DNA from: a virus | Strand: one strand, 5' to 3' | Length of the DNA stretch: 34,961 bases | Virus record (IMG/VR): IMGVR_UViG_3300030105_002171 | Location: 1 to 34,961 of that record | Part shown: positions 1 through 34,961 of the stretch, piece by piece | How the letters are laid out: every line of letters begins with the position of its first letter | Position numbering within the stretch: position 1 is the first letter of the stretch | Notes under the pieces: model-generated | The model's database searches: none | Told to the model about the DNA's origin: nothing | The model's input: only the letters and a program-made list of their open reading frames with translations | Made by a program: the position numbers and the translations under genes

Positions 1-52
1 TGTTGGCAGCAGCTGCCATGAATTTGCGTTGTCGTTTGCTAGTGCTTGGCAT
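1..52 (-). CDS. Small head-region protein, 5' fragment cut by the window edge
   Basis: This is the first 17 codons of a leftward gene (MPSTSKRQRKFMAAAAN) that runs off the left edge. The bases are identical to 33767..33818, the start of the complete 63-residue gene at 33627..33818. It follows the ART-like gene with a 3-base gap, exactly as the complete copy follows the second ART-like gene. It is best read as the same gene seen twice because the two ends of the sequence overlap. A true second copy cannot be excluded from the sequence alone. Confidence 0.8.
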   Translation of the reverse strand, partial: MPSTSKRQRKFMAAAAN

Positions 53-1171
53 TGCTTAATCCTCTAACAACTTACCAATAAACTCATCGACTGATGGTTC
101 GGCTATTACCTCGTCATTGCGTTTTAGGACTTTGGCGCGTCTGGCTAATTCATCGAATAGCACCATGTTACGGGTGCCGTCACCGGCTGCTCGACTTCCT
201 TGATCAAAGTATTTGATGCCGGGGATGCCTAGTTCGTCAAGGTGTTTACTAGCTGATTCCGCCGCGCTGACAGCTGTATGCCGGGTGGTTCTTGGCTGCA
301 AAACATCCCAAGGCGTCGATTGGATTTGCTTGCCCCCCTCTAGTTCAGTTAATGCTTGGTAAAAACTTTGTCCTGTGTAATCGTCCATCCAATCAGGGGC
401 AGCATCTACTCCAAACGCTTCCCTAGCATCATTCATTTGTTTTTCAAATTGTTTGGCTGCTGGGGAATCCAAAATTACTCGCTTAACACTCTCCGGTTGC
501 TTACTCAGCGGCGCATCCCAATCTAGCATTTTGGCTATGTCTTCATCGGGGACATCAATTTCGTAGAGGTAGCCTGATCCCTTTACTGATTCAACTAATT
601 CTGGTGAAGGATCAAAGTTTTTCAGGTTTGAGCTATAAGCCTCTGAAATAGCTTGCGAGGGGTAATCGAATCCTAGCCAATCATCAGCTTCTAGAGCCTT
701 AAGGACTCTTTCCTGCTGTGGAGAAAAATGCCCCTCAGCAACTAAATCCATAAGCTCGTCAAATTCCGCATCTTCTGGGATTTCTTCCAAAAATTTCCGT
801 CTCATTTCAGCGAAAGGCGTCGATCTTTGATACCCCTTTGCAACTCCGGGATTTTCAGCCACATACATTCCATGCCCTTTAGCCTGAGCACCTTCACCTG
901 TGCCTATCTTGGTGGGATCAAGTGCGTCAAATTTATGCGGGGAGCCTTGATAGGCCACCATTGCATCATCGAGCGCACCTTGACGTTGCAGGCTTTGGCC
1001 AAGCAAAGCAGCGCCTATATCATCCGTCGATGTCGGGGCGTAGTCTGCGCCTTTGAGCGCACGGCCAAGCAATTGCGCGCCTGTGGCTGCGCCGCCAACA
1101 AGAGCCGCTCCGGGAAACCAGTCCACCGCGTCCATTGTTAGGCCGAGCGTAGCTAAGTTTTTGTCAGTGAT
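1..1171. repeat. Left copy of the terminal overlap (allele A)
   Basis: This segment corresponds base for base to the right end of the window (33767..34961). The first 97 bases match exactly, and so do roughly the last 70 (to 1171). The middle is a mosaic of near-identical and unrelated blocks inside the ART-like gene. Replacing one copy by the other keeps gene order and reading frames. This fits the overlapping ends of a circular or circularly permuted phage genome carrying two alleles of one gene. Terminase-driven headful packaging, suggested by the P22-like gene set, would give such a circular map. Confidence 0.8.
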
Positions 1172-1405
1172 ATCGAAGCCAAGCGGCGAAAACAGCGTTG
1201 TTTCTTCGGGCAAAGCAAGCGTGGCTAAATCTTCCTGCGTGTAGCCTGACACCGGGCCACCTCCGGGCATCATCGATATTGGTATTCGAGCAATAGGGCT
1301 TGATTCTGCAAGGGGGTGATTAATGCCAAGGGTATTTCTCGATTGAGTCCGAGCGCCCATTCGTTCAGGTTTTTTGAGCAACGCATCAAACATCGATCTA
1401 GCCAT
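56..1405 (-). CDS. ADP-ribosyltransferase-like (ART-PolyVal type) phage protein, allele A
   Basis: A 449-residue protein of unproven activity. Residues 150-184 (YQGSPHKFDALDP, then GTGEGAQAKGHGMYVAEN) and later blocks YLYEIDVPDED, LGIPGIKYFD and GTRNMVLFD match the pattern of ADP-ribosyltransferase domains in phage polyvalent and MuF-associated proteins. Those domains are thought to enter the host with the DNA and modify host proteins. A Gly/Ala-rich hydrophobic stretch lies at about residues 97-118. The usual catalytic-type His of the first motif is Gln here (Q153), while the other copy in this window has HHGS, so this allele may be inactive. The start overlaps the terL stop (TAATG). It lies between terL and the portal cluster, in the late unit. 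ART family assignment is moderately sure; the target is unknown. Confidence 0.65.
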   Translation of the reverse strand: MARSMFDALLKKPERMGARTQSRNTLGINHPLAESSPIARIPISMMPGGGPVSGYTQEDLATLALPEETTLFSPLGFDITDKNLATLGLTMDAVDWFPGAALVGGAATGAQLLGRALKGADYAPTSTDDIGAALLGQSLQRQGALDDAMVAYQGSPHKFDALDPTKIGTGEGAQAKGHGMYVAENPGVAKGYQRSTPFAEMRRKFLEEIPEDAEFDELMDLVAEGHFSPQQERVLKALEADDWLGFDYPSQAISEAYSSNLKNFDPSPELVESVKGSGYLYEIDVPDEDIAKMLDWDAPLSKQPESVKRVILDSPAAKQFEKQMNDAREAFGVDAAPDWMDDYTGQSFYQALTELEGGKQIQSTPWDVLQPRTTRHTAVSAAESASKHLDELGIPGIKYFDQGSRAAGDGTRNMVLFDELARRAKVLKRNDEVIAEPSVDEFIGKLLED

Positions 1406-2898
1406 TAGTGATATTGCTCTGCTTTGCGCCGTCTGGTATTGGATTTGACTAGATCATTCATCGTCATCGTGGAAAGTCCGTCGATCTCGATAATGGGATT
1501 CTCTTTCACGAGTTTAGCATGAGGCACATATGGCCGACTCATTAGCCCATATCGAGCCTCATCGGCGGCATGATCCTCAGCCGTCGTATCCAAATCCTCG
1601 GGACGGGATCTATCGTGCTGTAATGCCGGTACTGTGCGAATAAAGTCAGTGCAAGTCGAAAAGACGTACATCATCGGACGACGGCCATATGGCTCGCCTA
1701 AGTCCTCGCCCATCATCCGTGCTCGCATTTGATCCCATCCACCCATTGCACCACGACGCCCAACCCGCTTATTGTCCGCCCTACGCCAATTAATACGCAT
1801 GCGCTCAACGATAGATGGCCCGCCATCCTGACTGAATGCGGCAGGATCAATAACGCTATATCGTATCGTATCACCACCATCGCGCTCTTTGATGCCTTCT
1901 GCGACTTCCTCAGCTGTTAGCTTCAAGCCAGTATCAGGCTTTGTAGCGCCGCTAGTGTCCTTAGCAGCGCCATACCACTCCCGATACCTGATAACAGCGC
2001 CACGGGGGATTACGGAGCCGTCAGGGGTGGTATACAAGTCCGGACAGACTGCCCACCATCCGACACTGAAAGGTTTCGCAGAACCCCAGTCACAAGATCT
2101 AAACCGCATCCAATCATCCGGCACTTTGAATGGGTGCAAAATATGTTCATCAGGGTTCCAGCAATCGAAGAATGCGCCATCGACTATCGTCCAATCGCCA
2201 TGCAACCAAGCGCGGACTAATTCAGCGCTACCGGATTGATACAATCGGGCGACGTATGTCGGATCTGACATCAATACCGGATTATCGGATAGCTTGGCCG
2301 GAATGAATACGCGGGATGTACGCACGCGCTTTTTGCTGAATGGGTTTAGATAATCCTCCCATATGATTTTGTTGCCCTCTGGCGCTGGATCGATATATCG
2401 CGCTTTAACCCACTGATGGCCGGGACCGCCGGGGTTACCGGTTGCGTGAAATTGCACGGGGATACCAGTCGCGGAGCGCAACGTAGCGCGTAGCAGATTG
2501 ATTGGCTCAGGGTTCGGCCAGTTCGTCAGTTCTTCGAAGAATAAATCCGTGTAGCTATGGCCCTGATAGTTACGCGCATCTTTGACGTTTTCGAGATACT
2601 CGAATCGTAACCTTGCGCCGCTGGGAAAGATCCATTGCCGATCTGCGTACTTTGCGCCCAATGGCCCGTATATATCCGCGCTGCGTGCTATAGCTTCACG
2701 CAAGTCTTCACGGCTCGATCTGAAAAAGATACCGACAGCCTTTCCGTACTGGCTAGCCTTGAGTCCAAAACAGCCAAGGGCTGCATCCGTTTTACCCCCT
2801 CCTCTACTACCCCCGAAGAAAATCTCGTCAGCTGGGCACGATAAGAAAGCGGCTTGCTGCTTACTCATTGGTGCCCATGCGATGGGGCTAGTTGACAT
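1405..2898 (-). CDS. terL: Terminase large subunit (ATPase/nuclease DNA-packaging motor)
   Basis: A 497-residue motor that pumps DNA into the procapsid and cuts it. The ATPase half shows an adenine-side Gln near residue 14-15, Walker A GGSRGGGKT at 29-37 and Walker B DLFFEE at 118-123, followed by the HATGNPGG coupling-type motif near 151. The RNase H-like nuclease half shows acidic residues at D270 (CDWG), D351 (VIDPAAF) and D442/D446. Length and domain order are normal for TerL. It overlaps terS by 11 bases and the ART-like gene by one, so the three are translationally coupled. The gene set suggests headful packaging, but the sequence does not prove it. Confidence 0.97.
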   Translation of the reverse strand: MSTSPIAWAPMSKQQAAFLSCPADEIFFGGSRGGGKTDAALGCFGLKASQYGKAVGIFFRSSREDLREAIARSADIYGPLGAKYADRQWIFPSGARLRFEYLENVKDARNYQGHSYTDLFFEELTNWPNPEPINLLRATLRSATGIPVQFHATGNPGGPGHQWVKARYIDPAPEGNKIIWEDYLNPFSKKRVRTSRVFIPAKLSDNPVLMSDPTYVARLYQSGSAELVRAWLHGDWTIVDGAFFDCWNPDEHILHPFKVPDDWMRFRSCDWGSAKPFSVGWWAVCPDLYTTPDGSVIPRGAVIRYREWYGAAKDTSGATKPDTGLKLTAEEVAEGIKERDGGDTIRYSVIDPAAFSQDGGPSIVERMRINWRRADNKRVGRRGAMGGWDQMRARMMGEDLGEPYGRRPMMYVFSTCTDFIRTVPALQHDRSRPEDLDTTAEDHAADEARYGLMSRPYVPHAKLVKENPIIEIDGLSTMTMNDLVKSNTRRRKAEQYH

Positions 2899-3265
2899 GC
2901 TCGATCACGCTGTCATCGTCGGACATATGCGTCGCCCATTGCGCCGCCCATTCGTCTGGCGTCAATACTTTATCGCTGACAATGGCGGTAGTCTTAATGC
3001 TTGCCACCACTTGAAGCGGTAGGACTTTACCGATTAGGCCAAGCATCGCAACGGGGTTCTCGATTGCTTGATGTTGTAAGTATCCGACAAGCCCCGAGTT
3101 GGGCTTTAGTTCATCGCCCGCACATTCGACGGCCATTAGGATTGCATCCTTGAGTATAGCCGTGGACTTATTCGGCGAACCTTTAGGCCTACCGCGCCCG
3201 GGCTTTGCGACGTTGTTATTTTTAGCTGGCCTTCCTGTCGGTACTTTCGCCATCATGTTCACCAT
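2888..3265 (-). CDS. terS: Terminase small subunit
   Basis: About 125 residues, directly upstream of and overlapping terL, as expected for the subunit that recognises phage DNA and loads the motor. It has a basic linker with AT-hook-like KPGRGRPKGSPNKST, then a helical region (AILKDAILMAVE) and a middle segment that could oligomerise. The identification rests mainly on position and on this GRPKGSPNK pattern, common at the N-terminus of phage small terminases. I chose the ATG at 3265. ATGs at 3256 and 3253 (MAKVPTGRP) are also possible, and none has a strong Shine-Dalgarno. The start lies 44 bases inside the upstream nuclease gene. Confidence 0.75.
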   Translation of the reverse strand: MVNMMAKVPTGRPAKNNNVAKPGRGRPKGSPNKSTAILKDAILMAVECAGDELKPNSGLVGYLQHQAIENPVAMLGLIGKVLPLQVVASIKTTAIVSDKVLTPDEWAAQWATHMSDDDSVIEHVN

Positions 3266-3668
3266 GTTGCCTAATGAATTGCTTGCATATGCGCCGCACA
3301 TTAACGCCAGGTTTAGTCTCACGCCACAGCCCGCCACGATAGTACATCCGCACTAACGCATTAGCGCCGTCGATATCGTCGCCTATCGGCGTCTCATGAT
3401 CTGCGATCACCAACACAGCCGGGACTGTTGCGTTAACCGCATCGCACAATCGTTCAAGCGCGACACGCTGCCCATACTCGATTGTCGCATTTCCAGACTT
3501 GTACTCGACTAAGATAAAGGCGCGCCCGTTGTAGTCGATCATCGCGTCTATATCGGTTGGGCTTTTTCGCCCTGGTAAGTCTAATCCGCTCAAGTCAATA
3601 ACCTGCGTTGCCTTGGCTCGATTACGAATGCGTCCGCGATTGCTATCGTGTAATTGCTCGACACTCAT
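3222..3668 (-). CDS. Small PD-(D/E)XK-type nuclease, first gene of the packaging/late unit
   Basis: A 148-residue protein with a restriction-endonuclease-like core: PTDIDAMIDYNGRAFILVEYKSGN gives the acidic residue (D39 or D41) and the E55-x-K57 pair of the PD-(D/E)XK fold. Small proteins of this kind are often encoded just before terminase genes. Whether this one cuts DNA during packaging or recombination cannot be told. It is the first leftward gene after the divergent promoter region and has only a poor Shine-Dalgarno. It overlaps the terS start by 44 bases. Confidence 0.65.
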   Translation of the reverse strand: MSVEQLHDSNRGRIRNRAKATQVIDLSGLDLPGRKSPTDIDAMIDYNGRAFILVEYKSGNATIEYGQRVALERLCDAVNATVPAVLVIADHETPIGDDIDGANALVRMYYRGGLWRETKPGVNVRRICKQFIRQHGEHDGESTDRKAS

Positions 3669-3689
3669 TCGGCGAGTATAGCGCTAGGC

Positions 3690-3718
3690 TAAATATAAAT
3701 ACATTCACCCCGTGTAAA
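3690..3718 (-). promoter_or_regulatory. Leftward sigma70-like promoter for the packaging and structural genes
   Basis: On the minus strand TTTACA (3718..3713) and TATTTA (3695..3690) are separated by 17 bases, a good host-type promoter, about 20 bases upstream of the nuclease start codon. Its -35 box overlaps one copy of the recurring CGTTTACACG motif and lies 3 bases from the -35 box of the rightward promoter. The two promoters are back to back and could be switched together. Confidence 0.6.
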
Positions 3719-3721
3719 CGC

Positions 3722-3750
3722 TTGCACTCTACCCGAATCCGGGTTAAGAT
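3722..3750 (+). promoter_or_regulatory. Rightward early promoter with an embedded palindromic operator
   Basis: TTGCAC (3722-3727), a 17-base spacer and TAAGAT (3745-3750) make a good sigma70 promoter 36 bases before the SprT-like gene. The spacer contains the perfect inverted repeat ACCCG-AATC-CGGGT (3731-3744). The same palindrome is found in the same place in the promoter at 8817..8845, so it is probably the binding site of a phage regulator acting directly on RNA polymerase binding. Confidence 0.7.
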
Positions 3751-3785
3751 AAGCACTCAATCAATTACTGCAAAGGCTACAACTA

Positions 3786-4346
3786 ATGCAATCACGAGAA
3801 ACTTATCTACACGAATCGCTCCAACACTTACAGCGGCGAGTATTCACGAGCCACACAATACCGGCCGATGTCCGCATAACTTGCGGCTGGCCGTCAAAAG
3901 GCGCGACTAGCAAGCTGCGCCGGATCGGCGAGTGCTGGCCGAGAAGCCGAAGCGCCGCAAACGTTAACGAAATATTTATCTCGCCGACTATCTCGGACAC
4001 GAGCGAGGCGCTAGCTATATTGGTGCATGAGTTAGTCCACGCTATAGACGATTGCCAGAACGGCCACGGCAAGCAGTTTCGAGCGATAGCAATCGCAGCC
4101 GGGCTTGAGGGCAAGATGACAGCAACAACGGCATCGCCCGAACTAGCCGAAACGCTCGCCAGCATTCAAGCGACAATCGGCGAGTATCCTCACGCGGCGC
4201 TAACCCCGCCAGGGCCAAAGCAAAAGAGCCGCCAGCTAAAACTATCATGCGACGATTGCGGTGCAGTGTGGCGCATGTCAAAGGCTTGGCAAGACAGGGC
4301 CACAGCCTGCCCGTGTTGCTCGTCGGACAATATCTCAATCGGTTAA
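3786..4346 (+). CDS. SprT-like zinc metalloprotease-fold protein with zinc ribbon
   Basis: A 186-residue protein. HELVH (81-85) followed by H94 (NGHGKQF) is the zinc site of SprT/Spartan-type metallopeptidases. A C-terminal zinc ribbon follows with C155-x2-C158 and C175-x2-C178. SprT-like proteins are common in phages, where their role is unproven; relatives in cells act on DNA-protein crosslinks. It is the first gene of the rightward early unit, behind promoter 3722..3750. Translation starts from the shared leader AAAGGCTACAAC before the ATG. A hairpin terminator follows directly. Confidence 0.85.
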   Translation: MQSRETYLHESLQHLQRRVFTSHTIPADVRITCGWPSKGATSKLRRIGECWPRSRSAANVNEIFISPTISDTSEALAILVHELVHAIDDCQNGHGKQFRAIAIAAGLEGKMTATTASPELAETLASIQATIGEYPHAALTPPGPKQKSRQLKLSCDDCGAVWRMSKAWQDRATACPCCSSDNISIG

Positions 4347-4352
4347 TCATCC

Positions 4353-4376
4353 GGGGCGTTTACACGCCCCATTTTA
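4353..4376 (+). terminator. Rho-independent terminator after the SprT-like gene
   Basis: The stem GGGGCGT/ACGCCCC closes a 4-base loop (4353-4370), followed by a T-rich run. The loop and inner stem contain the recurring 10-mer CGTTTACACG (4357-4366). A related segment (TAATCA then CGTTTACACGCC) sits at the end of the next rightward operon, near 7020. Confidence 0.75.
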
Positions 4377-4377
4377 G

Positions 4378-4407
4378 TTAGTAAACACTAACGTTAGTAC
4401 CCACTAA
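4378..4407. promoter_or_regulatory. Tandem operator palindromes TTAGT-N4-ACTAA
   Basis: Two perfect inverted repeats stand 16 bases apart: TTAGT-AAAC-ACTAA (4378-4391) and TTAGT-ACCC-ACTAA (4394-4407). A third copy is at 7231-7244, next to another gene start. They precede a TATAAA box (4415-4420) and the promoter at 4458..4485. This looks like a pair of dimer-binding sites for a repressor or activator. The protein is not known; the 71-residue HTH protein (8534..8749) and the basic HTH protein (11029..11331) are candidates. Confidence 0.6.
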
Positions 4408-4457
4408 CTTTCGTTATAAAATAATCTTAATAAAACCCGAAAAAGAGTAAAAAGTAC

Positions 4458-4485
4458 TTGCATTAACCCCTAATCCGGGCATAAT
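4458..4485 (+). promoter_or_regulatory. Rightward early promoter, degenerate palindrome in spacer
   Basis: TTGCAT (4458-4463), a 16-base spacer and CATAAT (4480-4485), about 30 bases before the gene at 4516. The spacer carries ACCCC-TAAT-CCGGG, a worn version of the ACCCG-N4-CGGGT palindrome seen at 3731 and 8825. It may be weaker or differently controlled, since the tandem TTAGT-N4-ACTAA sites lie just upstream. Confidence 0.6.
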
Positions 4486-4515
4486 GAACACACTAACTAA
4501 CCAAAGGCTACCAAA

Positions 4516-4722
4516 ATGAAAGCAACCTACTACGACTACGATAACCAATGCTATATCGTCGATGGCAAAGTTGACGCCTGCAACCACCCGGCTGCGATAA
4601 ACTGCCAATGTTACGGCAAATTGCACGCGGGCGAGATTGCGACAAAAGCCCAAACTTCGGCATGGAAAGCGCGTTATCAGCTATCAGCGCAAACAATACA
4701 AACGCTGAAAAACCTTACCTAG
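4516..4722 (+). CDS. Small Cys/His-containing protein, unknown
   Basis: A 68-residue protein that I do not recognise. The centre has C27, H29, C35 and C37 (ACNHPAAINCQCYGKLH), which could bind a metal ion. The N-terminus is rich in Tyr and Asp. It has its own promoter and the shared leader AAAGGCTACC before the ATG, and is followed by a terminator. It therefore forms a short early transcription unit with some read-through to the next gene. Confidence 0.65.
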   Translation: MKATYYDYDNQCYIVDGKVDACNHPAAINCQCYGKLHAGEIATKAQTSAWKARYQLSAQTIQTLKNLT

Positions 4723-4748
4723 ACAACACCCACACCCGCACCCATTCC

Positions 4749-4770
4749 AGCCCGTTAATTCGGGCTTTCT
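4749..4770 (+). terminator. Rho-independent terminator between two early genes
   Basis: AGCCCG (4749-4754), loop TTAATT, CGGGCT (4761-4766), then TTCT. An outer pair ACCCA/TGGGT extends the stem with an internal loop. The short T-run suggests partial termination, so downstream genes may get reduced transcription. Confidence 0.6.
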
Positions 4771-4805
4771 GGGTGAAACCATTCAAATTTAAAAGGCTAC
4801 AACCT

Positions 4806-5048
4806 ATGAAAAACATTACATCGCATAGCGGCTTACTTAAAATCATCAAACGCCTGCCTTCGTCGTATTACGGCAACCCGCGTTTCCTCGTAAAGTTCGA
4901 CGGCTACACTTGCAAAACGCCGATTGATTCTATGATCGGATACGAAATTCAGAATTTCGACGGCAAAATATGCGACGGCACCATAGGCACGCATTACGGC
5001 TCCCCGCACATTGATTCAATCAACCATAACAAAGGCTACAACCTATGA
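4806..5048 (+). CDS. Early protein of unknown function (80 aa)
   Basis: I do not recognise this 80-residue protein. It is mixed alpha/beta in composition with basic N-terminal residues (LLKIIKRLPSSYY). The ATG at 4806 follows the leader AAAGGCTACAACCT. The 3' end of the gene is itself the next copy of that leader, so its last codons (KGYNL) are dictated by the ribosome-binding region of the clamp-like gene. The stop overlaps the next start (ATGA). Confidence 0.7.
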   Translation: MKNITSHSGLLKIIKRLPSSYYGNPRFLVKFDGYTCKTPIDSMIGYEIQNFDGKICDGTIGTHYGSPHIDSINHNKGYNL

Positions 5049-5590
5049 AATATTCAGACACGAAAATCGAAAGCGCTTGCGCGATAAAAGATAAGCGAGC
5101 TCAGCTAAACCAACCCTATTATGACGCCGACGCGTCGCTACTTGTCGCGACTAACGGCCAAATTTTAGCGGCCATTCCGACTGATAGCGAAACCAACGAT
5201 CCGACGAACGTTTGCGGATCTGTACCACTAGATGCGATTAAACACGCTCGTAAAACTACGCCACGCGGCGATGATCCGGTAATAGATCTATCCGATGCGG
5301 AAACGGCGCGCGCTAACGGCGCGACGTTTACACGCCCTGGCGAAGAATTCCCAGACTATCAGAAGATAATTCAAGATAAAGCGCTAAACACTCCGGACAT
5401 ATGCATCGATGCCGCGCTACTCAAGCGCCTGTCCGATGCGTTGCAAGATCGCAATAGCAAAAACCACCAAGTCAAAATATATCTACCGCGCAATGATAAC
5501 GGATCAATCGACAACGGCGGACAGATCCGCGTGGAAGCTGCAAAGCATCCCGAACGCCTTGGGCTGATTATGCCGTGCCGTATTGATTAA
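5045..5590 (+). CDS. Half-length sliding-clamp-like (DnaN-like) protein
   Basis: A 181-residue protein resembling the middle and end of the bacterial beta clamp. LLVATNGQILA corresponds to the VATDGHRLA segment of domain II, FPDYQKII to FPDYRRVLP, and the C-terminus IMPCRID to VMPMRL. Normal clamps have about 370 residues in three domains; this protein has roughly half. A clamp tethers polymerase to DNA. No phage DNA polymerase is present in the window, so this protein may act on host replication or as a partner for phage recombination proteins (inference). It is expressed through the leader AAAGGCTACAACCT and followed by a terminator. Similarity was judged by eye. Confidence 0.6.
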   Translation: MKYSDTKIESACAIKDKRAQLNQPYYDADASLLVATNGQILAAIPTDSETNDPTNVCGSVPLDAIKHARKTTPRGDDPVIDLSDAETARANGATFTRPGEEFPDYQKIIQDKALNTPDICIDAALLKRLSDALQDRNSKNHQVKIYLPRNDNGSIDNGGQIRVEAAKHPERLGLIMPCRID

Positions 5591-5620
5591 GGTAAACACA
5601 AGCAACAACCGCACCCCCAC

Positions 5621-5643
5621 AACCCCGGCTTGCTGGGGTTTTT
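5621..5643 (+). terminator. Rho-independent terminator after the clamp-like gene
   Basis: AACCCC (5621-5626), an 8-base loop, GGGGTT (5635-5640), then more T residues. An outer CACCC/GGGTG pair encloses it, the same nested design as the terminator at 4749..4770. Confidence 0.75.
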
Positions 5644-5676
5644 GGGTGTCAATAATCAATCAACAGGCATAAGCAA

Positions 5677-6312
5677 ATGAATATATTGATAGCTTGTGAG
5701 ACAAGCGGAGTAGTCCGGGAAGCGTTCCGCGCATTGGGACACGATGTTACATCATGTGACTTATTACCCGCAGACGATAGCAGCCCGCACCACATAGTCG
5801 GTGATTGCCGAGAGGTGATCAGTGCTGGTGGGCAGACTCGGTTAGTGCGTGCGTCCTTTGTTACAGATGTATGGGATCTAATAATCATGCATCCACCATG
5901 CACGGCACTATCTGTGTCCGGTAACCGGTGGTACGGGCGAAACATGCCGAAACATCAACAACGGCTTGATGCAATCCGGTGGACTATGGATCTTTGGACA
6001 TTAGCCCGGAGACACAGTGCGTCCGTTTGTATGGAGAATCCTGTCGGCGTTTTGCCGCTGAAACCGACACAGTACATTCAACCGTGGCAATTCGGGCATC
6101 CCGAAAGCAAAAAAACGGGATTGTGGTTATGGGGTTTGCCTGAACTGGAACCTACGGATTTACTACCAACCCCAGTTAATGGACGCTGGGATAATCAAAC
6201 GCCGAGCGGACAAAATAAACTCGGGCCGTCACCCGATAGATGGAAAATCCGAAGCAAAACATATGACGGAATCGCTCAAGCAATGGCAAATAAATGGGGA
6301 GCAGAACAATGA
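5677..6312 (+). CDS. DNA (cytosine) methyltransferase-like phage protein
   Basis: A 211-residue protein of a family common in phages. An N-terminal Rossmann-type start (MNILIACETSGVVREAF, residues 1-17) is followed by an acidic residue in SCDLLP. HPPCTALSVSG (72-82) resembles the PC catalytic loop of C5-cytosine methyltransferases, and ENPVGV (120-125) their ENV motif. The C-terminal block QTPSGQNKLGPSPDRW is typical of this phage group. It probably uses S-adenosylmethionine to modify DNA, perhaps to evade host restriction, but the target base is not shown by the sequence. The Shine-Dalgarno is poor. It heads a rightward run of overlapping small genes ending at the terminator at 7043. Confidence 0.7.
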   Translation: MNILIACETSGVVREAFRALGHDVTSCDLLPADDSSPHHIVGDCREVISAGGQTRLVRASFVTDVWDLIIMHPPCTALSVSGNRWYGRNMPKHQQRLDAIRWTMDLWTLARRHSASVCMENPVGVLPLKPTQYIQPWQFGHPESKKTGLWLWGLPELEPTDLLPTPVNGRWDNQTPSGQNKLGPSPDRWKIRSKTYDGIAQAMANKWGAEQ

Positions 6313-6500
6313 AATTATCCGAAACACAACAGCGCGAATTATCGCTACGGCTGGCGCAAGGCGTCATCGATGCAACGTCGAGCGGTTTTGAATTAACGCG
6401 TGGCGGCTTTGCTCATTGGGGTATTAGTCACAAGCAAAAAGACGAATTGAGAATGTGCGCACTATTCTTGGCGGAAATGCTAAAGGGCGATCAATCATGA
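6309..6500 (+). CDS. Small early protein, unknown (63 aa)
   Basis: I chose the ATG at 6309 (MKLSETQQ) because it overlaps the methyltransferase-like stop (ATGA) and has GGGGAG nine bases upstream. The protein is mostly helical with no motif that I recognise. It is the second of five coupled genes. Confidence 0.65.
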   Translation: MKLSETQQRELSLRLAQGVIDATSSGFELTRGGFAHWGISHKQKDELRMCALFLAEMLKGDQS

Positions 6501-6661
6501 ACAGCGAGCGAAAGCGCGAAGCGCGGCTATGCAAAATTTGCGATCTAGCAGACTCATATGTAGATGCAGAAATCGCGAAAGGCGAGGCATTTAGCGAGGC
6601 CTTATGCGATTGGGCATTGAATAGGGCGCAGCAAAATATCGACGGAGAGGTAACCGAATGA
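6497..6661 (+). CDS. Small early protein, unknown (54 aa)
   Basis: Starts at 6497 by ATGA overlap with the gene before and ends in an ATGA overlap with the gene after, which strongly supports translation. The sequence is basic at the start (MNSERKREARLCKIC) and then acidic and helical. The CxxC pair could bind metal with a partner, but only two Cys lie close together. No function can be named. Confidence 0.6.
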   Translation: MNSERKREARLCKICDLADSYVDAEIAKGEAFSEALCDWALNRAQQNIDGEVTE

Positions 6662-6840
6662 AATCGCACAGAATTGACTATCGCTATCGGGAAATAAACA
6701 ACGCGTATCACAATGCGTGGAACAGTAATTTTCATATTATTAGAGCCGATTCTATCGAAAATGCGATCGCCCAATTTAAACGCGTTTGGCGGCACGATTT
6801 GACGGAATTGGAAATAAACGGAGAGGAGGGGGCATCATGA
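6658..6840 (+). CDS. Small early protein, unknown (60 aa)
   Basis: The start has a good Shine-Dalgarno (GGAGAGG), and the gene overlaps both neighbours by four bases. The sequence is rich in Tyr, Asn and His near the start, with a pattern (SIENAIAQFKRVW) suggesting a small alpha/beta fold. I do not recognise it. Confidence 0.6.
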   Translation: MKSHRIDYRYREINNAYHNAWNSNFHIIRADSIENAIAQFKRVWRHDLTELEINGEEGAS

Positions 6841-7013
6841 GATCAATATTTATCCCGCTCAATAAAGACAACAAGAGCCGATCCCATGATCAGCAAAAAC
6901 AGCGGAGAGTTTTACCTGACATTTCGTGGGCTGAGTTTATTATATCCGTGGACGGCGGCTGGCAGGCGTTTGAATCGTTCGACGATTATAAAACCTGGCT
7001 GAATCAAAAGTAA
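6837..7013 (+). CDS. Small early protein, unknown (58 aa)
   Basis: The start at 6837 overlaps the preceding stop (ATGA) and has a very strong purine-rich site (GGAGAGGAGGGGG). It is the last gene of this rightward run; the terminator follows about 30 bases later. The C-terminus (WQAFESFDDYKTWL) is aromatic and acidic. No function can be assigned. Confidence 0.6.
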   Translation: MRSIFIPLNKDNKSRSHDQQKQRRVLPDISWAEFIISVDGGWQAFESFDDYKTWLNQK

Positions 7014-7036
7014 TCAGGACGTTTACACGCCACCAT

Positions 7037-7210
7037 TCACAGCGCCGGGTTATCCCGGCGTTTTATTTTCCAGTCAGCAATCATCTCATCTACCGCCGCA
7101 GCCCCGTAATGCTTTCGCACGATGTACGCGATTGAATGTCTGCGGGCGCTATCAGGCTGTTCGAGGCATAGGGCCGTACGAGATTCTGGATCGCTAAGAT
7201 CGTAGATCAT
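7037..7210 (-). CDS. Small leftward protein next to the origin (57 aa)
   Basis: A short leftward gene starting MIYDLSDPESRTALC and ending RRDNPAL. It has an excellent Shine-Dalgarno (AAGGA, 7 bases before the ATG). Its 3' end overlaps the stem of the rightward terminator at 7043..7069, so the two transcription units converge here. A TTAGT-N4-ACTAA palindrome lies 20 bases upstream of its start, suggesting control by the same factor as the genes near 4.4 kb. The middle (HSIAYIVRKHYG) could be a helix. I do not recognise it. Confidence 0.65.
   Translation of the reverse strand: MIYDLSDPESRTALCLEQPDSARRHSIAYIVRKHYGAAAVDEMIADWKIKRRDNPAL
7043..7069 (+). terminator. Rho-independent terminator ending the first rightward early block
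   Basis: Perfect 7-bp stem CGCCGGG/CCCGGCG (7043-7049 and 7054-7060), 4-base loop, then TTTTATTTT. It stops rightward transcription before the oppositely oriented replication island. Confidence 0.85.
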
Positions 7211-7230
7211 TATTTTTCCTTGCAGCTGGG

Positions 7231-7244
7231 TTAGTGGTTACTAA
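7231..7244. promoter_or_regulatory. Operator palindrome TTAGT-N4-ACTAA upstream of the leftward 57-aa gene
   Basis: TTAGT-GGTT-ACTAA, the third perfect copy of the palindrome found in tandem at 4378-4407. It lies between the proposed origin and the 57-aa gene, close enough to its start to control it. Confidence 0.55.
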
Positions 7245-7284
7245 CATTACTGACAGCTTTTACCCATTTTTCTGTCGGTAGAAT

Positions 7285-7395
7285 GAACAGGCAAACAGGC
7301 GCAAACAGGCGTTAAATCGCCTGCTCAATTATTTATCTATGTTTATCAATAAGTTATATTTAATTTTAGGCGATTTTAGGCGATTGTAGGCGATT
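7285..7395. other. Probable replication origin with iterons and AT-rich core
   Basis: Direct repeats flank a very AT-rich stretch. On one side are AACAGGC, AAACAGGCG and CAAACAGGCG (7286-7311), with the inverted repeat CAGGCG-TTAAAT-CGCCTG (7306-7323). On the other side is TTAGGCGA repeated three times at 10-base spacing (about 7366-7395). The core (7326-7365) is almost all A and T and contains TTATC motifs that only loosely resemble DnaA boxes. The location just downstream of the O-like and P-like genes fits a lambda-type origin, although lambda has its origin inside O. The right repeats also encode the last residues of the zinc-ribbon gene. Confidence 0.6.
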
Positions 7396-7524
7396 GGCAG
7401 CGCGGCTCTTTTTTTTATATTCATCTGTCCAATGAACTCGACCGCATGCGATACAGCGCAGATAGATTCTCAATTTGTGTTGCCTGCGCGCCATTTCGAC
7501 GTTACAGCCACAATTACAATGCAT
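7366..7524 (-). CDS. Small zinc-ribbon-like protein (52 aa)
   Basis: Begins MHCNCGCNVEMARR and continues to RCIACGRVHW, giving two Cys pairs (CxC and CxxC) about 20 residues apart, as in a zinc ribbon. The start at 7524 lies 11 bases before the end of the P-like gene. An alternative ATG at 7548 would add eight residues. The C-terminal codons (RLQSPKIA) are formed by the origin repeats. It could be a DNA- or RNA-binding accessory of replication, by position only. Confidence 0.55.
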   Translation of the reverse strand: MHCNCGCNVEMARRQHKLRIYLRCIACGRVHWTDEYKKKSRAANRLQSPKIA

Positions 7525-7930
7525 TTTTAAGCTGCTCGATAACGTCATGCGCTCGTTTTTTCTGATCGTCCGATGTTTTGTGTACGAGCGTCGGGGTACT
7601 TTTGAGCTTGTACGCGGCTGCATTAAACCGTTTCGGCGGACGGCAGAGTGTACGAAATTCTGACAGATTAGGCGGAAATTTGAGATTACTATCAATCGCT
7701 TGCATGACGCCGCGCTTAATTTCATCCGCCGAGTACCCGCGTAGGCTTTCACTCCACATCTGGTTCGGCGTCACTCCAGACATGGACGCAAATGTCGGAA
7801 ACGCTTGCGTCATCGCCCGCCATAGGTGCCCCATCGTCGCTCTGTGTTTCCCACTCGGCAAGCTGTCGTTCTCCGGCTTGAGCGCTGGTTTCTCTTGATT
7901 CTGTACGAGATCTGATAACGATTTCATCAT
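7514..7930 (-). CDS. P-like replication protein (probable helicase loader)
   Basis: A 138-residue protein with the layout of lambda P-like or DnaC-loader-type proteins: LWRAMTQAFPTF (36-47), PNQMWSESLRGYSADEIKRG and a PPNLSEFRTLC motif near residue 90. Such proteins recruit host DnaB helicase to the origin complex. The start at 7930 has a strong site (AAGGA, 8 bases upstream), which makes its 182-base overlap with the O-like gene likely to be real. It lies immediately beside the proposed origin. The role is by family resemblance and gene order. Confidence 0.65.
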   Translation of the reverse strand: MMKSLSDLVQNQEKPALKPENDSLPSGKHRATMGHLWRAMTQAFPTFASMSGVTPNQMWSESLRGYSADEIKRGVMQAIDSNLKFPPNLSEFRTLCRPPKRFNAAAYKLKSTPTLVHKTSDDQKKRAHDVIEQLKNAL

Positions 7931-8537
7931 TGTACTTTTCCTTATTTAGGTACGAGCTCGGAAGTGGGATGTATTGCTGATCACCAGAATATTGAGCATC
8001 CTTCGCGATCTGATTTCTCAAAGTATCGATCAAACTGTCCGCGTTTTTATCACAACCCTGCTTTGTCCACGCGGCCAGCGCCTTTTTTTTGTCTTGCTTG
8101 CGCGGGTACAGCTTCCACCAAACGTCAAACAATGCGTCGTCTTGAACAATAGTATTATTGACGTATATATTTGACGGATCATCATTATAATGAGTGTCAT
8201 CATGACACCCCGCAACGGCCACGATGTCACCCTGACTGGGTGACAATACATCAGGCTGGGCAATGATCTCGCTGTTGAGATCTAAAAAATAATGACTGCT
8301 TGCTTGCTGTCCGAACGTCCCGCGACGCTTCTCAATCGTCAGGAAAGCGCCATCGAGACGCGCCAGACAGCGCCTAATCGCCCGAACACTAAGCAACGTT
8401 AGCTCAGCTATCGTTCCGACGTGCGGCCAACAAAATCCGTCCTGATCGGCATAGTTTGCCAGCACCACCAAAACGAACTTATCGCTCGACTTCGCGGTTT
8501 TGCAACCGAGCGCCCAACTGATCGCTTGAACACTCAT
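7749..8537 (-). CDS. O-like replication initiator with N-terminal winged helix
   Basis: A 262-residue protein. Residues 1-90 (SWALGCKTAKSSDKFVLVVLANYAD, WPHVGTIAELTLLSVRAIRRCL) form the helix-turn-helix domain (HTH_36 type) typical of phage replication initiators. A second helical part (ALFDVWWKLYPRKQDKKKALAAW, about 136-158) is also common in this group. It probably binds the repeats near 7.3 kb and recruits the P-like protein. The start overlaps the HTH regulator stop (ATGA). The last 60 codons share DNA with the P-like gene in another frame and are acidic and low in recognisable structure. Confidence 0.75.
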   Translation of the reverse strand: MSVQAISWALGCKTAKSSDKFVLVVLANYADQDGFCWPHVGTIAELTLLSVRAIRRCLARLDGAFLTIEKRRGTFGQQASSHYFLDLNSEIIAQPDVLSPSQGDIVAVAGCHDDTHYNDDPSNIYVNNTIVQDDALFDVWWKLYPRKQDKKKALAAWTKQGCDKNADSLIDTLRNQIAKDAQYSGDQQYIPLPSSYLNKEKYNDEIVIRSRTESRETSAQAGERQLAEWETQSDDGAPMAGDDASVSDICVHVWSDAEPDVE

Positions 8538-8749
8538 CGTTGAAACTCCCGCTGCTTATCTAAATGCTCAAAATACGCATCGAGTACCTCGACTGTGCGA
8601 ACGCCTGGGTTCTTCACGACGCGCAGAGTGATTTTCTGCAACGAGCGATAACTGATCCCGGTTGCGTCGGCAACGTCAGGAAGCCTACCTTTGCAGCTGT
8701 CTAAATTCTCTAGCACTGCGTCGAACATACTTGCTTTTTTGTGGGCCAT
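8534..8749 (-). CDS. Cro/XRE-like helix-turn-helix regulator (71 aa)
   Basis: A 71-residue DNA-binding protein. LPDVADATGISYRSLQKI is a helix-turn-helix with the turn at GIS, followed by KNPGVRTVEVLDAYFE, which resembles the dimer or second half of small phage repressors. It starts at 8749 with GGAG upstream and is the first gene of the leftward replication island, facing the rightward promoter at 8817 across a shared control region. It is the best candidate to bind ACCCG-N4-CGGGT or TTAGT-N4-ACTAA, but that pairing is inference. Confidence 0.75.
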   Translation of the reverse strand: MAHKKASMFDAVLENLDSCKGRLPDVADATGISYRSLQKITLRVVKNPGVRTVEVLDAYFEHLDKQREFQR

Positions 8750-8816
8750 AATTCATCTCCTTTGTTCCGACACGGTAAACTATTTTTAGGGTATCGGCAA
8801 GCGCTGCATTAAGTGC
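8750..8816 (-). promoter_or_regulatory. Leftward control region of the replication island
   Basis: Non-coding region upstream of the HTH regulator. The regulator start has a GGAG site. A leftward promoter must lie here. The best I see is TTGCCG (8800..8795) with a poor -10 (TACCGT, 8777..8772) at 17 bases. Its spacer starts ATACCC, recalling the half-site of the operator in the facing promoter. Confidence 0.4.
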
Positions 8817-8845
8817 TTGTGTCTACCCGCAAACGGGTGTAATCT
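8817..8845 (+). promoter_or_regulatory. Rightward promoter of the recombination operon with embedded operator
   Basis: TTGTGT (8817-8822), a 17-base spacer and TAATCT (8840-8845), about 30 bases before the first gene at 8876. The spacer holds ACCCG-CAAA-CGGGT (8825-8838), the same perfect palindrome at the same position as in the promoter at 3722..3750. The region is divergent from the HTH regulator gene, a classic setting for control by that protein. Confidence 0.7.
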
Positions 8846-8875
8846 TCAGACTCAAAGCAAAAACAAGGGAGCAGA

Positions 8876-9004
8876 ATGATAAAGCGAGACTACAAATACC
8901 TGGCGGAAGAATCGCCGAAATCAGAGATCAGTGAAGGTTTCGCAGCGTTTTTATTGTGCTGCGTTTTCATATTAATATCCATCGACTGGGAGATGACGCT
9001 ATGA
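8876..9004 (+). CDS. Small single-pass membrane protein (42 aa)
   Basis: Starts with ATG at 8876 after GGGAG and ends in an ATGA overlap with the next gene. The first 20 residues are charged and the rest is a hydrophobic helix (FAAFLLCCVFILIS) that should span the membrane once. It is the first gene of the recombination operon, so it is made early. The function is unknown; a membrane-acting early phage protein is a reasonable guess only. Confidence 0.6.
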   Translation: MIKRDYKYLAEESPKSEISEGFAAFLLCCVFILISIDWEMTL

Positions 9005-9243
9005 CAATCAGATACATCACAATGAACAAAGTTACCGAGGGCGGATTGTGGTACGACGATACGCATCTCACTCCGGAGGAAGCGATAGCCACACTTTTTC
9101 AGCAGGGCATTGACTATCCCGGCTCTATTACTAAAATTTTGAAGTGTGAAAATAATTTTTTTACCGACATCACGGACAAAATCGGCGAAGAATCTGAGTC
9201 GTCTTTACTCGATCAAATGGTGGAGGGAGCGAACAATGCTTGA
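9001..9243 (+). CDS. Early protein, unknown (80 aa)
   Basis: I chose the ATG at 9001 because it overlaps the preceding stop and follows GGGAG. The sequence (MTIRYITMNKVTEGGLWYDD, then LTPEEAIATLFQQG) suggests a small mixed fold with an acidic C-terminal helix. No family recognised. It overlaps the next gene by 8 bases. Confidence 0.65.
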   Translation: MTIRYITMNKVTEGGLWYDDTHLTPEEAIATLFQQGIDYPGSITKILKCENNFFTDITDKIGEESESSLLDQMVEGANNA

Positions 9244-9421
9244 TCATCTGCTCGACGAAGACGAGGCCGTTTACACGGCGTCAGATCAGGCGCTCGAAGC
9301 GGCGGGCGAAGCTTATACCTTTCTGCGCCAGCGTCGGGGCGAGCTCGCTCCCGATGTGGTGGAGCAGATCCAGAGGCTAATGTACGCAATCGATGAATTG
9401 CTTGAAGGAGAGAATCAATGA
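9236..9421 (+). CDS. Small acidic helical protein (61 aa)
   Basis: Starts at 9236 with a good site (GGAGGGAG). It is strongly acidic and helical (LLDEDEAVYTASDQALEAAGEAYTFL and later VVEQIQRLMYAIDELL, described here in parts). It contains one copy of the recurring CGTTTACACG motif (9268-9277). The ATGA overlap with the ERF gene suggests coupled translation with recombination genes. Function unknown. Confidence 0.6.
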   Translation: MLDHLLDEDEAVYTASDQALEAAGEAYTFLRQRRGELAPDVVEQIQRLMYAIDELLEGENQ

Positions 9422-9879
9422 CAGATGAAATACAACCAGCCCAGGTTAAAGCGCCGCCCGTAAAGCTCTACGCGGCAATGGCGAAGGCTCGCAGTGAAAT
9501 GAAAGCGCCGAAGCTCGATGGCACTAACCCACACTTTAAGAGCAAATATGTGACGCTCGCCGGACTGCTGGAGGCTGTAATGCCTGCGCTGTCGGCGAAC
9601 GGCATCCACATTTGGCAAGCGCCTGTCGATGACTGTCTGCTAACCGTGGTGACGCATGAATCGGGCGAGTCGGTGGAGTATCGGAGCAAAATGCCAGCGC
9701 CGAAGGACGCGCAGCAGTTGGGCAGTTTTTTAACCTACCTCCGCCGGTACACGATCTCAGGCCTGATTGGCATCGCTGGGGATATTGACGACGATGCTGA
9801 GGCCGCTATGCCGTCCCGTTCGAACCGTGGCGGGCAACCGAAAGTCGTGGTTCATTCCTCGGCAAGGGATGAGTTGTGA
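9418..9879 (+). CDS. erf: ERF-family single-strand annealing protein
   Basis: A 153-residue protein with the hallmarks of the ERF family. LYAAMAKARSEMKAPKLDG is followed by NPHFKSKYVTLAGLLEAV, then THESGESVEYRSK, then QQLGSFLTYLRRYTISGLIGIAGDIDDDAE. ERF proteins form rings that anneal complementary single strands during phage recombination and circularisation. The partner exonuclease is the next gene, which it overlaps. It is on the short side for the family but has the full core. Confidence 0.92.
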   Translation: MTDEIQPAQVKAPPVKLYAAMAKARSEMKAPKLDGTNPHFKSKYVTLAGLLEAVMPALSANGIHIWQAPVDDCLLTVVTHESGESVEYRSKMPAPKDAQQLGSFLTYLRRYTISGLIGIAGDIDDDAEAAMPSRSNRGGQPKVVVHSSARDEL

Positions 9880-10772
9880 TGGCGGCGGAAACCGTGGAGA
9901 TGGAGCAGGGATCGGATGAATGGCTCGATCTACGGCGAAAGATGCGCACGGCATCGGAAACCGCGACGGTAATGGGGTGTAATCCATACCAAACGCCGCT
10001 ACAACTGGCGCGGCAGAAGCGCCAGCTCGATCCGCCAACTAAAAAAACGTATGCGATGGAGTTTGGTTTGGCGAACGAAGCAGCGGTGCGTAAAGCGGCG
10101 AGCGAATATTTGGCTTCGGATGATAGCGATTATGAGCCTGTGGTGCTGCAAGACGGAAATTACCTAGCCTCATTAGATGGCAGGCTGGGCGAACGAAGCA
10201 GATGGAGCGGTGATTCGATCATGGAGATAAAATGCCCGTCGAGCTCTAGATCGGGCGCATTGCAAAATGCAGTTTACGAGCCGCACTGGTGGCAAATGCA
10301 ACACCAGCTAATGGTGAGCGGGGCGAAGCGATGTCATTACGTTGTGCGACATCCTGATGACGGCGAACTGATTTTCAAAATTGTACTGCCTGATCTAGAT
10401 GCTTTTGCGGAATTACGCAAAGCGTGGGATACGTTTTGGCGGGAGTATATGGAATGCGATGAGGCGGACTTGATAGAGTGCGCTCCGATTTCAGATGATT
10501 TGATGCCGCTGGTTTCCGATTTTCATGCCGCTGTCGATGCGAAGCGTGTGGCCGAGGCGCGACACAAGGCTGCGCGGGCCGCGCTTCTGGCAGAATTGCC
10601 TGCTGAAACAGCAGCCGGCCACGGCCTGAGAGTCGTCAAATACGAGCGAGAAGGGAGTATCGACTGGGCTAAATACCAAGCTGATTATCCGGACATGGAT
10701 TTTACGAAATACCGAAAAGCAACTACACAACAAACCCGATTCATTGATCAACGAGGAAACGAAGATGCCTGA
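9879..10772 (+). CDS. YqaJ-like (lambda-type) recombination exonuclease
   Basis: A 297-residue PD-(D/E)XK exonuclease. QGSDEWLDLRRKMRTASE near the start and GCNPYQTPLQL are the usual YqaJ entry motifs. The catalytic residues are E67 (GLANE), D100 (ASLDGRLG) and E116-x-K118 (MEIKCPSSS), followed by the MQHQLMVSGAKRCHYV helix. It would degrade one strand from DNA ends and hand the other to ERF. The preferred start is ATG at 9879, overlapping the erf stop; a GTG at 9876 is one codon earlier. Confidence 0.92.
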   Translation: MAAETVEMEQGSDEWLDLRRKMRTASETATVMGCNPYQTPLQLARQKRQLDPPTKKTYAMEFGLANEAAVRKAASEYLASDDSDYEPVVLQDGNYLASLDGRLGERSRWSGDSIMEIKCPSSSRSGALQNAVYEPHWWQMQHQLMVSGAKRCHYVVRHPDDGELIFKIVLPDLDAFAELRKAWDTFWREYMECDEADLIECAPISDDLMPLVSDFHAAVDAKRVAEARHKAARAALLAELPAETAAGHGLRVVKYEREGSIDWAKYQADYPDMDFTKYRKATTQQTRFIDQRGNEDA

Positions 10773-11028
10773 ATATGACAACACAAACCGAGGCGCGATC
10801 TGGAAAAATGATCGCAAAACCACCGAAACGCAACCGGATTACACCGGCACGATCAATATTGAGGGCGTTGACTACTGGCTGAACGGCTGGCGCAGTCCAG
10901 AAGGCGCGAGCGACAGAGCGCCCGTGTTGAAGTTTTCTGTTGCACCAAAAGAAGCGCCTAAGCCGATCCCAGCGGCTGAAAACAATGAACTGTCCAACTC
11001 CGGTTTTGACGATGACATCCCGTTTTAG
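10765..11028 (+). CDS. SSB-like small protein with acidic DDDIPF tail
   Basis: An 87-residue protein: MPEYDNTNRGAIWKND, TGTINIEGVDYWLNGW, and a C-terminus GFDDDIPF. The tail matches the acidic tip by which bacterial SSB recruits partners. The body is shorter than an SSB OB-fold but has a beta-rich pattern. It lies in the operon directly after the exonuclease, with AGGA before its ATG. I read it as a single-strand-binding helper or SSB mimic of the recombination set. Confidence 0.6.
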   Translation: MPEYDNTNRGAIWKNDRKTTETQPDYTGTINIEGVDYWLNGWRSPEGASDRAPVLKFSVAPKEAPKPIPAAENNELSNSGFDDDIPF

Positions 11029-11331
11029 ATGACTGCTCAAAAGCCTGTCGGCAAAACTACGCTTCGATCTAAGATCGCTCACTACTGCGATTTAGTGATG
11101 GCCCGCACTAATTGGGGGCGAGTTAAAAAGAAAGCGCTCAAAAGAAACGAGGCCCAGGCGAGAAAAGTGTCTCGCGGCCTCAGCTTGACGAAAGCGCAAA
11201 TTAAAAAGGCCCAGGCTTTAGCTGCCGAAGGATGGACGAACGAGAGACTGCATAAGCATTTTCGCGTTGGACGTGGGCAAATCGCAAAACACTGCAAGGG
11301 AATAAAGCGCGGACATCGCGACGGGAGATGA
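11029..11331 (+). CDS. Basic protein with resolvase-type helix-turn-helix
   Basis: A 100-residue, very basic protein. The C-terminal half has LTKAQIKKAQALAAEGW, then ERLHKHFRVGRGQIAKHC, resembling the HTH_7 or Hin-recombinase DNA-binding domain without a catalytic domain. The ATG follows the previous stop directly (TAGATG). It probably binds DNA and may be a late regulator of this operon. No target is visible. Confidence 0.6.
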   Translation: MTAQKPVGKTTLRSKIAHYCDLVMARTNWGRVKKKALKRNEAQARKVSRGLSLTKAQIKKAQALAAEGWTNERLHKHFRVGRGQIAKHCKGIKRGHRDGR

Positions 11332-11336
11332 TAGTT

Positions 11337-11639
11337 ATGGGGGTACTAAAAAGCTGGTTGGCAAAAAAACAATGGCTTAAACTAACGCACAAAATCGAGA
11401 AATTAGAACGCGAGCTTTCCGCTATTAAACAAATCGGAGTAGACAGATACTTAAAAGGCGAATGGCATCAAGAATCATTCTCAGCAGGATGCGACTCAGG
11501 TATTTATATGCACAACGAGGCACTAGAAAGAGAGCAGAAGCTGGAGCGTGAGCGCGATGACTGGCGGGCAGCATACGAGCGGCTGGCTGCAAAGTTAACC
11601 CCAGATCCGGCAAACGAGGGAGATAGAGTTGGGCAATAA
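11337..11639 (+). CDS. Coiled-coil protein, unknown (100 aa)
   Basis: Two coiled-coil stretches (LTHKIEKLERELSAIKQI and LEREQKLERERDDWRAAYER) flank a short central segment. I chose ATG 11337 because GGGAG lies nine bases upstream; an in-frame ATG at 11328 overlaps the previous stop but sits right on that site. The end overlaps the nuclease start by 11 bases. No function can be named. Confidence 0.6.
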   Translation: MGVLKSWLAKKQWLKLTHKIEKLERELSAIKQIGVDRYLKGEWHQESFSAGCDSGIYMHNEALEREQKLERERDDWRAAYERLAAKLTPDPANEGDRVGQ

Positions 11640-11937
11640 ACGAGTCGATGCAAATCAAGTCGAGTTAGTCGCGCTATACCGTAAGCTGGGGTGCAGTGTC
11701 GTATCTCTGGCGCCGGTTGGTGCAGGGGTGCCGGATCTGTTGATCGGCTGTAATGCGATAACCGATCTAGCCGAAGTAAAAGACGGCAACAAGCCGCCAA
11801 GCGCCCAGAAGCTCACGCCGGATCAAGTCCGGTGGCATGAGAAATGGGAGGGATCAGTGAGAGTCATTAATTGCACAGACGACGTGATCCAACACGTTGC
11901 GCAGCTTAGAGGGCAACGGCGGATCTACGGTGGCTAA
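11629..11937 (+). CDS. VRR-NUC/Holliday-junction-type PD-(D/E)XK nuclease
   Basis: A 102-residue nuclease: GAGVPDLLIG gives D36, and LAEVKDGNKPPSAQKLTPDQ gives E49-x-K51, the core of VRR-NUC or Hjc-like enzymes. KLTPDQVRWHEKW follows as in relatives. Phages use such enzymes on branched DNA during recombination and before packaging. It starts with the rare codon TTG (11629) supported by GAGGGAG seven bases upstream; no ATG is available nearby. Confidence 0.8.
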   Translation: MGNKRVDANQVELVALYRKLGCSVVSLAPVGAGVPDLLIGCNAITDLAEVKDGNKPPSAQKLTPDQVRWHEKWEGSVRVINCTDDVIQHVAQLRGQRRIYGG

Positions 11938-12037
11938 AATAATCATCGAGCTGGATACGAACGAAGATCGGAAACTCATCGAACTCATCGAGAGGCTAAT
12001 TGAATTATTGGAAAAAGTGGGACAGGCCGATCAGTGA
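11930..12037 (+). CDS. Possible 35-aa helical peptide, GTG start
   Basis: GTG at 11930 overlaps the end of the nuclease gene and opens a 35-codon frame (MAKIIIELDTNEDRKLIELI, then ERLIELLEKVG). The leucine pattern is a good amphipathic helix or coiled coil, unusual for random sequence. The stop lies in the loop of the hairpin 12019..12050. The site GGCGGAT upstream is only fair. Confidence 0.45.
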   Translation: MAKIIIELDTNEDRKLIELIERLIELLEKVGQADQ

Positions 12038-12050
12038 AGCGGCCTGTCCC
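12019..12050 (+). terminator. Perfect 10-bp hairpin after the recombination operon
   Basis: GGGACAGGCC and GGCCTGTCCC enclose a 12-base loop. There is no T-run afterwards (TATATCTCGG), so it is not a classic intrinsic terminator. It may be a 3' stabiliser, a processing site or a factor-dependent stop. Confidence 0.5.
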
Positions 12051-12199
12051 TATATCTCGGGCTACAACAAACGAGACATAACACCGTCCTTGGGAGCAAA
12101 AAGGGGATCGGGTGTGATACGATTCTGCGCTATACGCAAAATGAATACAAGGGGAGAATAAGAGGGTGTTATTCCTCCCCTAGATAAAGGACGAATATT
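12051..12199 (+). promoter_or_regulatory. Non-coding region before the holin, with a second hairpin
   Basis: No gene is visible. A GGGCTACAACAAA sequence at about 12059 resembles the leader shared by four early genes but has no ATG behind it. TTGGGA with a weak TGTGAT 17 bases later is a poor promoter candidate near 12089-12117. The hairpin GGGGAG-AATAA / TTATT-C-CTCCCC (12151-12180) ends 19 bases before the holin ATG and would place the ribosome site (AAAGGACG) just outside the stem. Confidence 0.45.
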
Positions 12200-12604
12200 A
12201 TGCTGCCAATAATTAGCACTTTAATGCCGATAGTCACTGACGTGATCGGGCGATTCCTGCCAGAAGATCCACAGAAACGCGCCGAGGCGGAGCGCGAAAT
12301 CAACGCGGCGCTGGCGGAAAATCTCGCCAAAATCGATCTCGCTCAAATCGAAGTCAATAAAGTCGAAGCAGCCTCGCGCTCGCTATTTGTATCCGGCTGG
12401 CGTCCATGCGTCGGCTGGGTATGCGCTGCGGCACTGGCTTACACTTACGTTTTGCAGCCAATGTTTATCTTTATTCTGGCGCAAACCGGACACCTGGTTG
12501 AGATGCCAGCGCTCGACATTGCGGGCCTTATGCCGATTTTGATGGGCCTGCTGGGATTGGGTGGTTTGCGTAGCTACGAGAAAGTCAAAGGCGTGGCGAA
12601 ATAA
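12200..12604 (+). CDS. Holin, GTA 3TM family
   Basis: A 134-residue membrane protein. The N-terminal half is a charged amphipathic helix (LPEDPQKRAEAEREINAALA). It is followed by SLFVSGWRPCVGWVCAAALAYTY, a second hydrophobic stretch (MFIFILAQTG) and LMPILMGLLGLGGLRSYEKVKG, the signature of the GTA_holin_3TM family. These proteins are thought to open the inner membrane for the endolysin. It is encoded on the rightward strand, away from the endolysin and the second holin-like gene on the other strand. Confidence 0.85.
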   Translation: MLPIISTLMPIVTDVIGRFLPEDPQKRAEAEREINAALAENLAKIDLAQIEVNKVEAASRSLFVSGWRPCVGWVCAAALAYTYVLQPMFIFILAQTGHLVEMPALDIAGLMPILMGLLGLGGLRSYEKVKGVAK

Positions 12605-12613
12605 TTCATAACC

Positions 12614-12889
12614 ATGAAAGAATTATCCCTTTTTTCTGGGGCAGGCGGCGGATTACTCGGCACTAAATTACTAGGATGGGAGCACTGTGGGTATGTCGAG
12701 TTCAATGATTACTGTCAGCGCGTTATCGCTCAAAGAATCGACGATGGGTTCCTCGATGAAGCGCCCATCTTCAGCGATATCAAAGCATTCATCAGTATAG
12801 ATGGCATAGACAATTTAACCACCGATCAAAAAGCCGAGGAGCTTGAAAACGCTGGCCTGATAGAGTTTTACAGAAATAGATTCAAATGA
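12614..12889 (+). CDS. Truncated C5-cytosine methyltransferase (N-terminal part only)
   Basis: A 91-residue protein starting MKELSLFSGAGGGLLGTKLLG, motif I of DNA C5-methyltransferases (SAM binding), followed by YVEFNDYCQRVIAQRI (motif II region) and EAPIFSDIKAF (motif III region). It stops before the catalytic PCQ loop (motif IV), and no other frame downstream continues the enzyme. The last 30 residues (LTTDQKAEELENAGLIEFYR) are unlike the family. It cannot methylate DNA alone. It may be a remnant, a subunit, or a decoy. The Shine-Dalgarno is missing, so translation may depend on coupling to the holin 10 bases upstream. Confidence 0.75.
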   Translation: MKELSLFSGAGGGLLGTKLLGWEHCGYVEFNDYCQRVIAQRIDDGFLDEAPIFSDIKAFISIDGIDNLTTDQKAEELENAGLIEFYRNRFK

Positions 12890-13089
12890 GTAATGAACGA
12901 TCATGGGTGACAGTCATCTTCGCTAACGAATGTGACGATGAGGGGAATTGTCCAGTTTGCTTTACCGATTACGCGGATTGCCCATGCCCCGGGCCGACGA
13001 TGGATGACGACTGGGAATACCGGGTAGTTGACGATGAAGGGCGGCGATGTTTTGAAGCTCGCAGGAGAAAAGTTTCCGGCGTTAAATAA
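12886..13089 (+). CDS. Cys-rich CPCPGP phage protein (67 aa)
   Basis: Overlaps the methyltransferase fragment by ATGA. The centre CPVCFTDYADCPCPGPTMDD holds five Cys and is a pattern I know from small phage proteins of unknown role; it probably binds zinc. It is the last rightward gene, ending within the bidirectional terminator. Confidence 0.7.
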   Translation: MSNERSWVTVIFANECDDEGNCPVCFTDYADCPCPGPTMDDDWEYRVVDDEGRRCFEARRRKVSGVK

Positions 13090-13113
13090 CGCCTTTTTCG
13101 CCTATTTAACGCC
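13078..13113. terminator. Bidirectional terminator between rightward early and leftward late genes
   Basis: GGCGTT-AAAT-AACGCC followed by TTTTT serves the rightward side. A second arm TATTTAACGCC (13103-13113) pairs with GGCGTTAAATA (13078-13088) around the A/T run, giving a terminator for leftward transcripts as well. It separates the two convergent halves of the genome. Confidence 0.85.
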
Positions 13114-13120
13114 GTGACAT

Positions 13121-13594
13121 TTAGTGATTTGTCAGATTAGCGGCAATACGTCGCGCCCAGCCTCGCCCAAACTGATCCCACTGCCGCAGATCTGTCATAT
13201 GCTTGAGCCGCTGGCCGAGGAAATTGGCAGCGGTTTTGTGCGAGTTTTTAGATTCAACGGCGACTAATGTCGCTGGCCCGATAACACCGTCGTCACGCAC
13301 TCCTGCTGCTCGCTGAAGCCATTTTATCGATTGGGCGACACCAGCGTTCACCGCGCCGTCAAAGAGCAGGAAACGCAATTCTGAGGGCAAGTCGTCAGCC
13401 CGTACCCGATCCCAGTAATCTTCTCGATATATTGCTTTGGCTTCGTCGAGTGTCAGCGCTGCGATGTTTACGTTGGGATAAGAGCGTTTACTAATGCCGT
13501 ACATCGTTTCGCCGCCAGGATCGTCAGGGTGATCGACGTAACCGCCTTCGTGTCCGATTAAAATCTCGAAAGCGCCGTTAAATTCCGATTTCAT
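13121..13594 (-). CDS. Endolysin, GH108 muramidase with peptidoglycan-binding domain
   Basis: A 157-residue lysozyme. ILIGHEGGYVDHPDDPGGET carries the catalytic Glu (E16) of glycoside hydrolase family 108, and TMYGISKRSYP follows as usual. The C-terminal half (WLQRAAGVRDDGVIGPATLVAV) is the PG_binding_3 domain. It hydrolyses peptidoglycan at the end of infection. No signal peptide is present, so it needs a holin. I chose ATG 13594 (MKSEFNGAF), which overlaps the nuclease stop (ATGA). It is the last gene of the leftward late unit. Confidence 0.93.
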   Translation of the reverse strand: MKSEFNGAFEILIGHEGGYVDHPDDPGGETMYGISKRSYPNVNIAALTLDEAKAIYREDYWDRVRADDLPSELRFLLFDGAVNAGVAQSIKWLQRAAGVRDDGVIGPATLVAVESKNSHKTAANFLGQRLKHMTDLRQWDQFGRGWARRIAANLTNH

Positions 13595-13968
13595 GTCCAC
13601 GGCTCTTTTTTGCCTCCGAAATACTCTTTCGCATGGCCTTCTTTGATCAAGATCGCGCACACGCTTTGATTTTTTGCTGTCATTGGAATGCCTAAAATTC
13701 GGCCGAACTTACCTTTTGATTTGTATGTCTCCAGCAAAAACGTTTCTGGGATCAACTCAATTACCCGTGCCTTTGCTGCCAGCCCAAGCGATTTTTCCTC
13801 TAGGTTGCGAGTTCGCGATTCTGGCGTATCGATGCCCATGAAACGGACGCGCTGCTTGCGTACCCAGACGCCAAAACCCAGATCGATATCACAATCAAGC
13901 GTATCCGCGTCAATAATACGAACCAATGAGGCCGTGTAAACGTAGGGGTTAAGTTGTTTTTTTGCCAT
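13591..13968 (-). CDS. Staphylococcal-nuclease-like (SNase) enzyme
   Basis: A 125-residue thermonuclease-fold protein. RIIDADTLDC (D20, D22) and FMGIDTPE (R42, D47, E50) plus KFGRILG (R90) match the calcium and catalytic residues of the family. SNase enzymes cut DNA or RNA. No signal peptide is visible, so it may act in the host cytoplasm or at lysis. It sits in the lysis block between the coiled-coil membrane protein and the endolysin, with coupled starts on both sides (TAATG and ATGA). Confidence 0.88.
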   Translation of the reverse strand: MAKKQLNPYVYTASLVRIIDADTLDCDIDLGFGVWVRKQRVRFMGIDTPESRTRNLEEKSLGLAAKARVIELIPETFLLETYKSKGKFGRILGIPMTAKNQSVCAILIKEGHAKEYFGGKKEPWT

Positions 13969-14452
13969 TATTTTGCCAACGGGTTCTCTAATGCTGCTTT
14001 AATGCGTAAATCTAATTTCGATTCTAAATTGTCTATCTGTGAGTCGATCTTCCCCATCCTGTTATCAACTCGAATTTCAAATGCGGAAATCAGTCCCCGA
14101 ACTTCCTGCACGTTGCCACGGTTCCGGCCTTCCTGACGATCTATATTCTTAAATACCTCGGTAATGTCATCTTTTAAGTCGAGCTTAATATCACTTAAGT
14201 CTGAGCGTGTATCAGATAACAACTCTTTGAACTGATCCACTAGCTTCTCGACGGCCTCATTTTCTTTTTCGAAAACAGCTAACGTCTTCTCTATGCCAGA
14301 TAAGTCAGGAGCAGTGTACTCGCTAATCGTTTTTTCCATCGCCGTCCATTTTGCATAAGCCTCGAAGCCACCCCAAATTGCACCGCCAATAGCGCCAAGC
14401 AACGGCACTACCAGCAATAGTTTGCTGCCAGAAAATTTAATCCCAGAATATT

Positions 14453-14465
<13 letters not shown>
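13968..14465 (-). CDS. Membrane-anchored coiled-coil protein in the lysis block
   Basis: About 165 residues. One transmembrane helix (LLLVVPLLGAIGGAIWGGF, near residues 15-33) is followed by a long predicted coiled coil with heptads (IEKTLAVFEKENEAVEKLVDQF onward, described in part). I chose GTG 14465 because it lies just inside the end of the previous gene with GGTGAA upstream. An ATG at 14516 would add 17 residues but a longer overlap. The shape fits an inner-membrane spanin or holin accessory, but I see no spanin signature. Confidence 0.6.
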
Positions 14466-16200
<1,735 letters not shown>

Positions 16201-16210
<10 letters not shown>

Positions 16211-16761
16211 TGTTTACGGCCTCCTAACTCTCTACAGTACACTGCGCTGCCGCCGGGGCCTCTCACCCAACCGCTAGGTTTTTCATCTCCATCGCTAGTC
16301 GGTTTAGCCGCCTCTCTTTTCCGGTAGTCCTTTTTATCAGGCCGTCTATCAGCATTTTCTTGCCAGAGGGCTAAAGAGTCTGCGCCAATCTTTCCCTCGT
16401 AGGGACAGGGCGTACCGGCCATTTCCATCGCTTCAAAAACACGCTTATCCTGGCAAAGCAATGAGACACCAGCGACTTTCATGCCCATAAAATAAAGGCT
16501 TCGAGCGAGCTTTATCCGTTCGCAATTTTTGTCTCGGATCGTTGTGCCAGCGGCAAAACCGAATATCTGCGTCTGGAGTGCTGCGCTCGCCGGAAACGAG
16601 CAAACGTCCTGATTGTTCAAGACGATGTTAGGGGCGGAGGCTGTTGGCGGTGTTCTGTCTACAGTCGTCGTGCCGGTGACTGTCGAGGTGATGGTGTTAA
16701 CGCCTTGCGCGTAAGCGGAGGCGGCAATGATGCATAAGTAAACAGCGATAAATAAACGCAT
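16201..16761 (-). CDS. Exported protein of the lysis block, unknown (186 aa)
   Basis: Starts at 16761 (MRLFIAVYLCIIAASAYA, a signal peptide with an AYA cleavage site) with AGAGG upstream; a longer frame upstream would hide the signal peptide. The mature part has a Thr/Val-rich beginning and four Cys (CSFP, NCERIK, LLCQDKR, TPCPYEG), likely disulphide bonded, and a charged C-terminal tail. It is probably periplasmic. It is coupled to the large exported repeat protein, so the two may work together. No family recognised. Confidence 0.7.
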
Positions 16762-16778
16762 ATCGCCTCTGGATCTTA

Positions 16779-16949
16779 TTAGATCACGCCTTTCTCTTTC
16801 AGCAAAAAACCAATTACACCGCCGACGATTCCGATCAGAATCAGCCAATTTTGTTCAGTCAGCATGCCGATGCCCATAACGGCTGCACCGGCTGCGGCGT
16901 AGCTTGACGGCTCCGTAAAACGATCAATAATCCAATGAATAAATTTCAT
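16779..16949 (-). CDS. Small holin-like membrane protein (56 aa)
   Basis: A 56-residue protein beginning MKFIHWIIDRFTEPSSYAAA. Two hydrophobic helices (SYAAAGAAVMGIGML and WLILIGIVGGVIGFLL) are followed by the charged end KEKGVI. Short two-helix proteins with a TEPSS-type start and a Lys-rich tail are typical phage holins. It heads the leftward lysis block (exported proteins, SNase, endolysin), directly after the tail fibre genes. The rightward 3TM holin at 12200 would then be a second holin or an antiholin. Confidence 0.7.
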   Translation of the reverse strand: MKFIHWIIDRFTEPSSYAAAGAAVMGIGMLTEQNWLILIGIVGGVIGFLLKEKGVI

Positions 16950-16951
16950 TT

Positions 16952-17239
16952 CTATACCTCTTGCTCCGCATGAGTTTTGTAAGCAGCTTTTACGGGATCA
17001 GTCCACGCAGCATTTGCAATCGCCTGCACTGCGGCGTCTTCGCCAGAGATGTCAGTTGCCGTATGCGTCCAGCCGTCATCCGCATTGCCTGTCGTCGTGA
17101 ACGGCGCTAAAACATGACGATGCCGGTTCCTAGAAATCTCCACGCCATCCTCTTTAATGATTGTGTCCGTTGCCACTTGAACATTCCAAGCGTTTACAAC
17201 TTCGATTTTCGGTATTTCTGTAGATTTTAGTAATGCCAT
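16952..17239 (-). CDS. Small protein between tail fibre and holin (95 aa)
   Basis: Starts MALLKSTEIPKIEVVNAWNVQVATD with a strong GGAAAGGA site. The pattern is beta strands followed by a short helix rich in Ala. Small proteins like this often follow tail-fibre genes in podoviruses; it may be a fibre chaperone or accessory. I cannot name the family. Confidence 0.65.
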   Translation of the reverse strand: MALLKSTEIPKIEVVNAWNVQVATDTIIKEDGVEISRNRHRHVLAPFTTTGNADDGWTHTATDISGEDAAVQAIANAAWTDPVKAAYKTHAEQEV

Positions 17240-17252
17240 TTTTTTTCCTTTC

Positions 17253-18473
17253 CTAAGCAGTTCTGTAATGCACGTCGATTACAGCATATCTCCCGCTACC
17301 GGCTGAAATAGTTGTCGCGAGCCACGGGCTTCCGTTGACGTTTGTGCGCGGCTCGACAATCGTTGCAGAGCCAGCAATTCTCGCCCAAGCCCCGACAGAG
17401 TTAGCCGCTCCGATGTTGTAGAGCGCTATAGAGCCAACAGCGACAGTGGACGCTGCAAAAGGCAAACCGGAAAATTTGAGAGAGCCAGACGCCCCTGAAG
17501 TATCCTTATTCGCGATATAAACTTCTGCATGCACGTCCAGGCCGGTTTTCGTGTACGTCCCGGTGGCAGTCTGATCGCTGGATGGGTTGCCAGTGCTTCC
17601 AACTATTGTTGCAGTCCAATTTCCGAATTCGTAATCGTCTAGTAAATTTGCAGCCGTGGCGCTCGTAACGCCGAGGTATACGCCTTTGCTGCCAGTGCCG
17701 AATAGCAAATTACCTGCTGAAACTTCAACATCTGTTGCGCCCGTGCCTACGTTCAGCACCGTTGTGTCGGCATCATTTTTTATCGTGATGTCATCTGTCG
17801 AGCCTTGGCCCGTGAGAATAAGTCCTTCGGCAGAGGTGTATCCAATCGCGGCATTATCTGCGGCAGCAGTATCACCGTCTGGCTCGAATGTCGCGGCGGT
17901 GGCGACGCCAGTAACATCTAAACTCGATACAATCAATGGATCTGTACCAGACACCTGCACCTGCATAATCTGGACAGTGCTTGTGGTATTTAGGATACCC
18001 ATAAACATTTTGCCAGCAGCGTGCTGGCCCGCAGTCAGCGCAGCTCCGTTATCCTGCAAAGCAATCGCACCCAGGCCAGAGATAGCCACCGTTGTCGCAG
18101 TGGTATTCGTGCTACCGCTGGCCATCCACACAAACCTTTGTCCTGCCGCGTAAGCCGTTATGGCCGGTGAGGGCGATAAGGTTATAGCATCTGCCCCTCC
18201 GCCCGCTGTACCGCACCACACAAACGCCTCCGCCTGTGCTTGGCCCAGTGATAGGCTGTCTGTCGAAGCAGCGCCGACTTTCATCGCTGTGAACTTGTGC
18301 GTGGCAAGTGGAATATCGCCCGTGACGACGGATTGGCCGTCTACCGCGATGGATTGCGTGAGTGCCGTGGCGATCTGGCTATTATTCGTATCCACCTCGG
18401 TTGACGAAATAACCGTGCCGCTAACGAAATTCGGGTATGGATTTGAGTATGTGCCTGAGCCGTTTCTAGCCAT
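17253..18473 (-). CDS. Tail fibre or spike protein
   Basis: A 406-residue protein. The N-terminus MARNGSGTYSNPYPNFVSGT, then STEVDTNNSQIATALTQSIAVDGQ, is the virion-attachment segment seen in many podovirus fibres. The body is rich in Thr, Ser, Gly and Ala with short strands (TAAAD, STDDITIKNDADTTVLNVG), as in trimeric fibres. The C-terminal 140 residues (from LLDDYEFGNWTATIVG) look like a compact receptor-binding domain. It should recognise the host surface. It follows the ejection genes in the late unit. Confidence 0.85.
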   Translation of the reverse strand: MARNGSGTYSNPYPNFVSGTVISSTEVDTNNSQIATALTQSIAVDGQSVVTGDIPLATHKFTAMKVGAASTDSLSLGQAQAEAFVWCGTAGGGADAITLSPSPAITAYAAGQRFVWMASGSTNTTATTVAISGLGAIALQDNGAALTAGQHAAGKMFMGILNTTSTVQIMQVQVSGTDPLIVSSLDVTGVATAATFEPDGDTAAADNAAIGYTSAEGLILTGQGSTDDITIKNDADTTVLNVGTGATDVEVSAGNLLFGTGSKGVYLGVTSATAANLLDDYEFGNWTATIVGSTGNPSSDQTATGTYTKTGLDVHAEVYIANKDTSGASGSLKFSGLPFAASTVAVGSIALYNIGAANSVGAWARIAGSATIVEPRTNVNGSPWLATTISAGSGRYAVIDVHYRTA

Positions 18474-18476
18474 TGT

Positions 18477-20237
18477 TTAATTCCTAATTGATTCGTAGGG
18501 CGAGCGTTGCATTAGAGCTTCTAACATTTCACGCCTATTTTTTTCATCTGCCCGATTTGCTACTCCGGTTGCAGTTATAGCGGCGGGCCTATAATCGGCT
18601 CCTGTTTTGGCGGCAAGTCCCGCTAATTGGCCCCCAGCATGGGCCGTTTCGCCGATTATTCGTGGCACTGAAGCAGGAATCAATGCACCCCACCAAGGGC
18701 TTTGCGTTAAAACGCCCATTAATGCAGCGCCGCCCAAAACTGTATTACCCCTAGTAAGTCCGCGAGGCTCCCATCCGCTCATGGCTTGCCCTGCAACAGA
18801 TGACGCTAACGGTTTTTTTGATGCCGCCTCTAGCGTGTCTACATAAGCGGCTCCCGTGCCAAAATCCGTAGAATTATTTCGCATAATTTTGGATAGCTTT
18901 CTAGCAGCAGCATCTACACTAGATCCCGACGTAAGACTAAGCGTTTTGTTGATTTCGTTAATTTCGTCAGTAGCTTTTGAGTAATCACTCATAACTTCCG
19001 CATAATCCGGCGCTTGATTTTTAATAATGTCGCCTACCGCGTGGTATACGGATTGTGTAGCAAGATTTTGTTGTTCGTTTTTATTTTTCCAATCAATAAG
19101 GCTACCAATTCTTTGTTTTATAAAATCCATGCCCTCGACCGTATGCCACAGATCAGGCTGCTCTAGTCTAAATTCCTCTACCGTTTCTTTGACTTTATTT
19201 AATGCCGATTCTATTTCTGATGAGGCGGATTTCCCTAAGCGAGTATTGTCCGCTATGGCCGTATCTAATGCTTCCTCGACAAGACTGTAATCCAGCACTG
19301 TTGCGTCTTGGGTAATAGGCTCTATATTTTGTTTATAATGTGCGTTGCGTTCAGCTCGCATTGCGGCAAGCCCATCTTTAGCGTTCTGCACTAATTCTTG
19401 TATGCTTCCTTCCCCGCGCATAAACTTCCTAAAAGCTCTGCCTTGTTCTCCACCCTCAAACCCTGATTTTACTGCTTGAACGATTGGTGCAGAGCCAGTT
19501 CCACTAAGAGCAGATGGAACGAAAGTTAGTAAATTCTGCACGCCGGGTTGCTTCATTCCAAATTTTGCTACCTCGCCGCCTCCTCTGAGCGCTGAATACA
19601 TCGGATCGGCAAATTTTGCCGCATCGGCTACGGCCTGCCCGCCTTTTGCTAGGCTTTCGGCACCCGTAGCAAATGCCCCAGCCGCCCTAGACGCGCGGGG
19701 AAAATTGAGCTGACGATTAATTTGAGGCATCACCAACGGGTTAGAAGTGGCATCGGAGAGAACACGCGCTCCTTTACCTAATATTCCAGAAGCTTTAGCA
19801 ACCGCCATACCTCCGCCAGTAAAGAATGCCGATAGATCGGATACGGCTCCTGCTGGATCACTAGCCAAAGTTCGTCTTAATCCTGCAAACGCATCACCTT
19901 CGTCGCCACCATATCGCTTTACAATAAAGTCTCCGAAGGCGTCGGCTGCTGATTCGTCCAATTCCAAACCTGGAATTACCTTAGAAGCTACGCCTTTTCC
20001 TAAATCTGCGACGGCGGTAATAGTGTCAACGGGATGCCTAACCATTTGCCAAATATCATTAGCCATTTGCTTACCGCTCTCGGCAGCATTTTCTCGCATT
20101 AGTCCAGGAACCTCCGCCCAATCTGGCGTAAAAGGTGCTTCGCCAGACGCTATCGATTCGTCACCGGAACCTATACGCGGCTTAATAGCATGAGACTGGG
20201 CATCTTTAAGCAGAAGCTGTTTGTAAAAATCACTCAT
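18477..20237 (-). CDS. Internal virion or DNA-ejection protein (586 aa)
   Basis: A 586-residue largely helical protein with Ala/Gly-rich stretches. WQMVRHPVDTITAVADLGKG near residue 65 is a motif I associate with podovirus ejection proteins. A hydrophobic segment near residue 495 (GNTVLGGAALMGVL) could insert in a membrane. It has a strong site (AAAGGAGG). Such proteins leave the capsid with the DNA and help it cross the envelope. Assignment is by composition and position. Confidence 0.65.
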   Translation of the reverse strand: MSDFYKQLLLKDAQSHAIKPRIGSGDESIASGEAPFTPDWAEVPGLMRENAAESGKQMANDIWQMVRHPVDTITAVADLGKGVASKVIPGLELDESAADAFGDFIVKRYGGDEGDAFAGLRRTLASDPAGAVSDLSAFFTGGGMAVAKASGILGKGARVLSDATSNPLVMPQINRQLNFPRASRAAGAFATGAESLAKGGQAVADAAKFADPMYSALRGGGEVAKFGMKQPGVQNLLTFVPSALSGTGSAPIVQAVKSGFEGGEQGRAFRKFMRGEGSIQELVQNAKDGLAAMRAERNAHYKQNIEPITQDATVLDYSLVEEALDTAIADNTRLGKSASSEIESALNKVKETVEEFRLEQPDLWHTVEGMDFIKQRIGSLIDWKNKNEQQNLATQSVYHAVGDIIKNQAPDYAEVMSDYSKATDEINEINKTLSLTSGSSVDAAARKLSKIMRNNSTDFGTGAAYVDTLEAASKKPLASSVAGQAMSGWEPRGLTRGNTVLGGAALMGVLTQSPWWGALIPASVPRIIGETAHAGGQLAGLAAKTGADYRPAAITATGVANRADEKNRREMLEALMQRSPYESIRN

Positions 20238-20241
20238 TTTT

Positions 20242-22062
20242 TTAGCCTCCTTTTAGCCCTTTTTTTTCTGCTCTTTGTCGTCGTCTTAATTCGTAAAGAT
20301 ATGCGATAGCATCGTCGCGACTAGAGGGGCGATCGAATGCTTCTAATTGCTTCATTGCGTTCGTAACGTCTTCTTCATTCGCGCCTTTCGGCAAGAATAT
20401 ATTCTGCGCAAATGTTACTTCTTTTTCCTTCTTAAGATCGTACCAAGATCTAAGTCTTCCGTCGTTTGTTCTTTTGTTCCACTGTTCGTAAATATCATTT
20501 CCTTGAGAAGCTCTACCAAGTGCCATTCTTACGAGCGCACCATGCGTAAGCGTATTACGCCCAGCTATAACTTCCTGTAGAAACTCCCTTTCGGCTGGCG
20601 TATCTAATCCTCTTGCCCCGATACCCAGTATTTTCAATAACTCGAATACTGTAGAACCCTGTAAAGCCGCCATAAACTGTGCATCGGTGGCATTCCGCGT
20701 AGCTTCCTCACCCCCGAAATCAGCTACTATAGAATCAAGCGCCGTTTGCCAACCTTGAAGTTTTCCGCCGAAATCAGCGTCCATCGTATCAAGACGGGCT
20801 AACATTACGCCGACTTTTTTGTTTACTTTCTGAGCGCTCGTAACTTTGTCATACAAAATATTGTCTCTTTCTGCCGCCGCTGTAGCATTCTCGAAGCCAT
20901 ACTGCTTGGCATAAATGTGTGCCACTCTTTGCTCTGGAGGTACTTCTTTTTCCAGCAAAGTCGGGTCGCGGCCCCACGTACTAATAGTTGCAATATTTGC
21001 TCCCTGATCGCGTACTTGATCAGCGCGTATAATGATTTCCATATCCCTAACTTGTTGTTGGGCTTTAGCGATTTCCGCCGCTGGTGCCTTGCTCGCTGTT
21101 AGCGCCGCAAGATTTACGCGTAACAAGTCAAGATGTTTATGTTGTGCTACAAGTGCGCTGTCTGCTCCTCCAGACTCCGCTGTTATCCTAGCTTTCAAAA
21201 AGTTTGCTGCTGCCAGTCTATCAGCCACGTTCCTTGCTTCTTCGCGCTCGTCTTCAAGAAGCGCTGCCGTTCTTAACGCATTGGCTTGCTGGACACGGGC
21301 ATTAGCAGTCATCTGCTGTTGCAAATTACGTCCGGCATCCGTTCTGGTTTCCACTCCTCCGATTCGATCCAGTAGAGCGCCAGGGGAAGATTGATCAAGC
21401 GCAAAATCACCTGCTATTTGCCCTCTTTCCTGCTCCACGGTTTGAGGATCGCCAATCAACGCTGACATCATTCTTGGATCTTCACCAAGTGGCATATCAA
21501 TGTATTGATCTGCCGTTCCAGCTTGCGATTGAAATGTTCCTAATTGCGCTGAATCCAGTCCTAATGCGCCGGTATCCGATCTTATGATCTCACGCGGTTC
21601 GGGTACAGGCATGTCTAACGATGGGCTTTTTACAGGCATGTCTAACGATGCAGGCGTGTACAAATCTTGGGCATCAATTCCGAGTCCTTGATCTGTAGGC
21701 GCTAACTCGGCCCTTTTTTCAGCTTCTCGCGCTTCTGCTTTATACGGCGAACTATAGGCTTCGTAATCTGCCTCGGTAATTTCTGGCGTTGCTAACTTAC
21801 TGTATAAGTCTGTCGTGTCCGCCGCTTCTTGGTTTTTCTGATACCGCCCCAACAGAGCGCGGGCAATCCTTGAAAATGCCTGCTCCTTAGTTGCAGAGCC
21901 TGTTGGCGGCTCGAACAAGGCTCGATTACGCCTTTGGATATCGGCCTGTTCACCGCCCAACGCTTCGAGAACCGGCGTTCCGGCGAAATCAACAGATCCA
22001 AACCGTGCATTACCTGCTTGTGCAGCCATTAGCGCAGCTAACATTTGTTCTTGTTTAGTCAT
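20242..22062 (-). CDS. Internal virion protein (606 aa)
   Basis: A 606-residue helical protein without predicted membrane spans. It has a Met-rich start (MTKQEQMLAALMAAQAGNAR), a tandem SLDMPVKSPSLDMPVPEP near residue 140, and a long Ala/Gln-rich coiled part at 240-350. Position between the Gln-rich protein and the ejection protein, in the usual podovirus order, suggests an inner core or ejection component. Its start overlaps the previous stop (ATGA). Confidence 0.6.
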   Translation of the reverse strand: MTKQEQMLAALMAAQAGNARFGSVDFAGTPVLEALGGEQADIQRRNRALFEPPTGSATKEQAFSRIARALLGRYQKNQEAADTTDLYSKLATPEITEADYEAYSSPYKAEAREAEKRAELAPTDQGLGIDAQDLYTPASLDMPVKSPSLDMPVPEPREIIRSDTGALGLDSAQLGTFQSQAGTADQYIDMPLGEDPRMMSALIGDPQTVEQERGQIAGDFALDQSSPGALLDRIGGVETRTDAGRNLQQQMTANARVQQANALRTAALLEDEREEARNVADRLAAANFLKARITAESGGADSALVAQHKHLDLLRVNLAALTASKAPAAEIAKAQQQVRDMEIIIRADQVRDQGANIATISTWGRDPTLLEKEVPPEQRVAHIYAKQYGFENATAAAERDNILYDKVTSAQKVNKKVGVMLARLDTMDADFGGKLQGWQTALDSIVADFGGEEATRNATDAQFMAALQGSTVFELLKILGIGARGLDTPAEREFLQEVIAGRNTLTHGALVRMALGRASQGNDIYEQWNKRTNDGRLRSWYDLKKEKEVTFAQNIFLPKGANEEDVTNAMKQLEAFDRPSSRDDAIAYLYELRRRQRAEKKGLKGG

Positions 22063-23408
22063 GGGCCGAACCCCGGAATTTTGCTTAATCCTTTACCGAA
22101 AGCACTAGTGCCTACAAGCGCAGCACCTAAATCGCCATACGCCCCAGTCGTTGCATTCTGCCGCCCAAGTTGAGCGTTGTAAGCGCTGACTTGATTCGCG
22201 TAGTTATCTCCAGCCAATCCAGCATAATCCGTCGCAGCGATAGCCGTCGGAGCAACCGCCCCGAACGTGGGATTTTGGATTTGAGTACCAGACATCAGCG
22301 CAGAGGTTTCATTTAGCGGCAGATTACGCAAGTAAGCCTGCTCTTGGATAACGCGCTGGCGCTGTTGATCACCCAACCCGAATAGTCCCGTCTGCATCTG
22401 CCCTAAATTCTGTAGCTCTTGCATTGGTATCTGACGTTGGCGTAATTGCTCGCTGATTTCTCGATCACGCACAGAACCCATCGCATCAAACTGGCCCTGG
22501 CGCAAAGCCTGCTCTTGGCCATACATGCCCATGAGCTGCTGCTGCTCCGCTGCCGGTAACGCACGCAAGTAATTTTGCTCAGAGATGGCATTTTGACGCG
22601 CCTGAGTCCCGATCCCGAATAACCGAGATTGCTCCACCCCACCTGCCTGTATCGCAGCATTCTGTGCGGTTTGATACGCATCATTCTTGCCAAGGTTAAA
22701 GTCTCGCATGGCGCTCGAAAATGCTTCACTGCCTCGCGGAATGCCGGAGTTAGCAAGCTGATTCTCCATCGCTACCTGCTCGCTCTGAAAACGTGGATCT
22801 AAGCGCGACTGAGATTGCCCGTAAAGCGAATCGATAACCTGCTGCCTAGCCGCTGCGTCAGCTTCAGGAGCCGCTGGAGCCGATGAGTAATCAAACGGGG
22901 TGCTATAAGATTCTGCGGCGGTGATCGCGGCTTGCGTGCCAGCGTCCGCTGCCGCACCGATGCCTTGAGCGGTTGGGGCAAAAGATTTCCCGGCTTGCAA
23001 GTCATACGGGTTTTGCGTCATCGCAGTTAAATTCGACACCGTCTGCCCATAGTTTGAAGTATCTCCACCCGCTGGCATGCCCTCATAGGTGAAGGGCGTC
23101 GATAAAGTTTCTCCGACACGCCCGACTTGTTGTCCTGCGACTGTATTGAGTTGTAAATTAACGGCATTTTGTTGATCTAGAATCGCTTGCTGAGCTGGAT
23201 CAAGCCTGAAGGTTCTTGACATTCTTTGAATGCCTTGCGGCGTCTGATCACCGGTTGGCGAATAAGTAGACGAGCCGTACGGCGTGAATTCATCGATTTG
23301 ATTTAATTGCGCTTGAGAGACAGCCGTTTCTCGGTTTATTGCGCTCTGCGCCTGCGCCACTTGCGACGGATTATATGGTTGCGGCGCGTCCGGTGTCTTT
23401 TTACCCAT
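22059..23408 (-). CDS. Gln-rich internal virion/tail protein (449 aa)
   Basis: A 449-residue protein starting MGKKTPDAPQPYNPSQVAQA, followed by QLNQIDEFTPYGSSTYSPTG and RTFRLDPAQQAILDQQNAVN. This opening is shared by a podovirus virion protein family that follows the stabilisation protein. The centre has repeated EQ-Y-LR-LP-E elements (SEQNYLRALPAAEQQQLMG and IQEQAYLRNLPLNETSALM), an internal duplication. It probably belongs to the ejection set. The start overlaps the GNAT gene by 8 bases. Confidence 0.65.
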   Translation of the reverse strand: MGKKTPDAPQPYNPSQVAQAQSAINRETAVSQAQLNQIDEFTPYGSSTYSPTGDQTPQGIQRMSRTFRLDPAQQAILDQQNAVNLQLNTVAGQQVGRVGETLSTPFTYEGMPAGGDTSNYGQTVSNLTAMTQNPYDLQAGKSFAPTAQGIGAAADAGTQAAITAAESYSTPFDYSSAPAAPEADAAARQQVIDSLYGQSQSRLDPRFQSEQVAMENQLANSGIPRGSEAFSSAMRDFNLGKNDAYQTAQNAAIQAGGVEQSRLFGIGTQARQNAISEQNYLRALPAAEQQQLMGMYGQEQALRQGQFDAMGSVRDREISEQLRQRQIPMQELQNLGQMQTGLFGLGDQQRQRVIQEQAYLRNLPLNETSALMSGTQIQNPTFGAVAPTAIAATDYAGLAGDNYANQVSAYNAQLGRQNATTGAYGDLGAALVGTSAFGKGLSKIPGFGP

Positions 23409-23829
23409 TGTTCTCTACCCATTTTTTCGCTGGCTCAGAATAAAGGCCGTATGTGATCGCAGTCGCCTGATTTTCTCCGGCAAACGGGTGCACGCCCTCC
23501 TGCTTGAATCCCAAGCCAGTAAGCAATTTCCGACAACGTTTATTTTTTTTCGTGGTGATGGCAGACAACCTCTTAACGCCAAGCTGGACAAAGGGATAAG
23601 CCAACATTGCCCGTATATTGCCCTGCGTGGCCCACTTCGGGGTCGCTGCTACAAAGGATACTTCGATGTCCGAAGAATAACGATAATTATTGTAGATTGC
23701 CACTGCCATAATTTCATCCTCCTTATCTACGACGCCTATGGCCGTCAAAGGCCGTTGGAATGGCCCGATGCCGCTGCGTTCCGCCCACGTCGCTAGTTCT
23801 TCATCTCGGCCGAATACTAAAGTAGTCAA
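23401..23829 (-). CDS. GNAT-type acetyltransferase-like protein
   Basis: A 142-residue protein with the GNAT/RimL outline. VAIYNNYRYSSDIEVSFVAA gives the beta4-type strand, KWATQGNIRAMLAYPF is the region of the acetyl-CoA loop and helix, and KKNKRCRKLLTGLGFKQEGV is the usual end of the fold. A clear R/Q-x-x-G-x-G/A loop is not visible. GNAT genes between stabilisation and ejection genes are often seen in podoviruses; the substrate is unknown but may be a virion or host protein. It overlaps both neighbours. Confidence 0.75.
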   Translation of the reverse strand: MTTLVFGRDEELATWAERSGIGPFQRPLTAIGVVDKEDEIMAVAIYNNYRYSSDIEVSFVAATPKWATQGNIRAMLAYPFVQLGVKRLSAITTKKNKRCRKLLTGLGFKQEGVHPFAGENQATAITYGLYSEPAKKWVENNG

Positions 23830-25367
23830 ATCGAGTTACCTTGCTGCCAAATCATGTCGTAACTGTTAAATTTTATCGTGATTGACTTTGTAGCGCCGTG
23901 GATCGCGGGCGAAGCCGCCTCGCCTAAGCCCATAACCGTCACCCAATTCGCAACCTGCGCCTCGCCCGTCCAGTAGGATTCATCCCATTTAGCAACATCC
24001 CACAGCGCTCCAGCGATAGTTGGCTCGCTAGGAATTGATGTCGGAGTAGCGGAGGAAAAGTCGATATTTAAATCTATGGCAAAACCGGGAACGCCAGTTG
24101 TCGTAAAGTGTGGCCGACAGAGCGTAAATAGCTTTTGATTGCCACGCGCTCCATAGTACGAAAATGCAGGCCGTATTTTCCAATCAATATTGGCAGCATT
24201 GTCATTCAAGCCGGTATCGGCCTTGTAAATTATTCCGCCGTCTTGAGCGCCAAAATACAGATCACCGTTATACAAAGCCCAGCAAGCCGCGTTTTGGTTG
24301 GTAAATTGGCACCACGCACCTGTTTGCGTGTTGATAACATACTGCAAAGCTACCGTTGTACTCGTTGGGATATTAAATAATTGATACGAACCTTGCGGGT
24401 AATGCAGCGACTGCCATCCAAAATTAGCGCCATAGCTTCGCGCAGAGGCCAAAAACTCGTTCTGAATATTGGTTGACATCGCCATGCTCGTGCTGGCAAC
24501 TTGATCAATCGGCAAAAATGTCGTCAGCGATATAGCGCCATCTTGCGTCGTCACGATTAAATCAGAACCCACTTTCTCAATGCACCGCCTACCAATAGGC
24601 TTGCCGATACTAAATACGCCAGACAACACCCAATCTGCGGCTGTGCTGGGATCGTTGCCCGAGTACAAAATAACCTCGCCTTCGGACGTTATTGCGACGA
24701 ATAGATCGTCGGGGCCAGAGCCACCATCCCGAGTCCATGAGCCGATCGCCATCAAATAGCCGCCTTTACGACATAGCCCGCTCAAATCGAACGTCGAAAC
24801 TGTGCCAGCCACGGAAACCACCGGCAAATAGCCAAATGTCAGGCTTTGTTTGAAAACGAAAAACAGCCGCCGCTGATGCGTCGTGACGTGAATAATGTTG
24901 GCTGCGGTGACGCTGGAAAGCGTTGGCGTAACAAAGGCTGAGCCATTGTAATAAATCGGCGCATCCTCTCCATTTACGAAATACAGAAAGTTGCCGCCCG
25001 ACGTTCCCATCATCGTGGTTTGCCATCTGGCATTCGTTTTGCCGGTGGCAATCGATGTTGAGCCACCTGCTGCGCTCGAATCGTAGATAACACTCCCGGC
25101 GGCGCTGAGTAGCTTGCGCGTTACCGGCCCCGCATATTCCACCAGCGTTTCTACAGCCCCAGTGCCGTTGCCGGTGCTATGCGATTCGTAGCCGCTACGC
25201 AAGTCGCAGCTTGTAAGATTCGGAAATACATTATCGAGCTGAACCGCAAAGTCTTCGGGCATATTTGCCAGTGAATCGCGGGCGTTCCAACCTCTCACGG
25301 GCGCAGGAATGCTGACGCTTTGCGACGTTTTGACTCTTTGAGCGTTGTTATTAAGCGGCTGTAACAT
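23826..25367 (-). CDS. Packaged-DNA stabilisation protein (P22 gp10-like)
   Basis: A 513-residue beta-rich protein. PAPVRGWNARDSLANMPEDFAVQLDNVFPN at the start (residues 22-51, described by its motifs PVRGWN and DNVFP) is characteristic of this group. Then come repeated blade-like segments (NFLYFVNGEDAPIYYNGSAF, DDLFVAITSEGEVILYSG, CWALYNGDLYFGAQDGG), consistent with a propeller. In P22 the protein closes the tail after packaging. It lies in the expected order after the adaptor. Confidence 0.8.
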   Translation of the reverse strand: MLQPLNNNAQRVKTSQSVSIPAPVRGWNARDSLANMPEDFAVQLDNVFPNLTSCDLRSGYESHSTGNGTGAVETLVEYAGPVTRKLLSAAGSVIYDSSAAGGSTSIATGKTNARWQTTMMGTSGGNFLYFVNGEDAPIYYNGSAFVTPTLSSVTAANIIHVTTHQRRLFFVFKQSLTFGYLPVVSVAGTVSTFDLSGLCRKGGYLMAIGSWTRDGGSGPDDLFVAITSEGEVILYSGNDPSTAADWVLSGVFSIGKPIGRRCIEKVGSDLIVTTQDGAISLTTFLPIDQVASTSMAMSTNIQNEFLASARSYGANFGWQSLHYPQGSYQLFNIPTSTTVALQYVINTQTGAWCQFTNQNAACWALYNGDLYFGAQDGGIIYKADTGLNDNAANIDWKIRPAFSYYGARGNQKLFTLCRPHFTTTGVPGFAIDLNIDFSSATPTSIPSEPTIAGALWDVAKWDESYWTGEAQVANWVTVMGLGEAASPAIHGATKSITIKFNSYDMIWQQGNSI

Positions 25368-26565
25368 TTTTAGATGGGGCGCGAGTCGCTGCGGGGCGCG
25401 TTAACGCCTGCTGCATTGTCGTAGTTTGCGGATAGTTTCTGCGTGGATCGTAGTTGATTATGGGCATATTCGGTTCAATTTGTACGCGGGGCGGCGCGAC
25501 ATAAGGCTTCGCAGCGGCCATAGTTCGATTTATCGGCGCAATCGGGGCGGTATTTATTGGCCGTGCGCCAGCATTAGCAATGCCAGGGTATGCCCCTGCA
25601 TAGGCGCTCGTTGGGTGCGGGCTAAAAGCAATGTTTTGATTTTCAGGCTCAAAAGTCGTGATTTCTCTATTGCCGCCTTGTAAATTACTATATGCAGTCG
25701 GCGTTCTAGTCACCCCCGATCGGTTTATATTGTCATATAAAGCTGCTCCGACTTGTCCAGCGGTGCGTAAATGGGGTGCTACCACTCCAAAAGCGGTGCT
25801 TAATCCTTGCCCTAGGGTACCTAATGTTGAAGCTGTTGATCCGGCGTTAGCGGCAGCGCCAACCATTCTATCGATTGAATTTCCTGCTGTTGTTGCTGGC
25901 CCTCCCAATGTACCCAACTTGTCGCCAATTACGCCGCCACCGTAAGCCAATGTTCCGGCAATGGCCGCATTTTTCGCAATATCGCCAAAGTCTCCGCCTT
26001 GCAGGGCAGTATTAAAAGCCGATCCAGCCGCTGCCCCCCAAGGGCCACCAAATACAGTTGCTCCTATCTGCACCACGGTGCCAAAGGCTTGCTTTAGCGT
26101 AAACTTTCTTTTGGGGCGCTGGTTTTTCCACTGAACGTGACGGCCAGCGTAATCCATCGCCGCAAATTTTTGTATGTCGTTCGCTCTATCTGGGTTTATG
26201 CCATTGTCCGTCATAAATGTTCGAGCGTCTTTCGCGAGCGAAGATCCAGGCGCGCCCTTTGCCAGCCCTTGATAGATGTCATATGCGTTGGCACCATCGG
26301 CATAGGTTCGAGACATTTGCATGCCCATGCCGACTATTGTTGGATCAAAGCGGTGATAGCCATCGGCATTGTGATCTAGATCAAAATTTGGATTCACCCA
26401 GCCGACTTCACCGAATTTCGGCAGATCGCCGAGTGTTTTTAGTCCCTGGCCGATATTTGGGTTAGGTTTTCCAGCAACCACTGGCTTTAACGCAGGTTCG
26501 GCGCGTGGCCTTGACGCCCCTGTACTTCGTGCTGGTGGAATATATTGTCCGGCTGGAGTACCCAT
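25351..26565 (-). CDS. Gly/Ala-rich virion protein, probable ejection component (404 aa)
   Basis: A 404-residue protein. Both ends are rich in Pro, Ala and Asn. The centre (TLKQAFGTVVQIGATVFGGP, then GDIAKNAAIAGTLAYGGGVIG) is a Gly/Ala-rich hydrophobic region able to insert in a membrane. That is common in podovirus internal proteins. It overlaps the stabilisation gene by 17 bases. No clear family; the role is inferred from position and composition. Confidence 0.55.
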   Translation of the reverse strand: MGTPAGQYIPPARSTGASRPRAEPALKPVVAGKPNPNIGQGLKTLGDLPKFGEVGWVNPNFDLDHNADGYHRFDPTIVGMGMQMSRTYADGANAYDIYQGLAKGAPGSSLAKDARTFMTDNGINPDRANDIQKFAAMDYAGRHVQWKNQRPKRKFTLKQAFGTVVQIGATVFGGPWGAAAGSAFNTALQGGDFGDIAKNAAIAGTLAYGGGVIGDKLGTLGGPATTAGNSIDRMVGAAANAGSTASTLGTLGQGLSTAFGVVAPHLRTAGQVGAALYDNINRSGVTRTPTAYSNLQGGNREITTFEPENQNIAFSPHPTSAYAGAYPGIANAGARPINTAPIAPINRTMAAAKPYVAPPRVQIEPNMPIINYDPRRNYPQTTTMQQALTRPAATRAPSKNVTAA

Positions 26566-26574
26566 GACATTAAT

Positions 26575-26784
26575 TCACGCTAATTTTGGCTGTAAATACT
26601 GCGACAATAGCGCCTTAGCCATTTCATCCCAATCCTCAGTAATTATATTACCGGCCATTTGACTCTGTTCTAAAACGGCTAGTTCTTCAGGGGTTAGGTT
26701 GTTTATCTGATCGGGCGCAATACTCGGAGCCGCATTCGCGCCATATTGCGCTAAATACGCCTGGATCTGCTCCTCGGTAACCAT
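26575..26784 (-). CDS. Small protein between adaptor and ejection genes (69 aa)
   Basis: Starts at 26784, sharing the A of the adaptor stop codon. It is acidic and helical (ITEDWDEMAKALLSQYLQ), with a Pro/Ala-rich linker. I do not recognise it. The short length and place suggest a chaperone or minor head-tail component. Confidence 0.6.
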   Translation of the reverse strand: MVTEEQIQAYLAQYGANAAPSIAPDQINNLTPEELAVLEQSQMAGNIITEDWDEMAKALLSQYLQPKLA

Positions 26785-27479
26785 TACGCCCAGCTCCCCT
26801 CGGGGATATAGACGCCGCGTGTCGGGGTATGGCCCGTCATATCTAATATTGGCCTACCACCTGCGCGGGACGTTTCCATCGCTAGTTTCTGCTCGTAGCT
26901 TCGATAATCTTCAGAATAATCAAGGCCGTTCTTTTTCTTGAATCGCCAGATAATTCCCATTTCCATCAGGTGTTCATCGAGGACACCGACATCGGTATCT
27001 GCTGCCCATTTCGACTGGTTAGTACCTGATGCGGACTGGCAAAAGTAAGTGGATTGATACTCAAATACCCAAGTATTACCAGCGGATGGGGCGGGGTATG
27101 CGTATAGCTTGCCACCGAATATTCTGTAGCTCGCATATGGGCCAGTAGCCGTGCGGGCTTTCAGTGCTTGCCATTCAATGGGGGAGAGCGGGCCACGCAC
27201 AGGTTGGGTGAGTGTTCGATCCCAGAACGTCGAGCTCGTGATATAGCTGAAGCCAGGGGCGAGAGTTGTCATGACGCCCTGTAATTCCGCCGCCAGCGAA
27301 GTGTGGGTAACTTCGATTTGGGTGGCAGGCCACGAAAATCTGTCTAACAACTCCCGCCCTTCCGTATTTGCCATCGCAAGCAGCGTGACAATGTTTTGAT
27401 CTGTCGAGCCAATCACAGCGGCTGGCTCACTCAAACCAATCGAGTCGCACGAATTTTGGACTATGGTTAGAAGTGTCAT
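26784..27479 (-). CDS. Head-tail adaptor / tail accessory protein (P22 gp4-like)
   Basis: A 231-residue protein. It contains MTLLTIVQNSCDSIGLSEP, TLLAMANTEGRELLDRFSWP, ITSSTFWDRTLTQPVRG, PLSPIEWQALKA and a late LMEMGIIWRFKKKNGLDYSE. This series matches the P22 gp4 type tail accessory family, which binds under the portal and starts the tail. Length and order are normal. It overlaps the upstream gene by four bases. Confidence 0.82.
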   Translation of the reverse strand: MTLLTIVQNSCDSIGLSEPAAVIGSTDQNIVTLLAMANTEGRELLDRFSWPATQIEVTHTSLAAELQGVMTTLAPGFSYITSSTFWDRTLTQPVRGPLSPIEWQALKARTATGPYASYRIFGGKLYAYPAPSAGNTWVFEYQSTYFCQSASGTNQSKWAADTDVGVLDEHLMEMGIIWRFKKKNGLDYSEDYRSYEQKLAMETSRAGGRPILDMTGHTPTRGVYIPEGSWA

Positions 27480-28108
27480 GCTGCCTCTTTTCTCGGCCTA
27501 CCGCGTTTTGCTTGGCTTGGACGTGCTTCCGAGTCATTCTGCAAAGCCGCAATTTGCTCGCTTTGCGTATGAATTAATTCTTCCATCGTTTCGATTTTTA
27601 TCTGCAACGCAGAGATTTCTTCAGCGGCTTTATTTGTTTCTGCGTTTTCGAGATAGATTTTGGCTTTTTTAACCAAAGCTAGGCCGCCCATGCCTAAGCG
27701 CCTAATTGCATCGGCGTTGGATAGCGCTAAATCTTCGACTGTCTGTATGCCTGCCTCTTGGCACGTTCTTAATTGCGCGGGGGTAACTCCCGGCCAATGT
27801 TTAACACTGGAGCCGTTTACGGGCACTTCTAGCCCTTGTTTCCAAGCGTCATAGGCTTGCAGGTAGTAGGGGATTGGGCGATCACCGCGCCTGTTGCCAT
27901 TCCGCCACTCGTTGAGTAGCTGCTCTGTGACGACTTTCTCGGAAACCAGCGTGCCTTGACTGCCTGCTGGTGTTAATTTCGCGTACTCGACATCCTTGTA
28001 TACCGGCATCCCGGCCTCAATTGATGCGTTTCTGTCTTCATCAGCTCGAAGTTCGAACTCGATATAACAGGGCCGCTCTTTGTTATCGCCCGCCAGAATG
28101 TCAACCAT
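27476..28108 (-). CDS. Podovirus neck-region protein with helix-hairpin-helix and AT-hook-like tail
   Basis: About 210 residues. I chose ATG 28108 (MVDILAG) with GGAG seven bases upstream. The middle has RRGDRPIPYYLQAYDAW, then WPGVTPAQLRTCQEAGI, then TVEDLALSNADAIRRLGMGG, a block known from a family of podovirus proteins near the head genes and shaped like a helix-hairpin-helix. A coiled coil follows. The end KRGRPRKEAA is AT-hook-like. It may contact DNA during or after packaging. It begins right after a terminator, so its expression level is set separately from the coat genes. Confidence 0.7.
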   Translation of the reverse strand: MVDILAGDNKERPCYIEFELRADEDRNASIEAGMPVYKDVEYAKLTPAGSQGTLVSEKVVTEQLLNEWRNGNRRGDRPIPYYLQAYDAWKQGLEVPVNGSSVKHWPGVTPAQLRTCQEAGIQTVEDLALSNADAIRRLGMGGLALVKKAKIYLENAETNKAAEEISALQIKIETMEELIHTQSEQIAALQNDSEARPSQAKRGRPRKEAA

Positions 28109-28124
28109 AAATGTCTCCAAAGAT

Positions 28125-28157
28125 TAAAAAAATGAGCGCCCAAAAGACAGGGCGCTC
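28125..28157 (-). terminator. Leftward intrinsic terminator after coat and decoration genes
   Basis: GAGCGCCC (28134-28141) and GGGCGCTC (28150-28157) form a perfect 8-bp stem with an 8-base loop. On the minus strand the stem is followed by seven T residues. It lies between the decoration-like gene and the neck gene, inside the late unit, and so probably lowers tail gene expression relative to coat. Confidence 0.85.
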
Positions 28158-28181
28158 ACAAGGGAGCTACTTAAGGCCTAA

Positions 28182-28685
28182 TTAAGCAGCAGTTCCGTCA
28201 TCCATGAACGGATATTGAATCTCAAACTCGGCAAGGCCTGTCGATGGTGTCCCGATAGCCGAGGCACCTTTTGCGAGTTTCACTCGATCACCAGCAACAA
28301 CAGCGTCGTCAATTTTGCCTGCTGTCGCAGTCGCATAGACTAAGCCGTTGTCCGCGTAACCAGCCAACACCGTGCCGACACCTTTGCCATAAATCTGATA
28401 CCAGCCGTACTGACTGGCAACATTAATTGACATAGAGATGCCGACGGGGCCGATGGCATTTGCCGCCAACAACGCAGTGGTGTTGTCATCTTGGTTAAAG
28501 GTGACGAAAGATCCGAGGAGTGTTGAAGCAACACCCGACAGATAGATAAACATCCCAGCTCCGTATGCCGTTGAAGCCGTATCGTTAGCTTGCACGATAG
28601 TCCCCAGCACTTGGTTTTGGGTTGTCGAAGTGTCGGCAATATTCTGCATACCGGCGATTGGGTTTATTATTTGATAGTCAGACAT
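28182..28685 (-). CDS. Capsid decoration-like protein
   Basis: A 167-residue Ala/Gly/Thr-rich beta protein directly after the coat gene, with a strong AGGAG site. Motifs include MSDYQIINPIAGMQNIADTS, LGTIVQANDTASTAYGAGMF and VYATATAGKIDDAVVAGD. Position and composition match small head proteins that decorate or stabilise the shell. The exact family is not certain. Confidence 0.65.
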   Translation of the reverse strand: MSDYQIINPIAGMQNIADTSTTQNQVLGTIVQANDTASTAYGAGMFIYLSGVASTLLGSFVTFNQDDNTTALLAANAIGPVGISMSINVASQYGWYQIYGKGVGTVLAGYADNGLVYATATAGKIDDAVVAGDRVKLAKGASAIGTPSTGLAEFEIQYPFMDDGTAA

Positions 28686-28710
28686 GATTTTCTCCTGATC
28701 TGATTTCCGG

Positions 28711-29685
28711 TTAAGCCTTCATTACGCCTTGCAGCGAACGATTGCTCACAGTCATATTGCCCTGCCAGATAATTGGCAGCACTTCAGCGTCTTGGTTTAC
28801 CGATGATTTCTCGGGGACTTCCGTCCAGTTTGCGTCGCGATGGGCGCAAAGGCCGATGTAATCGGTATTCAAGAAGTATGCGTGTTGATCAGGCATACCC
28901 GCCGCTAGACTGTCATATACCACGTCCGCGCCTTTGTACTTGAGCGAAGTCGTGCCGGTTTTCAGATCTGTCGTGTTGGTATAACGCTGGATTGAAGTCT
29001 GACTGTTGTCGAAGAACGTAAAATACGTGTCATCCATCACAATCAAATCAGGCTGATCATTGTTTCGCGTCAACTGCAACCACAGCGGAAGCATCATGCT
29101 TTCGATAGTGGTAGCCGATGGCGTGATCGCACCGCCGCCTTGAATTGGCGCAGCAGCGGACTGAAGTCCTGACTTCCAGAACGTATATGTCGATGAGTTG
29201 ATACCGCCAACCGTTCCCGTACCTGCATCAGAGACTAACGCTTGCAAACCGTTGATCTGGTTCGCTGCGGTGCCATCCGAATACATGTCGCTGGAAAAGT
29301 TGTTACCGGCAGTCTTCATGGCGTTTTTCAGCTTGTTTTTAACGAGCTTAATGACGCCTTCCTTACCGGCATTCTGACGAACTTCGAGGCCGCTGGCGAC
29401 GACGTTAATCGCAACCTGTTTCCACGAAAAGTTCGCAGCGGTAAACACTTCCGACTGCGCGATGTCTAGCGTGTCATATCCGCTATAGCGTTGGTACGTG
29501 CCATTCTCGGCATAATCCAACGGCACCTGAATTTCCCAACCGCCGGAGATCAGATCAACGCGATCCTTTTCCGTTAGCCGCTGGTGCAACGCAGTGTGGT
29601 TTGAAACGTTATCCGTAACGTATTTGTTTTTGAAGTGACGATACGTGATCGCCGATATTTCTGTAAAGCTACTATTAGCTGGCAT
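28711..29685 (-). CDS. Major capsid protein
   Basis: A 324-residue coat protein starting MPANSSFTEISAITYRHF. WEIQVPLDYAENGTYQRYSGYDTLDI and the following VAINVVASGLEVRQNAGKEG, then LKNAMKTAGNNFSSDMYSDG, are the strand-helix pattern of HK97-fold coats of this size. Its start has AAGAAGG upstream. It lies between scaffold and decoration genes. The HK97 fold is inferred; the order and length fit well. Confidence 0.88.
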   Translation of the reverse strand: MPANSSFTEISAITYRHFKNKYVTDNVSNHTALHQRLTEKDRVDLISGGWEIQVPLDYAENGTYQRYSGYDTLDIAQSEVFTAANFSWKQVAINVVASGLEVRQNAGKEGVIKLVKNKLKNAMKTAGNNFSSDMYSDGTAANQINGLQALVSDAGTGTVGGINSSTYTFWKSGLQSAAAPIQGGGAITPSATTIESMMLPLWLQLTRNNDQPDLIVMDDTYFTFFDNSQTSIQRYTNTTDLKTGTTSLKYKGADVVYDSLAAGMPDQHAYFLNTDYIGLCAHRDANWTEVPEKSSVNQDAEVLPIIWQGNMTVSNRSLQGVMKA

Positions 29686-29704
29686 GATTAAACACCTTCT
29701 TTAT

Positions 29705-30745
29705 CTACGCTGATATGCGCTCGTCAACTAAGGCTCCGATAAAATCATCTACATTTTTTGAATGAGCAACATTTGGCGGCAATGTGCCAGTAGATTGAAT
29801 GTTAGTTCCCCCGGCGCGTCGAGCGTTTGCGGCAGTTTGTTTTGCCTTGGCGACTCGTTGCGTGTTTGCTTTCGCTTGTCGATCAATTTCCATTTTCGAT
29901 GACACGCCATCATTGGCCGCTGCGGCCATCTTGTATGCTATGTCGAGATATTGATCGTGCGAGAGTCCGGGTTTACTTTCTTTCAAGCTAACGACGATCG
30001 GAACCATTTCATCATGGAGATCCTCATAAAACGGATGCGCTGCCGCAAAATCGTTTATGACGCCGCTTACTACTTGGCCTTGCTGCTGTAATTGTTGCTG
30101 GTTCTGTTGTGCAATATGATTTTCTTGAGCTGCTATTCGCTGCTGCAAATCAACAATTTGAGGATCGCTAGGGGCTTGTTGGCCTCCAGCGTGTTGGTTA
30201 GCTACATCAGCTAAGGATAATCCGCGACTTTCGAGAAGATAACTAGTAAACCCAATCGGATCTCTTTGCGCATAATCGGATAAAGAAAGTAGCTGTTCAA
30301 AACCCTGGGCTACATTCATACCGTTCATCGCAAATTGCTCACGCCTTGAGCCAGCTACCCTGTCGAGATCTTCGTAATATTTCCTTTGCTCTGCAACTTC
30401 CATCGTTTTTTTCGTGTAATCAGCCTCTTGCTCCTTAACGCGATCTGAAATCCATTGCTGGCTCTCAGGCGGTAAAGCGTAATATGCCTCACGATCTTTC
30501 GCCGACATCGACTGAGGCGCTGTAGTGATCTGAGATTCAGGCTCAGCGTTTCCCTCGTCAGTTACGGTTTCCGCCGATACTTCGACGGCTTCTTGGGGTA
30601 CGGATTCCTCCGCACGATCCCTAATTTCTTCAGCAGGGGATGACTCAATATCGGATGCTTCGGCAGCGTCAAACTGCTCACTAATAAAGTCACCAATAGA
30701 TTCCTCTACCGGCTCCGCACCAATTACTGCATCATCATCAGCCAT
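29705..30745 (-). CDS. Scaffolding protein
   Basis: A 346-residue acidic, Gln-rich helical protein just before the coat gene. I chose ATG 30745 (MADDDAVIGAEPVEESIGDF) with AGGGTGA upstream. Residues up to about 100 are very acidic. A charged coiled region follows (SDRVKEQEADYTKKTMEVAEQ, in part), then a Gln-rich stretch (QQNQQQLQQQGQ) near 220. The C-terminus is basic (KAKQTAANARRAGG), as scaffolds use to hold the coat. It is likely released before DNA enters. Confidence 0.82.
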   Translation of the reverse strand: MADDDAVIGAEPVEESIGDFISEQFDAAEASDIESSPAEEIRDRAEESVPQEAVEVSAETVTDEGNAEPESQITTAPQSMSAKDREAYYALPPESQQWISDRVKEQEADYTKKTMEVAEQRKYYEDLDRVAGSRREQFAMNGMNVAQGFEQLLSLSDYAQRDPIGFTSYLLESRGLSLADVANQHAGGQQAPSDPQIVDLQQRIAAQENHIAQQNQQQLQQQGQVVSGVINDFAAAHPFYEDLHDEMVPIVVSLKESKPGLSHDQYLDIAYKMAAAANDGVSSKMEIDRQAKANTQRVAKAKQTAANARRAGGTNIQSTGTLPPNVAHSKNVDDFIGALVDERISA

Positions 30746-30761
30746 ATTTTCACCCTGTTGG

Positions 30762-31079
30762 TTACCAATCAATTTCGTGGGCCATGTCCTGCGCGGCTTT
30801 ATCAACGGCTCGATCTATCGCTTCTTCATGCCGCTTCCGTCCGTGCTTTTTAACATCCTCAAATTCACCTTTTTCGTGAACTCGACACCCATGTTTCTCT
30901 AAATTCTTTGCGTGCTCGCGCTTCCCGTCGATAATGTCGCCGGTAATTGGACACTCATACGCCGCATAATCGCCCTGGACATACGGCCCAGACGCACGCT
31001 TCGCTGTTCTTGATGCAGACTGCCCGTAGCTCGATCTATCCCAAGAAATATTGTCGTAATTGTCTTTGTATGCGCTCAT
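30762..31079 (-). CDS. Small head-region protein with ITGxxI...GC motif (105 aa)
   Basis: Begins at ATG 31079 (MSAYKDNYDN); the Shine-Dalgarno is poor. The segment CPITGDIIDGKREHAKNLEK followed by HGCRV is a pattern of small phage proteins that lie between portal and scaffold. Two Cys and several His could bind zinc. The rest is charged and basic. Function unknown. Confidence 0.65.
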   Translation of the reverse strand: MSAYKDNYDNISWDRSSYGQSASRTAKRASGPYVQGDYAAYECPITGDIIDGKREHAKNLEKHGCRVHEKGEFEDVKKHGRKRHEEAIDRAVDKAAQDMAHEIDW

Positions 31080-31086
31080 AGTTGGA

Positions 31087-33513
31087 TTATTGCAACATAT
31101 TGCCTTGATCATCAACCACAACCGTAGTTTCAGTCACTTCTGGCTCGCCAGCCACAAGCATTGTTGTTTCTGCCAAAGGCAAATTAGTCGCAGACACCAC
31201 AGATTTAATGCGATCCATAATTTCCGCTGCTCGATTGAGTGCCTGCTCTGGATCTGTCAGTGTCTCATCGCCACCACCGAACTCCGCCATGATTGTCTTA
31301 GCCAGTTCGACTTGACGCTGTTTATCAGCCTCCATCGCCTCGAACTGCATTTTTTCGCGAGCCATCAACATGTCTGCTTGTATCTTGTTCGCCACATCAG
31401 GCTCTGGCTTCTGCGCCTCAAATTCCTTAATCGCTATTTCGCGCTCTCGCAATACCAATTCTTTTTCTTGCATCGCTAGATCGGCTTGCTTGATCTGAGA
31501 CTCTAACGTCATCTTCGCTTGATCAATCTGCATCTTCTGCTGAACTTCTTGTTGTTTGATCTGGGCTTCCTGCGCCTCAATCTGCAACTTCATTTGCAAC
31601 GCTTGCTCGACGCCTGCGCCCTCTTGCTGCTCTGCATTTGCTGTTGGATCGTTCTCGCCAATCATATCGAGTGCGTCCTCGACTTCGCGCCCAAGTTTGA
31701 ATCGACGCACAGCGGACATAATCATCGCTTTAGCCGCTTCAATCGGTAAATATCCAGCTTCTACCGCTGGCCCGGCGTCAGCAATAAATGCGGAGACACC
31801 TTGCAGCAGTTGGGTAATAGCTTGCTGATCAGCGGCGTAATCGCCAGAGATCGTAGAATCTGTCTCAATATCGACACGAAAACTGCGCTGCTTGTCGTCA
31901 CGCAAAAGCTGGATGCACTCATCCCACGTCGGTTTTTCCAGTATTTCCAGCATTTCCGGTGTCAGTGCGGGCGGAGCGGGCGGTACGGGCGGCGGCGCTA
32001 ATTCTGGTTGTCCGGGTGCCATAGGTGGCCCCATCGGTGGTGCTTGCATTGCCATGCTTTGCATCTGAGTTGTGATTATTTGTTGTTTTTCTTCCATTGT
32101 CGGCAACTGAATATCAGTCATCATCTGCAAAGACTCTGACGTGAATTGCTCGCTAATAATTTCAGCAGCAATACGAATTAAATCCCTAGCGTATCGCTGT
32201 ATGTCCCGGCGTGAATCATCGAGGCGCATTGTGCCGAACTGCACCTTGAGCTGCTGTGCGCCCAATGTCTCCATCGCCGCAGAGCTACCGCGCATAATGT
32301 CAGCAATGCCGGTGATTTCGTAAATGGTTGTCTTGATCTGCTCCCGCTGCTGGTAGAGCTGCCCGAGAATGCCTGCGATCTTCTCAATCGGCCACATCCA
32401 GATAGCATTCGCGAGTCCGCCAGATTGCATCAGCGGCAACACATCTTGCGCCGGAACCATCATATTCTCAGACGCATCCATGAGGTTCTGCATCTCGGTG
32501 ATGGTGCTGTCGTAAATGCCACGCACTTTGCACGCTGCAATAATGCCCGAAATTCTAAGCGTAATTTTGTCCAGCTCGTCGGCTTGATCACGATAAAACC
32601 GAAACGGCTCAACCGGCACCAAGCTGTCAGTGCTTTCCATCGCGTAGAGCGGGCGAGGCGTTGGAAAGAAGTTTCTGAGCTTTAATGGATCTTCTTCAGT
32701 CTTCAACGGGCGCTCTTTTAACGACTTGGAGATGTAAATCACCTCTTTTTGACGGTTACACCACACTTCCCATATCGTCGCTCTCTTAAACGTATCGGTT
32801 ATTGGCGCGCCATCTTTATCGTCCATTCCCATCGGGGCATAATCAAGCGTGACTTCCTCGCCCATCTTGTCGCCGAATTTTGATTTGAGTTCGTCGCGTG
32901 TCATCAAATGCCGAAATGCTACCCACTGGACTTGTTCCCAGGTTTGCCCGGGGCCGTGCCGAAAATCCGCCCAGCCGACATGCTCAAACTTAACTTCCTC
33001 GCCTTGCAGGGATTCGTAGCTGTCACCGCTCATTTCGTCGGTTTCGTCAGCAAACGCAGGGTTATAACGGACTCGGGTAACGCCGCGACCGCAGAGCTGT
33101 TGATCTTTCACCGCTAATCGCATGTACCGATCAAAGTCGCACTCATCCATCGTGAATGACAAACAGCGCTCAAGGACTTCGGAGACTTCTTTGCCGATGG
33201 GATCTGCATCCCGATACCGGCGGCGAACATCAGGTGACGGGCTTTGGTTATACAGAGTCGGGCAAATCGTCTGTACGTTGCTGTACAGAATGTTGAATCG
33301 ATTTGCGTTGTTATATCTCCCGGGCTGCGTGGAGTCTGTGTTCTCATCACGATAACGCGCCTCGACATCCCGCGCTCGCTTGCGCCAATCGGCTTCCTGC
33401 TTATCCGCTAAATCAAGCTCAGTCACCCAGCGATTAACAACCCCCGCTGGGCCTTTGCCTGCATCGGCTGGAGTTTCCATCGAGCCGTCATTGTTATAAT
33501 CGTTATCAGGCAT
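31087..33513 (-). CDS. Portal protein (P22-like, large)
   Basis: An 808-residue protein, the size of P22-type portals. The clip and wing region (residues 30-260) includes RYNNANRFNILYSNVQTICPTLYNQ, with later QWVAFRHLMTRDELKSKFGD and RPLYAMESTDSLVPVEPFRFY. A middle helix block (KTTIYEITGIADIMRGSSA) is the stem region. The end has a long Gln/Glu-rich coiled coil (about 640-720). Such portals form the DNA gate and often carry long helical barrels. The start has AAAGGG and GGAG upstream and overlaps the small basic gene by 8 bases. Confidence 0.9.
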   Translation of the reverse strand: MPDNDYNNDGSMETPADAGKGPAGVVNRWVTELDLADKQEADWRKRARDVEARYRDENTDSTQPGRYNNANRFNILYSNVQTICPTLYNQSPSPDVRRRYRDADPIGKEVSEVLERCLSFTMDECDFDRYMRLAVKDQQLCGRGVTRVRYNPAFADETDEMSGDSYESLQGEEVKFEHVGWADFRHGPGQTWEQVQWVAFRHLMTRDELKSKFGDKMGEEVTLDYAPMGMDDKDGAPITDTFKRATIWEVWCNRQKEVIYISKSLKERPLKTEEDPLKLRNFFPTPRPLYAMESTDSLVPVEPFRFYRDQADELDKITLRISGIIAACKVRGIYDSTITEMQNLMDASENMMVPAQDVLPLMQSGGLANAIWMWPIEKIAGILGQLYQQREQIKTTIYEITGIADIMRGSSAAMETLGAQQLKVQFGTMRLDDSRRDIQRYARDLIRIAAEIISEQFTSESLQMMTDIQLPTMEEKQQIITTQMQSMAMQAPPMGPPMAPGQPELAPPPVPPAPPALTPEMLEILEKPTWDECIQLLRDDKQRSFRVDIETDSTISGDYAADQQAITQLLQGVSAFIADAGPAVEAGYLPIEAAKAMIMSAVRRFKLGREVEDALDMIGENDPTANAEQQEGAGVEQALQMKLQIEAQEAQIKQQEVQQKMQIDQAKMTLESQIKQADLAMQEKELVLREREIAIKEFEAQKPEPDVANKIQADMLMAREKMQFEAMEADKQRQVELAKTIMAEFGGGDETLTDPEQALNRAAEIMDRIKSVVSATNLPLAETTMLVAGEPEVTETTVVVDDQGNMLQ

Positions 33514-33625
33514 AACCCTTTGGCTCCGATGTCAAGGCACTAATCATGCTTGGCTTTGCTACATTTTTTTTGTTCTTTTTCTTTTTTTTCGGCTTATTAG
33601 CGTAACTCGGCTTTTGATTACTCAT
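33506..33625 (-). CDS. Lys-rich small protein, paralogue of the neighbouring gene's tail (39 aa)
   Basis: A 39-residue protein: MSNQKPSYANKPKKKKKNKK, then NVAKPSMISALTSEPKGYA. The last 18 residues repeat the end of the 63-residue gene just upstream (NVAKPSMIGALTSTGGRYA), and the DNA is also similar, so one arose from the other by tandem duplication. The stop overlaps the portal start. The poly-Lys run suggests nucleic-acid or scaffold binding, but nothing more can be said. Confidence 0.65.
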   Translation of the reverse strand: MSNQKPSYANKPKKKKKNKKNVAKPSMISALTSEPKGYA

Positions 33626-33626
33626 T

Positions 33627-33818
33627 TCACGCATACCGCCCACCTGTCGATGTCAATGCGCCGATCATACTCGGCTTTGCCACGTTTTTCTTTTTCCGCT
33701 TATCTGCGCCATGAAAGTCTTGAGCGACGGACTGCGATATCCCCGCCTTTTTAGCAAAACCGGGGTTGTTGGCAGCAGCTGCCATGAATTTGCGTTGTCG
33801 TTTGCTAGTGCTTGGCAT
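33627..33818 (-). CDS. Small conserved head-region protein (63 aa)
   Basis: A 63-residue basic protein: MPSTSKRQRKFMAAAANNPG, FAKKAGISQSVAQDFHGADK, RKKKNVAKPSM. The first 43 residues match a small protein I have often seen next to head genes of phages and prophages; its role is unknown. The last 20 residues are shared with the next gene. It lies 3 bases after the ART-like gene. Confidence 0.7.
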   Translation of the reverse strand: MPSTSKRQRKFMAAAANNPGFAKKAGISQSVAQDFHGADKRKKKNVAKPSMIGALTSTGGRYA

Positions 33819-34961
33819 TGCTTAATCCTCTAACAACTTACCAATAAACTCATCGACTGATGGCTGCGCTATTGTCTCGTCATTGCGTTTAAGGACTTTG
33901 GCGCGTCTGGCTAAGTCATCGAATAGCACCATGTTGCGGGTGTCTTTCCCCAACAGCGTTTTAGCAATTTTACCCCATTGATGTTTCTTAATTCCGCCTC
34001 GGCTTCCTGCATCGAAGTATTTGATGCCGGGGATGCCTAGTTCGTCCAATCGTTTAGAAGCAGCTTCCTGAAAATCATAACTGCTTGTCGCCCCCGCATC
34101 CTTTTGCATCATTCTGTATAATTTCTCGCCCGTGTATTCCATCGGGATTTCGTCGTTATACAATACGCCTTTGTCCCTATCCCGCCGCACCCGACGCCCT
34201 TGTGGCCCAGAATCATTGATTAAGTCCCGCTTCTTTGCTCTGGCTACATTAGTTTTCGCGGCCAATTCTTCGGCAAATGGGAGCAGTGCATTTTGCACAC
34301 TCTCCGGCTGCTCACTCAGCGGCGCATCCCAATCCAGCATCTTGGCTATGTCTTCATCGGGGACATCTATTTCGTAGAGGTAGCCTTTCTTTTCTATCGA
34401 CGGGCCAATCATATCTAAAACTTCATTAGTGAGAACTTTGTCCCCCCATGCACGTCTAGCCATATCCTCAAACTCTGGATTGCTCGTTAGCATTCTATAT
34501 GCTTCGCGTGATCCCTCAGTCGTGACATCATCAAATCCCCAGGAGGCATCATTAATCGGAACATTGTTTTTTATATGCCATAACGCCGTCTTAACGTCTG
34601 TGGCTGCCGAAGGTTGTCCAGCTTTAACATAACCTCCCGCTACATCAGGATTCTCAGCCACATACAATCCATGCCCTTGAACTTGTGCGCCTTGCCCTGC
34701 GCCTATTTTTTTGGGATCAAGTGCGTCAAATTTATGCGGGGAGCCATGGTGGGTAACCATTGCATCATCAAGATTGCCTAGGCTTCGGCCAAGCAAGGCA
34801 GCGCCTATATCATCCGTCGATGTCGGGGCGTAGTTTTTGCCTTTGAGCGCACGGCCAAGCAGTCCCGCGCCTGTGGCTGCGCCACCAACAAGAGCCGCTC
34901 CGGGAAACCAGTCCACCGCGTCCATTGTTAGGCCGAGCGTAGCTAAGTTTTTGTCAGTGAT
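33767..34961. repeat. Right copy of the terminal overlap (allele B)
   Basis: Counterpart of bases 1..1171. Matches exactly at its first 97 bases and its last roughly 70, with diverged blocks between. It is 24 bases longer than the left copy. If the circle is closed through this copy, the genome is 33,790 bp; through the left copy, 33,766 bp. Confidence 0.8.
33822..34961 (-). CDS. ADP-ribosyltransferase-like (ART-PolyVal type) phage protein, allele B, N-terminus off the edge
   Basis: The frame is open to the right edge (ITDKNLATLGLTMDAVDWF), so the true start lies outside; by analogy with allele A it would lie about 80 codons further. The first motif is HHGSPHKFDALDPKK with the expected His, followed by GQGAQVQGHGLYVAEN. 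Later blocks YLYEIDVPDEDIAKMLDW, LGIPGIKYFD and TRNMVLFDD are the same as in allele A. Between them are inserts unlike allele A (for example the stretch around YRMLTSNPEFEDMARRAW and the basic GPQGRRVRRDRDKG). It is the more intact-looking version of the two for an ADP-ribosyltransferase. Confidence 0.7.
   Translation of the reverse strand: MTDKNLATLGLTMDAVDWFPGAALVGGAATGAGLLGRALKGKNYAPTSTDDIGAALLGRSLGNLDDAMVTHHGSPHKFDALDPKKIGAGQGAQVQGHGLYVAENPDVAGGYVKAGQPSAATDVKTALWHIKNNVPINDASWGFDDVTTEGSREAYRMLTSNPEFEDMARRAWGDKVLTNEVLDMIGPSIEKKGYLYEIDVPDEDIAKMLDWDAPLSEQPESVQNALLPFAEELAAKTNVARAKKRDLINDSGPQGRRVRRDRDKGVLYNDEIPMEYTGEKLYRMMQKDAGATSSYDFQEAASKRLDELGIPGIKYFDAGSRGGIKKHQWGKIAKTLLGKDTRNMVLFDDLARRAKVLKRNDETIAQPSVDEFIGKLLED

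What the first reader, a model, noticed from the sequence alone, without database searches (positions are those of the whole stretch)
33767..34961. The two ends of the window are two alleles of one locus
Bases 1..1171 and 33767..34961 agree exactly at both outer edges but diverge inside the ART-like gene. Either copy closes the circle with the same gene order, giving 33,766 or 33,790 bp. A phage with otherwise one sequence but two versions of a single gene points to allele exchange or diversifying selection at that gene. If the two copies instead stand in tandem in one genome, the phage carries two ART-like effectors.
Basis: partly seen in the sequence, partly recalled or inferred. Interest (0 to 1): 0.75.

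Follow-up and report, generated by a model that had tools for sequence, protein, structure and literature searches.

The report
Swappable effector gene in a phage
The two ends of this phage contig carry two versions of one gene, which related phages keep rebuilding by swapping pieces; it probably encodes a protein loaded into the phage head and delivered to the host, so one phage population seems to hold several versions of the same tool.

Summary
Observation confirmed. Window 1-1171 and 33767-34961 are two versions of one locus, identical over 97 and 77 bp at the outer edges. Inside are 83-95% identical islands separated by unalignable blocks.

The gene lies between large terminase and a 63-aa gene plus portal. 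In relatives this slot is empty (4 contigs) or holds one highly mosaic 'cargo' ORF, never tandem ART ORFs. Cargo modules (ART-PolyVal-like, ParB_N, LPD23, unknown) are joined by short conserved islands; different blocks match different partner phages. Two contigs, 99.8% identical, differ by one ~350-bp module bounded by a 27-bp repeat. The phage encodes Erf-like annealing protein, RecE-like exonuclease and SSB.

New: the repeated cargo tail (PSVDEFIGKLLED) resembles the C-terminal helix of the putative scaffold (SKNVDDFIGALVDERISA; VDDFIGAL invariant in 16 homologues). I infer a capsid-loading tag.

Best reading: a population polymorphism in a single-copy, virion-loaded effector slot, caught at an assembly break. 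It works like the T-even internal-protein hotspot, with an apparent C-terminal scaffold-like tag. Not shown: read-level allele frequencies, packaging, enzymatic activity. Allele A has Q where the family has its catalytic H; both alleles are below the Pfam cut-off.

The parts
56..1405 (-). cargo gene, allele A (449 aa, ART-PolyVal-like)
33822..34961 (-). cargo gene, allele B (379 aa present; N-terminus runs off the contig end)
1..97 (.). exact shared edge, left (start of the 63-aa gene plus cargo tail); identical to 33767-33863
1095..1171 (.). exact shared edge, right (77 bp, cargo N-terminal part, about aa 79-103); identical to the last 77 bp
851..961 (-). island 1 of A (MVAYQGSPHKFDALDPTKIGTGEGAQAKGHGMYVAEN)
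   Evidence: B copy 34650-34760
494..571 (-). island 2 of A (YLYEIDVPDEDIAKMLDWDAPLSKQP)
   Evidence: B copy 34305-34382
191..232 (-). island 3 of A (LGIPGIKYFDQGSR)
   Evidence: B copy 33999-34040
113..178 (-). island 4 of A (GTRNMVLFDELARRAKVLKRND)
   Evidence: B copy 33879-33944
59..100 (-). tail of A (EPSVDEFIGKLLED), scaffold-like peptide
33825..33866 (-). tail of B (QPSVDEFIGKLLED)
1405..2898 (-). terminase large subunit, upstream border of the slot
33627..33818 (-). 63-aa gene, downstream border of the slot
31087..33513 (-). portal protein (P22-type)
29705..30745 (-). putative scaffold (between portal and capsid genes, all-helical model)
   Evidence: Pam5 synteny
29729..29752 (-). VDDFIGAL, C-terminal peptide of the scaffold, invariant in 16 homologues
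28711..29685 (-). major capsid protein
9418..9879 (+). Erf-like single-strand annealing protein
   Evidence: phrog_2324 E 1e-34
9876..10772 (+). RecE-like exonuclease
   Evidence: phrog_434 E 4e-42
10744..11028 (+). single-strand DNA binding protein
   Evidence: phrog_18154 E 1e-17

Best explanation
The contig ends carry two natural alleles of one single-copy 'cargo' slot between terminase and portal, present in one phage population. A short-read assembler most likely walked allele A, the shared genome and allele B, and stopped. The slot encodes a modular ART-PolyVal-like protein whose modules are exchanged between related phages by homologous recombination at short conserved islands, probably through the phage's own Erf/RecE/SSB system. 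The conserved C-terminal tail, which resembles the C-terminus of the phage scaffold, probably loads the protein into the procapsid so that it enters the next host with the DNA. Swapping the inserts between fixed core strands would change the target or evade a host counter-measure. Shown: two allelic versions in the record, single-copy hypervariable slot in relatives, mosaic exchange, tail-scaffold similarity. Inferred: one population, assembly mechanism, recombinase used, packaging, effector action.
For: Two versions with identical edges. Relatives with 97-99% identical terminases differ in this gene while flanks stay 85-92% identical at DNA level. The slot is empty in L132, L133, L135 and L150, and in phages with 72-78% identical terminases only short stretches separate terminase and portal. 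Blocks are shared with different partners: A with L006 in the second variable block, L013 with L014 at 93% over 485 bp, L086 with L088 at 98% over 459 bp, L087 with L088 at 96% over 562 bp, L096 with L138 at 99% over 795 bp. L013 and L137 are 99.8% identical but differ by a ~350-bp ParB_N module between 27-bp repeats. L007 and L012 resume 95% identity at the small gene after unrelated effector halves. Four-fold-site identity of islands exceeds flanks (L014 0.84 vs 0.41, p 5e-8; L013 0.80 vs 0.45, p 3e-5). Erf, RecE and SSB are present; no reverse transcriptase, serine resolvase or tyrosine integrase. Tail versus scaffold C-terminus: score 36, with 0 of 8447 internal windows reaching it. Both are predicted helices. 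Foldseek matches ART-PolyVal-like phage proteins at E 7e-14.
Against: No reads are available, so both alleles in one population is inferred from 97-bp and 77-bp exact edges; B could come from a closely related phage sharing those edges. If the edges marked one assembly k-mer they should be equal, and they are 97 and 77. Allele A and several relatives have Q in place of the family's catalytic H. Some cargo proteins end in a different tail (DDEKMRRALLRN), so the scaffold-like tail is not universal. The scaffold identity rests on position and fold only; Pam5's scaffold shows no sequence similarity. Nucleotide-level constraint could add to island conservation; for the closest relatives L006 and L010 the four-fold-site excess is not significant.
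Confidence: 0.7

Rival explanations
1. Tandem duplication: one genome carries both copies side by side and the assembler broke between them.
For: Both copies are open and related. Multi-module cargo proteins with two ART-like parts exist in relatives (L088, L143).
Against: No relative with a covered slot has two cargo ORFs of this kind in tandem. A direct join reads into a stop after two codons (sequence). Either copy alone restores the standard gene order.
Confidence: 0.06
2. Inter-species chimera: allele B belongs to a different, closely related phage species and was joined to this genome by the assembler.
For: Several related phages with different cargo occur in the same samples (for example L007 and L010, both 3300031623).
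Against: Other related phages are only 85-92% identical in the flanks, whereas the edges here are exact over 97 and 77 bp; B is contiguous with the main genome on its left side.
Confidence: 0.18
3. Targeted diversification inside the phage, by a diversity-generating retroelement or an inversion or shufflon system.
For: Localised variation in one gene between constant flanks.
Against: No reverse transcriptase, serine recombinase or tyrosine recombinase found in the record; no further template copy in the window; variants are whole blocks with indels that recur in other phages.
Confidence: 0.03
4. The conserved tail is only a structural end of the ART fold or a recombination anchor, and its likeness to the scaffold is convergence without packaging function. 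(This competes with the packaging step only, not with the allele reading.)
For: A 13-residue amphipathic acidic helix is a simple sequence; some cargo proteins lack it at the very end; the tail DNA differs at many codons from the scaffold gene end.
Against: The tail follows ParB_N, LPD23 and unknown modules as well as ART; scaffold VDDFIGAL is invariant in 16 homologues; no internal window of the proteome scores as high.
Confidence: 0.4

Closest known systems
T-even internal proteins IPI-IPIII and their variable loci (PMC12373910, PMC9026906)
   Same: Variable virion-loaded proteins that share only a short capsid-targeting peptide, encoded in a genomic hotspot; individual members inhibit specific host defences.
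   Different: Unrelated podovirus; apparent tag is C-terminal and recurs after internal modules; it resembles the scaffold's own C-terminus; the variable protein is ART-like or polyvalent; packaging here is untested.
Polyvalent proteins with ART-PolyVal domains (PMC5512222; PF18760)
   Same: Domain kinds (ART, ParB, LPD), late-gene location, predicted packaging; the authors raised recombinational variability for the kinase cassettes.
   Different: Here the recombination is seen directly between near-identical phages, with islands as joints; the ART part of A and B is below the Pfam cut-off.
T4 Alt
   Same: ART carried in the phage head and injected (PMC5512222, PMC9026906).
   Different: Different ART family; one protein, not a swapped slot.
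Engineered P22 cargo loading through the scaffold C-terminus (PMC9962691)
   Same: Scaffold C-terminal coat-binding segment used as a loading tag.
   Different: The P22 case is engineered and uses a basic helix-turn-helix; here a natural acidic short helix is proposed.
Genomic islands and microdiversity in marine virus assemblies (PMC6487183)
   Same: Within-population variation at islands breaks short-read assemblies.
   Different: Here the record keeps both alleles at its two ends.
Polymorphic toxin systems (PMC3482391)
   Same: Constant part with exchangeable C-terminal effector cassettes.
   Different: Phage slot; no immunity gene seen; swapping also occurs inside the effector domain.

Membership tests
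ART-PolyVal (PF18760) | Profile score above gathering cut-off | tested here: not met
   A 13.4 bits, B 16.9 bits, cut-off 31.2; relative L143 reaches 59.9, best stretch in its second ART-like part
ART-PolyVal (PF18760) | H in strand 1, Y in strand 2, D in strand 5 (PMC5512222) | tested here: inconclusive
   B has HHGS, A has YQGS (Q for H); Y of YVAEN kept in both; a D of NMVLFD is present but strand numbering not verified
ART-PolyVal (PF18760) | Fold similarity to ART-PolyVal-like phage proteins | tested here: met
   Foldseek against BFVD E 7e-14, though low TM over full length; no significant PDB match; core strands confident, mean pLDDT 60.7
Polyvalent proteins | Several effector-type domains in one polypeptide, next to virion genes | tested here: met
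   Met in relatives: ART + ParB_N + LPD23; A and B themselves show only the ART-like part
Virion-packaged effector (T4 IP/Alt type) | Present in virion and injected | not testable with these tools
   Needs virion proteomics
T4 IP capsid-targeting sequence | N-terminal 10-19 residue propeptide cleaved by the prohead protease | tested here: not met
   Shared peptide is C-terminal; no prohead protease search was run
Scaffold protein | Located between portal and capsid genes, helical, conserved coat-binding C-terminus | tested here: inconclusive
   Position and all-helical model fit; Pam5 gene at this position is annotated scaffold but no sequence match; coat binding untested
Diversity-generating retroelement | Reverse transcriptase and template repeat | tested here: not met
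   No RVT_1 in the record; no extra repeat copy in the window

The most novel reading that the evidence does not exclude
A phage uses a copy of its scaffold's short C-terminal peptide as a natural loading tag on an exchangeable series of injected effectors, and the DNA of that same tag is a crossover point by which modules are gained, lost and swapped. One population then keeps several effector alleles in circulation.
Probability: 0.42. Interest if true: 0.78.

Novelty: new variant of a known kind. Interest (0 to 1): 0.62.

Why it matters
If true, effector diversity in these uncultivated podoviruses is generated by cassette exchange in a fixed slot, and the tag gives a sequence handle to find virion-loaded effectors without proteomics: search for proteins that share a C-terminal peptide with the scaffold. 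It would also be an independent, convergent counterpart of the T-even internal-protein hotspot, and it explains why a contig of this group ends here.

Tried and rejected
Tandem duplication: no supporting relative, and a direct join reads into a stop. Retroelement, resolvase and integrase: none found. PDB Foldseek: no match above noise; RES-type structures appeared only at E>6. hhalign of the scaffold family with the Pam5 scaffold: nothing. Profile search of PDB sequences with the ART alignment: nothing. NCBIfam and Pfam on the 63-aa gene, the scaffold and the 799-aa cargo of L007: nothing. The alternative cargo tail DDEKMRRALLRN was looked for in other window proteins; only a weak likeness near the end of 18477-20237. 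Host: nearest genome hits are terminases 41-67% identical (the 67% one a short stretch), mostly Rhizobiales, too distant to name a host. The 77-bp edge equals a common assembler k-mer size, but the 97-bp edge does not match it, so I do not use it as proof. In some searches my scripts closed the window's ends in memory to check the reading frame and gene order of each circle, and one search printed the resulting reading of allele B; no fold or family search used such a joined gene.

Full report
Observation. Bases 1-1171 and 33767-34961 are two versions of the same stretch. The outer 97 bp (left) and 77 bp (right) are identical. Between them, islands of 95%, 83%, 94% and 87% DNA identity alternate with stretches that cannot be aligned. 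Both copies are open reading frames on the minus strand: allele A has 449 aa, and allele B has 379 aa and runs off the contig. The record itself contains only two of the four junctions needed for two circles; the other two rest on the exact edges.

Where the gene sits. On the minus strand the order is terminase large subunit, cargo gene, a 63-aa gene, portal, a 119-aa gene, putative scaffold, capsid protein. Scans of IMG/VR with the terminase, both alleles and the portal gave about 170 loci. Contigs with 97-99% identical terminase (L006-L012) keep this order. Their flanking DNA is mostly 85-92% identical to the window, but the cargo gene is alignable only in islands. In contigs long enough to compare, cargo identity (35-64%) is far below terminase, portal, scaffold and capsid identity.

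Slot content. The slot is empty in L132, L133, L135 and L150, and phages with 72-78% identical terminase have only short stretches between terminase and portal. Otherwise it holds one cargo ORF of 441 to 1218 aa, sometimes with extra genes. In L013 and L087 these are a QueE (TIGR04349, 338 bits) and an unknown 252-aa protein; L091 has an extra 112-aa ORF. I saw no case of two ART-like ORFs side by side. Modules recognised by Pfam in the cargo ORFs are ART-PolyVal, ParB_N and LPD23. L007, L008 and L009 have an N-terminal part like the others but no ART part.

Mosaicism. Pairs share different blocks with different partners. Allele A shares the second variable block with L006, whereas allele B shares the KKHQWGKIAKT insert with L006. 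L013 and L014 share 485 bp at 93% although their terminase regions are 77.5% identical. L086 and L088 share one block at 98%, L087 and L088 the ParB_N module at 96%, L096 and L138 an end module at 99%. The clearest case is L013 against L137 (the L087 contig): 99.8% over 3291 bp, then 100% over 224 bp, differing by a ~350-bp module that lies between two 27-bp copies (25/27 identical) of the tail-coding sequence, with a few clustered changes at that joint. L007 and L012 are 92% identical through the terminase and the first ~160 residues of the cargo, then unrelated, then 95% identical again from the start of the small gene.

Recombination rather than constraint. At four-fold degenerate sites, islands are more alike than terminase and portal: for L014 0.84 against 0.41 (p 5e-8), for L013 0.80 against 0.45 (p 3e-5), and also for L087 and L096. 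For the closest relatives (L006, L010) the difference is not significant. Residual nucleotide-level constraint cannot be excluded. In the window pair, identity begins to fall at residue ~104, close to the border where A's similarity to L010 (aa 109) and L006 (aa 118) begins, and it ends inside the tail.

Machinery. The window encodes an Erf-like annealing protein (phrog_2324, E 1e-34), a RecE-like exonuclease (phrog_434, E 4e-42) and a single-strand binding protein. By established knowledge, annealing recombinases of this type act on short and imperfect homology; that they act here is inference. No reverse transcriptase, serine resolvase or tyrosine integrase was found.

The tail. A and B end in PSVDEFIGKLLED. 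The same peptide closes modules of L012, L087, L088, L096, L134 and L138, including internal positions. Among window proteins the only other clear hit is the C-terminus of the putative scaffold, SKNVDDFIGALVDERISA: PSSM 18.7 against a shuffled-proteome 95th percentile of 12.7 and maximum of 22.6 in 200 shuffles. With BLOSUM62 it scores 36, and none of 8447 internal 25-residue windows reaches that. VDDFIGAL is invariant in 16 scaffold homologues that are 47-94% identical overall to the window's. The models place a helix on both peptides, and the scaffold model is all-helical with loose ends. A gene at the same position in Pseudanabaena phage Pam5 is annotated as scaffolding protein, but hhalign finds no sequence match. 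In P22 the scaffold C-terminus binds coat and scaffold fusions are used to load cargo (PMC9962691); T4 loads internal proteins by a short N-terminal peptide (PMC9026906). From this I infer that the cargo tail is a loading tag. Some cargo proteins end instead in DDEKMRRALLRN (L007, L014, L088, L143), so there are at least two end types.

What the protein is. Pfam places A and B near ART-PolyVal but below the cut-off. Foldseek finds ART-PolyVal-like phage proteins at E 7e-14 and nothing significant in the PDB. The conserved islands correspond to the confident core strands (149-155, 180-183, 279-285, 396-401, 411-416) and the variable blocks to lower-confidence helical inserts. Allele B keeps the H of the described H-Y-D site (PMC5512222); allele A has Q, as do several relatives. 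Enzymatic activity is therefore uncertain, especially for A.

How it most likely works. A population carries several cargo alleles in one slot. Co-infecting relatives exchange blocks at islands and at the tail. The protein is loaded into the procapsid by its scaffold-like tail and enters the host with the DNA, where it modifies or blocks a host factor; the inserts probably set the target. The T-even precedent is close in function: internal proteins share only a packaging leader, sit in a hotspot, and individually inhibit specific GmrSD restriction enzymes (PMC12373910). Island-type variation inside viral populations is known to break short-read assemblies (PMC6487183), which would account for the record's two ends.

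Verdict. The tandem reading is unlikely. The wider finding is a mosaic effector slot with a putative scaffold-like tag: a new variant of a known kind.

Noticed in passing
L086, L088, L096, L132, L133, L151, L152 (terminase region): Relatives with a similar portal carry a different terminase that shares at most about its last 56 residues with the window's terminase, so the terminase itself also appears to be exchanged, with its C-terminal end as a joint.
   Followed up: partly
L013:1822-3214 and L087:497-1889: Two extra genes in the slot: a 7-carboxy-7-deazaguanine synthase (QueE, TIGR04349) and an unknown 252-aa protein, possibly related to deazaguanine DNA modification.
   Followed up: partly
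window 30686-30700 (scaffold N-terminus): The putative scaffold carries a similar motif near its N-terminus (SIGDFI; SMDDFM in distant homologues), as if the same short motif were used at both ends.
   Followed up: partly
L007, L014, L088, L143 cargo C-termini: A second recurrent cargo end, DDEKMRRALLRN, whose partner in the virion was not identified.
   Followed up: partly
window 12614-12889: 91-aa ORF resembling only the first part of a DNA cytosine methyltransferase (SLFSGAGGGLLGTKLLGWEHCGYVEFNDYCQRVI).
   Followed up: no
window 14453-16210: 585-aa ORF with long PEPEPE and MDTMDTM repeats.
   Followed up: no
window 5677-6312: Protein matching phrog_757, DNA methyltransferase (E 9e-59).
   Followed up: no
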